Of a stretch of DNA of 64,000 nt, positions 1 through 64,000 are shown piece by piece (position 1 is the stretch's first letter; the number at the start of each line of letters is the position of its first letter). The position numbers and the translations under genes are program-made. The notes below the pieces were generated by a model. The model ran no database searches and was not told the DNA's origin. It was given only the letters and a program-made list of their open reading frames with translations. This stretch comes from Leptolyngbya sp. FACHB-321 (GTDB lineage: Bacteria > Cyanobacteriota > Cyanobacteriia > Leptolyngbyales > Leptolyngbyaceae), in contig NZ_JACJPI010000012.1 in the NCBI RefSeq assembly GCF_014695975.1, positions 1-64,000 on the forward strand, in the 5' to 3' direction.

Positions 1-738
1 CGGTATGACCCTCAAGGGTGCGCAGGAGGGTGCCGTCCAGGCTCCACACCCGGACCGTGTTGTCCCCACTACCGCTGATGATGGTCTGACCATCGCCGCT
101 GAGCCCCACCGAGTAGACAGCGCCGGTATGACCCTCAAGGATGCGCAGGAGGGTGCCGTCCAGGCTCCACACCCGCACCGTCTCGTCCCCACTACCGCTG
201 ACGATGGTCTGACCATCGCCGCTGAGCCCCACCGATAAGACAGCGTCGGTATGACCCTCAAGGGTGTGCAGGAGGGTACCGTCCAGGCTCCACACCCGCA
301 CCGTTTTGTCCCCACTACCGCTGATGATGGTCTGACCATCGCCGCTGAGCCCCACCGCGTGGACAGCGCCGGTATGACCCTCAAGGGTGCGCAGGAGGGT
401 GCCGTCCACGCTCCACACCCGCACCGTGTTGTCCACACTGCCGCTGACGATGGTCTGACCATCGCCGCTGAGCCCCACCGAGTAGACAGCGTCGGTATGA
501 CCCTCAAGGGTGCGCAGGAGGGTGCCGTCCAGGCTCCACACCCGGACCGTGTTGTCCCCACTACCGCTGATGATGGTCTGACCATCGCCGCTGAGCCCCA
601 CCGAGGAGACAGCGCCGGTATGACCCTCAAGGGTGCGCAGGAGGGTGCCATCCAGGCTCCACGCCCGCACCGTGTCGTCATGACTGCCGCTGATGATGGT
701 CTGACCATCGCCGCTGAGCGCCACCGATAAGACAGCGT
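1..738 (-). repeat. Six near-identical 123-bp WD40-coding tandem repeats
   Basis: Units begin at 1, 124, 247, 370, 493 and 616, with a seventh boundary at 739, giving an exact 123-bp (41-residue) period. Each encodes on the minus strand one WD40 blade of the form GHT.AV.SVGLSGDGQTI. The units differ at only a few bases each, so the array is recently amplified or homogenised. It runs off the left edge. Confidence 0.93.
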
Positions 739-3337
739 CGGTATGGCCTCCCAACAAGCGTATTTCGGGATCAGGATAATCATGAGCTACACATTTCCCC
801 AACGCTTGCTGCACAGGTCCCAGTAGTTTCTGGGGTAAGCGCTCGCGGTTCTGACCCATGGCTCCGATCGCAAGTGTTAGGGCTTCTGTTTTGCGGCCTA
901 ATGACAGCTTTGTCTCGATATCGTTTACCTTAAGCCGTAGCTGAGCTTCGGTTAGCGCCTGCTGAAGTTCAACTGCTCGCTGCTTTTCAGCAGCATCTTG
1001 CTCATCAGCGTAGGCTTTGCTCCGGGTGTAAAACTCTACATCTTTAGTACTGCGGATATAGGGACATAAAACTTCCCAGCCAGCAGTCTCGACCTGAGCT
1101 AGCAACCCGCGCGTCAGATAATGGCGCTCATCCTTGCTTTCTGCTTCCCAAAGTTTACGCTGGTCTTCTATCCGTGCCCTCAGCCGCAACAGGTTTTGCG
1201 CCTCTTTGCGCCAAGCTCGAAAGAGCCCCCAACCCTCAATCAACGTCTCATGGGCCAAGTCTACAACCTGATTGTCTTCAACCCATTGCTGACGCTGGCC
1301 TTCACTTCGAGTCTCGAGTTGCTCTGCCGTTGGGCTTCGTTCGGGTGTCCCTGTTACTAAGAGTCGAGCATTGACCAGATCTCTAATTAGCTTGTCCAAC
1401 TGCTTGCGTTCGGTAGCATGGGTCTCAGCCTTACCGGCAATCTCGAGCAAGCTGGCTTTGGGCTGCCGTTGCCGGGTGTCACTGATGCCTTCTCCGGGGC
1501 GAATCAGCCGCAAAAAGATCTGCTTGATCCATAGCCGTTCTTCATGAGAGCGCTCGTCAGTTTTAGCTGACCAATCTGAAAAGCGATACACCGCGTTAGC
1601 GTGACTATTGAGCGCGCGTTGCAAACCGCTCGTAGCTTTCGCTGACGTGCCAGTTTGAGTATCAGTAGTGGAGCCATCCGGCTCAGCCTCATCAAGGGTG
1701 TTGTAAGCTTCCAACGTCAACAGCTTGTTGTCGTCATCGTCCTCCTGCCGCTTTCCCCACAGTTGGGTGAGGGCAAACTCCAGTAGCGGCAACGCTCCAG
1801 GTTCGTTGCTGACCTCTAGCTCTAGCTGGTCAATCAGAGCTGGCTCAACGTCAAAGCCCTGCCGTACGGCTGGTTTTAGAATGGCAGCACGCAGCGCTTG
1901 CCCTCGTAAGGGCGGCATGTAGTAGGCATAGTCCTGGATTAGGTCTCGTAAGACCGGCTCGTTGAGGCAAGGCTCCAGGAAGTCAGCGCGTAGGGTGACG
2001 ACTACATGCAGCAGGCTTCTTGCTGTAGTAATAATGTCAAGGAACGTTCTCTGGTTTTCCAGAGCCTTCTTCTGTAGAAGCGGGTTCTCAATTTGGCTGG
2101 TTAGGGTAAAGGTTTCTTCAAATTGGTCAATTAAGAGTAGGAACTTTTTAGCTTGAGGCAACTGTTCAAGCAACTGAGCGAAGTTTTCCTGGGTAGGGTC
2201 AAGCTCAAATAGTTGCAGCGACTCTTTTACCTGAGTCGCTTTTAAGTAAAGCTCAAGCTCTTTGGCAAGCAGGCTTTTAAGCGTACTCAGCGGATCGGCT
2301 CCTGGCTTCATACTCATCAGTATCCAATGGCTGTCTTGAGCTAATAGCCTTGGGAAAAGCCCTGCTTTGACTACTGAAGATTTGCCACTGCCAGAGGCAC
2401 CAATGACGGAAACAAAAGCTGATTGCTTAAACAGAGCAATGACGTCGCTAACTACTGCTTCGCGACCAAAAAAGAACTCATGCGTGCTTTCGTCAAAGGC
2501 GTCTAACCCTTGATAGGGATCTTTTAATTTTGTTTTAAATGAATCAGTGTAAATTGGTTTCTGAACGTTTTTCTTCCCATCAGTAGAGGGATAATCCATC
2601 AGTACAATAGGCTGATAACGCTCTGAAATAATAATAGGATGCTGTGCATAACGGCTTTGATTCAACTTCTTTGAGATATGGTTGAATAGGTCATCAGCAG
2701 TTATTGTTCCAGAGTTACGATCGCTAAGTTTTTCGATTAGTGCGGCAGTAAATACTCCTTGTCCAACCCTGCCATCTACCTTCGATTCCTGATTTTGAAG
2801 CGAAGATGCAATGATGTAGTAGTTAAAGCCAGATTTCAACTGAAAGCTTGTCTTTAGGATTGCTTCGCTAACCGCATAGCCACTATGACAAGTATCCAAC
2901 AGAAGTACTAGGCTACTGAGGTGGTTAGCATTAGCAATTAGATTGCCAAGCTCAGTAAAAGAAAGGCCATCCTCTTGACCAACTAGCTTTTCTTTCCTAC
3001 TAAAAACCAGTTCGGAATTTGAAGTTGCAATGTAGCCTTTCTTATTTTCTTCCTCTGTTACTTGGTAGCCATGTCCAGAGAAGTAAAGGAGAACATCTTT
3101 ATATTGCTCAGTAGATAGAAATCTTTTTAGCTGGGATTTAAGCGTATCTTTTGTGACGCTTCCAGTTAGCTGATCTTGGTCATCTACTTTATATTGGCTG
3201 TCTTCAAAGTCGGCAAAAAGGCTTTTAAGAGCCGCGACATCGTTACTTGATGCTGAATGATCAAAATTTGGCAGCATCTTATCGTCATAGTGATCGATGC
3301 CTACCAAAAAAGCTGCCCCTTTACCGCGTTCCACCAT
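1..3337 (-). CDS. Caspase (peptidase C14)-STAND NTPase-WD40 protein, C-terminus beyond window
   Basis: Read on the minus strand from ATG at 3337; no stop before the window edge, so it is partial at the C-terminus. Residues about 1-160 form a caspase-like domain with the catalytic pair visible as SGHG (H89) and DTCHSG (C150). A STAND-type NTPase follows, with P-loop GASGSGKS near residue 313 and a Walker-B-like LLLIDQFEE. A helical linker leads to WD40 repeats from about residue 857. Known proteins of this architecture are signal-activated proteases in cyanobacterial stress or antiviral responses; the WD40 part would be the sensor. It lies 91 bp downstream of an alpha/beta hydrolase on the same strand, probably in one operon. 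Function is inferred from architecture only. Confidence 0.85.
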   Translation of the reverse strand, partial: MVERGKGAAFLVGIDHYDDKMLPNFDHSASSNDVAALKSLFADFEDSQYKVDDQDQLTGSVTKDTLKSQLKRFLSTEQYKDVLLYFSGHGYQVTEEENKKGYIATSNSELVFSRKEKLVGQEDGLSFTELGNLIANANHLSSLVLLLDTCHSGYAVSEAILKTSFQLKSGFNYYIIASSLQNQESKVDGRVGQGVFTAALIEKLSDRNSGTITADDLFNHISKKLNQSRYAQHPIIISERYQPIVLMDYPSTDGKKNVQKPIYTDSFKTKLKDPYQGLDAFDESTHEFFFGREAVVSDVIALFKQSAFVSVIGASGSGKSSVVKAGLFPRLLAQDSHWILMSMKPGADPLSTLKSLLAKELELYLKATQVKESLQLFELDPTQENFAQLLEQLPQAKKFLLLIDQFEETFTLTSQIENPLLQKKALENQRTFLDIITTARSLLHVVVTLRADFLEPCLNEPVLRDLIQDYAYYMPPLRGQALRAAILKPAVRQGFDVEPALIDQLELEVSNEPGALPLLEFALTQLWGKRQEDDDDNKLLTLEAYNTLDEAEPDGSTTDTQTGTSAKATSGLQRALNSHANAVYRFSDWSAKTDERSHEERLWIKQIFLRLIRPGEGISDTRQRQPKASLLEIAGKAETHATERKQLDKLIRDLVNARLLVTGTPERSPTAEQLETRSEGQRQQWVEDNQVVDLAHETLIEGWGLFRAWRKEAQNLLRLRARIEDQRKLWEAESKDERHYLTRGLLAQVETAGWEVLCPYIRSTKDVEFYTRSKAYADEQDAAEKQRAVELQQALTEAQLRLKVNDIETKLSLGRKTEALTLAIGAMGQNRERLPQKLLGPVQQALGKCVAHDYPDPEIRLLGGHTDAVLSVALSGDGQTIISGSHDDTVRAWSLDGTLLRTLEGHTGAVSSVGLSGDGQTIISGSGDNTVRVWSLDGTLLRTLEGHTDAVYSVGLSGDGQTIVSGSVDNTVRVWSVDGTLLRTLEGHTGAVHAVGLSGDGQTIISGSGDKTVRVWSLDGTLLHTLEGHTDAVLSVGLSGDGQTIVSGSGDETVRVWSLDGTLLRILEGHTGAVYSVGLSGDGQTIISGSGDNTVRVWSLDGTLLRTLEGHT

Positions 3338-3428
3338 AACAGTTGCCTTAGCTTGAATACTATATGATTGCGATCGCTTGCTGTACCAACAGGTTGGGGG
3401 CTTTCAACCAGGCAAGCTGAATTCTTAC

Positions 3429-4766
3429 TTAGATACCCATTGCTGCAACCCACACAGCATGAGCTACTTCTGGCTCATCAAATTCTCCATGCGCTCCTCC
3501 TAGTCCGGCTTCCTTCGGCTTCTTCCAGATATAGCGGCTACTTTCCAAGTTGTAGATTTGACCTGCCTCAAAGCTGTACTCCTGGTCACAGGGCAACATC
3601 TTCATTGGGTTTAGCGGAATGCCATCTCCCTGAATACCGAAGGCCCCAATGGCTCCATACTTGGGGAAGCCGTCAAAAGCTGCGGTTTTCATGGCTAGTC
3701 CGCTAGCCAAGGGGTATAACTTGCCTACAGCTGTGTCGTGCTCTGATAACGTGACCACAATAGGACCTGCCACTTTACCGTCTCGGATCACTGGATAGAA
3801 ATAACCCGCATGTCCCCGCTCTTTCGGAATATCGGCACAATAGGTCCACATCGATACCGCTCCCTGAATCAGACAAAGGGAATTGACCGGTCGTGGCAGT
3901 ACGCCCTGAGCTTTTGGACCCGCCAGAGTCGCTGACATCACAATACAGCCGAAGCTATGCCCCACCAGATGAAACCGCACCTGTTCAGAAGTAGCCTGCT
4001 GGAGCCGGGTCAGAAATTCAAAACCGGTACTCTCTCCAAACTTCCGAGCTAGGGCCTTCATCTTCCAGTACGACAAGGCCCGCAGCGGGGAAAACACTCG
4101 GCTGAGGATGAAACCACCGCCATTCAAAAGTCCGAAATCTGCACTATCGCCAATGATTTCAGTTTCAAGCTCGCTTTCCTCATAAATGCTCTCTGGGTTA
4201 AAGGGCTCCCGGTCATCTCCGGGAGCCGCGACAAGGCCTTCGCTGCCCAGATCGGTTTCTTGATCCAAGACTTTATAGGCTTCTACGGTTGCCTCTGAGA
4301 GTTCGTCAGGCTCCATATCATCCAGCGCCTCTGAAAAGATTGTCTTCAGCGCCTCTTGTGCTGGTTGGCTATCAGCAACATGCTCTGCATAGTGCGACAC
4401 CATCAATTCGATAGCCGCTTCCTCAGTGGTTGCTTCAATCGATTCATCGCCCCAAGGTAAGCTCGGCCAGTGCAGACCGATGAGTAAGGGCTTAAACCCT
4501 GGTCGCAATTGCTTTATTCTCTCGATGTCAGCCGTATTGGCTGCCATGGCTTTAATCCAGCGATTGTACTGGTTGCGGGCCGCCGGAATATCGCCTTGCC
4601 AGCCGTGACTGAAGATGAAGACATCAGTTATAGGTTCCTGAGCTAGCACTTCCAGCACAGTCTGACTGAGTTTAGTGCCATCAGGCTCGTTACGTTCTTG
4701 ACCTAAGGCATCAAAGTTGATCAGGTAGTAACGGAGCGAGGTATCAGGAACTAATTCAAACGGCAT
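3429..4766 (-). CDS. Alpha/beta hydrolase-fold protein (serine hydrolase/esterase-like)
   Basis: 445 residues, ATG at 4766. An N-terminal IFSHGWQGD strand-turn resembles an oxyanion-hole region, and a VGHSFG nucleophile elbow lies near residue 268, so it is a serine hydrolase of the alpha/beta fold. An acidic insert (residues about 130-210) separates these elements. There is no signal peptide, so it is probably cytoplasmic. The gene ends 91 bp before the caspase-STAND-WD40 gene on the same strand and is probably co-transcribed. The pairing suggests that the hydrolase could be an effector or a substrate of the protease; that is inference. Substrate unknown. Confidence 0.8.
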   Translation of the reverse strand: MPFELVPDTSLRYYLINFDALGQERNEPDGTKLSQTVLEVLAQEPITDVFIFSHGWQGDIPAARNQYNRWIKAMAANTADIERIKQLRPGFKPLLIGLHWPSLPWGDESIEATTEEAAIELMVSHYAEHVADSQPAQEALKTIFSEALDDMEPDELSEATVEAYKVLDQETDLGSEGLVAAPGDDREPFNPESIYEESELETEIIGDSADFGLLNGGGFILSRVFSPLRALSYWKMKALARKFGESTGFEFLTRLQQATSEQVRFHLVGHSFGCIVMSATLAGPKAQGVLPRPVNSLCLIQGAVSMWTYCADIPKERGHAGYFYPVIRDGKVAGPIVVTLSEHDTAVGKLYPLASGLAMKTAAFDGFPKYGAIGAFGIQGDGIPLNPMKMLPCDQEYSFEAGQIYNLESSRYIWKKPKEAGLGGAHGEFDEPEVAHAVWVAAMGI

Positions 4767-5205
4767 AGGTAAGACTCTAACAATTGGGGCACTGTGTCAA
4801 GCACACTGAGGTGAGCTAAAGGCGTGCTGGTTAATGATGCTCACAACTTCTGGCTCTTCCAATAAGTTTGGTGAAAGGAAGTGTGAGTGCTCACAGATAT
4901 AGCTTCCCAAATAGGACACCATTGAGGAGGTTATAGGTATTCTCTCTGTTCTACGCTACTCAGAGGGAAAAATCTGGAATTTTTTTTGCGGAGTTGCAAA
5001 CCTGGCGGCTTTTTGGGGGTCTGTAGAATCAGGTGCTTTGGGCTTTTGTGGTCATACATCATCACGATTCTGCATTACACCCTTAGTCCTTAAGCGATTC
5101 GTCAAACAAGCTTGCTGAGCCAACCACTCGCACAACCCAAAGGTTCCGTTAGAGAGGCGAACTAAACTAAGAACGCTTATTGCCAGGGCAGCCGCAAGGT
5201 AGGAG
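4767..5205. other. Intergenic stretch without a supported gene
   Basis: About 440 bp upstream of the hydrolase gene. It contains a T-run near 4981-4988 but no convincing ORF, RNA or transposon terminus. The hydrolase promoter must lie in the 4770-4990 part. I found no TGTACA terminus or 20-bp TnsB-type repeats here. Confidence 0.5.
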
Positions 5206-5593
5206 GTGGTGCGATCGACGTGCAAAACAGAATCATCTCTGGCCGCCCTAGTGAGTAAAGCGGCTGCCTTGGCCTTGGTCAAACAATTAGAGGCTAAGAC
5301 TCAAGCATCAGAGATGTTGTCCCAATCAAAGGCTGAACTACAGGCGGTATTGGCGATCGTCCATGAGGAAGCGGTTTCAGAGTGGATCCAAACCATTAAC
5401 GGCTGGCTTCAGGAGCACACGACACAGCAAGAGACTTCTTTTTGAGCTGACTCATTACCTGAAGCTGCCGTGGAGCCATTTATGTCTGGGAGTGCTGCTG
5501 GGAGGGTTTGAGGTGGAGCAACGTGGAGACTTTTATAGCCAGGATATTTGGGTAAAGTTTTCACTAGAGCCGTTCCCAAAGCTGGTGGACTAA
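5206..5593 (+). pseudogene. Possible frameshifted small gene left of tnsB
   Basis: Two overlapping reading frames (5206-5445 and 5363-5593) encode protein-like sequence. The first contains VSEWIQTINGWLQEH, the second LGVLLGGFEVEQRGDFY. The second frame seems to continue where the first stops, as after a single frameshift. The family was not recognised and there is no good ribosome binding site. It may be host flank or decayed DNA beside the transposon. Confidence 0.25.
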
Positions 5594-5684
5594 CCGGGTG
5601 GTTAATTGTGTTTTCTGCCGCCGTGAAGACGCTCCGTCCTTCTGTGGGCTAGCACGTGAAGATTGACCACTCAAACGCAAATTG

Positions 5685-5719
5685 ATTGACACATTAGCTG
5701 TCACTTTTCCTGTCGTTGT
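5685..5719 (+). repeat. Candidate remnant of the tnsB-side transposon end (RE)
   Basis: TTGACACATTAGCTGTCA at about 5686-5703 matches the inward-reading LE unit (GTGAC, 7-8 nt, TGTC). A half site CCTGTCGTTG follows. The expected TGTACA terminus and further tandem units are not visible to the left, so this end is degenerate or incomplete. Confidence 0.45.
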
Positions 5720-5758
5720 GGTAAATTACTACAAACAAAACAGTACGTCAGTACTTCT

Positions 5759-7480
5759 ATGCTGCATTACTCTACCCAAAGTGATCCGTTAGCAGAGATT
5801 ACCGCTGCCCCTTCTCAACAAACAGTTGAATCAGCAACATCAAACACCATTGTCAGCGAACTGAATGCTGAGGCTCAACTGAAGTTAGTGGTGATCCAAA
5901 GTCTTATTGCACCGTGCGATCGCGCCACCTATGGACAAAAGCTGAGGGATGCGGCTGAAAAATTGGGCGTTTCCATGCGATCAGTTCAACGGCTAGTGAA
6001 ACGGTGGGAGCAGGAAGGGCTGGCAGGCATCGCCCAAGATTCCAGAGCGGACAAAGGTAACTACCGCATTGGAGACTTCTGGGAGGGCTTTATCATCAAG
6101 ACCTACAAGGAAGGCAACAAGGGCAGCAAGCGCACGACACCTAAGCAAGTAGCTGTGAGGGTACAGGCGAAAGCGCGTGAGATTGGCGATGAGAAGCCGC
6201 CTCACTACCGCACAGTACTGCGGGTACTTAAACCGATCATGGAGAGACAGGAGCGAGCCAACAGCCTTCGTAGCCCAGGCTGGAAAGGCTCCACCCTCTC
6301 GGTAAAGACCCGTGAAGGCAAGGATATTGCGATTGAGTACAGCAATCACGTTTGGCAATGCGACCATACACGGGCAGATGTCTTGCTGGTAGACCAGTAT
6401 GGCGCACTGCTAGGTCGCCCCTGGCTAACTACAGTCATTGATTCTTACTCTCGCTGCATTATGGGAATCAACCTGGGTTTTGATGCCCCTAGTTCCCAGA
6501 TTGTGGCTTTAGCGCTGCGCCACGCGATTCAGCCTAAAAAATATGGGGCAGAGTACAAGCTGCACTGTGAATGGGGCACCTACGGCAAACCGCAACACTT
6601 TTATACTGATGGCGGGAAAGATTTTCGTTCCAACCATGTGCAGCAAATTGGGACTGATTTAGGTTTTGCCTGCCATTTGCGCGACCGCCCCTCTGAGGGC
6701 GGCATTGTTGAGCGTCCCTTCCGCACTTTGAATGACCAACTATTTTCGACGTTACCTGGCTACGTTGGCTCGAATGTACAGGAACGGCCAAAGGAGGCTG
6801 AAAAAGATGCCAGCTTGATGCTGCGCCAGCTAGAGCAGTTGATTGTGCGGTTTCTTTGCGATCAGTACAACCAGAGTATTGATGCTCGGATGGGTGACCA
6901 AACCCGCTTTCAACGTTGGGAAGCTGGTCTAGTGGATGTTCCTGATGTCATTGATGAGCGGCATCTGGACACTTGCCTGATGAAGGCATCAAGACGCACC
7001 ATCCAGCGAGGTGGCTACTTACAGTTTGAGAACCTAATGTATCGCGGCGAATACTTGGCTGGCTATGGTGGGGAAAATGTATCACTACGCTTCGATCCGA
7101 CAGACATTACAACCGTTTTGGTCTATCGGCAGGAAAACCAGCGAGAAGTTTTCCTGGCGCGTGCCCATGCTCAGGGGTTAGAAGCTGAGCACCTCTCCCT
7201 AGAAGAGGCAAAAGCGAGTAGTCGTCGCTTGCGCGAAGCAGGGAAGACGCTGAGCAATGAAGCGATTTTTTACAATGCTTTGGAGGAGGATGCCTCTGTC
7301 AAAAAGAAAAGCCGTAAAGAGCGCCAGCAGGAAGAACAGAAGCAAGCGCGCTCGCAACCCGGAAAATCTGTTGAACAGACGACACTTCAACCACCAGAGC
7401 CTCAACCGGAGATCGCGATCGATTTAGGTTTGGCAGACTTTACGCCCATTGATTTCGATGACCTCAAAGGAGAGTGGTAA
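5759..7480 (+). CDS. tnsB: CAST transposase TnsB (DDE/RNase H-fold)
   Basis: 573 residues. An N-terminal helix-turn-helix (RSVQRLVKRW, about 74-83) precedes the integrase core. The catalytic triad is visible as D202 in QCDHTRAD, D284 in YTDGGKDF and E318 in GGIVERP, with spacing matching the ShCAST TnsB triad. The basic C-terminal tail (KKKSRKERQQ region and after) is where TnsB proteins carry the hook that contacts TnsC. TnsB binds the tandem 20-bp end repeats and performs 3' strand transfer. It is the first gene of tnsB-tnsC-tniQ; its stop overlaps the possible GTG start of tnsC. The upstream TnsB-type repeat at 5685 could give autoregulation (inference). Confidence 0.97.
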   Translation: MLHYSTQSDPLAEITAAPSQQTVESATSNTIVSELNAEAQLKLVVIQSLIAPCDRATYGQKLRDAAEKLGVSMRSVQRLVKRWEQEGLAGIAQDSRADKGNYRIGDFWEGFIIKTYKEGNKGSKRTTPKQVAVRVQAKAREIGDEKPPHYRTVLRVLKPIMERQERANSLRSPGWKGSTLSVKTREGKDIAIEYSNHVWQCDHTRADVLLVDQYGALLGRPWLTTVIDSYSRCIMGINLGFDAPSSQIVALALRHAIQPKKYGAEYKLHCEWGTYGKPQHFYTDGGKDFRSNHVQQIGTDLGFACHLRDRPSEGGIVERPFRTLNDQLFSTLPGYVGSNVQERPKEAEKDASLMLRQLEQLIVRFLCDQYNQSIDARMGDQTRFQRWEAGLVDVPDVIDERHLDTCLMKASRRTIQRGGYLQFENLMYRGEYLAGYGGENVSLRFDPTDITTVLVYRQENQREVFLARAHAQGLEAEHLSLEEAKASSRRLREAGKTLSNEAIFYNALEEDASVKKKSRKERQQEEQKQARSQPGKSVEQTTLQPPEPQPEIAIDLGLADFTPIDFDDLKGEW

Positions 7481-7482
7481 AC

Positions 7483-8313
7483 ATGGTGCAGGCAAAGGAG
7501 TGGGCAGAAGTCTTGGGTGAGTTTCAGCCCACCGAAGCTCAATTAAAAGTTGAAACTGATCGTCTCCGCAAAAAGACCATCATGCCCTTGGAACAGGTCA
7601 GTCGATTGCACAACTGGTTGGATGGCAAGCGCAAGTCGAGGCAGTCCTGCCGGGTCGTAGGCGAGTCCAGAACAGGTAAATCAGTGGCCTGTGAAGCCTA
7701 CTTCTATCGCCATAGACCGCAGCAAGAACCGGGCAAAAAACCGCTTGTTCCAGTTGTTTATATCCAGCCCCCTCAAAAATGTGGGGCGAAGGATTTGTTT
7801 AAGGAAATTATTGAGTTCTTAAAGCACCGGGCAACGAAAGGAACCATATCAGACTTTCGGGGCAGAGCAATGGAAATATTGCAAGCTTGTGAGGTAGAAA
7901 TCCTGATTATTGATGAAGCTGATCGCCTCAAACCCGAAACCTTTGCTGACGTAAGAGACATTTACGACAAACTTGCAATTTCAGTGGTTTTGGTCGGCAC
8001 TGATCGTCTGGATGCGGTCATCAAGTGTGATGAGCAAGTCTATAACCGTTTTCGTGCTTGTCACCGTTTTGGCAAGCTATCCGGTGAGGAATTCGCCAAA
8101 ACGGTTGCTATCTGGGAACAGCAAATCCTGAAGCTGCCAGTTGCCTCCAACTTAACCAGTAAGGAGATGCTACGCATTGTAACCACAGGGACGGAAGGCT
8201 ATATCGGGCGCATGGATGAAATTCTGCGAGAGGCTGCTATTCGATCGCTTTCAGCAGGTTTCAAGAAGGTGGAGAAGAAAATCCTTGAGGAGGTCGCCAA
8301 AGAGTACAAGTAA
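7483..8313 (+). CDS. tnsC: CAST AAA+ regulator TnsC
   Basis: 276 residues from ATG at 7483, chosen because AAAGGAGAG lies at ribosome-binding distance; an in-frame GTG at 7474 would overlap the tnsB stop. Walker A is GESRTGKS (residues 60-67) and Walker B is LIIDEADR (141-148). In V-K CASTs TnsC polymerises on DNA in an ATP-dependent way, linking the Cas12k-TniQ target complex to TnsB. The length matches the short V-K type rather than the larger Tn7 TnsC. Its stop TAA overlaps the tniQ ATG, indicating translational coupling. Confidence 0.96.
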   Translation: MVQAKEWAEVLGEFQPTEAQLKVETDRLRKKTIMPLEQVSRLHNWLDGKRKSRQSCRVVGESRTGKSVACEAYFYRHRPQQEPGKKPLVPVVYIQPPQKCGAKDLFKEIIEFLKHRATKGTISDFRGRAMEILQACEVEILIIDEADRLKPETFADVRDIYDKLAISVVLVGTDRLDAVIKCDEQVYNRFRACHRFGKLSGEEFAKTVAIWEQQILKLPVASNLTSKEMLRIVTTGTEGYIGRMDEILREAAIRSLSAGFKKVEKKILEEVAKEYK

Positions 8314-8816
8314 TGGTGGAAGCTGACATGCAACCTTGGCTCTTCCAGATTGAACCCTACGAAGGGGAAAGTTTGAGCCACTTCTTAGGCCGCTTCCGCC
8401 GACCCAATCACCTGACTCCTAGTGGATTAGGACAGTTGGCAGGGATTGGGGCAGTTGTTGCTCGATGGGAACGATTCCATTTAAACCCGCCTCCAAGCCA
8501 GAAGGAATTAGAGGCGTTAGCGAAAGTTGTTGGGGTTAGTGCAGATCGATTAGCAGAAATGCTGCCACCAAAGGGAATTGGGATGCAGTGGGCACCCCTT
8601 CGGCTCTGTGGGGCTTGCTATGGCGAAGCGCCCTGCCATCAGATGGAGTGGCAGTATAAATCAGTTTGGAAGTGCGATCGCCACCATTTAAAACTTCTCT
8701 GCAAATGTTCTAAGTGTGAGGCTCCCTTCAAAATGCCTGCACTGTGGGAGGATGGCAACTGCCATCGTTGCCTAACACCCTTTTCTGCAATGGCCTTACA
8801 CCAAAAAGCTGTGTGA
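8313..8816 (+). CDS. tniQ: CAST target-selection protein TniQ (short V-K type)
   Basis: 167 residues, the small size typical of V-K TniQ. The N-terminus begins with the family-typical PWLFQIEPYEGESLSHFLGR, followed by a helix-turn-helix-like segment. Zinc-binding cysteine/histidine groups appear at CGACYGEAPCH, CDRHHLKLLCKCSKC and CHRC. TniQ bridges Cas12k/tracrRNA and the TnsC filament. ATG at 8313 overlaps the tnsC stop; ATG at 8328 is an alternative that would still keep the conserved start of the domain. Confidence 0.95.
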   Translation: MVEADMQPWLFQIEPYEGESLSHFLGRFRRPNHLTPSGLGQLAGIGAVVARWERFHLNPPPSQKELEALAKVVGVSADRLAEMLPPKGIGMQWAPLRLCGACYGEAPCHQMEWQYKSVWKCDRHHLKLLCKCSKCEAPFKMPALWEDGNCHRCLTPFSAMALHQKAV

Positions 8817-8867
8817 GCGGTGCTTGCCTCTATCTACTCGCTGTGAATTGTAGGGTGAGAGAGGTTT

Positions 8868-8993
8868 GAGACGCCTACCGGAGCAAAAGGTTTAGAGGCA
8901 TTAGCGCAGGAATTAGGGTTCCGTTCCAAGAGTGAACTGGTTGATCACATTGGTCGCCGTCTCCTTGCAGTTTCTCCTGTCGGGTTGACCTAG
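8868..8993 (+). pseudogene. Remnant of a small helical DNA-binding-like protein
   Basis: An open frame without a start codon reads TPTGAKGLEALAQELGFRS then KSELVDHIGRRLLAV and stops at TAG 8991-8993. The pattern (a short conserved turn, then a helix containing SKSEL) resembles the C-terminus of small ribbon-helix-helix or antitoxin-like cyanobacterial proteins. The 5' half is missing, so this is debris at the tniQ-cargo junction. Confidence 0.45.
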
Positions 8994-9104
8994 GAGGATA
9001 GGCATGAGATATCCAAAAGTCCTCAATCAGCAAATAGCCTTTGCCGGAGATGAACTCGCAGGACAGAAAGTTTATGAGGGGAGACAGAGAGCGATCGTCG
9101 CCTT

Positions 9105-9171
9105 GAGCTAGAGCAACAGCTTGAGATTTGGCAGTCTTTAAGAGCAAGGAGAGAGCTGTTTCCCAGTCAGC
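9105..9171 (+). pseudogene. Remnant with ELEQQLEIWQSL motif, related to the remnant at 12144-12249
   Basis: The plus strand reads LELEQQLEIWQSLRARREL, clearly paralogous to KLEQQLEIWETLQARVEQF at about 12190-12232. A stop lies shortly upstream in the same frame and no start is available, so both copies appear to be tails of a lost coiled-coil protein family. No other gene is supported between tniQ and 9184. Confidence 0.5.
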
Positions 9172-9184
9172 CAACGAGTAAGCA

Positions 9185-10054
9185 TCAGGTCTTGCCCGGA
9201 CAGTTCATCAGTTCTTTGATAGGACATTGATAGCAGCCTACGATTTTCCAGCAGCGGTGCCTATCTTCTCCTCGCCCAAATCGTCTGCCATAGCAAAATA
9301 AAGCGTAATCAACACGAGCAGGATCATCTGGAAATAGCCAGCGAGCGATCGCAGTTACGCTTTCGACATTACTAGCAGTCGAAGCTAGGGCATCTCCTTC
9401 CTTCTCGAACTCGATTCCTTTCGCCTTAATCCTTGCCAGCAAGGGCGTTTTTTTATACAAATCTAAAAATGCCTTGCCCGTATTCACGTCCAAAGGAACT
9501 CGCAAATCTGCTGTATTTAAGGGAGGATTCCAGATGCCAATGTCGGGATAGGGGCGCACCATCCAGCGCATAAACATCCATGCTTTTTTACGGGCACCTG
9601 TAGGCTTGTTTCCCATCCAAGCGATGTTTGTTGCCAACTTCTCAACAGCAGCAACAGTATCTGTTTGCTGGCGGCCCCGATGGACTAAGCCACCATGTCG
9701 TTGGGTTACCTGAATTAGTTGAGTGACTGAGTTCAAAATTTGAGGCAATTCCGAACTGATTTTCCAATTGCTTGGTTTCGGAAGTGCTAGAGCCTGTGCC
9801 TTCCTATCATGAGGTAAGTCGCAAAAGCGCAGCAAATCGTCGCCCAGTATCTCGTGAAGACTGCGAACAAAATCGCGTACACCCTCTGCTGCTGTTCCCT
9901 GATTGACACTGGCAACAATCAGAAGGTAGGCAATGCCTTCGTCACTATCAAGTGGGTATGGCACAGTATCAGGGTGCTCAAACTGCACATCGCGAATCTG
10001 GTTGAAATGACCGACAAATTCTCGCAGGTGATCAAGAGTCGTATCGATATTCAC
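9185..10054 (-). CDS. DUF2400-like HhH-GPD-superfamily DNA glycosylase with C-terminal Cys cluster
   Basis: Core motifs fit the DUF2400/TIGR02757 type of helix-hairpin-helix glycosylase: RKKAWMFMRWMVR, then VPLDVNTGKAF, then DDPARVDYALF. The C-terminus holds four cysteines spaced C-x5-C-x2-C-x7-C (in CWKIVGCYQC and the following KELMNC), as in Fe-S loops of Nth/MutY-like glycosylases. The enzyme would excise a base from DNA; the substrate base is unknown. The start is uncertain: GTG at 10054 avoids overlap with the upstream gene, while an in-frame TTG at 10120 would overlap it by 53 nt. It is the last gene of a three-gene minus-strand cluster with a DUF6884 protein and a GIY-YIG-like protein, inside CAST cargo. 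Confidence 0.75.
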   Translation of the reverse strand: MNIDTTLDHLREFVGHFNQIRDVQFEHPDTVPYPLDSDEGIAYLLIVASVNQGTAAEGVRDFVRSLHEILGDDLLRFCDLPHDRKAQALALPKPSNWKISSELPQILNSVTQLIQVTQRHGGLVHRGRQQTDTVAAVEKLATNIAWMGNKPTGARKKAWMFMRWMVRPYPDIGIWNPPLNTADLRVPLDVNTGKAFLDLYKKTPLLARIKAKGIEFEKEGDALASTASNVESVTAIARWLFPDDPARVDYALFCYGRRFGRGEDRHRCWKIVGCYQCPIKELMNCPGKT

Positions 10055-10067
10055 AGTAAGTGGCCTG

Positions 10068-10514
10068 TCAGGGGAGTTTATCTGTCGAATGGGATTTGAA
10101 CCAAGCGAGCTGTTGACCAATTCCCAAACGGGCTAGCGGAGTGTTGAAGCTATAGCCAGCTGCTCGCAATCCTGGAAGTAAGTATTCGCGGTACTTTTGT
10201 CCTGCATAAATCTGGAAAACTGTGGTTTGATCGCAACCAAGTTCTGAGATTTGCCTTAGTACTCGTGAAGCCCATTCACGACGATCGCTGACAGGCATTT
10301 TGTTGAGTGTTTTTTCGTACGGTTGAATGAGCGCAGTGGGAGACAGTAAGCCATAGTTGGCTGAAAGAATGTACCAGTCCACCCCCTGTTGCTCAATGTA
10401 TGACCTTGCCTTTCGGAACCAATCAGATGTATAAAGTTCTTTCGCAGAACTGAGCTGATTGCGCTTCTGTTTAACGCAGGATACGAGGGCAATACAGGAT
10501 AAAGCTTTTTCCAT
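10068..10514 (-). CDS. DUF6884 family protein
   Basis: 148 residues. The family signature is clear: ALVSCVKQKR near the N-terminus, ELYTSDWFRKARSYIE, then WYILSANYGLLSP and PYEKTL, with a C-terminal PLARLGIGQQLAWF. The biochemical role of DUF6884 is not established to my knowledge; family members are frequent in phages and accessory regions. Its ATG (10512-10514) overlaps the stop of the upstream GIY-YIG-like gene as TAATG, so translation is coupled. Its stop lies 13 nt before the proposed start of the glycosylase gene. No signal peptide or membrane segment. Confidence 0.8.
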   Translation of the reverse strand: MEKALSCIALVSCVKQKRNQLSSAKELYTSDWFRKARSYIEQQGVDWYILSANYGLLSPTALIQPYEKTLNKMPVSDRREWASRVLRQISELGCDQTTVFQIYAGQKYREYLLPGLRAAGYSFNTPLARLGIGQQLAWFKSHSTDKLP

Positions 10515-11179
10515 TACTTGCGATTTACCCCTTCTTCATTCAGTAGAGAATCTGGGAATAGTTGGCTAGCGATCGCGATCAATTGGTATTCCAGAGAAGT
10601 GAGACGGGTTGCTCCCAAATCCTTCCAGATTCCAATGCAATCTGTTTTCCAAGCATGAATCCAAAAATAAGTCGATTGCTTGAGGAGCGGTTGAGTGGAT
10701 GGAACAGTCTCAAACAAGCGTTTAGCCCATCTTTTGTATTTAGGACTCGCTTTTTCGGGTGGATGATCTGGGCAAACAGCAGCACTGAGATCGCCAATGT
10801 GATATGCATAAGCATCCCCCCACCGACAAAACTTGCCTTTATTGGAGGCAATTTGAGCGATGTTGGCAGACAGATTGTTACCTTGCTTGCCATATTTTTC
10901 CGATTTACCGATATAGAGGGGAATAGCTTGATGGTCATCGCGCCAAAACATCATGTAAATCAGCCCTTCGTACTCAGTGCTACCAACCTGAAAGTCTAGA
11001 AGAACTTTGTTCACTTCTTGAATAACCAGAGAGTCCATTTCGCTAGAGCGACAGAGTAGAAGGCGCTGGTTTTGGCCAAAAGCTGCTGTTTTAACGATCT
11101 GCCCCGATGTCTCAAACAGAGGAACACTGGATTCAAGAATTTGGTGTTCGGCACAGAATTCGTCCCATAGCTTCCTCAT
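10514..11179 (-). CDS. GIY-YIG-like putative nuclease
   Basis: 221 residues from ATG at 11179. The central segment GLIYMMFWRDD followed by IPLYIGKSEKYGK resembles the paired strands of the GIY-YIG nuclease fold (GLIYM in place of GIY, LYIGKS as YIG). An arginine (CRWGDAY) and acidic residues follow, but a complete catalytic set cannot be confirmed by eye. First gene of the minus-strand trio with DUF6884 and a DNA glycosylase. If it is a nuclease, it could cut at abasic sites made by the glycosylase (inference). An alternative is a non-catalytic GIY-YIG-fold DNA-binding protein. Confidence 0.6.
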   Translation of the reverse strand: MRKLWDEFCAEHQILESSVPLFETSGQIVKTAAFGQNQRLLLCRSSEMDSLVIQEVNKVLLDFQVGSTEYEGLIYMMFWRDDHQAIPLYIGKSEKYGKQGNNLSANIAQIASNKGKFCRWGDAYAYHIGDLSAAVCPDHPPEKASPKYKRWAKRLFETVPSTQPLLKQSTYFWIHAWKTDCIGIWKDLGATRLTSLEYQLIAIASQLFPDSLLNEEGVNRK

Positions 11180-11497
11180 ACATCTTCTTCTTAAAAGGTT
11201 TCAACTTTAGAGTGCCCAGATTCAATTTGTCTCTGCTTACCTGTTAGCAACTTAAGCTGCAAAGCCTTTGACGATTGCTCCTAACCCTGTGATGGTATTT
11301 TTCGCTTCCATGAGCAAATTTTGAGGGTGAACTTAGGTGGCTCATCGCTACAGCAAAAGGCGGCTTATGAGTCGCAGATGGAGCAGATTCGGGTTTCAGT
11401 GGCTCGAACGAAGGTGGCTTTGGTGGAGCCGCTTGGGTAACGGCTGGAAGAGCGACTACAATGACCTGCTAGCAACCATCAGAAACCTACGATCGCC
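11180..11497. other. Intergenic with remnant coding sequence
   Basis: One plus-strand frame (about 11349-11437) reads AAYESQMEQIRVSVARTK then VALVEPLG and stops, resembling a truncated coiled-coil gene. Nothing complete is present. The promoter for the minus-strand trio should lie at 11180-11300. Confidence 0.35.
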
Positions 11498-11668
11498 ATG
11501 TCTTCTCTTGACCGTCAGCAATCCGATCGCCTTTTGCAGCACATCACTGGGGTTGAACAACTGTTAACTGAAGTGAACGAGGAGGGAGCGGAGGAGGTTC
11601 TGGATGAACTTTATATGCTGATTACCAAGCTCTTTGAGCAGTTTCCACAGCTCGATAAGGATGAGTAA
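11498..11668 (+). CDS. Small acidic helical protein (56 aa), unknown
   Basis: ATG at 11498, stop TAA at 11666-11668. The sequence is Glu/Leu-rich and predicted helical (SDRLLQHITGVEQLLTEV, then EEVLDELYMLITKLFEQF). The heptad-like pattern suggests a small dimeric coiled-coil protein or antitoxin-like product, but no family was recognised. There is only a weak ribosome binding site. It may be the surviving tail of the gene whose debris lies just upstream. Confidence 0.35.
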   Translation: MSSLDRQQSDRLLQHITGVEQLLTEVNEEGAEEVLDELYMLITKLFEQFPQLDKDE

Positions 11669-11723
11669 GGGCAGGTTTACCGATCGAATATGTGCTTTGT
11701 TAAAGACGCTGATGAACCTGCCC

Positions 11724-12002
11724 CTACAACCCTCCCGATTCTTTGACAGGAAAGGGGGTGGGATAAATTCTGTCGATTTTAAACTCTAAACTGGTGACTT
11801 TTTGCTCCCAGGTCAGTTTAGTAATGACGACATCGGCGTAAGCAACCCATGCTTCATCGACTAAAGCAATAGGCACGTCTATTGGAAAAATCCTGTAACG
11901 TTCTTTTTGAGCCTGATAGGTTTTGCCCTGCTCTAATTGAACGGGATAGCCTTGAGAGGGCGTGAGCTTCAGAATACTATTGACTATACAGGGCATTCCC
12001 AT
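11724..12002 (-). CDS. DUF2584 family protein
   Basis: 92 residues, ATG at 12002, starting MGMPCIVNSILKLTP, which is the conserved opening of the cyanobacterial DUF2584 family, and continuing with RYRIFPIDVPIALVD and VVITKLTWE. Probably a small soluble beta-rich protein; its function is unknown. It stands alone between the small ORF at 11498 and the hsdS tail remnant, on the same strand as most cargo genes. Presence inside a CAST is unusual for a family otherwise seen in cyanobacterial chromosomes. Confidence 0.8.
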   Translation of the reverse strand: MGMPCIVNSILKLTPSQGYPVQLEQGKTYQAQKERYRIFPIDVPIALVDEAWVAYADVVITKLTWEQKVTSLEFKIDRIYPTPFPVKESGGL

Positions 12003-12023
12003 CGTTTCAGGCTCTTTTGATAG

Positions 12024-12152
12024 TTAAACAGCTAAAACCTGTCGTGCGGCGACTTCCATCATGGTGGCGGTGCTGTAGCGGATGGCTTTAAGTTTGGCTT
12101 CCAGGGCATCGGAGAGGAAGAGGAGGGAATCGACTTTAGCGACAATCCGCGT
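12024..12152 (-). pseudogene. Remnant of a second hsdS gene (C-terminal 42 residues)
   Basis: The minus strand reads LEAKLKAIRYSTATMMEVA then ARQVLAV and stops at 12024-12026. This is homologous, at both protein and DNA level, to the extreme C-terminus of the intact hsdS (14160-14286). Upstream of about 12152 the similarity stops abruptly. It marks loss or swapping of a specificity gene. Confidence 0.85.
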
Positions 12153-12249
12153 CTATTGGGGATGCACTCAGAAACTAGAACAACAGCTTGAGATTTGGGA
12201 GACTTTACAAGCAAGGGTGGAGCAGTTTTCTAATTTGGTAGCTGAGTAG
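12144..12249 (+). pseudogene. Remnant with KLEQQLEIWETL motif
   Basis: The plus-strand frame ends TAG at 12247-12249 and contains KLEQQLEIWETLQARVEQF, paralogous to the remnant at 9105-9171. It abuts and slightly overlaps the hsdS tail remnant on the other strand, so two unrelated gene ends were joined here by recombination. Confidence 0.5.
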
Positions 12250-12265
12250 TGGTTGTGCCTCATGA

Positions 12266-13333
12266 TTAAGGGACTTGTGTAGCTGCAATTTTATCAATCC
12301 ACTCTTGAGTCACTGCCTGAATAGTAGTTAGTGGTTCCTTGTAAGGATATGTTGTAATGTGCTCTAACCTGTCTCCGCTGTTGGAGTTCTGTTTGAGAGG
12401 AATTTGAAGGTTGTTGAAGAGCGTGCGTGCGCTTTCAAGATCCCCCTTTCTGTCATATCCCGCAATTTTCCAACCTTCTACTGTTAGGACGCAGTCTATA
12501 GCGACTACAAAGCTATTTGGTAGATAAATGTCATGAACTAAAACATCTAAAAGTGCTCGTTCTTTACGGTAGTACCATTGCTTAATCTCTACAGGTTTGT
12601 TCTGATAGTCGATCAGGCTTCCCAATTCAGATACTTTTTTACGTAGCTCTGCCTTAAATTTGTTAACCTCTTCCAACAGAGCAACAATTTCGCTACCTCT
12701 CTCGTTGAACAGGTTGAACATGCTTTCGTCCATTACTGACCCCCTCATTAGGTTTTCGATCGTCTCTATAAAGTCGGTAAGTGAAATCAGGAATTTGGTA
12801 TTGGCTCCGACGAGATAATCGCCCATCAGTGGACGAAGTTTGGAGAAGAAATCGGCATACCGGATGGGAATGAAGCCATGCAGATTTTGGTCTTCTACGG
12901 GATAGAGGCTGAGGAGAAACATGGTCAACTTGCGATGAGAGCGCTGCTGTTGCAGGAAGGCTGCGTAGTCGTGAAATGGATTCACGGCTGAGTGGTAGAT
13001 CTTATTCTCGATCGCAATCAGGTGCGTGTCTGATTGAATCAGGATGTCGATACGGTTTCCGGCTTTGGTTACAACTTCCCGCTCAACGGTAACGTTCGAC
13101 TGTGGCTCGTAATCAGACGCTAGAGACATTAGTGCCTTCAGGCATAGGTCAGATAAGCCGTGAGGGGCATCAGGTTGAAAATAAAATGCCAGGATGTTGC
13201 TACAGACGTTTTCATAATGGGGATAGCCTGCAATCTCCATAAAGGTTGGGTCTTTGATCGGAGATGACAGGCTTTTGAAGGCATCTAGTAGTTGGTGGAA
13301 CTGGTCAGTTTTCACAGTCGCTATCCTAAACAT
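12266..13333 (-). CDS. PD-(D/E)XK nuclease-superfamily protein (PDDEXK_4-like)
   Basis: 355 residues. A nuclease core is visible near residues 90-112: NRIDILIQSD followed by LIAIENKIYH, giving the D...ExK arrangement of PD-(D/E)XK enzymes. The N-terminus (PTFMEIAGYPHYENVCSN) is typical of the PDDEXK_4 group. The C-terminal half is helical then beta-rich, of unknown function. Its ATG (13331-13333) overlaps the stop of the upstream gene as TAATG, so the two are coupled. It lies downstream of hsdS in the defence cargo and is probably a nuclease effector, but no defence system is assigned. Confidence 0.8.
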   Translation of the reverse strand: MFRIATVKTDQFHQLLDAFKSLSSPIKDPTFMEIAGYPHYENVCSNILAFYFQPDAPHGLSDLCLKALMSLASDYEPQSNVTVEREVVTKAGNRIDILIQSDTHLIAIENKIYHSAVNPFHDYAAFLQQQRSHRKLTMFLLSLYPVEDQNLHGFIPIRYADFFSKLRPLMGDYLVGANTKFLISLTDFIETIENLMRGSVMDESMFNLFNERGSEIVALLEEVNKFKAELRKKVSELGSLIDYQNKPVEIKQWYYRKERALLDVLVHDIYLPNSFVVAIDCVLTVEGWKIAGYDRKGDLESARTLFNNLQIPLKQNSNSGDRLEHITTYPYKEPLTTIQAVTQEWIDKIAATQVP

Positions 13334-14115
13334 TACTGGGAACGCGCCAAAGCCCTATCAATCTCGAACATCACGATCGCTGTTTGAAAGACCACACGTC
13401 GTCCATCTTCCCAAACGAGGGGTTTACCCTCCTTCTGTGCACCGTGTTCCTGACGTTGAATGAGGTCGCTGACTGTCCCCCAGTAGGGTAGCAGTGCGTC
13501 TAGGAAGGGTTTTTCTGTTTGACCAAGGCTTTCCTTCTTCAAATTCAACACGCGCCTAATTCGAATGACAGTTTTGGCTTTATCAACACTGCTTTCGCTA
13601 AGCTGATATTGGCGAATAATAGAATCAGCAAATTCTTGCATTGCTTCTCGGCACAGGTGTCCAATTACCGTAAGCTGTTGCTCTGAGTCACTTTTCCATA
13701 GCATCTCTTCAGCATCAAGCCATTTTTTGTATGCTTTTGGGTGTTTCTCCTGAAATTGGCTAGTACTAAAGTAGCTTCTGACTTCAGTTTCAACTCTGTG
13801 AAGGGGTTGAGTAATACGTTGCTTCAAATACTCGTAATACTTGAAGCCTTTAGGCGTTATTTCAAACTCGAACTTTCCTTTCCCTGTTCGGGGCTGCGAC
13901 AAAGTAAGCAACTCTTCCGTCAAAAGAAATGGAACGTTGCTTTTGTAAGTTTTGATAGGTGGTCTAGCAAATCCAGGATGAGAGATAACTGTATCATTCC
14001 CGGACTCCATAGCCCAGAAGCTCTCCCGCTTGTTTTGTGGAACATTCCGGCCAGCCTCAACTAGTAATACAAGCAGTTCTTCTTGTTCAGGTTCTAACAA
14101 GATGTTCTCAAACAA
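13333..14115 (-). CDS. Unknown protein coupled to a PD-(D/E)XK nuclease
   Basis: 260 residues from TTG at 14115; a stop (TGA) lies in frame six codons upstream, so a start further 5' is excluded. No family recognised. The N-terminal third (LLVLLVEAGRNVP, LTEELLTLSQPRTGKG, FEITPKGFKYYEYLK) looks like a winged-helix domain. The rest is helical with HLCREAMQEFADSII, which resembles HEPN-like helical domains. It overlaps the nuclease gene by one base and lies 45 bp downstream of hsdS. It may be a sensor or regulator for the nuclease (inference). Confidence 0.65.
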   Translation of the reverse strand: MFENILLEPEQEELLVLLVEAGRNVPQNKRESFWAMESGNDTVISHPGFARPPIKTYKSNVPFLLTEELLTLSQPRTGKGKFEFEITPKGFKYYEYLKQRITQPLHRVETEVRSYFSTSQFQEKHPKAYKKWLDAEEMLWKSDSEQQLTVIGHLCREAMQEFADSIIRQYQLSESSVDKAKTVIRIRRVLNLKKESLGQTEKPFLDALLPYWGTVSDLIQRQEHGAQKEGKPLVWEDGRRVVFQTAIVMFEIDRALARSQ

Positions 14116-14159
14116 TGGTGTAGCTCCACTTCAACAAGTTTGAATCGTTCAATAGGTTG

Positions 14160-15890
14160 CTACACTGCCAAAACTTGCCGTGCTGCAACTTCGATCAGGG
14201 TAGCGCTGCTGTCTCGTGCAGCTTTAAGTTTGGCTTCCAAGGCATCGCAGAGGGAGAGGAGGGACTCGACTTTGGCGACAATTCGTTTTTGTTCAGCAAG
14301 GGGCGGAAGTGGTAGCAGAAGGTTTGAAATCTCAGTACTATTAATATTTTTCACCCCAGAAGTTGTACGAATAGGAAACTCTATTTGTTCCCGTATAAAT
14401 GAGGTACTTAGAGCGAGATGTAAATATTTGGCTAATATGTATTCAGGGAATAATCTAACCCTTACCAGGTATCCTGCATAGGCATATCCACTTACGCTTC
14501 TATCAATCAAAGCCGTCCTGCCTATCAAAGTCTTACTTCCATTCGACCTAATCATTAAAAGATCATTTTCTATAAGACTTAGCTCTCGAATTTCTGCATC
14601 AGTTAGCGTGGTAAATTTCAAGTCATCGATTGTAATCTCTCCAGCATTTACATCGATGTTAGGAATTCTCAAAACTGGGATTCCAGGCACATCATAATCA
14701 CACTTTTTAGATGTACCGTATTTGATGCTGTGAAGAATACTTCCCAACCTTACATGGAGCCAGCTTGAGGGTAAAGTGTGTGTTTCACCTTCTAAATCAA
14801 CAGCATTAACTTCTATTTTTCTGATTTTTTTTGCCTTTATTAACTCCTTGATGGCAGCTTGTACTTTTTTAAGCAGTACTGAAGCTGGTTCGTCATTTGG
14901 ATTTTGAAGGACGAGTTTTCCTTGAACGGCTAATTGTAGGATTGCCTGACGGAGTTTTGGGATGGTTTCGGGGATGCTGTAGAGCAGGTCGAAGTTGTTG
15001 CAGATGCGTTGCCAGCGGTGCTGGAAGTCATTGGGGTTTTGGGCGGTGAGGAGTTGGGAAATTGCGCCCTCGTTCATTTTGAGTAGGCTTTCTTGTCGCT
15101 GTTGCTGCCGCTTTTCAATTTCGTCACAGAGGATGAGGAGGCGATCGCACTTCTCCACAATCCGCTCCTGTTCTGCCAATGGTGGAAGGGGCAAGAAAAC
15201 TTTAACTAGATGTGACGAACCAAAGTTTGGCTGCATACCCTGAAGCTGAGTTAACATCTGGTTTGTAAAGATGTTGCAATCCAAGAAATAGCGTAAGTAG
15301 TTGTTATTGCATTCTTTTAGCCAAAATCTCATTCTAATAGTACTGGTATTGACTATTACCCTGTAACCTGGATTTTTGAAGAATGCTGTCTTCCCCCAGC
15401 TATTTCCAGAACTAGCAAAAAGCAAGTCTCCATCCTCAATTAAGAAATGGCTATATTTTTGACTGAACTCTTCTTCAGAAATATGTTTGTCCGAATTTTC
15501 TAAAACTAATTTTCCTTTCACTATATTTTTGACATTAAGCAGTTTCACTCCAGTATCCCTAAACTGCCAATTCCTAATTCCTGGTCCTTCTTGAGAAAAG
15601 ACAACATCATTGAATCTAGACCACTCCCAAGCTTGAGGTAGTTGATATGGAATTTCGTCCTCCTTAATTGGAGGCATGAGGTTATTCTTTCTAATCTTTG
15701 AGTTTGAAATAAAATTGTCTCGCTCAATTCTAGATTTCTCTACTAATACTGAAGCAGGCTCATCAGTAGAATTTTGAGTTGTAAGTTTTCCCCGTACAGC
15801 CAATTGCAAAACAATTTCCCGTAATTTAGCAACGGCATTCGGGGAATCAGTCAGCAGAGCAAAGTTGTCAAAGAAAGTGTTGGGGATCAT
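14160..15890 (-). CDS. hsdS: Type I restriction-modification specificity subunit HsdS
   Basis: 576 residues from ATG at 15890 (a TTG at 15902 is possible). The two-halved plan is clear. Each half has a conserved segment AVAKLREIVLQLAVRGKL / LRQAILQLAVQGKLV and a coiled-coil spacer entered by LPPLAEQERIVEKCD / LPPLAEQKRIVAKVE, around two divergent target-recognition domains. HsdS directs HsdM methylation and HsdR cleavage to a bipartite DNA site. It is separated from hsdM by 299 bp holding a toxin-antitoxin remnant. A duplicate of its 3' end survives at 12024-12152. Confidence 0.93.
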   Translation of the reverse strand: MIPNTFFDNFALLTDSPNAVAKLREIVLQLAVRGKLTTQNSTDEPASVLVEKSRIERDNFISNSKIRKNNLMPPIKEDEIPYQLPQAWEWSRFNDVVFSQEGPGIRNWQFRDTGVKLLNVKNIVKGKLVLENSDKHISEEEFSQKYSHFLIEDGDLLFASSGNSWGKTAFFKNPGYRVIVNTSTIRMRFWLKECNNNYLRYFLDCNIFTNQMLTQLQGMQPNFGSSHLVKVFLPLPPLAEQERIVEKCDRLLILCDEIEKRQQQRQESLLKMNEGAISQLLTAQNPNDFQHRWQRICNNFDLLYSIPETIPKLRQAILQLAVQGKLVLQNPNDEPASVLLKKVQAAIKELIKAKKIRKIEVNAVDLEGETHTLPSSWLHVRLGSILHSIKYGTSKKCDYDVPGIPVLRIPNIDVNAGEITIDDLKFTTLTDAEIRELSLIENDLLMIRSNGSKTLIGRTALIDRSVSGYAYAGYLVRVRLFPEYILAKYLHLALSTSFIREQIEFPIRTTSGVKNINSTEISNLLLPLPPLAEQKRIVAKVESLLSLCDALEAKLKAARDSSATLIEVAARQVLAV

Positions 15891-15924
15891 GCTGGAAATC
15901 AAGGCAATGGGGTAGAAACAAACG

Positions 15925-16199
15925 ATGACAATTCGTGTGAGCGTCCTCGAAGTCGTGTTTCAGTTTAGCGAACTTCTCGATCGCGTCAAGCAGGGCGAAG
16001 AAGTCATTCCAATCGGTTTGAGAGCCTACCTATTCAGAACAACCATGTTCTACGCGTTGCTCAATTGTCTGACCTTCACCGTGATTACTTCGATCGTATT
16101 TTGGTCGCTCAAAGCGGGGTTGAGCAAATGCCGATTCTAACCACCCATACTTTAATTCGTCAGTATTCAGTCACGACAATTTGGCAAGGCTACTCCTGA
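15925..16199 (+). pseudogene. Internally deleted Phd-VapC toxin-antitoxin pair
   Basis: From ATG 15925 the plus strand reads FSELLDRVKQGEEVI, the N-terminus of a Phd/YefM-type antitoxin. From about 16023 another frame reads SLPIQNNHVLRVAQLSDLH then RDYFDRILVAQ, the C-terminal PIN-domain signature of VapC, and stops at 16197-16199. The end of the antitoxin and most of the toxin are gone. The toxin tail overlaps the hsdM stop on the opposite strand. Confidence 0.8.
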
Positions 16200-17632
16200 C
16201 GCTCCAACGATGCCTTCAACTCAAACTTCAGCTTACTCCGCACCTCATCCAACTCTGCGAGAAGTGCCTGGTGCGCCTCTAGCATCTCATCCAGATCTGC
16301 GTGCGCCACATCCACCCGATGCGGATTCTTAATGTCCAGGTTGTAGTTGTTCGCCTTGATCGTTTCTACCGACACCTTCCAGGCAAACTCAGTCTCCTCC
16401 CGGTTTTCCCACCAGGCTTGCTCTGGCTCAAATTCCTCAAACCGGATTGGTTTCGTCTTGTTATAGGACTTGTACCCGGTTGGATAGGGATGCTCGTAGT
16501 ACCAGACCTCTATTGTCGGCTCTCCCTTCGTGAAAAACAGCAGGTTCGTCTTGATGCCCGTGTAGGGGTTAAATACGCCATTGGGTAACCGAACGATCGT
16601 GTGCAGGTTGCACTCTTGCAGCAGCTTTTCCTTAATCCGCGTCTTCACACCCTCGCCAAACAGGGTGCCGTCAGGTAGGACGATCGCCCCTCTGCCACCA
16701 TCCTCTAGCAGATGCATAATCAGCACCAGGAACAAGTCTGCCGTTTCCCGTGTCCGGAAAGAGTCAAAGTTGCTCTCAATCCCGTCTTCCTCCATGCCAC
16801 CAAAAGGTGGGTTAGTCAGAATCACCTGCACTTTGTCTTGACGGGAATAGTTCTTCAGAGGCTTCGCAAGGGTGTTGTCATGCTTGACGGGAGGCACATC
16901 CACCCCATGCAGTAGCAGGTTGGTGATACAGAGCAGATGCGGTAGCGGTTTCTTTTCAAAGCCTTTTAGCGATCGTTGCAGCGTCTCCTCATCCTCTGCC
17001 GTCTTCACGTAGTTCTTGCGAATATGCTCTAGTGCACAGGTGAGGAAGCCCCCCGTTCCGCAGGCAGGGTCAAACACCGTCTCGCCCAATTTGGGATCGG
17101 TCATCGTCACCATGAACTGTGTCACCGCACGGGGCGTATAGTACTCACCCGCATTGCCTGCATTCTGCAAGTCCTTGAGAATCTTCTCGTAAATCTCGCC
17201 AAACAAGTGACGGTCTTTCGCCGAGTTAAAGTCCACCTCATTCAGCTTGTTAATCACCTGCCGCAAGAGGGTGCCATTCTTCATGTAGTTGTAGGCATCC
17301 TCAAACACATCCCGTACAACCTTCGCGCGTGGATCGGTTCCAGGTCCGATTGGTAGTTCCTTCAGCGTCTTAAACAGGACATTATCCACAAAGTCCAACA
17401 GGGTTTCCCCGGTCATCCCTTCCGCATCCGTCGCCCAGTTCCGCCAGCGCAACCCTTCCGGGATGGGTGAGTGATACGCATCCCGCATCAACTCATATTC
17501 TTCCTCCTGGGCATCAAACACCTTTAGGAATAGCATCCACACCAGTTGGCTAATGCGCTGAGCATCACCATCCACCCCGGCATCCTTACGCATGATGTCC
17601 TGAATGGTCTTGATAGTGGTGCCGATGGACAT
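16190..17632 (-). CDS. hsdM: Type I restriction-modification DNA methyltransferase HsdM
   Basis: 480 residues, ATG at 17632. N-terminal HsdM helical domain, then the SAM-binding motif DPACGTGGF (residues 188-196) and the catalytic N6-adenine motif NPPF (274-277). A C-terminal coiled coil (DLDEMLEAHQALLAELDEV) would contact HsdS. It methylates adenine within the HsdS-defined site. It lies between the PARIS-like ariB gene and hsdS; 307 bp separate it from ariB, so it probably has its own promoter at 17633-17700. Confidence 0.95.
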   Translation of the reverse strand: MSIGTTIKTIQDIMRKDAGVDGDAQRISQLVWMLFLKVFDAQEEEYELMRDAYHSPIPEGLRWRNWATDAEGMTGETLLDFVDNVLFKTLKELPIGPGTDPRAKVVRDVFEDAYNYMKNGTLLRQVINKLNEVDFNSAKDRHLFGEIYEKILKDLQNAGNAGEYYTPRAVTQFMVTMTDPKLGETVFDPACGTGGFLTCALEHIRKNYVKTAEDEETLQRSLKGFEKKPLPHLLCITNLLLHGVDVPPVKHDNTLAKPLKNYSRQDKVQVILTNPPFGGMEEDGIESNFDSFRTRETADLFLVLIMHLLEDGGRGAIVLPDGTLFGEGVKTRIKEKLLQECNLHTIVRLPNGVFNPYTGIKTNLLFFTKGEPTIEVWYYEHPYPTGYKSYNKTKPIRFEEFEPEQAWWENREETEFAWKVSVETIKANNYNLDIKNPHRVDVAHADLDEMLEAHQALLAELDEVRSKLKFELKASLERQE

Positions 17633-17939
17633 AATACTTCGGTTTTGAAATGGTTCACGGTTGCTGTTGAATTGTATCCTAAAGCTGAGGGAATAACTGG
17701 CAAAATTCGGTGGACAAAGAGTAAAAATATGGTAAGCCGTGATTGTGCAGTGACTAATCTCAGCAGTAAAGAAAAAACATCAAAGGTAGCCTACTACTTA
17801 AGCTTAATGTCCGTGGGAAGTGGCTTCTTATCATAAAAAAGAATAGACAATAAATATAGAACTTGATGTCCTAATCTGCAGTCAATTGCTTATATATTTC
17901 AACTTATTAACCATGATCAACTTATAAAAAACTGTTTGC
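17633..17939. promoter_or_regulatory. Intergenic region, probable hsdM promoter
   Basis: 307 bp, AT-rich, between the hsdM start and the ariB stop. The part adjoining hsdM is the only available upstream region before a gene ends, so it should contain the hsdM promoter. No specific box, RNA or repeat stands out. Confidence 0.35.
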
Positions 17940-18869
17940 TCACACAGCTTTTAATCGTGCTGTTAAATACTCATTCAATTCTTTAGGACATGCTAAACGG
18001 GGAGCGAGTATCTCAACAGCGTTTCCAAAATTAATATATGACCGGATTTTTATTCGCTTAAGGCTTCCATCATCCTTAATTTCCTGCTCAAGCTGACTCA
18101 AAAAAAATAATAAGCACCAGAGTTCTTGTTTGCCCCTCAGCCAAACCTTTGTTGGTAAAGTTTCTAGTTCGTTCTTTGCCAAGGTGATAGCTGCAGCAGG
18201 TGGTGGATTGTCAACTTTACATTCCCGCGCTAGGTGAGTCGAGATATCAGGGTTCCAATTCAGTACAAGTTCGTAATTGAAAGCTATAGAAAGTATTGAA
18301 GGTCCAATATTTTCATTTTGTGGTTTTTCACCCAATCGACGAGTGGCAACAATCCATGCCATCCATGGAAGGAAAACATCACGATATGTTTGTTGGAACT
18401 TGCTAAAATTTCGGCAAGCAACTTCGGTAGCCCCGCTAGATGAATCCAATCCCCAAATATCAGTTAAAATTACCGCTACAGCTTCTTCTGAGACGAGGAA
18501 GTTTTCTATAGAATAGTATGAGGTCACAAACAAACTCTGCTGTGTTTTGGTTCCCTCAGTTTTGCCTACTAAATCATCATGGTCTTTGTCAACGAAAAAC
18601 ATTAATTTTGGATTGTTTGGAAATCGTTCTTCTAAATACTTCCACGCATCTAATACATCCTTCTTTCGTCCTAATACTGTTGTCGTGACAGCCAAATTTG
18701 CTTCATCAGCCATTCTGCTAACGTGCACTCTGATAAAAGAAGGATCATCTCGCCCCTCAAGAAAAATATAAATCTTTCTGGCATTTGGATTGAAGCTAGT
18801 GAGAAATAGATTGATTTTTGCTCGTGATGACTGTGGCGCAGACTTCAGAGCATCTAAGAATGATGGCAT
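17940..18869 (-). CDS. ariB: PARIS-like effector AriB (DUF4435, TOPRIM-type)
   Basis: 309 residues. The DUF4435/TOPRIM signature is visible: IFLEGRDDPSF (E38), FFVDKDHDD (D94, D96), and the family-typical SYYSIENFLV (117-126). In PARIS systems the AriB nuclease is held by AriA and released when a phage anti-restriction protein such as Ocr is sensed, leading to cell death or dormancy through tRNA damage. Its ATG lies two bases after the ariA stop (TGAAGATG), so the pair is coupled. Assignment rests on the ATPase+DUF4435 pairing; other AAA/TOPRIM systems are possible but less likely. Confidence 0.8.
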   Translation of the reverse strand: MPSFLDALKSAPQSSRAKINLFLTSFNPNARKIYIFLEGRDDPSFIRVHVSRMADEANLAVTTTVLGRKKDVLDAWKYLEERFPNNPKLMFFVDKDHDDLVGKTEGTKTQQSLFVTSYYSIENFLVSEEAVAVILTDIWGLDSSSGATEVACRNFSKFQQTYRDVFLPWMAWIVATRRLGEKPQNENIGPSILSIAFNYELVLNWNPDISTHLARECKVDNPPPAAAITLAKNELETLPTKVWLRGKQELWCLLFFLSQLEQEIKDDGSLKRIKIRSYINFGNAVEILAPRLACPKELNEYLTARLKAV

Positions 18870-18871
18870 CT

Positions 18872-20311
18872 TCAGTTCTCCCGAACAAACTCACTGATGG
18901 AATGTGCGTATTCAGCTAATGAATTATCAAATACAAAGGGAGAGTGTGTAACAGCAATAAGCCCTGAACACTTTCCTGTCTCTTTTAAGTCTTGAAGAAA
19001 ACGACGCTGCCATGGTACTGAGATAGATAATTCTGGCTCATCAATAACAACAAAGTACTTTTGATAGCTACCCAGAAATACATGAGAGAATAATGAGACA
19101 ATTTGCTTTTCTCCTGAGGAAAGACCGTAGAGAGGCACTTTGCGGCTATTCTTTATATCATTTCGATTAATGATTAATTCAAATGCTGTGGGATTGAATT
19201 CAAGTTTTTTATTACTTAGGTATTGATTTATTAATTCGACTAGCTTGCGTACGGGGATCTCACGTTCCTGCTGATTTTTATGAAGCACAACTAGGTTAGT
19301 AAGAAAATGAGCGGAAATACGTTGCTCAACATTTAAAGTTTGATTTGATTTTGCGTTTTCAAGAAGGTTTCTAAGTTCTCGTCGATCATCTTCCGAGAGT
19401 ATTTCTTCTCCAATCCGGGATAGCATTAAATCAACAGTTTCAGCAACTTCATTTGTGGCTAGTGAAGAAGCATCAACATCTTTATAAAGACCTTGGAGAA
19501 TATTGTGTAGATAGGATCCTGTAAATCGATTGAGTTCACTTCTAAATTCTTGATCTAAAGTGGTGAGGCTTGATTTGAATGCTTCAGCCACATCAGTCAT
19601 GCCAAACTCAACTAATTCAATATAAGAAGCCTGCTTCCTGATTTTACGATTTCTCAAGTAGGAAGATGATGTTTCTTCAAGATTTAGATCGGGGAAAACA
19701 TCACTAAGTTCCTTCTCAATTCTACGATAGGTTGGTAAGAATAGAACTTGTTCGTCTTCATTTGAACCTATTAACTCAGCAAGTTCTTTTGGCCCCAAAT
19801 ATTGTTCACCATCTACATGCTCACCATCTACGCGATTTCTACGATTAAACATTGAACCTGTCTGCGCCACTTCAGCTATGGCAGAAAAAGCTACTCGATG
19901 AATTGAACCCAAAATAGGTTTTGTTAGGTTTCTTAGTTCTTCACGTCCCTGTGAAGTAGACCAATATTCTGGAGTGTTTTCAGAAAGTATATTTAATAGA
20001 GAATCCAATACGCTCTTAGATAAATTTCGCTTCAAATAACCTAGAGCACTACTTCTTTTTTGAGTACTAGGCAATTGTTCCTTATCAAGGCGATATTTTT
20101 TATCGTCAATTGTGATTGTACATACTTGAAATGGAAGTTCGCTGAGGCGATCCCATTGGGCAGTGAGTGCATAATAAATTAAATTAATTAATGTACTTTT
20201 TCCAGAGCCATTTTCGCCAACAAGAATTAATGTGTTGTCTTTAATAGGAACATTTAATTTGTAGGTATTAAAGAGCCCTTGTACTTGAACCCGTTTTAGG
20301 TTGATAGACAT
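18872..20311 (-). CDS. ariA: PARIS-like AAA15/ABC-type ATPase AriA
   Basis: 479 residues from ATG at 20311, chosen for GAGGGAAT at ribosome-binding distance; a longer frame to 20344 lacks this. Walker A GENGSGKS (32-39), ABC-signature-like YGLSSGEKQIVSLF, Walker B VVIDEPELSIS and an H-loop AVTHSPFVF are all present, as in ABC/SMC-like defence ATPases. A long helical insert lies between the Walker motifs. In PARIS the ATPase forms a propeller that stores AriB and senses viral anti-restriction proteins. The gene follows hsdR by 74 bp on the same strand and is nested within the type I R-M operon. Confidence 0.82.
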   Translation of the reverse strand: MSINLKRVQVQGLFNTYKLNVPIKDNTLILVGENGSGKSTLINLIYYALTAQWDRLSELPFQVCTITIDDKKYRLDKEQLPSTQKRSSALGYLKRNLSKSVLDSLLNILSENTPEYWSTSQGREELRNLTKPILGSIHRVAFSAIAEVAQTGSMFNRRNRVDGEHVDGEQYLGPKELAELIGSNEDEQVLFLPTYRRIEKELSDVFPDLNLEETSSSYLRNRKIRKQASYIELVEFGMTDVAEAFKSSLTTLDQEFRSELNRFTGSYLHNILQGLYKDVDASSLATNEVAETVDLMLSRIGEEILSEDDRRELRNLLENAKSNQTLNVEQRISAHFLTNLVVLHKNQQEREIPVRKLVELINQYLSNKKLEFNPTAFELIINRNDIKNSRKVPLYGLSSGEKQIVSLFSHVFLGSYQKYFVVIDEPELSISVPWQRRFLQDLKETGKCSGLIAVTHSPFVFDNSLAEYAHSISEFVREN

Positions 20312-20385
20312 CTTTATTCCCTCAATTGATTGGTAAACTAACAACCAGGCCCCAACTTAACAAAGTTCATTTCTATCGCCTTACT

Positions 20386-22722
20386 CTAAGCTACCCTATA
20401 GAGCTCTGTCGTCATTTCCTGTACTGCCTGAAAGTACGCTTGCCTGCTGCCAAACAGCTTAATGATCTCCATTGGCGTACCGTAGCGGTTCATTGGCTGA
20501 ACCTTCAGAACGTTAATATTCTCAATGTTTTCAATGCCTTCGTCGGCATATTTATTTAGAAGGGCATCCAAAACGTCTCTGACTTGCTCTCCATATTTCG
20601 TAAAGTAATCGCGCTTACGAACCTCTTCTGCCCGCTCTCTGCGGCTCAAGGGCGGCTGATCAAACGCTACATGACAAATCAGGTCAAACGAATCAAAGTC
20701 TTTGCCGACTTCCTCTGCTAATGCCTCTAGCAGAATACCTTGTCTCTCTAATGCCCTCAAAATCTCTTGCTTCTGCGCTGCCTCACTCCAGCGCTTCAGA
20801 AAGGCATCCAGCGATGCAAACTCCTGTCGCATGGTCTTACGAGTAAAGTCCTTAATCGATTCAGTGATCAACCTGCCATCAGGACTGTAGTACTGCACTC
20901 GTTCCCTTACAATCTCTGCCCCTTCCGTCGCCACCACATACTTTATGCGTCTATTGCTGCCAGTTGTGGGACCAATGATCACCACGTCTTCTCCACCCTC
21001 TTCAACGGGTGGAACGATCGGCTCTCCCGTTTTCGGTTCATAAATCTGCACCGGATCACCATCAAACTCAGGGTCGTAGAACCGTTCTGTTGCCTGCTTG
21101 AAGTCCATGATGGTGAAGTACAGCTTGTGATACTCCTCGTTGATGCGAGTGCCCCGCCCAATAATTTGCTTAAACTCGGTTGGTGATTCGATACGGCGAT
21201 CGAGCACAATCAACTTGCAGGTTTGAGCATCGATTCCTGTAGTCATCAGCCTGGAAGTTGTGACAATAACTGGATGGGTTTCGTAAGGCGCGATGAAGTT
21301 ATCCAGCTCTGCCTTGCCCTCATTCTCATCGCCCGTAATTCGCATGATGTACTTACGATTCTGGGCAACCAGCGCCGCATTCTCGTTCACCAGCGCCTTC
21401 CGCATCCGTTCCGCATGGTCGACATCCTCACAAAAGACGATCGTCTTCATGTAAGGATCACCGCTCTCCTGCAAAAACTGGGTAATGCGCTGGGCGACTA
21501 GTTCATCTCGCGGTTCAAAAACAATGGTGCGATTGATGTCCTTCTGGTTGTAGATCCGGTCTTCGATTTCCCGCCCATATTTGTCCTTTTCCCCTGGCTG
21601 TGGTCGCCATCCTTCCAGATCTTTGTCAATGTCTATCCTTACCACTTTGTAGGGAGCAAGGAACCCGTCTTCAATACCCTGCTTCAGGGAGTAGGTGTAG
21701 AGCGATTCCCCAAAGTATTCGATGTTGGAAATCTCTTTTGTCTCTCTGGGTGTTGCCGTCAAACCAATCTGAGTCGCTGACTCAAAATACTCCAGGATCT
21801 CTCGCCATGCCGAATCCTCTGCCGCGCTGCCCCGGTGACACTCATCAATAATCACCAGGTCAAAGAAGTTGCGGGAAAACTGTTTGTAAATGTCTTGCGC
21901 TTCTGTTGTTCCAGAAACAGCTTGATACAGTGATAGATAAATCTCAAACGACTTATCTGCTTGCCGTTTGGTAATTTTGGTCATTGCCGAGCCGAACGGC
22001 TTGAAATCATTCGTCTTCGTCTGGTCAATCAGAATATTGCGGTCAGCGAGAAAGAGAATGCGTTTTTTCGCCCCTGAGCGCCACAACCGCCAGATGATTT
22101 GAAATGCTGTGAAGGTTTTGCCCGTTCCGGTTGCCATAACCAGCAGGATACGGTTCTGCCCTTTAGCGATCGCCTCGATCGTCCTGTTAATAGCGTTGAG
22201 CTGGTAATACCGAGGTTCCTTCCCACTCCCATCAAAGTAATATTCCTGGGCAACGATTGGCTCAATCCCTGGCTCAATCCCTTTCCAGGCACAGTAGCGC
22301 TGCCATAGTTGCTCCGGTGAGGGAAACTCATTCAGGGCGAGTTCTCGCTCGGTTTGGGCAGCATTGCCTGTGCGATCGTGCTCCAGAAAAGCATCCCCAT
22401 TAGAACTGTAAACAAAAGGAATGCCCATAATCTCAGCATAGGTGAGCGCCTGCTGCATCCCGTCGCCGATGCCGTGGTTGTTGTCCTTCGCCTCCACAAC
22501 CGCCAAAGGAATATTGGGCTTGTAGTAGAGAATGTAGTCTGCTCGCTTGGACTCTCCGCGGCTGATTAACTTGCCTTTTGGGTTAACCCGCCCCTTCGTA
22601 AACGTCACCTCTTCCCGCATCTGGGTCTGAACATTCCATCCAGCCCCTACGATGCCTGGAGTAAGGTACTTCGTGCAAATGTCTCGTTCACTCAAGGAGC
22701 GTCTATCAATTTCTTCTGACAT
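20386..22722 (-). CDS. hsdR: Type I restriction endonuclease subunit HsdR
   Basis: 778 residues, ATG at 22722. N-terminal PD-(D/E)XK nuclease (D62 in KRADYILYY, E77/K79 in VVEAKD), then a superfamily 2 translocase with Walker A ATGTGKT (197-203), DECH box (293-296), GLTATPRE and a C-terminal helicase lobe containing IIGRGTRINEEY. The length fits the EcoEI-like HsdR class. It cuts unmethylated DNA after translocation together with HsdM and HsdS. The gene starts 174 bp after the cvkR stop on the same strand. Confidence 0.95.
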   Translation of the reverse strand: MSEEIDRRSLSERDICTKYLTPGIVGAGWNVQTQMREEVTFTKGRVNPKGKLISRGESKRADYILYYKPNIPLAVVEAKDNNHGIGDGMQQALTYAEIMGIPFVYSSNGDAFLEHDRTGNAAQTERELALNEFPSPEQLWQRYCAWKGIEPGIEPIVAQEYYFDGSGKEPRYYQLNAINRTIEAIAKGQNRILLVMATGTGKTFTAFQIIWRLWRSGAKKRILFLADRNILIDQTKTNDFKPFGSAMTKITKRQADKSFEIYLSLYQAVSGTTEAQDIYKQFSRNFFDLVIIDECHRGSAAEDSAWREILEYFESATQIGLTATPRETKEISNIEYFGESLYTYSLKQGIEDGFLAPYKVVRIDIDKDLEGWRPQPGEKDKYGREIEDRIYNQKDINRTIVFEPRDELVAQRITQFLQESGDPYMKTIVFCEDVDHAERMRKALVNENAALVAQNRKYIMRITGDENEGKAELDNFIAPYETHPVIVTTSRLMTTGIDAQTCKLIVLDRRIESPTEFKQIIGRGTRINEEYHKLYFTIMDFKQATERFYDPEFDGDPVQIYEPKTGEPIVPPVEEGGEDVVIIGPTTGSNRRIKYVVATEGAEIVRERVQYYSPDGRLITESIKDFTRKTMRQEFASLDAFLKRWSEAAQKQEILRALERQGILLEALAEEVGKDFDSFDLICHVAFDQPPLSRRERAEEVRKRDYFTKYGEQVRDVLDALLNKYADEGIENIENINVLKVQPMNRYGTPMEIIKLFGSRQAYFQAVQEMTTELYRVA

Positions 22723-22896
22723 AAATTAAGTCCTACCGATGATAGACAAGCTGCTTCGGTTGGCGTTTGTTACATGCTGCGCCACAACCAAAAAAAACAC
22801 CCTCTTGGCAATCAAGAACATATCCGACGTACTTAATTTCGAGGCGGTCTACTCTCAGAGTTCCCGTTTCTCAACCCTGATTAGCGACTAAACAAT

Positions 22897-23361
22897 CTAA
22901 CTGGGGGTGCCAACCAATTGAAGCCTTTTTTCCAACCGTTTGCCCAGTGCCTCGATCTGAATGGGGACGATCGCTCGTCCATCCTGAATCGCTGCGATCG
23001 CTTTCTGTTCATCAAATTCTGTGCAGCGTAGCGCTTCCTCTGCAGCACTTTGCCAGAGCATAAATCGTCTTTCACCCTTGTTATGCAGCGGATGCTCGAA
23101 GAGCTTTGGGTCCACGGCTCTCAGAAAGTTTAGAGCTGACTGGCAAACTTCAAAGCTCAAACCGAGCGAAAGCAAATATTCCATCAGCGTTAGTGCTAAT
23201 AAGTCCGTTAAAGAATAATAGACGTTGCGCCCTTTACCCGTCGTGTTCACAGCCGGCACAACGATCTCCTGCTCACGCCAATACTGCAATTGCCGCCGAG
23301 AGCAGCGTGTGATCTCAGCCGCTTCCGTGCTTGTAAAAAATTGTCCTTCCATACGATCCAT
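22897..23361 (-). CDS. cvkR: MerR-type CAST regulator CvkR
   Basis: 154 residues from ATG at 23361 (other starts: GTG 23385, ATG 23352). The N-terminus reads FFTSTEAAEITRCSRRQLQYW, a MerR-family winged helix-turn-helix; a helical, effector-type C-terminus follows. In V-K CASTs CvkR represses cas12k and the CRISPR components by binding the shared intergenic promoter. Here it diverges from cas12k with an 87-bp gap holding a perfect palindrome at 23398-23412. It lacks the long cysteine-bearing metal-sensing tail of classic MerR proteins. Confidence 0.9.
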   Translation of the reverse strand: MDRMEGQFFTSTEAAEITRCSRRQLQYWREQEIVVPAVNTTGKGRNVYYSLTDLLALTLMEYLLSLGLSFEVCQSALNFLRAVDPKLFEHPLHNKGERRFMLWQSAAEEALRCTEFDEQKAIAAIQDGRAIVPIQIEALGKRLEKRLQLVGTPS

Positions 23362-23397
23362 CGTACAAAAAGAAACAAAAAACACTTTATCCTCTTG

Positions 23398-23418
23398 AAA
23401 ACATAATGTTTTTATAGT
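23398..23418 (+). promoter_or_regulatory. Candidate CvkR operator overlapping cas12k promoter
   Basis: A perfect interrupted palindrome AAAACAT-A-ATGTTTT (23398-23412) abuts a -10-like TATAGT (23413-23418), 30 bp before the cas12k ATG. This position would let a MerR-type repressor block cas12k transcription. Binding is inferred from position and symmetry. Confidence 0.6.
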
Positions 23419-23448
23419 ACTTTAGTTCTACTCAATGGAATAAACCTT

Positions 23449-25347
23449 ATGAGTCAGATCACGATTCAATGTCGTCTGGTTGCTGATGCAGCGACTCGGC
23501 AAGCACTCTGGAGTTTGATGGCAGAGAGCAATACCCCCTTAATCAATGAAATCTTGGAGCAGATGAGCCAGCATTCAGATTTTGAGATCTGGCGGCAAAG
23601 GGGGAAGCATCCAACAGCAGTTGTAAGCCAACTTTGCCAACCACTAAAAACCGATGCCCGTTTCACAGGGCAACCTGCACGACTCTACACTTCTGCTATT
23701 CACATGGCAGATTACATTTATAAGTCTTGGCTCAAAATTCAGCAGCACCTTCAGCGAAGGGTCGATGGCAAACTGCGCTGGCTGGAGATGCTCAAAAGCG
23801 ATGAAGCCTTGGCTCAAGAGAGTGGTGTCGAACTCGCCAACCTTCGCGATCGTGCTGCTGCGCTTCTAACTCAGCTCCAGCCAGCCGCATCCTCAGACAA
23901 GCCAGCCCAGAATCAAGGCGAGAAGAGCAAAAAGAAGGCAAATTTATCAGACCGCAGTGTAGCCAGTCAGCTTTTTGACCGTTACAAAGATGCAAAATCG
24001 GTGTTCGAGCGCTGTGCGATCGCCTTCTTGCTCAAAAACGGTTGCAAAGTGCCACAGCAGGAAGAAGACTCACAGAAGTTTGTTCAGCGTCGCCGTAAGG
24101 TTGAGATTCAAGTCCAGCGGCTGCAAGAGCAAATTGACGGTCGTATACCGCATGGACGTGACCTGACTGGACAGAATTGGCTTGATACGCTTGAAACAGC
24201 TACTCAAACCGTTCCAAGAGACAATGCTGAGGCTAAACGCTGGCAAGACCGATTGTTGACTAAACCGAGCGTGCTGCCGTTCCCGCTCATCTTCGAGACC
24301 AATGAAGACTTAGTTTGGGAAAAAAACGTTAAGGGTCGGCTCTGCGTCCACTTCAACGGTTTTAGTGACCATACCTTTGTAATCTACTGCGATCAACGCC
24401 AGCTTTCCTGGTTCCAACGGTTCTTAGAAGACCAGGAAACAAAAAGAGCCAGCAAAAATCAGCATTCTAGCGGTCTTTTTACCCTCCGCTCTGCTCGTCT
24501 AGGATGGCAGGAAGGCGAAGGGAAAGGAGACCCTTGGGATGTATATCGGCTGACCCTCTACTGCACTATAGACACGCGGCTCTGGACAGCTGAAGGTACA
24601 GAGCAAGTCCGTCAAGAAAAGGCAGCAGACGTTACTAAGAAAATCACTCAAATGGAGAGTAAGGGCGACCTTCTGGCAACCCAGCAAGCGTATGTCAAGC
24701 GCCTGAACTCTACCCTGACTCGGATCAACACACCGTTCGATCGCCCCAGCAAACCGCTCTACAAGGGGCTGTCTCACGTTGTCGTCGGGCTGAGTCTGGG
24801 TCTAGAAAAGCCTGCCACGATCGTTGTTTGGGATGCCCAAGCCAATCAGGTGCTTGCCCAGTATGGGATTCGGCAACTGCTCGGTGAAAACTACAGACTC
24901 CTCAACCGGAGACGTTCGGAACAGCAGAAAACAGCTCATCAACGCCACAAGGCTCAAAAGCGATCAGCCCCTAATCAATTTGGAGAATCGGAGTTGGGGC
25001 AGTACGTTGATCGACTACTAGCGCAAGCAATCGTGGCGATCGCTAAAACTTACCGTGCTGGCAGTCTCGCCCTACCCAAGTTGGGAGACGTTCGAGCCAT
25101 CGTCGAAGCCGAGATTAAAGCCAGGGCTGAGCAAAAAAGTCCGGGCTATTTAGAAGGACAACAGAAATATGCTAAGCAGTATCGTGCTAGCGTTCACCGT
25201 TGGAGCTACGGCAGACTCCTTGAGAGCATTCGTAGCCAAGCTAACAAACTCGGCATTGCTGTTGAAGAAGTAAAACAGCCTCTGGTCGGCAGGCTAGAAG
25301 AGAAGGCTAGAGCTATAGCGATCGCGGCTTACCAAGCCCGTGCTTAA
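23449..25347 (+). CDS. cas12k: Type V-K effector Cas12k (catalytically inactive)
   Basis: 632 residues, the usual size for Cas12k. Starts MSQITIQCRLVADAATRQ, the conserved V-K opening, with a basic linker region (KSKKKANLSD) near residue 160. The RuvC-like C-terminal region includes YKGLSHVVVGLSLGLEKPAT at the position where active Cas12 enzymes carry the first catalytic aspartate; no D is present there, consistent with an RNA-guided binder that does not cut. It uses crRNA plus tracrRNA to bind targets next to a GTN PAM and recruits TniQ-TnsC-TnsB. The tracrRNA and array follow directly on the same strand. Confidence 0.97.
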   Translation: MSQITIQCRLVADAATRQALWSLMAESNTPLINEILEQMSQHSDFEIWRQRGKHPTAVVSQLCQPLKTDARFTGQPARLYTSAIHMADYIYKSWLKIQQHLQRRVDGKLRWLEMLKSDEALAQESGVELANLRDRAAALLTQLQPAASSDKPAQNQGEKSKKKANLSDRSVASQLFDRYKDAKSVFERCAIAFLLKNGCKVPQQEEDSQKFVQRRRKVEIQVQRLQEQIDGRIPHGRDLTGQNWLDTLETATQTVPRDNAEAKRWQDRLLTKPSVLPFPLIFETNEDLVWEKNVKGRLCVHFNGFSDHTFVIYCDQRQLSWFQRFLEDQETKRASKNQHSSGLFTLRSARLGWQEGEGKGDPWDVYRLTLYCTIDTRLWTAEGTEQVRQEKAADVTKKITQMESKGDLLATQQAYVKRLNSTLTRINTPFDRPSKPLYKGLSHVVVGLSLGLEKPATIVVWDAQANQVLAQYGIRQLLGENYRLLNRRRSEQQKTAHQRHKAQKRSAPNQFGESELGQYVDRLLAQAIVAIAKTYRAGSLALPKLGDVRAIVEAEIKARAEQKSPGYLEGQQKYAKQYRASVHRWSYGRLLESIRSQANKLGIAVEEVKQPLVGRLEEKARAIAIAAYQARA

Positions 25348-25389
25348 AAGGGGCTGTAGCTAAAACTTGCACCTTGAAAACTGAATGAT

Positions 25390-25680
25390 TCCAACAGCGC
25401 CGCGACGTAGGCTGCTTGCAGTCTACGTTCGTGCAAATGAGGGTTAGTTTGGCTGTCGTTAGACAGTCTTGCTTTCTGACCCTGGTAGCTGCTCACCCTG
25501 ATGCCGTCGGATGAGAGACTTCGGTTTCTTAAACGAGATTAAGTCATAGTTGAGGCGTTAGTCTGCTTCAATTATGGCGTCGGTGCGCTCCCGGCAACAA
25601 GGGCGCGGATGTACTGCTGTAGTAGCTACCAAACCACCCCCAACCAAGGGGGAACCCGCTTCTATTCTTCCTTTCAGCGA
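25390..25680 (+). ncRNA. V-K CAST tracrRNA
   Basis: Segments closely resemble the ShCAST tracrRNA: AACAGCGCCGC near the 5' end, GAGGGTTAGTTTGGCTGTC, CTTGCTTTCTGACCCTGGTA, GCTGCTCACCCTGATG, then GGTGCGCTCCCGGCAACAAG, GGCGCGGATGTACTGCTGTA and CCAAGGGGGAACCC, ending in CCTTTCA, which can pair with the repeat 3' end TGAAAGG/TTGAAAG. An extra region (about 25507-25578) contains two hairpins not in my recollection of ShCAST. Boundaries are approximate. Confidence 0.9.
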
Positions 25681-25861
25681 TCTGCAAAGACATAATTCTT
25701 TGCTGTGATCCGCGCAAAGGCTCAAATCCCTTTGCTGAGTCGGTTTCATGATTCTGGACTAGCTCTAAATTGTGAAAGCTCAGGTTTGGAGAAGGGTAGG
25801 TAATGCGAGCCGCGCAAGACCTTCTGAAACTTCTGCCTAGAGTGGGTTTTGGTTGGCTGCC

Positions 25862-26588
25862 GTCGCAATCACCTGTCCTTTCTGAGGCAGGTTGAAAGGC
25901 AACTCCCTGGATTGTAGTTTTGCACCCCACCTATCATCGTCGCAATCACCTGTCCTTTCTGAGGCAGGTTGAAAGCGCTTTTTTGACTTCTTCAGTGACA
26001 CTTTTTTCCAGGTCGCAATCACCTGTCCTTTCTGAGGCAGGTTGAAAGTTCGTATCAGTTGAACTAGACAATAGACGGATGAGTCGCAATCACCTGTCCT
26101 TTCTGAGGCAGGTTGAAAGGCGGGCAAATGAAGGTTATACAGGCGATCGCACCTGTCGTCGCAATCACCTGTCCTTTCTGAGGCAGGTTGAAAGGTGATA
26201 GAGGACTTCAAAAGTCAAGCCTTCAATGGTCGCAATCACCTGTCCTTTCTGAGGCAGGTTGAAAGATGAACGCTAAGTGCATTGTTGTGCCTCAATTTGA
26301 ATCGCAATCACCTGTCCTTTCTGAGGCAGGTTGAAAGAGGCGAATTATACTTCTTGCTCTCTAAGAACTAAGATCGCAATCACCTGTCCTTTCTGAGGCA
26401 GGTTGAAAGACAGCCAACGTTGCAGCAGTCAGCGCCACCCCAAAGGTCGCAATCACCTGTCCTTTCTGAGGCAGGTGAAAAGAGACAAAGTATCCTGACG
26501 CAGAGCGCCGCTAAGAAGTCACCTGTCCCTTCGAGACAGGTTGAAAGGACCAAAAATTGAAACTGGTATTGATGAAGTGGGTTGAAAG
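25862..26588 (+). CRISPR. Type V-K CRISPR array, nine full repeats, one decayed and one truncated
   Basis: The 37-nt repeat begins GTCGCAATCACCTGTC and ends GGCAGGTTGAAAG. Repeats start at 25862, 25939, 26012, 26083, 26158, 26229, 26301, 26373 and 26446. The seventh and eighth begin ATCGCAATC; the ninth ends GGTGAAAAG. A decayed 30-nt repeat lies at 26518-26547 and an 8-10-nt stub GGGTTGAAAG at 26579-26588. Spacers are 34-40 nt. Repeat decay is confined to the right (leader-distal) end. Transcription is from left to right, as for cas12k and tracrRNA. Confidence 0.97.
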
Positions 26589-26605
26589 GTAAAACTTTAG
26601 CCTTC
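26579..26605 (+). ncRNA. Homing crRNA-like guide matching tRNA-Gly
   Basis: A truncated repeat (GGGTTGAAAG, 26579-26588) is followed by GTAAAACTTTAGCCTTC (26589-26605), identical over 17 nt to the tRNA-Gly gene (complement of 26796-26812). The tRNA sequence 5' of the match is GTG, a valid V-K GTN PAM. After 17 nt the two sequences diverge. This corresponds to the delocalised homing guides known for V-K CASTs. Confidence 0.92.
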
Positions 26606-26636
26606 ATAAGTTATGGAGGTGCTTTTATATACGGTT

Positions 26637-26750
26637 AGACGACATCAATTTGTCACTACCACTTAAAAGACACTAATTTGTCTCGACGACAAGAGTTAGT
26701 CACTAACGACACTAGTCTGTCACCGATGACATTTAATTAGTCACTGTACA
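26637..26750 (-). repeat. CAST left end (LE) with five TnsB-binding-type repeats
   Basis: Four directly abutting 20-bp units at 26665-26684, 26685-26704, 26705-26724 and 26725-26744 share the form (A/G)ACGACA...TTAGTCAC. A fifth lies at about 26637-26656. The terminus TGTACA occupies 26745-26750. Read outward-in, it starts TGTACAGTGACTAATTAA, very like the ShCAST LE. Confidence 0.95.
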
Positions 26751-26758
26751 AGTTTCAA

Positions 26759-26829
26759 AGCGGGCGGCGGGAATCGAACCCGCATTATTAGCTTGGAAGG
26801 CTAAAGTTTTACCACTAAACTACGCCCGC
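26759..26829 (-). tRNA. trnG-TCC: tRNA-Gly (anticodon TCC)
   Basis: 71 nt without encoded CCA. Acceptor GCGGGCG pairs with CGCCCGC, the D arm is GTTT/AAAC, and the anticodon stem TTAGC/GCTAA encloses loop CTTCCAA (anticodon complementary to 26795-26797). The T arm is GCGGG-TTCGATT-CCCGC. It is the CAST attachment gene: the homing guide matches its D/anticodon region and the transposon sits 8 bp past its 3' end, leaving the tRNA intact. Confidence 0.97.
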
Positions 26830-26947
26830 AAAAGCAATATGCTCGAAGCATTTACAACGGTAACATATTTTCAAGGGAAACACCCAATTGAAGTAGTCAT
26901 TTGAAGAGCCATTTAAGCGATCGCTCAATTTAAGCTGATGGTTGTGT

Positions 26948-27949
26948 CTAAGGTAGAGCTAGCTCTGCGTCCACAATCAAGTTTGACTGTGGAGGTATCA
27001 ACGGCTTGCCGTTTAAGTTGTCTTGAGCTGGCTTAAACTGCCATTGCTTAAAGATCTGTTCGGCAAGGTCATTCAGGGTTTCGGGGTCGATCGCACTACT
27101 TGAAGAGCGTAGCGCCGTTTTGCTTACGTCCAACATCAACCCGTTGTTATCAATGACAAGAGCCGCTTCTAGACGAATCGTTTGCCCAGCAAGTGCTGAC
27201 GGGTAGTTGATCAAGATATTTTTTTGAAGGTCGATCGGCTGTGCTAGTTGCTCTGGAACATCCACCAACGGTGGACGGGGATTAGAGACTGTAACTGCAA
27301 CGCTTGCTCCTTGTGGCAACTGGGCTATTCGTTGACCCTCCACAGGCTGCTCTGATGCTGCTGGCGGTAGCGTGTTGTTAGACGGATTGGGGTCAGAACC
27401 TGGCACTGCCCCTTGAGGTGTATTGGTCGTTGGTGGGGGTGTCTCTTGCGAAGGGAGGGTTTGATTTGGTGGGTTTGACTGAGGTGGAGTAGGGGTCGTT
27501 GGAGCGTTACGTGGCTGCGGCACTGGAGGTGCAATCGGCTCAGGCTGTGGTTGCTGAATGGGCGCGGGCACCCGATTCCGTCTTGTTATCTGGGGTACGA
27601 ATGGCTGCTCTACTGGTGGAGGAACGAAATCTGATGACTGCGGCAGTGCAGGCGGTTGTGCTTGTGTAGTGGCGGGGGTGCTAGCCGAAGGCGTGACAGG
27701 ACGAGCCGCGATCGTCGAGTTGGGTGCCTCCACTCGTTCGACCACCGTATTCGGATCAACAAACTCAACTGCAATTGGTTTTAGATCTAACTGCACTTTT
27801 GCAGTCTGAGTAGCTGCAAGACTAGCAAGGATAAACAGCACCAGATGGATGAGCACCGATCCTAGCGCTAGCGACAGCCATAGAGTTGGAGGGTCTGCGG
27901 AGCGCCGCACTTCGGTGAGTGAGTGTTGGTCAGCAGGATTGGTCATCAC
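26948..27949 (-). CDS. TonB-like energy transducer / proline-rich periplasmic protein
   Basis: 333 residues. One N-terminal membrane segment (LALGSVLIHLVLFILASLAA) is followed by a long Pro/Gln/Thr-rich spacer (residues about 90-210) and a C-terminal alpha/beta domain with LEAALVIDNNGLMLDVSKTAL and EQIFKQWQFKPAQ, typical of TonB-type C-termini. Anchored in the inner membrane and spanning the periplasm, it could transmit energy from ExbB/ExbD to outer-membrane transporters. No exbBD genes are nearby, so the partner is unknown. Start ATG at 27949; ATG 27946 is equivalent. Confidence 0.7.
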   Translation of the reverse strand: MMTNPADQHSLTEVRRSADPPTLWLSLALGSVLIHLVLFILASLAATQTAKVQLDLKPIAVEFVDPNTVVERVEAPNSTIAARPVTPSASTPATTQAQPPALPQSSDFVPPPVEQPFVPQITRRNRVPAPIQQPQPEPIAPPVPQPRNAPTTPTPPQSNPPNQTLPSQETPPPTTNTPQGAVPGSDPNPSNNTLPPAASEQPVEGQRIAQLPQGASVAVTVSNPRPPLVDVPEQLAQPIDLQKNILINYPSALAGQTIRLEAALVIDNNGLMLDVSKTALRSSSSAIDPETLNDLAEQIFKQWQFKPAQDNLNGKPLIPPQSNLIVDAELALP

Positions 27950-28274
27950 GCCATGCTAAAAAGCCAATTGATCGCTGCTCAAGCTGGAGACTGCAAGATA
28001 CAACAGGATCACTCATGATCCTAGCTCACTGCTGACCGTGCGAAAGCAGCAGACTGCAATTGTGCCGACCTTCGCTAGGGAGGGAGCCTTGCCATCATGT
28101 TGATTCATAAAGCTGTAGTGAAAAAACTGGCGATCGCAGGCATCTATTAGGAATAATTAGCCTAAAGATTAAAAACGTCGCGAGACTGTTTAAGGCGCTG
28201 CATGCGTCGGACGATCGCAGCGTCATGACATTGCTGTGTCAAGTTTAGCCAGTACTACAAGGAGGGGTTCAGTG
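27950..28274. other. Divergent intergenic region between tonB-like and GH19 genes
   Basis: About 325 bp between divergently oriented genes and so likely to hold both promoters. No tRNA, repeat or clear box is visible; it contains HIP1-like GCGATCG cores. Confidence 0.4.
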
Positions 28275-29162
28275 ATGACGCAAATTGCTATCTGGAGAAT
28301 CCAGGCGTTTATGCGTCTGGCATCGTTAATGAGCAAGCTGCAAGGAAGTGCTAGCAAGACTGATGAGCTAGCAGATAGCTTAGTGCGCGCTTTGAGTGGT
28401 TTGCCGTCCCGCCCTGCCGATAAGCCTCCGTATCTCAGTTTATTTTCAGTTGCAGATATCAAAGCGGGTCGCAAAGCAGCAGCGAATCGGTTGCAAGAGC
28501 TGTCTAGCAAGCTGCAAGGAGACGTGAATGAGCAAGATGAACTGGTGGATGATCTGCTGCGATCGCTGAGCAATTTGCCCGACCGCCCGTCTGACAAACA
28601 GCCTTATGCATCGCTGTTTCCTCCCAGTACAATGCGGCTGCTTACGGCACAGCAGTTTTTAGCAATCGCCCCCGAAGCCAGCACCAGCAGGATAAATGCT
28701 CTTGCGCCCCACTTAAACCGCACAATGGTCGAGTTTGATGTATCTACACCACTGCGGCAGGCACACTTTCTAGCGCAAATTGCTCACGAGTCCGATCGTT
28801 TTAATGCGCTCGAAGAGTATGCCTCTGGTGAAGATTATGAGTGGCGTGACGATCTAGGTAATATCTATAGTGGTGATGGTGTGCGCTTCAAAGGCAGAGG
28901 GCTAATTCAGGTAACAGGTCGCACAAACTATGGGTTATGTGGGAAGGCGTTGGGTATCGATTTAATCAACAATCCTACAAAATTAGCATCCCCTGATCTG
29001 GCAAGCCGTAGCGCTGGCTGGTTTTGGGCAAGCAATCAGCTGAATGGTGATGCGGACCATGACGACGTGAGAACTGTTACCAGAGTCATCAATGGCGGCT
29101 ATAACGGGCTGGACGATCGCATACAGCTTCTCAAAGCCGCAAAACGCGTTCTTAAAGTGTGA
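28275..29162 (+). CDS. GH19 chitinase/lysozyme-family protein with duplicated N-terminal segment
   Basis: Start ATG at 28275 is preferred because AAGGAGGGG lies 9 nt upstream; a longer frame begins at 28236. The C-terminal 170 residues match GH19: LRQAHFLAQIAHESDRF (catalytic Glu in HES), EEYASGEDYEWRDDLGN, then RFKGRGLIQVTGRTNY and FWASNQLN. Such enzymes cleave peptidoglycan or chitin. The N-terminal part holds two imperfect copies of a segment SKLQG...LPxRPxDKxPYxSLF, perhaps a binding or spacer module. No signal peptide is obvious, so the route of export is unclear. Confidence 0.82.
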   Translation: MTQIAIWRIQAFMRLASLMSKLQGSASKTDELADSLVRALSGLPSRPADKPPYLSLFSVADIKAGRKAAANRLQELSSKLQGDVNEQDELVDDLLRSLSNLPDRPSDKQPYASLFPPSTMRLLTAQQFLAIAPEASTSRINALAPHLNRTMVEFDVSTPLRQAHFLAQIAHESDRFNALEEYASGEDYEWRDDLGNIYSGDGVRFKGRGLIQVTGRTNYGLCGKALGIDLINNPTKLASPDLASRSAGWFWASNQLNGDADHDDVRTVTRVINGGYNGLDDRIQLLKAAKRVLKV

Positions 29163-29292
29163 GCGTCTCAAAAATTTGAGCGGTTCAAACGTGCGTTCCA
29201 AACGTTAGACGAATCTGGTAAGGCAGTTTCAAGCGTGCGTTTCTAGCAGAGTCGCGCACCTGCTAGAAACGCTGGGCTTAAAAACACTGGGC

Positions 29293-30408
29293 TTAGAACG
29301 CGATCGTTGGCACTACAAAGTTTCCAGGCTTGCTGGTAGCAGGCTTCGGCAAGTTTGATGCAGACGAGGGCTGAGTAACAGACGGCTGCTTAACCGGAGG
29401 CTGAACTACAGGCGCAACAGGCACAGGTGGCTGTACTGCTTGACTAGGGGCAGTTTGAATCGGCTGAGCAGCCGCAGCAGGTAACGGTACACGAATCGGT
29501 CTACCTGTGAGGGGCGATCGAGTCGGTAGAGCAGGTGGTCTAACGGTAGGCTCTGGTGCTCTGTTCCCAGACACTGGAATCGTTATTGGAATCGTGACTG
29601 GAATCGTTGCCGATGGGGTTGTTACTGGCAGCGGACGAACGGGAGTCGGGCGACTTGAACCTGTTGCAATAGTTGGTTCTGGCAGCGGCACAGCAATGGG
29701 CACCGACGGGCTAGCAGGTTGGGATACGGAGGGAGCTACACCTGGTGCAAACACAATCTCAGGGCGAACAGGATTGGGGCGAGACGCGATTGGCGCGATT
29801 GGCTGTGTTGCTGGCAAGGGGCGTGTTGCTGGAAGCGGCGTTGGAGCAGCGGCGATCGCGCTATTCAACGGTTGGTCATTGGTCAGGTAAAAGTGACCCA
29901 ACTGCTTGTTGTTGTAGACTCGGCGCGTGATTCGCCAGCCAGGATTAAGTTGAAGTTTCGCAAAACCATTGGTCACGCCGCCTGCTCGACCGATAGGGAT
30001 TTCAGTGGCATTGCGAGCGACCGATGGCACACCAACTAACAGCAAATCACCATCGCGTCGCACCACACGTAGACTGTATTGCAGTCCCAAATCCTGGTCG
30101 CCCATCCGAATTGAATAGCCATTGGCATCGGTACTGCGTCCGCAAATGCCTGTAAAGTCAAAGCTAGTCAACAACGGGTCGATCGTGGTTGGGCTGCTGC
30201 CACTCTCACTCCAACAGGCACGACGGTTCGATACTTGCTCAACGATCACCAATTGATGGGCATTGTTACCATAGGGTGAAGCGACCAAAAGCAGTTTGTT
30301 GGGATCTAAATCTACCTTACTAAAAAGAGCAGCAGCAGCAGGTTTGATAGCAGTCAGGGAACTTAAAGCCAGGGTTGCCAAAGCAACCATTTTGAGTCGA
30401 GTCATCAT
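29293..30408 (-). CDS. DUF3747 secreted protein with proline-rich tail
   Basis: 371 residues from ATG at 30408, chosen because it gives a signal peptide (KMVALATLALSSLTAIKPAAA); an upstream TTG at 30483 would extend it without one. The N-terminal domain (SKVDLDPNKLLLVASPYG, HQLVIVEQVSNRRACW, FTGICGRSTDANGYSIRMG, DLGLQYSLRVVRR) matches cyanobacterial DUF3747. The C-terminal half is Pro/Thr/Val-rich low complexity. Probably periplasmic or surface-attached; function unknown. Confidence 0.82.
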   Translation of the reverse strand: MMTRLKMVALATLALSSLTAIKPAAAALFSKVDLDPNKLLLVASPYGNNAHQLVIVEQVSNRRACWSESGSSPTTIDPLLTSFDFTGICGRSTDANGYSIRMGDQDLGLQYSLRVVRRDGDLLLVGVPSVARNATEIPIGRAGGVTNGFAKLQLNPGWRITRRVYNNKQLGHFYLTNDQPLNSAIAAAPTPLPATRPLPATQPIAPIASRPNPVRPEIVFAPGVAPSVSQPASPSVPIAVPLPEPTIATGSSRPTPVRPLPVTTPSATIPVTIPITIPVSGNRAPEPTVRPPALPTRSPLTGRPIRVPLPAAAAQPIQTAPSQAVQPPVPVAPVVQPPVKQPSVTQPSSASNLPKPATSKPGNFVVPTIAF

Positions 30409-30778
30409 GTCTGTTTGCCCAGGGATGAAGGTAGTTACTGCTTCCCTGTCCGCAGGAAGAGGTAACTGTTCCGGATAAACCAAAATGGCACTGTGTCAAT
30501 TTTTCGACTGGCGTAAAAAAGATGACAAATCCTTACAGAGCAATGGTTTTCGGGAACTCTTGCATACTTTTGTGGTCAATCAAGCATTTCGACAAAGCGA
30601 TGTTTGTGCCCGACCAATACCCCTTGGAGTGAGCCAGCGTTTACCCCTTCAATAGACGCTTTAATAGACGTTGATCGATCACCTGCTTTTGAACATTGGA
30701 TGACTTGTTGTTAAACGTTTTATCCTTAAGCCTGAAGCTCTCATCCTTTAGCCCTCATCCTTTCATTCCGCCTCTGTT
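30409..30778. other. Divergent intergenic region, no gene found
   Basis: 370 bp between the DUF3747 gene and the flavoprotein gene, transcribed divergently. Contains the short repeat AATAGACG(C/T)T at 30652-30661 and 30663-30672. No RNA gene recognised. Confidence 0.35.
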
Positions 30779-32020
30779 ATGTCGTCTGATCCAGTGTCTG
30801 TTGTCGTTGTCGGTGGTGGTGCGGCTGGCTTTTTTGGAGCGATCGCCTGTGCTAGCCAGCATCCCCATAGCCGAGTCACGCTACTGGAGGCGGCACGTCA
30901 ACCCCTAGCCAAGGTGAGTATTTCCGGCGGCGGACGCTGCAATGTAACTCATGCGTGCTTTGATCCAGCACTTTTGGTACAACACTATCCCAGAGGCGGC
31001 AAAGCGCTGCGGAGTCCCTTCAGCCGCTTTCAGGCGCGGGATACGGTGGAATGGTTTGAGTCACATGGTGTCACGCTGAAAACTGAGGCAGATGGACGTA
31101 TGTTTCCTATCACTGACGACTCAGCAACGATCGTCACCTGCCTGATGCAGACGGCAAAAGCAATGGGTGTAAAACTTTGGCAGGGAGCCGCTGTAAAAGA
31201 TGTTTCTCGGCAGGAGCATGGCTTTGCTGTGACGGTGAAAGCGGGTGAAACGCTCACGTGCGATCGTCTCCTGCTTGCTACTGGCAGCAGCCCCCAGGGT
31301 TTTGCGATCGCTCGTGCGTTTGGTCATGCGATCGAACCACCCGTGCCGTCTCTGTTTACCTTCAATATTGCTGATCCACGCTTACATGATCTGGCAGGCG
31401 TATCAGTGCCAATGGCGCACTTACGGCTGCAAACAGGCGAAAAAAGCTCTTTGGAGCAAACGGGACCGTTGCTGATCACCCACTGGGGTTTAAGTGGTCC
31501 GGCGGTACTGAAACTGTCTGCCTGGGGTGCCAGGGTGCTGCATGATAGCCGCTATCAAGCGACCTTACTGGTAAACTGGTTGCCGCAGTCTAACCCAGAG
31601 GCATTGCGTCAACAGCTTTTAGCCGTGAAGTCGCAGCTACCGAAGCGGGCGATCATCACCAGTTGCCCCGTACTGATACCGCGCCGCTTGTGGGAGCGGT
31701 TGACTAGCTATGTTGGTATCGCTGCCGAAACACGTTGGGCAGACCTATCAAACAAAACGCTGAACTCGTTGATTCAGGAGCTGACCCGTGGAGAATATAC
31801 GATCAGCGGCAAAGGAACATTTAAAGAAGAATTTGTCACCTGTGGTGGCGTTCGCTTGAAGGAAGTCGATTTCAAAACGATGGAGAGCCGTTGCTGCCCC
31901 GGACTCCACTTTGCAGGCGAGATTCTAGATATCGACGGTGTAACGGGCGGCTTCAACTTTCAGAGCGCCTGGACGACTGGCTGGATTGCGGGTCAGGCAA
32001 TGGGAGCGCTAAATCCTTAA
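30779..32020 (+). CDS. NAD(P)/FAD-dependent oxidoreductase, BaiN/HI0933 family
   Basis: 413 residues. Dinucleotide-binding motif VVVVGGGAAGFFGAIA at the N-terminus, GGGRCNVTHACFD (residues about 50-62) and LLLATGSSPQ are hallmarks of the HI0933-like flavoproteins. The C-terminus AGEILDIDGVTGGFNFQSAW closes the FAD site. Related proteins are annotated as aminoacetone oxidases or 3-dehydro-bile-acid reductases, but the cyanobacterial substrate is unknown. Monocistronic; its end overlaps the stop of the convergent small DUF3096 gene. Confidence 0.92.
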   Translation: MSSDPVSVVVVGGGAAGFFGAIACASQHPHSRVTLLEAARQPLAKVSISGGGRCNVTHACFDPALLVQHYPRGGKALRSPFSRFQARDTVEWFESHGVTLKTEADGRMFPITDDSATIVTCLMQTAKAMGVKLWQGAAVKDVSRQEHGFAVTVKAGETLTCDRLLLATGSSPQGFAIARAFGHAIEPPVPSLFTFNIADPRLHDLAGVSVPMAHLRLQTGEKSSLEQTGPLLITHWGLSGPAVLKLSAWGARVLHDSRYQATLLVNWLPQSNPEALRQQLLAVKSQLPKRAIITSCPVLIPRRLWERLTSYVGIAAETRWADLSNKTLNSLIQELTRGEYTISGKGTFKEEFVTCGGVRLKEVDFKTMESRCCPGLHFAGEILDIDGVTGGFNFQSAWTTGWIAGQAMGALNP

Positions 32021-32191
32021 ATTAAACACCTGCACTAAGCCCGTCAGGATGAGATAGATTGCCACAATCAAATTGAGCAGGCGGGGAATTGCCAGAATCA
32101 GAATGCCTGCTAAAAGGGCAACAATGCCACTGAGCCGAAAGTTGACTTGAATGTCAGCCGCTTGCTGGGCAAGGAAGAGGTAGTCCAACAC
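32009..32191 (-). CDS. DUF3096 small membrane protein
   Basis: 60 residues, ATG at 32191. Two hydrophobic segments (GIVALLAGILILAIP and LNLIVAIYLILTGLVQV) around a short turn fit DUF3096. Function unknown. It converges on and overlaps the 3' end of the flavoprotein gene by 12 bp. Confidence 0.85.
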   Translation of the reverse strand: MLDYLFLAQQAADIQVNFRLSGIVALLAGILILAIPRLLNLIVAIYLILTGLVQVFNLRI

Positions 32192-32625
32192 AGCATTTGC
32201 CTCTCAGTAAAGGGTTTAAGTACAAAGATGCTTCCACAGTACTCTAAGCATCTCGTATCAGGATGTATCTCAGGAGGCAAAGGGCGATCGTCCTTAAAGC
32301 ACCAACAGCACTGCTTGAACGCCATTGCCATTCGCCCCTGTATAAGTGTCATTCATCAGCTTTTATCGAGAAGTGTAAAGTCTCTTGTGTGATAGGCAAG
32401 AAAATCTAAAGTTATTTGAACCAAATCCTGATCAAGCTGGTCTAACTGTGTGGGTTCCAACGCTAAAGGCCTCTAAGCAGCTTGCGGCGTGAGAATTACA
32501 AACAGACATCTGCACAAGATCACTCAATTTGCAGACTGCCTTGCTCCCAAAAATCTTTACAATTCGACATAATGTCGCTACATAGCTCACTTCTGTTCAT
32601 CCGCTGCACATAGTACAAAAGGCTC
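32192..32625. other. Intergenic region upstream of the RND efflux genes
   Basis: About 430 bp between divergent genes. It should contain promoters for the DUF3096 gene and for the efflux pair. Short plus- and minus-strand ORFs here overlap each other and look spurious. Confidence 0.35.
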
Positions 32626-34080
32626 ATGATTTCAGTAACTTCGTCCTCTGTCCCCTTCGCACCTAAAGCAGTGTTGTTACACAAGGCAAAGCCAACCTCG
32701 ATCGCTCGGTGGGCAGTGGCAGTGGGAGCGGCACTTGCTGTTTCGGGCTGTGGTCTGCTGCCAAAGGGCGACAATGCTGATGCTCAAACACGCCCGTCCG
32801 GTAATGCTCAAGGTCAAAGGACAGCGGCAGTTGATGTAGCGATCGCGGCAACGGCTCCTCTAGAAGCAGCAAGAGAGTATACAGGCACTACTCAACCCTT
32901 GCAGGAAGTAGCGATTCGCGCTCAGGCAGAAGGTCAACTCCAGGCATTGAATGTCGATGTGGGCGATCGCGTCCAGCGAGGGCAAACCCTGGCACGGATT
33001 GATGACTCCATTCTGACGGCTGCAACCGCCGAAGCAGAAGCCGAACTGGCATCCCGGCGAACAGAAATTAGCCAGCTTCAAACCCAAGTCAGCGATGCCC
33101 AGACGCAGGTGGAGCAGGCGCGGCTGCAACTTCAGCAAGCAGAGTCAGATGCGGCTCGTTACCAACGTCTCGCCAGAGATGGTGCTGTCACACAACAGCA
33201 GGCAGAACAATCGCGCACGCAGGCGAGAACAGCAGCGCAGGTCTTGCGATCGAGCCAGGAACGGGTGCGAAACCAGCAACAGGCGATCGCAGCAGCACAG
33301 GGTCGGGTTGTGGCGCAGCAGGCAGTCGTTGCCCAGCAGCAAGAGCGGCGATCGTATGCCGTGCTGACTGCGCCCATTAGTGGGGCAGTGCTAATGCGAT
33401 CAACTGAGGCAGGCAATGTCGTACAAGTTGGCAATGAACTGCTGCGGCTAGGTGACTTTAGCCAAGCAAAGGTGACAGTGCAGGTTTCGGAACTCGATCT
33501 GACTGATGTTCGGTTAAGTGGTGCGGCGAACGTGCGGTTAGATGCTTTTCCCAACGAACGGTTTGCCGGTAGGGTGACGCGAGTATCGCCAGCCGCTAAC
33601 CCCACCTCTCGTCTAGTGCCTGTTGAAGTAACCATTCCCAACCCAGCAGGTAAAGTAGGCAGCGGGCTGCTAGCACGGGTGAGCTTTATGCAAACAACGA
33701 CCGATCGCATTGTTGTACCACTTGCTGCTGTGCAGGACGATCGAGCTAGAGGTCAACAATCCAGCCAGAAACCTGAGTCGACTGATCGACAAGCGAATCA
33801 GCAGCCTAGACAGCGAGGGTCAAACGCAGGAGTCGCTACCTCTAGGCAGCCAGAAAATGGTGACGCAAAGCCTAAGCAAACAAAAGGCACCCTGTTTGTT
33901 GTGGCAGGCGAGGGCGAACAGGCGAAAGTTGCTGCACGATCAGTCACCTTAGGCGAACAGCTAGACGGTAAAGTCCAAATTCTTGCGGGACTAAAACCGG
34001 GCGATCGCTTTGTTGCACGCACCAGTAAGCCCCTCAAAGATGGTGACTCAGTGCGCTTGAGCATCCTGTCAGCAAAGTAA
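32626..34080 (+). CDS. RND efflux periplasmic adaptor (membrane fusion protein)
   Basis: 484 residues with a lipoprotein signal ending LAVSGC (C42 as lipidation site). Typical adaptor order: beta-barrel/lipoyl half (EYTGTTQPLQEVAIRAQAEG, VDVGDRVQRGQTLARID), a long coiled-coil hairpin (residues about 130-240, TEISQLQTQVSDAQTQ), the second lipoyl half (YAVLTAPISGAVLMR), and a membrane-proximal domain (FVARTSKPLKDGDSVRL). A Gln/Arg-rich low-complexity stretch interrupts the C-terminal domain at about 380-420. It connects the RND pump encoded 175 bp downstream to an outer-membrane channel. Confidence 0.92.
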   Translation: MISVTSSSVPFAPKAVLLHKAKPTSIARWAVAVGAALAVSGCGLLPKGDNADAQTRPSGNAQGQRTAAVDVAIAATAPLEAAREYTGTTQPLQEVAIRAQAEGQLQALNVDVGDRVQRGQTLARIDDSILTAATAEAEAELASRRTEISQLQTQVSDAQTQVEQARLQLQQAESDAARYQRLARDGAVTQQQAEQSRTQARTAAQVLRSSQERVRNQQQAIAAAQGRVVAQQAVVAQQQERRSYAVLTAPISGAVLMRSTEAGNVVQVGNELLRLGDFSQAKVTVQVSELDLTDVRLSGAANVRLDAFPNERFAGRVTRVSPAANPTSRLVPVEVTIPNPAGKVGSGLLARVSFMQTTTDRIVVPLAAVQDDRARGQQSSQKPESTDRQANQQPRQRGSNAGVATSRQPENGDAKPKQTKGTLFVVAGEGEQAKVAARSVTLGEQLDGKVQILAGLKPGDRFVARTSKPLKDGDSVRLSILSAK

Positions 34081-34255
34081 CGTCTAACGAGACCCGTCTG
34101 AATGCAGCGACGTAAAGAGACCCAACTTCTTTGTTCGGTCTTGCTTACTAGCTGCACTTTAAGACAGAAGGCGGGCATCTGACAGAATCCCGACCTCTGC
34201 ATCCCTTTGCCTCCTCTAACTGCCTACACCTGCTCCTTCACCATCCCTAGCCCTC

Positions 34256-37200
34256 ATGCAAGCTCCTTCCTCGTCTGGCTTTAGCCTCAGTACGCTCTCG
34301 ATTCGGCAGCATATTGGCACCTTAATGCTGACGCTAACCGTTATTGTCGTTGGCATCTTTTTCATTACTCAACTGCCGGTTGATCTACTGCCTTCCATTA
34401 CCTATCCCCGTATTGGGGTGCGTCTGGTGGCACCAGGCATCTCACCAGAGGTGGCGATCGACGAGATCACCCGACCGCTTGAAGAGGCGCTGTCAACTAC
34501 TGATGGAGTAGTGCAAATCTATTCGCAAACGCGAGAAGGGCAGGTCAACCTGGATCTGTACTTCAAACCTGGTAGCAATGTGGATCAAGCGCTCAATGAT
34601 ACAACGGCAGCGTTTAACCGCAGTCGGGGTCAGCTACCCGACACGATCGAAGATCCGCGTCTCTTCAAAGCTGATCCCTCTCAGTTGCCAGTTTACGAAA
34701 TGGCGCTTACGTCGCCATCATTGCGCGATGTCGATTTGCGCGTGTTTGCTGATGAAGAACTGTCGCGTGAATTGGGTGTTGTCGCGGGCGTCGCTTCGGC
34801 AGATGTTTCGGGCGGTGTCGTGGAAGAAGTGCAGGTCAACATTGACCTAAATCGCCTGCAAGCGCTAGGCATTGGCTTGACCGATGTATTAGATGAACTG
34901 GAGCAGCGCAACCAGGATATCTCCGGTGGACGCATCTTGGGCGAAAACGCGGAACCTTTAACGCGAGCAGTCGGACGTTTTCAGAATGCGGCTGAGATTC
35001 GAGATTTGTCGTTTGCAGCAGGTGGGCAGCAGTCAGGTGGTAGCAGCCAGCAGACAGGTAGCAGTCAGCAATCAGGAGGTAGCGGTCAGCAGTCAGCGGT
35101 CAGCAGTCAGCCATCAAATTCAACTCAAAACTCAACGACTTCAACCCAAAACTCTTCTTCCCCTGCTCAACGTGTGTATTTGAGAGATTTTGCAGAAGTA
35201 ATTGACGGCACTGAAGAGGAGCGGGTGCTGGTCAATCTCAATCGGCAAAAAGCGATCAAAATTAGCGTGCAAAAACAGCCAGATGCTAATACGGTGTCGG
35301 TAGTGGATGCGGTGAAGCAACGGCTGGAAGAGTTACGACAGTCGGGGTTAATTCCAGCCGACATGATTATCACACCCACATTGGATGAATCAAAGTTCAT
35401 TCGCAACTCTCTGGCAGATGTGATTAATTCAGGGCTTTCTGGTGCATTGTTGGCGGCGATCGCCGTTTTCATCTTTCTAGGGTCGCTCCGGCAGACGTTC
35501 ATTATTGCGCTAACGATTCCGCTCTGTACACTAGCGGCAGCGATCGTCATGAAGCTTTGCGGCTTCTCGCTCAACATTTTTAGCCTGGGTGGGTTGGCAA
35601 TTAGTGTCGGGCAAGCAATTGACACCTCCGTTGTAATTCTTGAAAACATCAGTAAACGGGTGGAACCACTCAAACTGGATGGACTCGATCGCCACAACGG
35701 CAACGGACATCACAATGGCAATGGGCATCACAACGGGAACGGGAATGGACACGGAAATGGAAGTGGACGGCGCGATCGTGCCCGTGCTCTGATCACAGCT
35801 GTTGAAGAAAGCAGCCGCGAAGTCGAATCGTCGCTCGTGGCTTCGACGGCCGCAAACCTGGTGTCGGTCTTGCCCTTTATCCTTGTGGGTGGCTTCATCT
35901 CGCTGCTGTTCAACGAACTTATTCTCACAATTTGCTTTGCTGTTGCCGCTTCACTCGTAGTGGCAATTACCGTTGTGCCAATGCTCTCGGCGCGTCTCTT
36001 TGCCATTGAGTGGTCGAGTGGATTGAATCGGCTGTGGCTGCTAAGGGCGTTTAACCAACGGTTGGATGGTCTCACCCGTTCCTACGGCAATACATTGGCG
36101 AAGGTTATTCGTCGTCGGGCGATCGTCATTATTACAGCATTCATTGTTTTGGGAGGCAGCGGTGTTGTGATGGCGGGTCAGATTCCGCAAGAGATTCTGC
36201 CCCGCATTAGCACCGGACAGGCAAATGTCAACGTTCAATTTCCACCCGGCACCTCGCTAGAAACCAATCGGCGCGTGATGGCAGCAGTAGACGATGTGCT
36301 GCTAAAACAACCAGAAACAGAGTATGTCTTCACCACCGCAGGGGGGTCGCTGTTTGGCAACTCCGTCTCGGCAAATCCATCACGTAGTACAGGCAACGTA
36401 ACGCTCAAAGAGGGGAGTGACGTGGAGGAGTTTACCGAACGGGTAACGCGAGAAATGAATCAGCTTAATCTGGCAGGTGTGCGGGTACGGGTTTCGGCAG
36501 GTTCTGTCCGCGGTTTGACGTTGAACAACTCACCTTTACGGGGCGCTGAAGTGGATGTCGTGCTGCAAGGAGAAGACGCGAATGTGCTGCGGCAGGCAGG
36601 TCGGCAAGTGCTGTCAGCGTTGGATGAACAAGTGAAGCTATCAGCGTTTCGTCCCGATGCGGACGATCGCCAACCCGAAGTGCAAATTCGTCCCGACTGG
36701 GAACGCGCTAATGCCCTTGGTTTAACAACTCAGGAGATCGGCAACACGATCCAAACGGCGATCGAAGGTTCTGTGCCCACCCAACTTCAGCGGAGTGAGC
36801 GCCTGGTCGATGTGCGAGTGCAGTTGAATCAGGACTTGCTCACACGACCCTCCCAGTTAGCGCAACTTCCGTTGTTTGTTGATAACAATGCTCTAGTGAG
36901 GCTGAGCGACGTTGCCAAGATTGAAGAAGGGCAGGCTCCGGGTGAGATCCAACGCATCAACCAGCGTAGTGTTTTTCTGATTGCAGGCAACCTAAACAAA
37001 GGAGCCAGTTTAGGCGCGGCGCTAGAGGAAGTGCAGCAGATTGTCTCGAAACTGGACTTACCCGATGGCGTGACGGTGCTACCGAGCTATGCCGGACAAA
37101 CCAATAAAGAACTCCAGAGTGCGCTGGTAGTGCTAGGCGGACTCGCTGCCTTTCTGGTCTTCGTCGTTATGGCGGTGCAGTACAACTCTGTAATCGATCC

Positions 37201-37675
37201 GCTCGTCATTATTTTGACGGTGCCGTTGGCGCTGGCGGGCGGCATTTTGGGTCTGTTTGTGACGCAAACCGCGATCGGTATTACCGTTGTGGTTGGTGCC
37301 GTACTGCTCGTCGGGATTGTAGTCAACAACGCCATCATCATGGTGGAAACGGCAAACCAGATTCGTGAGGAAGAGGGACTTAATCGTGCCACTGCCATCC
37401 TGAAAGCTGCTCCCCAACGCCTGCGTCCGATCCTTATGACTACGATCACGACCGTTTTAGGACTGTTTCCCTTAGCGTTGGGTATCGGCGAAGGATCAGA
37501 GTTCTTGCAGCCGCTGGGTGTGGTTGTCTTCTCTGGTCTAACGCTGGCAACCATGCTGACGCTGTTTATCATCCCCTGCTTCTATGTCCTGCTGCACGAC
37601 ATCTTTAAGCGGGATATGGGACTTGGACAGTTGGTGACGCGGACGCGATCACTGGTGCTGTCTGGACGAAAGTAA
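34256..37675 (+). CDS. RND efflux transporter, HAE1/AcrB-like
   Basis: 1139 residues. Begins with the conserved RND opening (STLSIRQHIGTLMLTLTVIV, first membrane helix) and has two porter halves and two groups of five to six membrane segments, including GGLAISVGQAIDTSVVILEN, which carries the proton-relay aspartate, and VVGAVLLVGIVVNNAIIMVE. Two low-complexity insertions stand out: a Gln/Ser stretch at about 258-305 and a His/Asn/Gly stretch at about 480-508. Exports drugs, metals or metabolites by proton antiport together with the adaptor upstream. No outer-membrane factor gene is adjacent. Confidence 0.94.
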   Translation: MQAPSSSGFSLSTLSIRQHIGTLMLTLTVIVVGIFFITQLPVDLLPSITYPRIGVRLVAPGISPEVAIDEITRPLEEALSTTDGVVQIYSQTREGQVNLDLYFKPGSNVDQALNDTTAAFNRSRGQLPDTIEDPRLFKADPSQLPVYEMALTSPSLRDVDLRVFADEELSRELGVVAGVASADVSGGVVEEVQVNIDLNRLQALGIGLTDVLDELEQRNQDISGGRILGENAEPLTRAVGRFQNAAEIRDLSFAAGGQQSGGSSQQTGSSQQSGGSGQQSAVSSQPSNSTQNSTTSTQNSSSPAQRVYLRDFAEVIDGTEEERVLVNLNRQKAIKISVQKQPDANTVSVVDAVKQRLEELRQSGLIPADMIITPTLDESKFIRNSLADVINSGLSGALLAAIAVFIFLGSLRQTFIIALTIPLCTLAAAIVMKLCGFSLNIFSLGGLAISVGQAIDTSVVILENISKRVEPLKLDGLDRHNGNGHHNGNGHHNGNGNGHGNGSGRRDRARALITAVEESSREVESSLVASTAANLVSVLPFILVGGFISLLFNELILTICFAVAASLVVAITVVPMLSARLFAIEWSSGLNRLWLLRAFNQRLDGLTRSYGNTLAKVIRRRAIVIITAFIVLGGSGVVMAGQIPQEILPRISTGQANVNVQFPPGTSLETNRRVMAAVDDVLLKQPETEYVFTTAGGSLFGNSVSANPSRSTGNVTLKEGSDVEEFTERVTREMNQLNLAGVRVRVSAGSVRGLTLNNSPLRGAEVDVVLQGEDANVLRQAGRQVLSALDEQVKLSAFRPDADDRQPEVQIRPDWERANALGLTTQEIGNTIQTAIEGSVPTQLQRSERLVDVRVQLNQDLLTRPSQLAQLPLFVDNNALVRLSDVAKIEEGQAPGEIQRINQRSVFLIAGNLNKGASLGAALEEVQQIVSKLDLPDGVTVLPSYAGQTNKELQSALVVLGGLAAFLVFVVMAVQYNSVIDPLVIILTVPLALAGGILGLFVTQTAIGITVVVGAVLLVGIVVNNAIIMVETANQIREEEGLNRATAILKAAPQRLRPILMTTITTVLGLFPLALGIGEGSEFLQPLGVVVFSGLTLATMLTLFIIPCFYVLLHDIFKRDMGLGQLVTRTRSLVLSGRK

Positions 37676-38049
37676 TCGTTGCGGCAATGCAATAACGACA
37701 ACCTGCGTCTAAGCGAGCCGTCAGCCACGGCTCAATTAACCCCTTAGGGGTAAGGCTCGATCGTGAAACTGCTCAACCCCAAGTAATAGCTGTGCCTGTT
37801 AAGAGGAAGTTAACCTCGCCTTACGACAGAGGGCACTTTAAAGCACAATCGTTAACATAAGTTCATAAGCATAAAAACTTGCAGTCAACCAGCCTTGAAG
37901 TCACCTTCAAAAGAGGCAGTGTTGTCACAAAGTCGGCAGCTTAATCTTCCGTTGCCGCTTTGTCTTTCAATCTAATTCCCAGCGATCGATTCCCTAAAAC
38001 CACTCTTTTAGGAAACGGTTCCTATGGAAGTTATTGTGCAAAAAGTTGA
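37676..38049. other. Intergenic region after the RND gene
   Basis: 374 bp. Contains a short palindrome ACCCCTTAGGGGT (37738-37750), too weak to call a terminator. The promoter for the following gene probably lies at 37850-38040. No RNA gene seen. Confidence 0.35.
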
Positions 38050-39018
38050 ATGCTACCAGCTAAACAGAAGCTTAATATCATGGTTAATAGTAGCAGCTTT
38101 GATCTAGTAGACAATCATCCGTTTACAGAGATTTACCATCTATTTGACCGCTTTAGAAACGGCGTTTGGTTGGTTGGTATTCCATCCTGGCTTTTTGGAG
38201 CGTTCGATCGGGTTACGGCTGCGTTTGCGGATGGATATGTTTCTGCCATTGAGTTTATCCATTTTGTCACTGCCATCTTATTCCTCATGGGTTGGTTGTA
38301 CTTAAGACCCAAACCAGATGCTGGTTCTGAAGCAACTCTGCTTCAACAATATCCTTTAACTGGGTTAGAAAAGACCTATTTAGAAACAGCGCAGTCGCGG
38401 ATGGCTGAACTGCAAGATCAGCACATGATTCATCAGGAATATGTGTTGCCCTTCTCCTATGTTTGCCAGATTTATCATTTGCTCAACCTGAAACATTTAG
38501 AAAGCGTTCACAGTTTCAGCCTTAACAATCTACGTGTCATCCAAGTCAACCAGATGCAGCCTACTGACATTGGTGGCAGCATCAAATTTCAAACTACGTT
38601 AGATTCTCCCTTTAATGCTTTGAGGATCTGGCGGCAACCTGTGGTTGAAGTTGATTTGACGCTTCATACTCCTTTTACTGTTGAGTTAAGTATTCCTGTG
38701 TATAGCGGGAAGCGTATGACTGTGATGTTCAATGCCATTCCACTAAACCAAACGCAGCACAAGCTGTTTATTGACATCTACAGCGATCTGAAGTGGTATA
38801 AACCACTGCTGCAACTGTTGCTTCATGCTGCCTCTTGTTTAACCCTTTTTGAAGATCTTCCTTATTTGCAAAAATTGGCAAACCGAAAGATTCATCGTCT
38901 GGTACAGCTAGACCGCATTCCAAACAGTGAAACCATGTGGCTTTTTAAGCGGTTTGCTGCTCTTTATGGTTCGACGATCGCCCCGACTCAAGTGATCGAA
39001 CCAGCCGAGCAGCATTGA
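38050..39018 (+). CDS. Unknown protein with one membrane segment
   Basis: 322 residues; ATG at 38050, or ATG at 38080 (MVNSSSFDLV) as an alternative. A hydrophobic segment (FIHFVTAILFLMGWLYL, about 75-91) is followed by a soluble domain including EYVLPFSYVCQIYHLLNLKH and VELSIPVYSGKRMTVMFN. No family recognised. It converges with the radical SAM gene, ending one base before that gene's stop, so both may share a terminator-poor junction. Confidence 0.7.
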   Translation: MLPAKQKLNIMVNSSSFDLVDNHPFTEIYHLFDRFRNGVWLVGIPSWLFGAFDRVTAAFADGYVSAIEFIHFVTAILFLMGWLYLRPKPDAGSEATLLQQYPLTGLEKTYLETAQSRMAELQDQHMIHQEYVLPFSYVCQIYHLLNLKHLESVHSFSLNNLRVIQVNQMQPTDIGGSIKFQTTLDSPFNALRIWRQPVVEVDLTLHTPFTVELSIPVYSGKRMTVMFNAIPLNQTQHKLFIDIYSDLKWYKPLLQLLLHAASCLTLFEDLPYLQKLANRKIHRLVQLDRIPNSETMWLFKRFAALYGSTIAPTQVIEPAEQH

Positions 39019-40680
39019 TTAGCGTGCAAGGCTGCTAACGCGAAACCGTTGTGCTGCTTTTACTTTTTGAGCGTAGAAGGAAGCCGCCTGTTCACCCCGA
39101 CTGCACTCCTGAGCAAAGGTAATCAGGTGATGCGCCACCAGCCCAATGTGGATCAGATTTTCAATTTTGCCTGTTTTAAACTTGGGTCCCGCCATATTCC
39201 AGAATGTTTTGCGGTAGTTGCTAAGTACGCCAATCCGCAGAATGAGATTTGCCATAATCCACAACCCTGTGCGGATATTCTTTTTGGATAAGCGGGCTGG
39301 ACTTAAAGGAGGCTTAATGCGGTTAGCAAAGGTGTGTTCTACGTTGTATGCAAACCGCTGGTAGAGAAAGTCGGGGTCGTAAGCGGTTGTGATGCAGTGT
39401 CGCCACATCTCTACTACCTCGTTATAGGGCATAAGAAACTCTACGTTTGACTCCCGCTGTTCATCAAAGTTAAGCCGTCCTTCCTCCTCTAACCTGCGCC
39501 ATAAGGGAGTACGTGGTAACGCATGCAGCAGATTGATGGTCAGCATAGGGATATTGGACAGGCGAATGAATTCTAGAATGCGATCGCCCGTATCTGGCGT
39601 ATCTGTATCCAGCCCAATGATGATGCCTGATACAACTTCCATCCCATAGCTGTTGAGAGTTTTGATTGCTTCCAGAATGGACATCCCGCCCATTAGGTTT
39701 TGCTGCTTCGAGATGGACTTCAGCGCATCCGTCTCGGGCGTTTCAATGCCGCAGAAGACTGTGCAGAAGTAGGCTTCGCGCATCATTGCCAGCAGTTCTT
39801 TGTTCTGCGCCAGGTTCAGCGTTGCTTCGCAGGCAAACTGAATGGGGTAGCCGTTGCGCTTTTGCCAGTCGATCAAATGTGGCAGTAGCTTGAGAGCGGC
39901 ACGGCGGTCGCCCACAAAGTTATCATCCACAAAATACACAGCTCTCAGCCCACCTGAAGCCAGCATCGCGTCCAGTTCTGCCACAATCTGTTCTGGCTCT
40001 TTGAGCCGAGGATTGCGCCCATACAGCTCAGGAATGTCGCAAAACTCGCAGCGGTAGGGGCACCCGCTAGAATACTGCACGTTGCCGATGAAATATTTAT
40101 CCAGGTTGACCAGGTGATAGGCAGGAATGGGAAACTCGTTGAGCGGCAGTCGCTCGGTGGTTTCAAAGCGGATTTGCTGAGATGGGCGATCGCGATGCAA
40201 GTCCATATACTCAATCATGCGATTGGTCGCATCGCCCAATTCTCCAATGTGCAGCAGGTCAAAATCAGGATAGTAGTCTGGGCAGCCCGAAACCGAAGGA
40301 CCACCGATCGCGGTTAGCTTGCCATAGCGGTGTGCCATCTCGTTAATCTGATTGATCTGCGATCGTTGAATGTGCATCCCACTCACAATCACGGCATCTG
40401 CCCAGCGATAATCAGCCGGTTTCGCAGACCGGATATTTTCGTCAACAAACCGAACGTCCCAGTCTTGGGGCAAGTAGGCTGCTACCACCAAAATGCCCTG
40501 TGGCGGCATAAACGCTTTCACACGACCCAGTAACGGATAGGCATTGTTGAACGTCCCAAAAGAAGGGCTGTACTTGGGAAACACGCAAAGAATGCGGCGC
40601 TGATTCTGGGGAACATAGCGTGGCTTTCCAGGCACACTTTCAGGAACGGGTTGCTCGAAATCCTTGAGTACAGCAGTCAT
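39019..40680 (-). CDS. B12-binding radical SAM protein (DUF4070 type, HpnP-like)
   Basis: 553 residues. N-terminal cobalamin-binding Rossmann domain (ILCVFPKYSPSFGTF, FMPPQGILVVAAYLP, AIGGPSVSGCPDYYPDF), then the radical SAM cluster CPYRCEFCDIPELYGR, which holds the three [4Fe-4S]-binding cysteines C-x3-C-x2-C, and a DUF4070-type C-terminus. Such enzymes usually methylate unactivated carbons. The opening resembles hopanoid C-2 methylase (HpnP), but close paralogues of other function exist and no hopanoid genes are nearby, so the substrate is left open. Confidence 0.85.
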   Translation of the reverse strand: MTAVLKDFEQPVPESVPGKPRYVPQNQRRILCVFPKYSPSFGTFNNAYPLLGRVKAFMPPQGILVVAAYLPQDWDVRFVDENIRSAKPADYRWADAVIVSGMHIQRSQINQINEMAHRYGKLTAIGGPSVSGCPDYYPDFDLLHIGELGDATNRMIEYMDLHRDRPSQQIRFETTERLPLNEFPIPAYHLVNLDKYFIGNVQYSSGCPYRCEFCDIPELYGRNPRLKEPEQIVAELDAMLASGGLRAVYFVDDNFVGDRRAALKLLPHLIDWQKRNGYPIQFACEATLNLAQNKELLAMMREAYFCTVFCGIETPETDALKSISKQQNLMGGMSILEAIKTLNSYGMEVVSGIIIGLDTDTPDTGDRILEFIRLSNIPMLTINLLHALPRTPLWRRLEEEGRLNFDEQRESNVEFLMPYNEVVEMWRHCITTAYDPDFLYQRFAYNVEHTFANRIKPPLSPARLSKKNIRTGLWIMANLILRIGVLSNYRKTFWNMAGPKFKTGKIENLIHIGLVAHHLITFAQECSRGEQAASFYAQKVKAAQRFRVSSLAR

Positions 40681-40851
40681 CAGGCATCCTCACCAGTTTT
40701 CACCTTGATGATCACTGTAAAGATGATGATAGAAAATTTCAAGGGTTGAGGGGCGAGAAAGTCGTCTATTTGGAGGTTTGTGCCCTACCAAGCAATGTCC
40801 GCGATCACTCCATGTGGTTTGAAACGTGAAGGGAAACAGAACAACGAAAGC

Positions 40852-40889
40852 TAGTTTCGTGAAGACAGTGCCATGTCTTTACGAAACTA
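40852..40889. terminator. 16-bp near-perfect hairpin downstream of prmA
   Basis: TAGTTTCGTGAAGACA (40852-40867), 6-nt loop GTGCCA, TGTCTTTACGAAACTA (40874-40889); 15 of 16 positions pair canonically, the other as a wobble on one strand. It lies between prmA (ending 40966) and the radical SAM start (40680). No U-run follows on the minus strand, so it may be a processing or repeat element rather than an intrinsic terminator. Confidence 0.55.
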
Positions 40890-40965
40890 TGCCAGAAGCA
40901 ATCGCCTTTACAGCTTGTGAAGTTTGCAGGCAATGCCATGCATGAACGAGCGCGTGATCATGCTT

Positions 40966-41856
40966 CTACGTTCGTCGTACGTTCATGCAGCACCAGTCCT
41001 GACGTTTCCAGAGAGCCGCGACTACCCAGCCATTCTCTTCGAGGGTATCAGCAACGGGTTTTGCTTGATCGAGCAGAATGCCGCTAAAGATGCCCCAGGT
41101 ATGAGGATGGACGATCGCAGTCATCTGCGGAATCAGGTCGATAATCACTTCGGCAAGAATATTGCAGACAATGCCGTCTACAGGTGCGTTAATAAGCTCG
41201 GCAACGCGATCGACACTGCCTGCTTCGATCAATAAATGTTCTGCTGCAATCCCGTTGAGATCGCGGCTTTCTCGGGCGGCTTTCACCGCAAGTGGATCAG
41301 TGTCCACGGCATAACCTTGCTTCGCACCCAGCAGCATGGCACCGATCGATAAAATGCCAGAGCCACAGCCAATATCGGCAATGACTAAATCTTTGACATC
41401 ACCGCCCAGACGCATTTCGAGCGATTCCAAACAAAGCTGCGTGGTAGCATGATCCCCCGTGCCAAAGGCAACCCCTGGCTCAAGTTTCAGAACGATACGA
41501 TCGGACTGCTCTGGCGCGGGTAGCCAGGCAGGATTAATGAGGAAGCGATCGCCAATTTCTTGCGGTTGCCAGTGTTCTTTCCAGGTGCTTGACCAATCCT
41601 CTTCGTCAATGAGATCCCACTGTACTGCTGGAATAGGCAACCCAACGCACAGTGCGTCTTGCCGCAACGCTAGGGCTAAGGCTGCCAGATCAAGAAGCTG
41701 CGCCTGCTCTTGTGGCAAATAAGCACCAATCAGGCAAGAATGCCCCTTCACTTCGCTGGACGAGCCGCGACAGCCGAACAGCTCTAGCCGCCAAAAGATC
41801 GTTTCTTCCAGGTCGGTGTCGCAAAGAATTTGAATGTTCCACCAGCTATTTGCCAT
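40966..41856 (-). CDS. prmA: Ribosomal protein L11 methyltransferase
   Basis: 296 residues, ATG at 41856. The N-terminal substrate-binding domain precedes a class I SAM methyltransferase core: [20 protein letters not shown] is the PrmA-specific signature, then [20 protein letters not shown] (motif I) and [17 protein letters not shown] (motif IV). It trimethylates lysines and the N-terminus of ribosomal protein L11. It follows serA on the same strand with a gap of 94 bp. Confidence 0.95.
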
Positions 41857-41950
41857 AAGAGCGGTCAGCGATTAGCTTTATTGCCGTATTTTTCTCGTTG
41901 CCCATACCGTATACATGACTGAATGACGGCTGATTGCTGACGGCTAGTGG

Positions 41951-43531
41951 CTATAACGTTACTGTATAAGCATCCCGAATCCCTGGCACCTTCAAAATCT
42001 CAGCCAGAATATCGTCAGGCAGTGGGTCATCGATGCTTAATACCATCACCGCATCACCGCGTACGATCTTGCGCCCCACTTGCATACTGGCAATGTTGAC
42101 ATTAAAGCTGCCTAAAAGGGAGCCGATTTTGCCAATGATGCCTGGCATATCGCGGTGTAGGGTAAACAGCATATAGCGGTTCGGCGGCACGTTAACTGGA
42201 AACTCATCCACACTGGTAATGCGAATCTCTGAATCGCCCAGCAATGCACCTGTGACGGAATGCTCGCCCAGTGAACCTTTAGCAGAAAGATGGAGCGATC
42301 CCGTATAGTCCTTAATTGACGCATCGCGAGTTTCGATGACACGAATGCCACGCTCTTTAGCCTCCAGGCTGGCATTGACGTAGTTGACCCGTTCTTGCAG
42401 AGCATGAGACAGCAACCCTTTGAGCGCCGCTACTACAATCGGCTGACTTTGATTGGTTGCCAGTTCCCCTTGCAGGCGCACCGTGAGCGCTTCGACTCGT
42501 CCACCTGCCAGTTGCGCGACCAAATTGCCTAATGTTTCTGCTAGTTGCAAGTAAGGGCGTAGTTGCTCCAGCAGATCGGGGCGTAGTCCGGGAATGTTGA
42601 CCGCCGATCGCGCAGGCAAGCCCAGTAGCACATCGCGGATTTGCTCGGCTACGTCGATCGCCACATTCACCTGTGCTTCTTCCGTCGAAGCGCCTAAATG
42701 TGGCGTCATCACCATTTCTTTACCTAGGGAGCGCAACGGTGATTCACCAAGTGGCTCCTGCTCGTACACATCCAACGCTGCTCCAGCGATTTTGCCCTCT
42801 TGCAACGCCTGTGCCAGCGCCGCTTCGTCAATGATGCCACCACGGGCGCAGTTGATAATGCGTGCGGTCGGCTTCATTCGAGCGATTGCCGCTGCATTGA
42901 TCAAATGGGTAGTTTCTGCTGTTTTGGGAATATGTAGCGTAATGTAGTCTGCCTGTTGCAGCAGCACATCCATTTCAACAATCCGGCAACCTAACTGTTC
43001 TGCCCGTTCATGGGAAATGAAGGGGTCGTATGCCAGCAACTTCATGCCCATCGCCCGTGCGACGGTGGCAACGTGAGCACCAATCTTGCCCAGCCCCACG
43101 ATCCCCAACGTTTTTTTGTAGACTTCAACGCCTGTGAAATGCTTGCGATCCCACTTGTCGGCTTTTACAGACTGGTTTGCAGCGGGAATATAGCGCGACA
43201 TTGCCATCATCATGGCTAGCGTATGCTCGGCAGCGGCGATCGTGTTTCCTTCCGGCGAATTCACGACCACAATGCCTTTGCGTGTGGCTGCTAGCACATC
43301 TACATTGTCAACGCCAACGCCAGCTCGTCCAATAATTTTAAGTTGATTGCCTGCCTCAATGACTGCTTGAGTCACGCGAGTACCAGAGCGAATCATCAAC
43401 GCATCGTAGTCAGGGATGATGCGGATCAGGTCATCAGGCGACAAATCCGTTTTTACGTCAACCTGGGCAACTTGGGATAGGATGTCGATCCCCACCTGAT
43501 CGATTGGGTCAGAAACAAGAACTTTAGGCAT
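41951..43531 (-). CDS. serA: D-3-phosphoglycerate dehydrogenase
   Basis: 526 residues, ATG at 43531. Long-type SerA: catalytic/NAD domain with [25 protein letters not shown] (NAD-binding) and [12 protein letters not shown] (catalytic His), then the intervening ASB domain, and a C-terminal ACT domain ([19 protein letters not shown]) that usually mediates serine feedback. First step of phosphorylated serine biosynthesis. Upstream of prmA on the same strand; this serA-prmA order is plausible as a transcription unit. Confidence 0.97.
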
Positions 43532-43801
43532 AGCAAACAGCCAGGATTAGACGCAGAGCGCTCTAGAACAACAGGTACTTTTGGTCTTAGCCACCACCGC
43601 AAAAGACTCGGTAAGAAGGAAGAAGAAGATATTCACCTTACTCCCTTAAGATGAAGATGGCTAACGAAGCAGACCATCTAGAGTACGCCATTTTGAGGCT
43701 TGCTTTGCCGAAACCGCTTGATTTTTTTAATTCGATCGTGGAAGCCGTTAGCGGTCAGCCATGATGATGTTCAACTCACTTGTGTCCGTTTACTTACTCT
43801 C

Positions 43802-44317
43802 ATGAATTATCTCGTTGCCGTTTTGAGCGATCGCATTAAGGCAGAAGAAGCTTACTCAGCCCTAGAAAGCCAGGGTTTACCGATGACCAAGATCGCCATT
43901 TTGGGTAAGGGCTATAAAAGTGCTGATGAATATGGGTTGCTTGACCCTAATGAGCAGGCAAGCAAGCAAGTGAAGCTACTGGCAATTTGGCTTGTGCCCT
44001 TTGGCTTTGCTGCTGGCTATGTTTTTAACCTCATTACCAAAATTGATACCTTTCCATGGGCGGGGGAATTTGGTAGCCATGTCATTGGTGGCTTGCTTGG
44101 TGCGGCATCAGGTGGGTTGGGAAGCATTTTTGTGGGTGGTGGTGTTGGGTTAATCTCAGGTAGCGGCGATGCCCTACCCTACCGCAATCGCCTCAATGCT
44201 GGAAAGTATCTGCTTGTAGTCAAAGGCTCAGAAGCCCTTACCCGTCAGGCAACCACTATTTTGCGGCAGTATGATCCTGAAAGCATACAAGGCTATGTCG
44301 ATACATCAGACTCATGA
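43802..44317 (+). CDS. Glycine-zipper membrane protein, cyanobacterial, unknown
   Basis: 171 residues from ATG at 43802 (an upstream frame to 43700 looks non-coding). The N-terminal MNYLVAVLSDRIKAEEAYSAL and ILGKGYKSADEY form a ferredoxin-like fold as in stress proteins of the GsiB/17M type. Two hydrophobic Gly-rich segments follow (LLAIWLVPFGFAAGYVFNLI, IGGLLGAASGGLGSIFVGGG). Probably an inner or thylakoid membrane protein; function unknown. Followed by a strong hairpin shared with the convergent hli gene. Confidence 0.75.
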   Translation: MNYLVAVLSDRIKAEEAYSALESQGLPMTKIAILGKGYKSADEYGLLDPNEQASKQVKLLAIWLVPFGFAAGYVFNLITKIDTFPWAGEFGSHVIGGLLGAASGGLGSIFVGGGVGLISGSGDALPYRNRLNAGKYLLVVKGSEALTRQATTILRQYDPESIQGYVDTSDS

Positions 44318-44451
44318 ACGATCGCGTAGCGACTGCTTCATGACCATCCTATGACTAAGGTGATGTGCGGCTGATTTGCCCTTATCCTTTGCTTCAATAA
44401 CGTTGGGCTAGGCTCTCCTTCCCCAAGCAAAGAGCAGTGATTGAAAAGACA

Positions 44452-44496
44452 ATAGCTGCCGTTTTGACCCGTGCATTCAGTCAAAACAGCAGCTAT
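44452..44496. terminator. Bidirectional hairpin terminator between convergent genes
   Basis: ATAGCTGC-c-GTTTTGAC (44452-44468) pairs with GTCAAAAC-a-GCAGCTAT (44480-44496) around an 11-nt loop, giving 16 paired bases with one mismatch. It sits between the 3' ends of the 43802 gene and the hli gene. U-runs are weak. Confidence 0.65.
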
Positions 44497-44565
44497 GGAA
44501 GGAGATTATTGATTAACGATGATTAATTAGTCAAACTAACCAAGAAACGAAAGCATTCGATCGGC

Positions 44566-44751
44566 TTACAGTAGACCCCAGAAATGTAGAACACCTTGAC
44601 CAGAGTAGAGTTCAATTAGTAGAGCAGCAGAGAAGCCGATCATTGCAAGACGACCATTCCACAATTCAGCTTGAGGAGTGAAGCCAAACTTCCAAGCGTT
44701 GCGATCGGTTTCTACAACAACAGGCGTAGTCACTTTTGTGGCGTTAGTCAT
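44566..44751 (-). CDS. hli: High-light-inducible protein (Hlip/SCP)
   Basis: 61 residues from ATG at 44751. One membrane helix with the chlorophyll-binding motif [20 protein letters not shown], the first and third helix type of plant LHC proteins, preceded by WKFGFTPQ. Hlips bind chlorophyll and carotenoid as dimers and protect photosystem II assembly in high light. The 44752-44870 region should hold a stress-induced promoter; no specific HLR element was identified. Confidence 0.95.
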
Positions 44752-44985
44752 GGTTATTGCTCCAATTACTTTAGATTGACAAAGGTTACGGATCAACGAA
44801 CTAGCGCTATCAGGGGAAGTGGAAAAACCACCAGTGAAGCTTCGTTAAACTCTGTGAACTAATATAACGAAAGATTTCAAAAACGGCTAGTAATTGCCCG
44901 CAGATCTTTCCAAAGAGGCAGGAATATGTATGGAAAGTAAGGTAAAGCTTTCAGGCTTTATCCTCCCTCTCGTTTCCATGCTCCC

Positions 44986-45900
44986 TTACTTCCAACTCAA
45001 GAGCAGCCAGATGCCAACGAGGGCTATAAGTACGCCGACAATCGCCCGTGGGCTAACTTTTTCGCCAAGGGCGATCGCTAGAGGAATGACGAACAGAGGG
45101 CTGGTGGTGCTGAGTGCTTGGGCTATGCCAGCCGCCGTGTATTTCAGCGAAATTTGTTGGAGCCAGATCGCTAGATAGGTGCTAGCAAACGCTGTGCCCG
45201 TGAGAATGAACAGAAAGCGGGGCGATCGTAGAAGCTTCAAATCCTGATTCAATGTCTGAGCAGAGCGTTGCTGCACCAGTAGCCAGAGCAGCAGCACCAA
45301 GCCACCTGCTACTAAACGAATGAACGCACTCCACAGGGGGTCGATCGTGGTGCCTGCCAGTGCCGCTCTCGATAGCACTGCACCACTCGCTTGACCTAGG
45401 GCTGCCAGCAAGCCAAACCCAGTCCCTCGCCACAGTTGGGGTTGAGTTGCAGCTTCAGTTGTGCGCTCGACCACAACCCACGCCACACCAGCGATCGTCA
45501 GCGCAATGCCAAGCCATGCCCCCACCGTAAGACGTTCTTGCAAGAAAACCAGCGCCATAACAGCCGCTAGCGGTGGCGCGATCGATTCCAGTGCCAGCGT
45601 CCGTCGTGCGCCGAGGCAGTTAAGTGCCTCGAAGTAAGCGGTATCGCCAAAGCCAATGCCAACGACTCCGCTGAGGCAGAGCAATCCCAATGCCGTAGGG
45701 CTAACGTGCGGTAACAGTTTGCCTTGCAGCAAGAGGGTCAGGAGCAAGAAGCCGATCGCAATCAGTCCCTTAATCAGATTCAGTCGGAGGGGCGACAACT
45801 GTTGTCCAAGGCTAATGTAAACAACTGAGGCGATCGCCCAAATGAGTGCGGCACTTAAGGCTGCTAGTTCACCACGAAAGGTCGTTAAAAGGGAAGACAT
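44986..45900 (-). CDS. EamA/DMT-family transporter
   Basis: 304 residues, ATG at 45900, with ten hydrophobic segments in two repeated EamA halves (first half around LIWAIASVVYISLG to VGIGFGDTAYFEALN; second half around ALGQASGAVLSRAAL to GIAQALSTTSPLFVIPLA). Inner-membrane exporter of metabolites such as amino acids; substrate not predictable. Stands alone between hli and the photolyase gene on the same strand. Confidence 0.93.
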   Translation of the reverse strand: MSSLLTTFRGELAALSAALIWAIASVVYISLGQQLSPLRLNLIKGLIAIGFLLLTLLLQGKLLPHVSPTALGLLCLSGVVGIGFGDTAYFEALNCLGARRTLALESIAPPLAAVMALVFLQERLTVGAWLGIALTIAGVAWVVVERTTEAATQPQLWRGTGFGLLAALGQASGAVLSRAALAGTTIDPLWSAFIRLVAGGLVLLLWLLVQQRSAQTLNQDLKLLRSPRFLFILTGTAFASTYLAIWLQQISLKYTAAGIAQALSTTSPLFVIPLAIALGEKVSPRAIVGVLIALVGIWLLLSWK

Positions 45901-45948
45901 GGCAAAAGCGGTTCACGTTGTGTCATGGTAGCGCCGCGATCGCTATCT

Positions 45949-47382
45949 TCATTGCGCTCTTTGCTGCTGATAAAGTGCTTTGAATCGCTTTTGCTGCTCG
46001 TTGTGATCAACGATCGGAGCCGGATAACCGCAGCGATCGCGATCCAGAGGCAGAATGTTACCTGTCACTAAATCTTCCGTCTCAATGCTGCGGAGTTCTG
46101 GTAGCCATTGGCGGATATATTCAGCTTCCGAGTCAAACTTCTTTGTTTGGCTAGCAGGGTTAAAGATGCGGAGCGGCTTCGGGTCCATGCCGCTGGAGGC
46201 GCTCCATTGCCAACCGCCATTATTGGCGGACAGGTCGCCATCATACAGCCGTTGCATAAAGTACTTCTCGCCCAGCTTGACATCGATCATCAGATCCTTC
46301 GTCAAAAAGCTGGCAACGATCATCCGGCAACGGTTGTGCATCCAGCCAAGCTCGTTCATCTGACGCATGGCAGCATCAACGATCGGGTAGCCTGTTTTGC
46401 CTTCGCACCATGCCTTGAAATGTTCTGGGTTATTGTCCCACGGAAAGTTTTGGAATGGTTTGCGATACGCGCCATCTGCCAACTGTGGGAAAAAGTACAT
46501 GACAGTCTGGTAAAACTCTCGCCATGCGAGTTCCTGCCGCCAAACGCGAATGCCGTCCTTTGCCTCATCGCTACGAGACTGCTCCATCGCTTCCGTTGTT
46601 TTTGCCCACACCGTACGAACACCGATCGCGCCAAACTTGAGCGCTGCGCTGAGATGAGAGGTGCCTTCGGGATTGAACGGAAAATTGCGCTGTTCCTGAT
46701 AGTCTACGATGGAGTGATCGCAAAACGTTTCTAAACGTTCCTGTGCAGCGGCTTCTCCTGGTTCCAGCAGCAGCGGGTTATCCCACACGAAACCCAGGTC
46801 TTTAGCTGTTGGTAGCGCGATCGCACCTGCGTTCTGTGCGACTGTTTGCTCCTGCTCTGTCAGCCCGATCGTTGCCTCTAGCTCCTTCGCTGGTTCGGCT
46901 TTCGGTTTGCTGCTCCAGTTGCGCCAAAAAGGTGAGTAGACCGTGTAAGGATCGCCATTGCCTGTGCGAATTTCGTCTGGTGCGTGGAGAAGCTGATCCC
47001 AGAAATTTCGGAACGAGATACCAGCCTGCTGGAGGGCTTCTTGAACCGCACGATCGCGCTTCTGCGAGTATGGCTCTACGTCTAAATTCCAGAATACTGC
47101 CTTCGCCTTCAGCGCCGTTGCTAGCCCAGGAATGGCACTCTGCGGGTCAGCCTTTAAGATCAGCAACTGACTGCCCGCTTGAGCATAGCGCTGCTGCAAT
47201 GACTGCAAACAGCCCATCATGTAGTTGATTTTGGCAGGCGCAACTTCATCCCGCTGCAACAGGTTGGGGTCAAGGCAAAACACACCTACAACGTTCTGGC
47301 TTTTCTCACGAGCCGCTGCCAGTCCAATATTGTCCGAAAGGCGTAGATCGCGACGGTGCCAAAAGAGAATGAGATCAGACAT
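45949..47382 (-). CDS. phrA: Deoxyribodipyrimidine photolyase (class I CPD)
   Basis: 477 residues, ATG at 47382. N-terminal antenna domain (LILFWHRRDLRLSDNIGLAA), then the FAD-binding helical domain with EGTSHLSAALKFGAIG, WRQELAWREFY, MRQMNELGWMHNRCRMIVAS and DGDLSANNGGWQWSASSG. The Trp/Asn pattern fits DNA-repairing photolyases rather than plant cryptochromes. Uses blue light to split cyclobutane pyrimidine dimers; the antenna cofactor in cyanobacterial enzymes is often 8-HDF. Confidence 0.96.
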   Translation of the reverse strand: MSDLILFWHRRDLRLSDNIGLAAAREKSQNVVGVFCLDPNLLQRDEVAPAKINYMMGCLQSLQQRYAQAGSQLLILKADPQSAIPGLATALKAKAVFWNLDVEPYSQKRDRAVQEALQQAGISFRNFWDQLLHAPDEIRTGNGDPYTVYSPFWRNWSSKPKAEPAKELEATIGLTEQEQTVAQNAGAIALPTAKDLGFVWDNPLLLEPGEAAAQERLETFCDHSIVDYQEQRNFPFNPEGTSHLSAALKFGAIGVRTVWAKTTEAMEQSRSDEAKDGIRVWRQELAWREFYQTVMYFFPQLADGAYRKPFQNFPWDNNPEHFKAWCEGKTGYPIVDAAMRQMNELGWMHNRCRMIVASFLTKDLMIDVKLGEKYFMQRLYDGDLSANNGGWQWSASSGMDPKPLRIFNPASQTKKFDSEAEYIRQWLPELRSIETEDLVTGNILPLDRDRCGYPAPIVDHNEQQKRFKALYQQQRAQ

Positions 47383-47463
47383 AAATAGCTAATAGTTTTT
47401 GGTTTTTAGTTTTTAGCTGTTGATTACTAGCGTGGTCACTTACTAACAACTCATCACCAACCG

Positions 47464-48009
47464 CTATAGAAACGGTCGCGCTAAGACAAAGCTGCAAATT
47501 GTTTTTGCGTCGGTGATGTCGCCAGTCTGGATAGCTTTTTCGACTTGGGCGATCGTCATCATCACGGTTTCAATATCTTCGTCGGCATCCTGGCTCGGTG
47601 GATTTTCGAGCCGTGTCAAATCCTGCGCTAGATAGGCATGGATGCTCTCATCTGAGTAGCCTGGAGCTACGAAAAATTCGCCTAGTTTTTGCCAGCGATC
47701 AGCGTGATAGCCCGTCTCTTCTTCAATTTCACGCTGGATCGTTGCCTCGGGCGTTTCACCTGGCTCCACCGTACCCGCCGGAAATTCTAGCAGCCGTCCC
47801 TGTATGGCAAAGCGATACTGCTTTACCAGAATCAACGTGCCCTCTGCTGTCACAGGTACAGCCAGCGCACCGCCCGGATGCCGAATGCACTCCCATTCTC
47901 CTTGCGTTTGATTAGGCAAGCGATAACGGCTCGACTCAAAGGAAAATTTGCGCCCTTGATAGAGCAAGCGTTGTTTGAGCAGTTGGGGTGGTTCGCGACC
48001 GAGGGGCAT
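47464..48009 (-). CDS. NUDIX hydrolase, ADP-ribose pyrophosphatase-like
   Basis: 181 residues, ATG at 48009. The NUDIX box is present as GTVEPGETPEATIQREIEEE followed by TG (G-x5-E-x7-REUxEE pattern), within a domain like ADP-ribose pyrophosphatase (ALAVPVTAEGTLILVKQYRF before, VAPGYSDESIHAYLAQDL after). It probably hydrolyses ADP-ribose or similar nucleoside diphosphates. Upstream of it on the same strand is folK, separated by purine-rich low-complexity DNA. Confidence 0.92.
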   Translation of the reverse strand: MPLGREPPQLLKQRLLYQGRKFSFESSRYRLPNQTQGEWECIRHPGGALAVPVTAEGTLILVKQYRFAIQGRLLEFPAGTVEPGETPEATIQREIEEETGYHADRWQKLGEFFVAPGYSDESIHAYLAQDLTRLENPPSQDADEDIETVMMTIAQVEKAIQTGDITDAKTICSFVLARPFL

Positions 48010-48167
48010 AAGGGGAAAGGGAGTGGGGAGTAGGGAGTGGGGAGTGGGGGAAAGAAGAGGAAGCGGGGGGCAGAGGGAGCACGGGGGAGTTCTGAGTTAA
48101 GAGTTTTGAGGTTATTCTGCCTCCTGCCTCCTGCCCTCTGCCCTTTGCCTTCTGCCTCCTGCCTTCC
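48010..48167. repeat. Purine-rich, G-run low-complexity intergenic DNA
   Basis: Positions 48018-48050 consist of GGGAGT/GGGGAGT units (at least five runs of three or more G), followed by a G/A-rich stretch and, at 48117-48160, CTGCCT/CCTGCC-type repeats. Such short tandem repeats are common between cyanobacterial genes. Confidence 0.8.
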
Positions 48168-48671
48168 CTAAGCAAGTCTGACTTCTGAACAGTCTACCGT
48201 TTGTACTAGTTGTGCGATCGATTTTCCTGAAATTGGCTCAATCCAATGAGGCGCAATCTCTGCTAGCGGCACCAGCACAAATGCCCGCTCGGTCATATGC
48301 GGATGGGGAATTTGTAGGGTGGGCGTGTTGAGTATGACTGCATCAAACAGCAACAAATCCAGGTCGAGCGTTCTGGCACTCCAGCGTTCTCGGCGGATAC
48401 GACCAAAATTAGCCTCGATTCGCAGCAAGGCTTCTAGCAATGGCTGGGGTGACAAGGTGACGGTGAGCAGCGCACAGCCGTTGAGATAGTCAGGTTGCGG
48501 TGGTCCAACGGCTTTGGTCTGATACCACTGCGATCGTGCCTCTAGCGCAACCCCCGGAGTCTGTGCCAAAGCTTTCAGCGCTGCTTCTAGTATCGTCAGC
48601 GAATCACCCAGGTTGCTACCCAGCGCGATCGCACAACGAGCCGACGCTACCGTCTCCGTGCTCTCCGACAT
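48168..48671 (-). CDS. folK: 2-amino-4-hydroxy-6-hydroxymethyldihydropteridine pyrophosphokinase
   Basis: 167 residues from ATG at 48671 (an in-frame ATG at 48695 is less likely). HPPK motifs: ALGSNLGDSLTILEAALKAL, RRERWSARTLDLDLLLFD and PHPHMTERAFVLVPLAEIAP. Transfers pyrophosphate from ATP to 6-hydroxymethyl-dihydropterin in folate synthesis. On the same strand as, and upstream of, the NUDIX gene. Confidence 0.95.
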   Translation of the reverse strand: MSESTETVASARCAIALGSNLGDSLTILEAALKALAQTPGVALEARSQWYQTKAVGPPQPDYLNGCALLTVTLSPQPLLEALLRIEANFGRIRRERWSARTLDLDLLLFDAVILNTPTLQIPHPHMTERAFVLVPLAEIAPHWIEPISGKSIAQLVQTVDCSEVRLA

Positions 48672-48719
48672 CGCCAAACCCTTTCCAAAACCCACTCCTT
48701 CTTCCCTACTCTCTATGCT

Positions 48720-48890
48720 TTAACGCACGATCGTTAAAATTGCGGTCAAAAGACTCAGCAAAATGAGTACCCACAGCACCGAACCGGGGATGAAGGTTAG
48801 TAGTCCAATGCCACGCAGAATCCAGACCAGTACTGTCATCGACAGCACTGCCAGAAACGCCACCATGCTTGGCTTCATCGATCGTCCCAT
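48720..48890 (-). CDS. Small two-helix membrane protein (56 aa)
   Basis: ATG at 48890, stop at 48720-48722. Two hydrophobic stretches (MVAFLAVLSMTVLVWILRG and LLTFIPGSVLWVLILLSLL) around a Gly-rich turn. The next upstream gene (48895-49095) encodes a similar-looking two-helix protein on the same strand, 4 bp away, so the two are probably translated together. Function unknown. Confidence 0.65.
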   Translation of the reverse strand: MGRSMKPSMVAFLAVLSMTVLVWILRGIGLLTFIPGSVLWVLILLSLLTAILTIVR

Positions 48891-48894
48891 GACT

Positions 48895-49095
48895 CTAGCG
48901 CCTCTGACTGTTGCGAAGTCCGCCCAGAATACCGATGCCAGCAGCCAGCAGCAGCATTGCCCAAATGGCGTAGTTAGGTAGCGTCGTCAATATGCCAAGA
49001 CCCTTTAGCACAATGAGTACCGCTGTCAGCACCAGCATGACGCCAACAATATAGAGAATGATGGAAACACCAACATTATTCGGGCTGCCACTCAC
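48895..49095 (-). CDS. Small two-helix membrane protein (66 aa)
   Basis: ATG at 49095. Two hydrophobic segments (VSIILYIVGVMLVLTAVLIV and YAIWAMLLLAAGIGILGGL) with a basic C-terminus RNSQRR. Directly upstream of the 56-residue membrane protein gene. Function unknown. Confidence 0.7.
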   Translation of the reverse strand: MSGSPNNVGVSIILYIVGVMLVLTAVLIVLKGLGILTTLPNYAIWAMLLLAAGIGILGGLRNSQRR

Positions 49096-49371
49096 AGACT
49101 CATCTCCTCAAACCGCTACGGCACCTAACCATTGTGGCACGTAGAGGGAAGGGGAAGTTTTGAGTTCTAAGTTTTGAGCTATGAGTTGACTTTGCCGCTG
49201 ACTGTCTGGCAATCGATCATTACCCTCACCCTCAGCTTGCACCGTTTTCTAGCATCAAAACCTTCTGTAGGGCGGTCGCAATATGCCTCAACGCAATATG
49301 CCTTAACACTATTCAACTTGACATTGACCTAAACTACACTTAATCTATCGAGATGTAGTAATTAGAGTCCT

Positions 49372-49956
49372 ATGTCCATCTCCTTGCTCTATCCCACACA
49401 GCTTTCCGACGTGACACAGACGTTCTCGCCACGATCGCTGTTGCCGCTACGACAGCAAAGCATCTGGAAGATTGAGGCAGGAGTGGTGCGGACAATTACC
49501 TGGCTAGAAGATGGCACGATCGCTGCAACGGGCTTGTGGGGACCAGGTGATCTCGTAGGCAAAGCGCTCTCCAAAATGGAGTCATACCAGATCGAATGCC
49601 TGACAACAGTTGAAGTTTCTCTGCTCCCTGTCAGCCGCCTATACGAAGAAACGGAGGCGTTGATCAGCAATCTTCAGCAAAGTGAAGCCTTTTCGCTTAT
49701 TCGCAGCTACCGCAAAATTGATGCGATGGTGCTCAAGCTGCTCAGTTGGCTTGCCAAAAAGTTCGGGCGTGAGGTCGAAGCCGGACATCTCATCGATCTC
49801 CGTTTGACGCACCAGGATCTTGCTGAAATGCTAGGCACCACACGAGTGACGATTACTCGCACTCTCAGCCAGTTTGAACAACAAGGTTTGATCGATCGCT
49901 TGCCCCTGCGTCGCATTGTGCTAAAAGAAAGCGACTTCTGGCATTACGAGATTTAA
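49372..49956 (+). CDS. Crp/Fnr-family transcription regulator
   Basis: 194 residues, ATG at 49372. N-terminal cyclic-nucleotide-binding-like beta barrel (SIWKIEAGVVRTITWLEDGT, GDLVGKALSKM), a dimerisation helix, and a C-terminal winged helix-turn-helix LTHQDLAEMLGTTRVTITRT. The recognition helix follows the Crp/Fnr pattern but the barrel lacks an obvious cAMP phosphate-binding cassette, so the ligand is unknown. Followed by a strong intrinsic terminator at 49993. Confidence 0.9.
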   Translation: MSISLLYPTQLSDVTQTFSPRSLLPLRQQSIWKIEAGVVRTITWLEDGTIAATGLWGPGDLVGKALSKMESYQIECLTTVEVSLLPVSRLYEETEALISNLQQSEAFSLIRSYRKIDAMVLKLLSWLAKKFGREVEAGHLIDLRLTHQDLAEMLGTTRVTITRTLSQFEQQGLIDRLPLRRIVLKESDFWHYEI

Positions 49957-49992
49957 GCGATCGCTCACTTCCTACGTTGAATCCATAATCAA

Positions 49993-50025
49993 AAGCCCAA
50001 CATCGATCATGATGTTGGGCTTCTT
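49993..50025 (+). terminator. Intrinsic terminator after the Crp-family gene
   Basis: AAGCCCAACATC (49993-50004), loop GATCAT, GATGTTGGGCTT (50011-50022), a perfect 12-bp stem followed by TTCTTGCTTT. The inverted strand carries AAAA, so it may also stop transcription of the convergent SLH gene. Confidence 0.88.
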
Positions 50026-50067
50026 GCTTTCAAGGCAATCAGTAAGAGTCAGACTGCCAAGAGCCAA

Positions 50068-51384
50068 TTATGGATTGGCGTAGAAATCGTTGCTGACCAC
50101 TAGGCGGAGATCGGCGGAGGGATCAATCACAATCAGGTTCGGTGTGGTTGGCGTTTGGGGTGCGGGTTGCCCACCTGTGACACTTGACAGAATGTTACCC
50201 AGATCAAGCTTTTGTCCCAGGATAGTTGCGAGGACAGCACTGGTTGCCGCAGAGGTTGCCGCATCCTTAAGCGTGCCAGGGTTGGTATTTTGGGTCACGG
50301 GTTGCCCGGTGACGACCTGTGATCGCGCACTGAAGGGATACGATTTATTGTCGATCGACACCCGTTGAGCGATAAACTGCGTGCCCAAGATTTGACCATT
50401 GCTGCTGACCGGAATCAGTTGACCCACAATCTCACTATCTTTAGGAACAACGACTTGACCCTGAGCATTTTTAAGATCATCAACTACTCGTAGAGCCAGG
50501 TTATTGATCGTCTCACCAGGAGTCACCACAATCTTTTGTGAACCGAGATAACGGATGTTGACGGGTGTCCCCTGGGGCACTAGATAACGAGGATTTAAGG
50601 CAGTTGAGGTCGGTGTTGGGGTAGGAGTGCTGCCTGTAGTCGGTGTGGTCGGTGTAGTGCCAGTCGTTGGTGCGGTGCCGTTCAAACGGGCAATGTAGTT
50701 GTTTGCACCTTCGCTTGTGGCAATCGGTGGAAGTTTGCCTTGATTTACCAACGTTTGGTAGATATAAGCTGCAACATCCGCACGAGTCGCGGTTTCGTTA
50801 GGGTTAAGAAAGCTGACGTTAGGATAATTGACCACCACATTCCGCTCTGCCGCTGCTGCAACGCCACCTTTTGCATAGGCGGGAATTTCACCGCTATCTC
50901 TGAATGACGTTAGCGTTGTATCGGCAGCACGGGTCGGCGTGAAGTTCAAACCGCTGGAGAGAGCAACTAAAACCTGTACTTTCGGAATTTGCTGTTCGGG
51001 TTTGAAAGCACCATCGGGATAGCCGCTCATAAAGCCCGTTTCATACGCTTTGCCGATCGCGGGTGCTGCCCAGTAAGAACTGGGGACATCAGCAAAGCCG
51101 CGTGAGACGCGCACTGTATTGTTGCTAAACGCGTTTTTGACGATCGCTGCAAACTGAGCACGGGTTACAGGAGCATCGGGCTTGAACGTACGATCGGGAA
51201 AGCCTGCGATAATCTGCCGCTCAGCCAGGGTTTCGATGAAGGGTCGCGCCCAGTGAGAGCTAGTATCTGTAAAATTGGCGGCGGCGGCTGGAGCCGAAAC
51301 GATAAATGGTGCAATGGCACTTGAGGTCACACCCAATGCCAACAGTACTGCACCTGTTGAAGACCAAGGACGAACACTAGACAT
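50068..51384 (-). CDS. S-layer homology (SLH) domain protein
   Basis: 438 residues from ATG at 51384, supported by GGAG upstream and a signal peptide (GAVLLALGVTSSAIAPFIVS, then APAAAA). SLH repeats follow: FTDTSSHWARPFIETLAERQ, FADVPSSYWAAPAIGKAYET and a weaker third near 210-260. A Thr/Pro-rich linker (TPTTPTTGSTPTPTPT) leads to a C-terminal domain with VPQGTPVNIRYLGSQKIVVT. SLH domains anchor to cell-wall polymers; in cyanobacteria such proteins sit in the outer layers. The longer frame upstream to 51555 lacks support. Confidence 0.88.
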   Translation of the reverse strand: MSSVRPWSSTGAVLLALGVTSSAIAPFIVSAPAAAANFTDTSSHWARPFIETLAERQIIAGFPDRTFKPDAPVTRAQFAAIVKNAFSNNTVRVSRGFADVPSSYWAAPAIGKAYETGFMSGYPDGAFKPEQQIPKVQVLVALSSGLNFTPTRAADTTLTSFRDSGEIPAYAKGGVAAAAERNVVVNYPNVSFLNPNETATRADVAAYIYQTLVNQGKLPPIATSEGANNYIARLNGTAPTTGTTPTTPTTGSTPTPTPTSTALNPRYLVPQGTPVNIRYLGSQKIVVTPGETINNLALRVVDDLKNAQGQVVVPKDSEIVGQLIPVSSNGQILGTQFIAQRVSIDNKSYPFSARSQVVTGQPVTQNTNPGTLKDAATSAATSAVLATILGQKLDLGNILSSVTGGQPAPQTPTTPNLIVIDPSADLRLVVSNDFYANP

Positions 51385-51751
51385 AAAAAAACTCCGTAAA
51401 CGCTTGAGCGATACTGACGAATTACACGTATTGAGCGATAGCAAAAAATCGTTTTCCTTGTGAGCAATGTCTACACGCTCAACAAAGGTTGGTGATGCAA
51501 CCGTGGTTTGCGTGTAACCTGATGACCCGGTTTCGATAGCAAAGCCATTGATCACTTAGCTCTTTTGACCATAAAGATCGAGGTTTTGTTCCCAGGAATT
51601 CTATATTAGGGCGGCTGGCTGGTTCTGAAATGCCCCTAAAGTAAGGAGAAGTCAACCCGACTCTTTACTCAAGGCTGACTCAGGCAGATCGTTCTGCTGC
51701 ACTTTGCAGTTGGGTGATCTAGACTGCCTGAACGGTAGGGTCAACGTTGCT
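51385..51751. promoter_or_regulatory. Divergent promoter region between SLH and mtfA-like genes
   Basis: About 370 bp between divergent genes; must contain both promoters. The SLH ribosome binding site GGAG lies 10-14 bp from its ATG. No operator or RNA element was recognised. Confidence 0.4.
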
Positions 51752-52579
51752 ATGGTCAAAACGGTTTTATTTTTGTGTGGGCTGGCGATCATCATCGGGT
51801 TGATTTTGGCAGCACCACTCTTCACCAGGCTGCGACGAAAGCGGTTGCGCGATCGTCCCTTTCCTCCCAGTTGGCAACACATTCTCGATCGTCACCTCCC
51901 CTTTTACGAGCAGCTACCAGCACCACTGCCCAAACGGTTACGTGGTTATATCCAGGTCTTTCTGGCAGAGAAGCGCTTCATCGGCTGCAGTGGCTTGAAC
52001 TTGACGGATGAAATGAGAGTGACGATCGCCGCACAGGCGTGTCTGCTAGTGCTGCATCAAGAACGGTTTTACCCCACGCTGAAGGCGATTTATGTCTATC
52101 CAGCAGCCTTCCTGGTCAACACAAAACAATCCCTTGGCACTTACGTCTTAGAAGAAAAAGTCGCGCGGCGGGGCGAATCATGGGAGCAAGGCATCGTAGT
52201 GCTGTCGTGGGCAGATATTCAACATGATGTCGCGCATTGGCACGATGGCAACAATGTCGTCCTGCACGAATTTGCCCATCAGTTAGATCAAGAAGATGGA
52301 CGTACAGATGGAGTGCCGCTGCTAGAGCATCAAGCCGATCGCGTCACCTGGGCACAGGTTTTTAGTCAGGCATATTTAGCCTTACAGCAGGATGTAAAAC
52401 GCGGCACCAAAACCGTGATGGACGAGTACGGCGCAACGAATCCAGCAGAGTTCTTTGCTGTTGCCACCGAGACGTTTTTTGAAAAAGCCGCATTGATGCA
52501 GCGCCATCACCCAGAACTCTATACAATGCTCCAACGCTTTTACCGCTTAGATCCCGTGAGTTGGAGACAGCCACACTAG
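51752..52579 (+). CDS. MtfA-like zinc peptidase (M90)
   Basis: 275 residues from ATG at 51752. An N-terminal membrane segment (TVLFLCGLAIIIGLILAAPL) precedes the MtfA/M90 domain: the zinc motif HEFAHQLDQEDG (HExxH), a third ligand region NPAEFFAVATETFFEKA, and the substrate-channel sequence WEQGIVVLSWADIQHD. E. coli MtfA is a cytosolic aminopeptidase linked to the glucose system through Mlc; cyanobacteria have no such pathway known, so the role here is open. Confidence 0.9.
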   Translation: MVKTVLFLCGLAIIIGLILAAPLFTRLRRKRLRDRPFPPSWQHILDRHLPFYEQLPAPLPKRLRGYIQVFLAEKRFIGCSGLNLTDEMRVTIAAQACLLVLHQERFYPTLKAIYVYPAAFLVNTKQSLGTYVLEEKVARRGESWEQGIVVLSWADIQHDVAHWHDGNNVVLHEFAHQLDQEDGRTDGVPLLEHQADRVTWAQVFSQAYLALQQDVKRGTKTVMDEYGATNPAEFFAVATETFFEKAALMQRHHPELYTMLQRFYRLDPVSWRQPH

Positions 52580-52592
52580 CAATGCGATTGCC

Positions 52593-52997
52593 CTACGGCA
52601 CAATCAACACCGGGCAGGGCGACAAGTTGATCACACGATTGGTAACGCTATCTGATACGCCTTCGTCGGTCAGCCCCAAGCCACGGCAGCCCATCACGAT
52701 TAAGTCGGCAGCAATTTCGTCCGCCACGTCGCAGATGGTAAAGGCAGGTTTGCCTTCACGCTCGATCGCCTCCGCTTCTATGCCCTGCTGCGAAAAGAGC
52801 GATCGAGCGGTCGTTAGCAGTTGGGCGATCGCCTCAGGGGACGACATCGCATCGGTGGTGCCATCTTCGGCAGGTGGCTCGACAACAGAGAGCAAAATCA
52901 AGCGGCTGTTGTGCGTTTTTACCACTCCAGCTACTGTCTCAGCGGCTTGCTGAGATTCTCGACTACGGTCAATGGGAAAGAGTACAGTCTTAAACAT
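52593..52997 (-). CDS. Universal stress protein (UspA family)
   Basis: 134 residues, ATG at 52997. Starts [15 protein letters not shown] and ends with the ATP-binding glycine motif [20 protein letters not shown] followed by PCPVLIVP, the canonical UspA ending. Cytosolic, nucleotide-binding, stress-related; exact role unknown. It diverges from pgk across 67 bp. Confidence 0.93.
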
Positions 52998-53064
52998 GGT
53001 ATGCCTTACCGAAGGTACGTACTTCGGTACAATAGGTAAAAAGACTCATTTAGGAGGTTCTTCA

Positions 53065-54285
53065 GTGTCCAAAAAGACCTTAGCCAGTTTATCATCCTCT
53101 GATTTGTCCAGTAAGCGCGTCTTCGTGCGGGTAGATTTTAATGTGCCGTTAGATGAGCAAGGCAACATTACAGACGATACGCGCATTCGTGCAGCGCTGC
53201 CTACCATCCAATCTTTGACCGAAAAAGGCGCGAAGGTTATTCTGGCAAGCCACTTTGGTCGTCCCAAAGGCGACGATTATGCCGCTCGTGTCACTGACAA
53301 GTTTCGTCTGACACCCGTTGCTGCACGTTTGTCTGACCTGTTGGGCAAGCCAGTGGTCAAAACGGATGACTGTATTGGTGATGATGTTGCCGCTAAAGTT
53401 GCAGGATTGAACGATGGCGACGTGTTGCTGCTGGAAAACGTCCGCTTCCACCCCGGTGAAGAGAAGAACGATCCTGAGTTTGCCAAGCAACTGGCTTCTG
53501 TGGCTGACCTGTACGTGAATGATGCGTTTGGTACTGCCCACCGTGCCCATGCTTCAACCGAAGGCGTAACGCATTACTTGAAGCCGTCTGTGGCGGGTTT
53601 GCTGATTGAAAAAGAACTGAAATTTCTGCAAGAAGCGATCGAGCATCCCCAGCGTCCGTTAGCGGCGATCGTGGGTGGCTCCAAAGTGTCGAGCAAAATC
53701 ACCGTCATTGAAACCCTGCTAGATAAGGTTGATAAGCTGCTGATCGGCGGCGGCATGATCTTCACCTTCTACAAAGCACGCGGTCTTAGCGTTGGCAAAT
53801 CGCTGGTCGAAGAAGACAAGCTGGAACTGGCAAAAGCGCTGGAAGCCAAAGCAAAAGAGAAAGGCGTTGATCTACTCTTGCCCACTGATGTAGTTGTGGC
53901 TGACAACTTTTCTGCCGATGCCAATGCTCAAACCGTCAGCGTCGAAAATATTCCCGATGGCTGGATGGGATTGGATATTGGACCCGATGCTGTGAAGGTG
54001 TTTCAGGACGCACTGTCAACGTGCAAATCTGTAATCTGGAACGGTCCCATGGGCGTGTTTGAGTTTGACAAGTTTGCTGTCGGTACAGAGGCGATCGCCC
54101 ATACCCTTGCAGGTCTGACCAAAACAGGAACTACGACCATTATTGGTGGTGGCGACTCGGTGGCAGCTGTCGAAAAAGTCGGTGTTGCCGAGCAAATGAG
54201 CCACATTTCTACAGGTGGTGGTGCCAGTCTGGAACTGCTTGAAGGCAAAGAACTGCCCGGTATTGCAGCGCTGGACGATGCGTAG
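53065..54285 (+). CDS. pgk: Phosphoglycerate kinase
   Basis: 406 residues from GTG at 53065, supported by TAGGAGG at 53051-53057; an upstream open frame to 52972 looks non-coding. Motifs: [14 protein letters not shown] (substrate binding), [22 protein letters not shown] and [11 protein letters not shown] (ATP binding). Reversible phosphoryl transfer between 1,3-bisphosphoglycerate and ADP in glycolysis and the Calvin cycle. A small hairpin (54305-54334) follows the stop. Confidence 0.98.
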
Positions 54286-54304
54286 GACGATCGGCTAGAG
54301 GCGT

Positions 54305-54334
54305 AGGGACGCTATTGGTATCGGTAACGTCCCT
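54305..54334. terminator. Hairpin downstream of pgk
   Basis: AGGGACG (54305-54311) pairs with CGTCCCT (54328-54334) around a 16-nt loop. No U-run follows, so it could be an ordinary cyanobacterial intergenic hairpin rather than a true terminator. Confidence 0.4.
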
Positions 54335-54520
54335 ATTGCCACAGACTTTAAACAAAGGAGCCACAGTTTCTTGTGGGTAAGTGAAAAGGTGAAGGGATGA
54401 AAGGGTACGGCTTAGGCAGTCGGGAATGGCTGTAACTTTCATCGCTTTCAGTCGTCTCAGTCATCAATGCCTGCGGACTCTGATCCGGCTTAGGTAAGAC
54501 TGTATTAAGTATTAAGATTA

Positions 54521-55015
54521 TTAGGCGATCGCTAGCTCTGCGACTGGTTCACTAGGCGCAGTAAACAGCTTGGCAAGGTTTTCAGGCTGCATAAACTCAA
54601 CATATTTAGTAGCCATCTTAGGCGGCAGCAATTCTATTAGCAGCTTGTTTTCCACCCAAAATTCCAGCACATCAAAGAAGCCATCACGATCGCAACGCAC
54701 TATCCGCCAGCCTTCACGAGCAGCAATGCGCTCAATCTCCTCCTGGCTCGCTGGTACTGAAAGCGCCACATGGGTAGCAGTAAACGGTGAGGCAAAGGCA
54801 TTGCTAGAAAAGGTGACTGCTTCCGCACCAAACCCTGGCATTAGCTCTGTCTCTGCGGGATAGACCTCAATCATGGTGCCGTGGTCATCCAGAGCGATCG
54901 CCATGAAGCTGCCAGGATGAGGTGGAAAAGGGGCAACTGTGCCATGCAAAACTTCTGCCAAAACGCGAGCTACACGGCTAGGGTTTTCAGCAGTCATAGA
55001 GAAATGGTGCAGCAT
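54521..55015 (-). CDS. VOC/glyoxalase-like protein, unknown substrate
   Basis: 164 residues, ATG at 55015. Paired beta-alpha-beta units with LHHFSMTAENPSRVARVLAE and MAIALDDHGTMIEVYPAETE, then THVALSVPASQEEIERIAAR and FDVLEFWVENKLLIELLPP, fit the vicinal-oxygen-chelate fold (His and Glu metal ligands plausible). Function not assigned. Confidence 0.65.
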   Translation of the reverse strand: MLHHFSMTAENPSRVARVLAEVLHGTVAPFPPHPGSFMAIALDDHGTMIEVYPAETELMPGFGAEAVTFSSNAFASPFTATHVALSVPASQEEIERIAAREGWRIVRCDRDGFFDVLEFWVENKLLIELLPPKMATKYVEFMQPENLAKLFTAPSEPVAELAIA

Positions 55016-55436
55016 AAGTGTCTCCTTACAGAATGAATTGTTAAATGGGCTACTTTTTATGACTCTGCTTGAGCCGCTCGTTTTACGGAAAGGAGAGCCA
55101 GATAGCTGCCAAAGTCACCCGATCGTAGGAGGTTGCCTCCCCCAACTGGATGAACCAGCACAAAAAACGCTTCTCTACGCTAGTGGTTGGTTTGGGAGAC
55201 GGGTCTGAACAATCCATGCTTAACTTCACGACGGTTTGAGGGTAAAACTCGCTCCTATAGACGCCTGCTATGCTCGTAATTCGGTATCACATTTCACGAG
55301 CGCTAATTGAACCAGCATTTTGTCAAGTACCTTAAGAAAGGTTTAAGATTGCTCCAACATCATCCCAAGTGATCTTTGTCTCTGTTGCCCTCAAGTGACA
55401 GACTACTGGCAAGGTAAAATACAGTAGAACATTTGC
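55016..55436. other. Divergent intergenic region
   Basis: About 420 bp. Contains ribosome-binding sequence AAGGAGAC just before the VOC gene (55022-55030 on the minus strand) and promoters for both neighbours are expected. No RNA gene recognised. Confidence 0.35.
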
Positions 55437-56591
55437 TTGATGTATCAACCTGCTACTTTGAGAAATTCCTCTGCCCAAGCTACCCTTCCTGAACTGTCTC
55501 AATACAATCGCGCTACTTCTGTTGCGACAGCACGATCGGTAGCAACGATGCGCTCATTGGCTGCGACGCGAGCGATCGCAACACTGCAAGTGATGCCAGT
55601 GCGACCAGTGCGCCAACCAGCGCGATCACGAGACTCAAGAAGGCTGATCCTACTGATTCAGGCTGGGTGGGTAGGAGTAGCACTCCTCATCGTCGCTTGC
55701 TTGCCCGCCTGGAAAGCTGATTTTGACCAGCGAGTGCAGCAAAAGACAGGCACAACCGCAACGGCACCCAAGCAGGAGCCAGTCCCAGCTATCAGTCCTT
55801 GGTCTAGCGATCCATCTGGCATACAACAGTGGCTCTTTGTGGGCGGTTTCGATTCGCTGGTAGCACGTACCGTTGGTCATGCCGAAGGCACCCGCACTCC
55901 AGATGGCAGAAAGACACGTGCCTACTATGGGCATACCGATCCAGGTAACAGCGTCTGGAACCTGGGTAGCTTTTCCTTTCAGCATTGTCGTGAGGCTCGC
56001 TATAACTGCTCAACCCCCGAACAGGCAGACGAGCACCAGTTACAGCGCTTGCAGTCGCAGTATGCCGCTTTGCAGCGACAAGCCACCGCTGCCAAACTCT
56101 CGCTGACCCTGCCAGAAACACTCAACGGCATTGATCTAGCAAACCAAGCGCCACTAGCAGCGTTGGGCGATCAGGGCTATATCGATCGCCTAGTGCAAGC
56201 AAAGCAGAAAGGCTTAGGCGGACAGGAAGCCATCTTGGAGGCTCGCGTGTGGAGCTACTGGCATCCTAAAAAAAATCGCTGGGATGCCTCTGGGCTGGGT
56301 AACACCGAAAGCAATATTCGCCACGATCAAAAGCGGCGCTTGCTGGCGATCGCTCGTGCTATGACGATCGCGCAACAGCAGCAAGCAGGTTTAACTGATA
56401 GCCAGCGTAGCCTCAACGTCCTGAAGTTGCAGCCAGAAACTGTGAATCCTTACGCTTTTGACAGTCAGCGATCGGACTATCTCTGGTGGGATGCAGGCTA
56501 CTGGGATGCCAAACTTCACCAACAGCCGCAACTTCCTCCTGGTAATGAACCTGCCTACGATCAGGGTTTTGCCAATGGCTCCCATCCATAA
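55437..56591 (+). CDS. Single-pass membrane protein with muramidase-like domain, unknown
   Basis: 384 residues. A basic, Ala/Thr-rich N-terminus with VATARSVATM-type repeats is followed by one membrane segment (LILLIQAGWVGVALLIVACL, about 69-88). The soluble domain starts VARTVGHAEGTRTPDGRKT and contains AYYGHTDPGNSVWNLGSFSF, which looks like a lysozyme-type active-site region (Glu in HAEGT). Probably anchored in the inner membrane facing the periplasm. No confirmed family. Confidence 0.65.
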   Translation: MMYQPATLRNSSAQATLPELSQYNRATSVATARSVATMRSLAATRAIATLQVMPVRPVRQPARSRDSRRLILLIQAGWVGVALLIVACLPAWKADFDQRVQQKTGTTATAPKQEPVPAISPWSSDPSGIQQWLFVGGFDSLVARTVGHAEGTRTPDGRKTRAYYGHTDPGNSVWNLGSFSFQHCREARYNCSTPEQADEHQLQRLQSQYAALQRQATAAKLSLTLPETLNGIDLANQAPLAALGDQGYIDRLVQAKQKGLGGQEAILEARVWSYWHPKKNRWDASGLGNTESNIRHDQKRRLLAIARAMTIAQQQQAGLTDSQRSLNVLKLQPETVNPYAFDSQRSDYLWWDAGYWDAKLHQQPQLPPGNEPAYDQGFANGSHP

Positions 56592-57175
56592 GCGCTAAAA
56601 CAATCATCTGTGCTAAAAGAGGTCAAAGTCCTTGAGCTACTTCAGCCTCTTTGCTTTAAGGTTCTGAAGCAGTACAAAAGTGGGCATCGTTTGTCTGAGC
56701 TAAGATTCTGACGATCACACGTTGTAGCTTCAAAAGAGAAGCTTTTGTAGCTTTCGAGTGACTCATGCGGGCGCATCCAATTCATACCCAACTTTTAAGA
56801 ATTGCGTTTAAAAAGCTGGTGAAAGGTAATTGGTCACTTTATCTAGGCAGGCGGCATTTACTTCTGCAAAACAGTTATACCAACACTTTTGTGGTGGCAG
56901 AGAAGCAAGTATCCCCTGTAACTGCCGCTGGCTCTAATGCAGCGATACCATAGTGCGCACAACGCAACAGCTAGGAATTAAATTGTGTGCATTTGCAGCA
57001 AAAACTGGTATTACTAGACGTATGCCACAGACCGCTAGTTTGTCGATCGCATCGGAAAGAGTGTCAAGCATTTTTTTGCTAAGAAATTGCTGGCGCTTTA
57101 GGCAAAAGCATCACTAAAAGGTTTGTACAGGCTACAATCAATCTCGGAAGTTGTCGCAATCTTAGGTCAAGACGT
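56592..57175. other. Intergenic region with one hairpin
   Basis: About 580 bp. A hairpin AGCTTCAAAAG (56726-56736) / CTTTTGTAGCT (56742-56752) pairs at 10 of 11 positions and may terminate the preceding gene. A 62-codon ORF at 56765-56953 lacks family features and a ribosome binding site, so it is not called. An AT-rich tract with seven T residues lies near 57072-57078. Confidence 0.4.
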
Positions 57176-57955
57176 GTGAGTGGCACTACAGCATTTTTAG
57201 GTGGAACTGTATTTGCCGGGCTTTTAGCATTTTTACTGTTGAAAGGCGAAACTCCAGGTTCCGCTGTTTTTTCGGGCAGTAAGACGCTGCCAACGCCAAC
57301 CGAGCTACCATCGGTCACTGTTTCACAACTTCCCCAACCATCAACGGCTGACCCGCTTGCAGTCTATAATGCCGAGCAGCAAAAGAAAGAAGCCGAGCAG
57401 TTGAAGGCGCAGCTAGAGAAACAAGTTTCAGAGACTGATCAGTTAAAAGCCAAAGTAGAAAGCCAAAGTAAGAATTCTGATCAGTATAAAGCCCTGCTAG
57501 AGGCTCAGACGAACGATGCTAATCAGTTCAAGGCGCAGCTAGAGAAGCAAGCAGTTGAATTTCAGCAATCCAAAACACAGCTTGAGAAGCAGCAAATCGA
57601 AACGGAGCAGCTTAAGTCTCAGCTTCGGAATCAACAACTAATTGTAGAGAGCCTCACCACTCAACTTAAGGCAGTCACCGAAGACTCTCAAAGACGAAGC
57701 GCACAGTCCCTTTTTGGCGATCGCTCGTCCGGTGCTTTAGGAGGGGTCGCCTGGCTTTTGATGGGCGTTTTCGCGACGATCGGGGGCAGTTTGGTCCTCT
57801 TCCGTATGATGGTTATGAGCAACCAGAGGCAGCCACGTTTGATTAACGCCAGGCGTGCTCAGCGCGATCGTCTACAGCCAAAGCGCTACGGCAAGTTCTT
57901 ACTCCCGTCTCAACAAGCGCCAGAAATGCACTATGAAGAGCGTCGGGTGCGTTAA
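57176..57955 (+). CDS. Membrane-anchored coiled-coil protein, unknown
   Basis: 259 residues from GTG at 57176. N-terminal hydrophobic segment (AFLGGTVFAGLLAFLLL), then a long heptad coiled coil (about 65-170) built of repeats such as EQLKAQLEKQVSETDQLKAK and QFKAQLEKQAVEFQQSKTQL, and a second membrane segment (GVAWLLMGVFATIGGSLVLF) with a basic tail. Probably a periplasmic or lumenal coiled coil held by two helices. Unknown function. Confidence 0.65.
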   Translation: MSGTTAFLGGTVFAGLLAFLLLKGETPGSAVFSGSKTLPTPTELPSVTVSQLPQPSTADPLAVYNAEQQKKEAEQLKAQLEKQVSETDQLKAKVESQSKNSDQYKALLEAQTNDANQFKAQLEKQAVEFQQSKTQLEKQQIETEQLKSQLRNQQLIVESLTTQLKAVTEDSQRRSAQSLFGDRSSGALGGVAWLLMGVFATIGGSLVLFRMMVMSNQRQPRLINARRAQRDRLQPKRYGKFLLPSQQAPEMHYEERRVR

Positions 57956-58044
57956 TCAACTACGATCGCTCTTTCCTACCAAGGCTTTTGGTTCCTCTTT
58001 TATGCCCGTGATCGCATCCAAACAAAAGCAGAGGAGTAGTGTGT

Positions 58045-58239
58045 ATGGAAACGAAGCTGATTTTGACCGAGAAAGACATTAAGCGGGCGATCGAAGAATA
58101 CTTGATCGGCACTAAGCAGGGCAAAGCTAAATCAATTCGACTGGAGCAAGGCAGCAACACCGTTTCCGCTGATCCGCAAGAATATTCTGCTTTCTACGCA
58201 GAAGTTGAACTGGAAGTCGACGGAGACAGCCTTAAGTAA
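58045..58239 (+). CDS. Small conserved cyanobacterial-type protein (64 aa), unknown
   Basis: ATG at 58045 with GAGGAG about 9 nt upstream. Reads TEKDIKRAIEEYLIGTKQGK then SAFYAEVELEVDGDSLK, a helix plus beta-strand pattern. No family assigned. A hairpin (58313-58343) lies downstream. Confidence 0.6.
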   Translation: METKLILTEKDIKRAIEEYLIGTKQGKAKSIRLEQGSNTVSADPQEYSAFYAEVELEVDGDSLK

Positions 58240-58628
58240 TCTGCTTTAAGCGCTTTACTCAACAGTGCATTACTGCTCCTAGGAAAAGTTTGAATTAACG
58301 GCGATGCGTGATCAATGCAGTCGATCATCGGACTGCTGCATTGTTAGTTGAAGTGTGGATCGAGTAGCTCAACCTGCTATCAAGCCTTAACTCTTGATCC
58401 GTTAATTGACGATTAGACGCAAGGATGAGTTGGATCGCATCTCGCACTCGCGGGCTTCTTCTAGCGTCCGTTCCTAGACATTTGCGCTGGGCAGTTCTTG
58501 TGCGTAACCAATGTATTAACCCTGTACTTGCTTAAATACCCCAGTCAGCGTGCTTTCCATGCTTAGTCTCGGAGTTATACATCACTCATTCTCAGACTAT
58601 CCTAGAAAAGCTGATGTAACGAACCGCG
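58240..58628. other. Intergenic region upstream of tex
   Basis: 389 bp. Contains a hairpin with stem CAATGCAG (58313-58320) / CTGCATTG (58336-58343), a possible terminator for the 64-residue gene. The tex promoter is expected in the last 100 bp. No RNA gene recognised. Confidence 0.45.
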
Positions 58629-60998
58629 ATGCTGAACATTTCTCAACTGCTGGCAGACGAGCTTGACCTCAAACCGTTTCAGGTGAGCAATGCGCTCGAA
58701 CTCTTTGCCGAAGGGTCAACTGTGCCGTTTATCGCTCGTTATCGTAAAGAGCGTACAGGTGAGATGGATGAAACCCAGTTGCGAGACTTGTCCGATCGCT
58801 ACACGTATCTGACCGAACTAGAAGACCGAAAAAAGGCGATTTTGGATGCGATCGCCCAGCAAAACAAACTGACTCCCGCACTGGAAGCTCAAATCACTGG
58901 CTGTCTGCAAAAGAACGAACTCGAAGATCTCTATCTGCCGTACCGTCCCAAACGTCGCACCCGTGCCGCGATCGCCCGTGAGAAAGGACTGGAGCCGTTA
59001 GCAGCATTCCTCAAAGCACTGAATACACCCACTGCTGTATCGGCAGACCTGGCAACTGAAGCGGCAAAGTACGTTTCTGAAGCACAAGGAGTCGCGACGG
59101 CTGAAGATGCCTTGAAAGGCGCGTCTGATATTCTGGCGGAGGAAGTCGCAGAGAAAGCAAACCTCCGGGCATATCTGCGCGAATACCTCATGACGGCGGG
59201 CATTTTGATCTCCAAAGTGAAAGGTGACCATCCCGAAGGCTCCACGAAATTTGAGATGTATCGGCAGTATCAGGCAAAGGTAGCGGCGATCGCGCCTCAC
59301 AACCTGCTAGCACTGTATCGGGGCGAGGACGAAGATGTTTTGACAGTAGAGCTGACGTTTGATGAAGACGCTGTGCTGTCCTATCTGGAGTCACAAGAAC
59401 TGCGGGCAAAACAGCGCGAAGTCCGAGCGTTCTACCGCGAAATGCTGAAGGATGCCTTTCATCGCTTAATGAAAAATTCGCTAATCACGGAAGTGAGAGC
59501 GGCGAAAAAAGTCGAAGCCGATGTCGAGTCTATCAGCACCTTTGAGGCAAATTTGCGAGAACTGTTGCTGTCTGCTCCTGCGGGGATGAAACCGACGCTG
59601 GCGATCGACCCTGGGTTTCGTACCGGTTGCAAAGTGGCGGTACTCGACCAGACGGGCAAGTTTCTGGAATACCAAACCATTTTTCCTCACCAGGCAGCAG
59701 GACAGCGTGTGCAGGCAGGACGAACACTTGCCACACTCATTGAGCGCTATCACGTCGAACTGATTGCGATCGGCAACGGGACGGCTGGACGCGAAACCGA
59801 TGAGTTTGTTACAGAAGTCTTGCAAGACTTGCAACGCAAGCCCGTCAAAGTGATGGTTAACGAATCGGGTGCATCGATTTATTCTGCCAGTCCCGTAGCG
59901 ATCGCCGAATTTCCCGACCAGGACATTACCGTGCGTGGTGCTATCAGCATCGGTCGTCGCCTGCAAGATCCACTGGCAGAACTAGTGAAAATTGATCCAA
60001 AGTCGATCGGTGTAGGACAGTACCAGCACGACGTTGACCAGAAATTGCTGAAAAAGAAGCTGGATGAAACGATCGAAAGCTGCGTTAACTACGTAGGCGT
60101 TGACCTCAACATGGCATCAAAAGAACTGCTGACCTTTGTCTCTGGCATTACGCCGACGATCGCCAACAATATTGTTGCCTATCGCGATGAAAACGGTGCG
60201 TTTAGCAATCGTCGTCAGTTGCTCAAAGTTCCCAAACTAGGACCCAAAGCCTTCGAGCAAGCAGCAGGCTTTCTACGAATTCGCAACGGCAAAAATCCGC
60301 TGGACAATACTGCCGTACACCCCGAAAGCTACAAGGTGGTGGAGACGATCGCTACCGACCTCAGTGTGCCCCTGACCGAAATTACACAGGTTGCCGATCG
60401 GCTGAAAAAGACTGACCTGAAGAAATATGCAACTGATGCGATCGGTGAACCCACTCTTCGCGACATCCTTGCAGAACTAGAAAAACCGGGACGTGACCCG
60501 CGTGCCGAATTCAAATACGCCACCTTCAAAGAGGGTGTCAAAGAAATCTCTGATCTCACCATTGGCATGGCACTGGAAGGCATTGTCACTAATGTTGCCA
60601 ACTTCGGAGCGTTTGTGGATATTGGCGTACATCAAGATGGTTTGGTACACGTTTCGCAACTTGCTGATCGCTTTGTCAGCGACCCCAAGCAGATTGTCAA
60701 AGTCGGTCAGGTCGTCAATGTGCGCGTACTGGAAGTGAATGAAAAACTGAAGCGCATTAGCCTTTCGATGCGTGCCGACACTGCTGAAGGGGAAGGGCGC
60801 AGTCAGTCGAGCAACCCAGCGCCCCTCAAAGTTAATTCCGCTCAACCGAAAGTCAATGCATCACAACCCAAAGTTAATCCCGCTCAACCGAAAGTCAATG
60901 CATCACAACCCAAAGTTAATCCCGCTCAACCCAAAGCTGCCTCAGAAAAACCTGCAACATTAGATGATCTGAAAGCGAAGTTTGGCAAAAAACGGTAG
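58629..60998 (+). CDS. tex: Tex-family RNA-binding transcription accessory protein
   Basis: 789 residues. N-terminal Tex domain (STVPFIARYRKERTGEMDE), YqgF/RNase-H-like domain (TLAIDPGFRTGCKVAVLDQT), HhH domains (GVDLNMASKELLTFVSGITP, LLKVPKLGPKAFEQAAGFL), and a C-terminal S1 domain (MALEGIVTNVANFGAFVDIG). Binds RNA or DNA and affects transcription. The extreme C-terminus (about 730-775) adds tandem KVNxxQP repeats absent from E. coli Tex. Confidence 0.96.
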   Translation: MLNISQLLADELDLKPFQVSNALELFAEGSTVPFIARYRKERTGEMDETQLRDLSDRYTYLTELEDRKKAILDAIAQQNKLTPALEAQITGCLQKNELEDLYLPYRPKRRTRAAIAREKGLEPLAAFLKALNTPTAVSADLATEAAKYVSEAQGVATAEDALKGASDILAEEVAEKANLRAYLREYLMTAGILISKVKGDHPEGSTKFEMYRQYQAKVAAIAPHNLLALYRGEDEDVLTVELTFDEDAVLSYLESQELRAKQREVRAFYREMLKDAFHRLMKNSLITEVRAAKKVEADVESISTFEANLRELLLSAPAGMKPTLAIDPGFRTGCKVAVLDQTGKFLEYQTIFPHQAAGQRVQAGRTLATLIERYHVELIAIGNGTAGRETDEFVTEVLQDLQRKPVKVMVNESGASIYSASPVAIAEFPDQDITVRGAISIGRRLQDPLAELVKIDPKSIGVGQYQHDVDQKLLKKKLDETIESCVNYVGVDLNMASKELLTFVSGITPTIANNIVAYRDENGAFSNRRQLLKVPKLGPKAFEQAAGFLRIRNGKNPLDNTAVHPESYKVVETIATDLSVPLTEITQVADRLKKTDLKKYATDAIGEPTLRDILAELEKPGRDPRAEFKYATFKEGVKEISDLTIGMALEGIVTNVANFGAFVDIGVHQDGLVHVSQLADRFVSDPKQIVKVGQVVNVRVLEVNEKLKRISLSMRADTAEGEGRSQSSNPAPLKVNSAQPKVNASQPKVNPAQPKVNASQPKVNPAQPKAASEKPATLDDLKAKFGKKR

Positions 60999-61068
60999 GA
61001 AGCAGCAAGCGCCTATCTGTAAAAGGGTTGTTACCATTAGTGGGTAAGGTCATCCAAGGCATCACCTC

Positions 61069-61344
61069 ATGGAAACCAAGAATGTCAGCTCTGAAGCCAA
61101 TTCTGAGCTAGCCGAAACAGCACTTGATCCCAGCACTGTACAAGCACCGCTACCAGCGGATGTTGAGGTGGATGTTGATGCTGCATCAACACCTATTGCA
61201 GCAGCGACTGAGCCGAAACCGAGCTATGTGAAGCTTGCAATGCGAAACATGGTACGCAAACGCGGCTTATCACTCCAACACTTCTTCTTGACAACGGTTG
61301 GGCTTTTGGCTGTGTTTATTGGTCTTGCTTATTTAACCCGTTGA
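61069..61344 (+). CDS. DUF3285 small membrane protein
   Basis: 91 residues, ATG at 61069. The C-terminus YVKLAMRNMVRKRG then LSLQHFFLTTVGLLAVFIGL is the DUF3285 pattern, one membrane helix with a basic leader; the N-terminal half is a variable acidic region. Function unknown. It immediately precedes ybeY, an order conserved in cyanobacteria. Confidence 0.88.
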   Translation: METKNVSSEANSELAETALDPSTVQAPLPADVEVDVDAASTPIAAATEPKPSYVKLAMRNMVRKRGLSLQHFFLTTVGLLAVFIGLAYLTR

Positions 61345-61375
61345 TCGAACTTTAAATTCGTTGAGGCTACAAGCG

Positions 61376-61918
61376 GTGCAGGTTGAGGTGTGCGTTCAAG
61401 ATGGCAGTGAAGAGTCTACGGAGGCGGGAAGCTCTGGAGATGAGTTTGCTGTTTCTGTAGCGATCGATCCAGTAATCACTACAGAAACCTGGGAGCGCTG
61501 GTTTCAAGACTGGCTGGAAGCGTTGCAGCCAACGTTTTCGCCGATCGATGCCTACGAGTTGAGCTTACGACTGACGGACGATCGCGAGATCCAACAACTC
61601 AACCAGCAGTATCGTCAGCAGGACAAACCAACCGATGTGCTGGCATTTGCAGCATTAGAATCGCTCTATCCAGAGCCAGATGAGCTTCAAGCAACGCTGC
61701 CATTGTATCTGGGAGATATCGTGATTTCGATCGACACTGCCCAGCGACAGGCTGAGGGACAGCAGCATCCGCTCAACGTTGAATTAGCGTGGCTGGCATC
61801 ACATGGCTTATTACATCTGCTGGGGTGGGATCATCCGGACGAAGACAGCCTGACCCGAATGTTAAAGCAACAACAGGATCTGCTTGAGATCGTTGGTCTT
61901 CACAGCAAGACCAGATAG
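61376..61918 (+). CDS. ybeY: Endoribonuclease YbeY
   Basis: 180 residues from GTG at 61376 (MQVEVCVQDG), preferred over TTG at 61361. Zinc-binding HGLLHLLGWDH (HxxxHxxxxxH) and the preceding VLAFAALES and LGDIVISIDTAQ strands identify YbeY. Single-strand-specific RNase acting in 16S rRNA 3' maturation and ribosome quality control. Followed by dgkA on the same strand. Confidence 0.96.
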   Translation: MQVEVCVQDGSEESTEAGSSGDEFAVSVAIDPVITTETWERWFQDWLEALQPTFSPIDAYELSLRLTDDREIQQLNQQYRQQDKPTDVLAFAALESLYPEPDELQATLPLYLGDIVISIDTAQRQAEGQQHPLNVELAWLASHGLLHLLGWDHPDEDSLTRMLKQQQDLLEIVGLHSKTR

Positions 61919-62073
61919 AATGCTGGGTAGTCTATAGCTTTGGCTATGGTCTGCTGTTGAGCGATGCGTCAGAATAATTATAGTGCTGGCATACAAGCAT
62001 CCTGGAAGCTTCTCTAGCCTTGGTAGCAGCGTCTAGCCCCTCCGATTTCACTGGTTCTCTCTCCCTGTGGTGT

Positions 62074-62541
62074 ATGCCTCCTGACCTCCAAGCCCAAACT
62101 CCCGATCGCACAAACGGCAAAGTTGTGCCGATTGCCACGCTTAACCGCGACCTTTCATGGCAGGTGGCACCAAGCCTGTGGATTAGCTTCAAATATGCGT
62201 GGGCAGGGGTTCGGTATGCGTTTCTCACCCAACGCAACTTTCGCATTCATGTCTTTGTCGGCACGTTTGCGTTTTGTCTCGGTATTTTTTTGCACCTTAG
62301 CGCTGTAGAGATGTCAGTTGTGGGGCTGACCACAGGGGCTGTTCTGGCAATGGAGCTTTTGAATACGGCGCTTGAATCTGTGGTTGACCTGACCGTGAAG
62401 CAGACCTATCACGAGCTAGCAAAGATTGCCAAGGATTGTGCAGCCGCCGCGGTGCTGATCTCGTCACTTGCTGCTGTATCGGTCGCTGGTTCACTCCTGC
62501 TACCAAAACTCTGGTTACTGATTGCGGCTCATTTGCTCTAG
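62074..62541 (+). CDS. dgkA: Diacylglycerol kinase (DgkA family)
   Basis: 155 residues from ATG at 62074; an upstream TTG at 62020 is possible. The membrane core contains WISFKYAWAGVRYAFLTQRN, MELLNTALESVVDLTVK (catalytic Glu and Asn) and AKIAKDCAAAAVLI, typical of the small trimeric DgkA. Phosphorylates diacylglycerol, or possibly undecaprenol, at the inner membrane. Confidence 0.93.
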   Translation: MPPDLQAQTPDRTNGKVVPIATLNRDLSWQVAPSLWISFKYAWAGVRYAFLTQRNFRIHVFVGTFAFCLGIFLHLSAVEMSVVGLTTGAVLAMELLNTALESVVDLTVKQTYHELAKIAKDCAAAAVLISSLAAVSVAGSLLLPKLWLLIAAHLL

Positions 62542-62638
62542 TGTGAAAATGCTCTAGTGTAAGAAATAAAGAAAGACATGGCGCAGCTAAGGCAATGTGC
62601 AACGTTCTGCTTTCTGTTCCCTCAGTCTCGGGCTTCTC

Positions 62639-63238
62639 ATGATTCTTGTCATTGATAACTACGACAGCTTTACCTACAATCTGGTGCAGTATCTAGGCGA
62701 ACTAGGTGCTGAGTTTCCGGTAGCAGAAGCAATTCAGGTCTATCGCAACGATCAGATTTCGCTTGAGCAAATCGGTCAGCTCCAGCCGGATGCGATCGTG
62801 ATTTCTCCGGGTCCGGGTCGTCCTGAAGATGCGGGAGTTTCGCAGTCCATCATTGAGTCCTTCGGTGCTACTCTGCCGATTTTGGGCGTTTGCTTGGGGC
62901 ATCAGAGCATTGGGCAAGTGTTTGGCGGCAAGATTGTATCTGCCCCTGTGCTCATGCATGGCAAAACGTCTTCAGTGCATCACACAGGTATAGGGGTTTT
63001 TGAAGGATTAGAAAATCCACTGACCGCAACCCGGTATCATAGTCTGGTGATTGATCGGCAAGCGTGTCCAGACGTGCTAGAAATTACTGCCTGGGTGGAT
63101 GACGGTACGATTATGGGTGTGCGCCATCGGCAGTATCCCCATGTTCAAGGCGTTCAGTTTCATCCTGAAAGTGTTCTCACTGCGTCGGGCAAGCAGCTAC
63201 TAAGGAACTTTTTAGCGTCGATCGCAAGTCACAAGTGA
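62639..63238 (+). CDS. trpG: Anthranilate/aminodeoxychorismate synthase component II (glutamine amidotransferase)
   Basis: 199 residues from ATG at 62639 (MILVIDNYDSFTYNLVQYLG). Class I amidotransferase triad: the nucleophile in GVCLGHQSIG and the His/Glu pair in QFHPES. Provides ammonia for anthranilate (tryptophan) or aminodeoxychorismate (folate) synthesis; cyanobacterial versions may serve both, so trpG versus pabA cannot be decided here. Confidence 0.93.
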   Translation: MILVIDNYDSFTYNLVQYLGELGAEFPVAEAIQVYRNDQISLEQIGQLQPDAIVISPGPGRPEDAGVSQSIIESFGATLPILGVCLGHQSIGQVFGGKIVSAPVLMHGKTSSVHHTGIGVFEGLENPLTATRYHSLVIDRQACPDVLEITAWVDDGTIMGVRHRQYPHVQGVQFHPESVLTASGKQLLRNFLASIASHK

Positions 63239-63376
63239 ATACAGTTGAGAGTTACAGGTGTTGCGTTTTGAGCTGATTTTTGGGCGTTAAGTTTGGGTTC
63301 ATACCCCCTTATTGTCCGTTAACTTAACACTTAAGGCTCAAAACGTTTCTTGTGTTGGTTTTGGTGAGAGGAGCTT

Positions 63377-64000
63377 ATGAGACGGCGGCGATTGCTACGC
63401 TATGCAGGGGCAGGCTTACTGTCTACGTTAGGGTTGGGAGTGGCTTCTGGTTGGCAGCGTTCCAATGCTCAAACCGGAGGAGCGCTTGGAGTGCAGTGGT
63501 TAGGGCATTCTTGTTTTCTCTTCACGGGTGACGGGCGACGGATCTTGGTAAACCCGTTTCGATCTCTCGGCTGTACGGCTGGTTATCGTCCGCCCAAAGT
63601 CTCGGCTGAATTGGTCTTAATTAGCAGTCAGCTACTGGATGAAGGTGCGGTAGAGATCGTTCCAGGGAACCCACGTTTGCTGTATGAATCGGGTACGTAT
63701 CAATTTAATAAAAAGCGGATTCAGGGCATTCGGACTGATCACGATCGCATTGGCGGCAAGCGCTTTGGTAGCAATGTAGCGTGGCAGTGGCAACAAGGCG
63801 GAGTAAATATTCTTCATCTCGGTGGTATTGCTAGCGCGATTTCGCTAGAGCAGAAAATTTTGATGGGTCGCCCAGACGTGCTGTTTGTGCCGATCGGCGG
63901 CGGTGCCAATGTTTACACCCCTGAAGAGGCAAAGCAAGCCATTCAAGTGCTGAACCCAAAGCTAATTATTCCAACGCACTACCGCACGAAGGCAGCATCA
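63377..64000 (+). CDS. MBL-fold metallo-hydrolase (UlaG-like), 3' end beyond window
   Basis: ATG at 63377 with GAGAGGAG upstream; no stop before the window edge. A basic leader MRRRRLLRYAGAG precedes a hydrophobic stretch that could be a Tat-like or Sec signal. VQWLGHSCFLF, RTDHDRIGG, ILHLGGIAS and IPTHYRTK give the UlaG-type pattern of metal-binding histidines and aspartates. The order ybeY-dgkA-trpG-MBL is a conserved cyanobacterial arrangement. Confidence 0.88.
   Translation, partial: MRRRRLLRYAGAGLLSTLGLGVASGWQRSNAQTGGALGVQWLGHSCFLFTGDGRRILVNPFRSLGCTAGYRPPKVSAELVLISSQLLDEGAVEIVPGNPRLLYESGTYQFNKKRIQGIRTDHDRIGGKRFGSNVAWQWQQGGVNILHLGGIASAISLEQKILMGRPDVLFVPIGGGANVYTPEEAKQAIQVLNPKLIIPTHYRTKAAS

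Follow-up and report, generated by a model that had tools for sequence, protein, structure and literature searches.

The window, by which is meant the whole 64,000 nt stretch of DNA analysed herein, harbours a type V-K CAST, made up of Cas12k, TnsB, TnsC, TniQ, a MerR regulator and a CRISPR array (Table 1). Its transposition genes follow one another in the order tnsB, tnsC and tniQ, as expected for elements of this type, and no TnsA was seen among the ORFs scanned with Pfam. Among named loci, Stenomitos frigidus ULC18 has the nearest Cas12k (88 %), and in a tree of 31 rows the window's protein groups with that of locus L031, which is 88 % identical and accompanied by a guide to tRNA-Asp. Between cas12k and the array lies a region presumed, by position, to be that of the tracrRNA; it returned no Rfam match, and the energy of its pairing with the truncated repeat R* was equalled by 1 of 50 shuffles. 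With regard to the origin of the spacers, a plasmid search with the array gave weak matches only (4 records, best E-value 0.2). Upstream of tnsB, a 45-bp motif at positions 5175-5219 is common to four genomes of the same genus (G001, G004, G005 and G006) at 82-89 % identity.

Table 1. Features of the element and its attachment site, in window coordinates
Feature	Position	Strand	Remarks
Cargo: caspase - nSTAND1 - WD40 open frame	2..3403	-	Runs off contig start; Pfam of 2-3337
TnsB-type site	5687..5702	.	No other seen in the window 5' of tnsB
TnsB transposase, 573 aa	5759..7480	+	Pfam rve, Mu-transpos_C
TnsC, TniB-family ATPase, 279 aa	7474..8313	+	Pfam TniB
TniQ, 167 aa	8313..8816	+	Pfam TniQ
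Cargo: type I restriction-modification genes (specificity, methylase and restriction subunits)	14160..22722	-	Pfam, PADLOC
AriA/AriB-like pair, set amid the restriction-modification genes	17940-20344		Pfam, PADLOC
MerR-type regulator, divergent from cas12k	22897..23385	-	Pfam MerR_1; CvkR position, after PMC9938897
Cas12k, 632 aa	23449..25347	+	NCBIfam NF038191, 931.6 bits against a cut-off of 150
Presumed tracrRNA region	25348..25862	+	By position only
CRISPR array, 9 repeats with spacers	25863..26510	+	Ninth repeat slightly altered
Array spacer 5	26195..26229	+	Matches IS110-family target on contig C36
Degenerate repeat-like unit, after the array and before R*	26516..26547	+	
Truncated repeat R*	26575..26588	+	AAGTGGGTTGAAAG
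Homing guide (anchor spacer), 17 nt	26589..26605	+	GTAAAACTTTAGCCTTC
Left end	26641..26750	.	Contains five TnsB-type sites; terminus is TGTACA (26745-26750)
5-bp target-site duplication AGTTT	26751..26755	.	Same bases beside right end on contig C52
tRNA-Gly(TCC), intact	26759..26829	-	Attachment site
Protospacer within tRNA-Gly	26796..26812	-	
PAM GTG	26813..26815	-	

The guide, its target and the transposon ends

Between the array and the left end stands a truncated repeat followed by a guide of 17 nt, which equals the sense strand of tRNA-Gly(TCC) at 17 of 17 positions, with the identity stopping past nt 17. The first-pass annotation had claimed this identity, as well as an adjoining GTG PAM and a transposon terminus at 26750 lying 62 bp from it; alignment bears out the first to the base, and both the PAM and the distance to the TGTACA terminus proved accurate. 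The tRNA-Gly gene lies outside the left end, with its PAM and spacing in the places described for the targets of anchor spacers. Together with the G that precedes it, the guide forms an 18-nt match, exact copies of which occur only at these two places in the 6.7-Mb assembly; in a genome this large, one given 17-mer would be expected by chance ~0.0008 times. When 20,000 random stretches, taken from the window and from loci L110-L119, were compared with all ten guides (the nine spacers and the anchor), none displayed a match to any of them with ≤2 mismatches, a GTN PAM and a spacing of 60-66 bp, and allowing ≤5 mismatches gave 18 matches.

At the opposite side of the element, the window was scanned for TnsB sites and for ends of the TGTACA type, which revealed a single site close to the promoter and no right-end terminus; in a Nostoc relative (L092) the terminus is located no more than ~300 bp upstream of tnsB. 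Loss of the right end was considered, and dropped after a genome-wide search for ends and the finding of the AGTTT duplication on contig C52. This search for the terminal motif, at ≤3 mismatches, returned 11 places (1 for a reversed control pattern), among them a candidate right end at position 124897 of C52, which possesses spaced TnsB-like sites and has AGTTT just before it. The last 38 bases of C52 are the first 38 of the window, which begins at the start of contig C4, and both the end of the one and the start of the other fall within the same kind of WD40 repeats. The right end of the element thus probably sits on C52; as it lies on another contig and is joined through repeats, we infer this assignment, and with it the adjacency of C52 and C4. 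With the contigs so joined, the element has two ends with TnsB sites, flanked by a 5-bp duplication, and a length of about 31.3 kb, which is approximate because the number of repeats across the C52/C4 gap is not fixed. Rejoining of the flanks places 12 nt between tRNA-Gly and a strong GC-rich hairpin (-30.5 kcal/mol within the 70 nt that follow the gene), which resembles a terminator but lacks a long T run directly behind it.

A 201-bp query containing tRNA-Gly found matches in 37 of 39 genomes, including its own. The comparison within the genus covered six genomes: in G005 and G006 a hairpin and a T run stand immediately behind the tRNA gene, and no CAST end is present. Synteny was of no use in locating the other flank, because the DNA downstream of tRNA-Gly varies among the relatives compared. 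A CAST left end is found 8 nt behind tRNA-Gly in G004, at a contig edge, and TnsB-like sites adjoin the gene in G002, whilst in G001 and G003 it is followed by other DNA in which no CAST end was seen by eye. Beyond the genus, G009 has a left end at tRNA-Gly that is 88 % alike, and neither an anchor nor cas12k was seen within the 3-kb stretch examined there.

A second left end on contig C36

Another contig of the same genome, C36, terminates in 113 bp of left end that are 100 % identical (G000:C36:96961-97073, L119), and outside them, at 63 bp from this terminus, stands a GTG PAM with a match to spacer 5 of the array. Counted from its leading nucleotide, spacer 5 agrees with the C36 target at 14/14, 15/17, 19/27 and 21/35 positions. 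Applied to the left end in the window, the same guide test retrieved the anchor, and at six of the other nine places with a terminal motif the best result had 6 mismatches in 17; those on C3, C22 and C37 were left out of this test. The C36 target corresponds to the beginning of a transposase gene that has a stop at codon 109 and plasmid relatives annotated as IS110 family. Two related IS copies from other genomes are ~70 % identical to the C36 copy and 92 % to each other, and the block shared by both extends ~80 bp past the point aligned with the junction, an indication that the CAST end is internal to the IS. It is thus to spacer 5 that a second insertion, the one in the IS110-family element of C36, is probably due.

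It is unlikely, though worth weighing, that the left end on C36 is unrelated to spacer 5, either because an IS110-family element moved beside a CAST end or because the contig is chimeric. The contig stops after only 113 bp of left end, the genome-wide terminal-motif search found no right end for this copy, and the agreement with spacer 5 is poor past nt 14, all of which would suit such an origin. This poor agreement is also the reason why a search of 388 genomes with 27 nt of spacer 5, at ≤3 mismatches, misses the C36 site, its only match being to the spacer's own array. Against such an origin stand the agreement of 14 leading nucleotides of spacer 5 beside a GTG PAM at 63 bp, with ≤2 mismatches in 17 encountered in 0 of the 20,000 random stretches, and the IS block that runs past the junction point. 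Insertion by way of spacer 5 is accordingly the favoured account of the two. Judged from the sequences at both sites, it is likely that one native V-K CAST has left the scars of both guide pathways in a single genome, with the anchor leading to tRNA-Gly (62 bp) and spacer 5 to an IS110-family element (63 bp), in its left non-coding region, the latter by an uninterrupted match of only 14 leading nucleotides. If this is true, other mobile elements serve in nature as sites of array-guided transposition, and mismatches outside the seed are tolerated. Among the open-licence papers listed by literature searches, none deals with a native V-K element that entered an IS under the guidance of its array.

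The same genome displays a variety of other CAST traces. Five further Cas12k-like loci are found on contigs C37, C47, C58, C64 and C69 (L113-L117), at ~26-56 % identity, with two stops in that of C47 and one in that of C69; the C37 locus has an anchor of its own, matching tRNA-Val(TAC) at 17/17 nt beside a GTA PAM. On C57 (G000:C57:32955-33158, L121) a stretch of ~204 bp has TGTACA ends facing each other, in the manner of a miniature non-autonomous CAST relative, and no matching 5-bp duplication was seen there by eye. A CAST-like end, perhaps a solo remnant, is also present 8 nt behind tRNA-Val(GAC) at G000:C59:6618 (L123).

Recurrence and origin of the guide unit

The recurrence of the guide unit was assessed in the window, 40 Cas12k loci and the C37 locus of this genome (42 in total, 2 of them too short), a unit being scored where GAAAG precedes a 17-nt guide that matches, at 0-2 mismatches, an inverted target further downstream. 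Such a unit is present in 32 of 40 testable loci, with a GTN PAM in all 32; controls gave 0 units (reversed), 0 (complemented) and 4 (direct strand), none of these 4 with GTN. For 26 of the 32 units the protospacer falls inside a tRNA gene called by ARAGORN, no tRNA being called at the target of the other 6. The 8 loci in which no anchor match was found include two with <1 kb of downstream DNA. Where TGTACA occurs between guide and target (28 loci), the distance from the PAM to the end is 57-66 bp in 22 and 23-54 bp in the remaining six, and some of these lower values perhaps stem from another TGTACA being picked.

No other unit among the 32 of the survey has tRNA-Gly(TCC) as its called target, but three other genomes possess it. 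These were recovered, alongside the present genome, by a search of 388 genomes of the class (its own included) for the stub plus the Gly guide at ≤2 mismatches; in all three, tRNA-Gly lies just outside and the guide follows a GTTGAAAG stub. At the three loci concerned, L147 (G366), L148 (G173) and L149 (G226), the stub is a different one from that of the window (AGTTGAAAG), and one base of the guide is altered at L148. The Cas12k proteins of L147 and L149 belong to the same clade as that of the window but are placed further off in the tree of 31 rows, and no Cas12k match was found in the stretch examined at L148. From the position of L147 and L149, the tree fits both an ancestral Gly guide and one gained twice.

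Whether the unit arose recently, by decay of the last repeat of the element's own array, is a separate matter, and such an origin appears improbable. A degenerate repeat-like unit does sit between the array and R*, the 41 nt by which R* ends past it is the shortest such distance in 31 measurable loci (41 to 292 nt), and over 30 loci R* is on average about equally close to its own array tail (1.53 mismatches), other arrays (1.70) and other stubs (1.77). These averages are so similar that the survey as a whole does not date the units. In the window itself, AAGTGGGTTGAAAG differs from the tail of its own array at 3 of 14 positions, reading GTGGG where the array reads GCAGG, whilst only 1-2 mismatches separate it from 20 of 31 stubs elsewhere, and likewise from 16 of 29 other arrays. 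Moreover, two members of the same Cas12k clade, L031 and L060, keep GGG in R* against AGG in their arrays. The stub is not in register with the array either, as had been supposed, for the 41 nt contrasts with the 71-77 nt that separate the first nine repeats. With these mismatches and a spacing that varies between loci, the earlier proposal of decay from the array's own terminal repeat is unsupported for this element. The data speak against recent local decay in this Cas12k clade, but say nothing against a more distant origin from a repeat.

Placement of the element and comparison with known systems

RNA-guided self-homing of the V-K CAST to tRNA-Gly, as read from the predicted guide, is well supported by the right end with the same 5-bp duplication, by the hairpin behind the rejoined tRNA and by the presence of the unit in 32 of 40 loci; of the overall reading put forward in the first-pass annotation it is this part that stands, and the origin by terminal-repeat decay that does not. 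Guide, PAM and spacing agree, and are accompanied by the left end, by a right end on another contig that shares the duplication and by recurrence of the unit in other elements. That the 17-nt match is a by-product, a piece of tRNA copied in by insertion or recombination whilst placement was by a TnsD-like protein or untargeted, is scarcely credible, since a copied fragment need not begin right after GAAAG and stop at 17 nt with a GTN PAM at a set spacing, since this combination recurs across 32 of 40 loci that differ in the tRNA and in the part of it that is matched, and since no second TniQ or TnsD-like gene was seen among the longer ORFs of the element, those scanned with Pfam.

Placement by its own R*-guide crRNA is, by contrast, very strongly favoured by the sequence for this CAST of ~31 kb, located behind tRNA-Gly(TCC) and before a terminator-like hairpin, with the ordinary array as the other route. 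In the mechanism proposed, R* and the 17-nt guide would supply Cas12k with a dedicated crRNA, and Cas12k, together with this crRNA and the tracrRNA, would bind the tRNA-Gly gene at the GTG PAM. The bound Cas12k would then recruit TniQ and TnsC, and TnsB would join the left end 62 bp downstream, generating the 5-bp duplication. We infer that the guide is transcribed, loaded and the cause of the insertion at tRNA-Gly. The ordinary array would provide the alternative route, by which spacer 5 probably guided the second insertion, into the IS110-family element on C36.

Amongst known systems, ShCAST and AcCAST (those of Saito et al. 2021 and Strecker et al. 2019) reportedly home beside tRNA genes by RNA guidance with the left end towards the target, and are said to insert ~60-66 bp from the PAM. 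By this description, the present element resembles them in its homing beside a tRNA gene, the orientation of its left end and its spacing. A further likeness is to the atypical att-site crRNAs of type I-F3 CASTs, in which a dedicated, divergent crRNA likewise serves a chromosomal site; according to PMC11406308, those systems differ in employing Cascade rather than Cas12k, and in having repeats that are diverged and not truncated. For type V-K elements, the same source describes the att-site crRNA as truncated and set apart from the others in nearly all cases, and att sites as mostly tRNA genes that may differ even among close relatives. Homing and jumping of V-K elements alike depend on CRISPR, as stated in PMC10293859.

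Docking beside a tRNA by means of R* and a guide is a published structure, termed the anchor spacer, and is not new. The CvkR paper (PMC9938897) describes an anchor spacer of 17 nt next to a shortened repeat, R*, with a GTN PAM, a tRNA target and a distance from PAM to end of 46-82 nt, apart from one exception of 147. As in the V-K CASTs described there, the element here comprises Cas12k, the order TnsB-TnsC-TniQ, a MerR regulator beside cas12k and an array beside the left end, as well as a short R*, a 17-nt guide, a GTN PAM, a tRNA target and a distance, 62 bp, that falls within the given range. Unlike them, it targets tRNA-Gly(TCC), and its cargo and array repeat are different. The homing unit, with a tRNA-Gly target, is a nearly complete case of a mechanism already known: guide and PAM, the two ends, the duplication and the rejoined site are all at hand. 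Beyond this known form of docking, the same genome also displays a second end that appears, from its sequence context, to have been placed by an ordinary guide.
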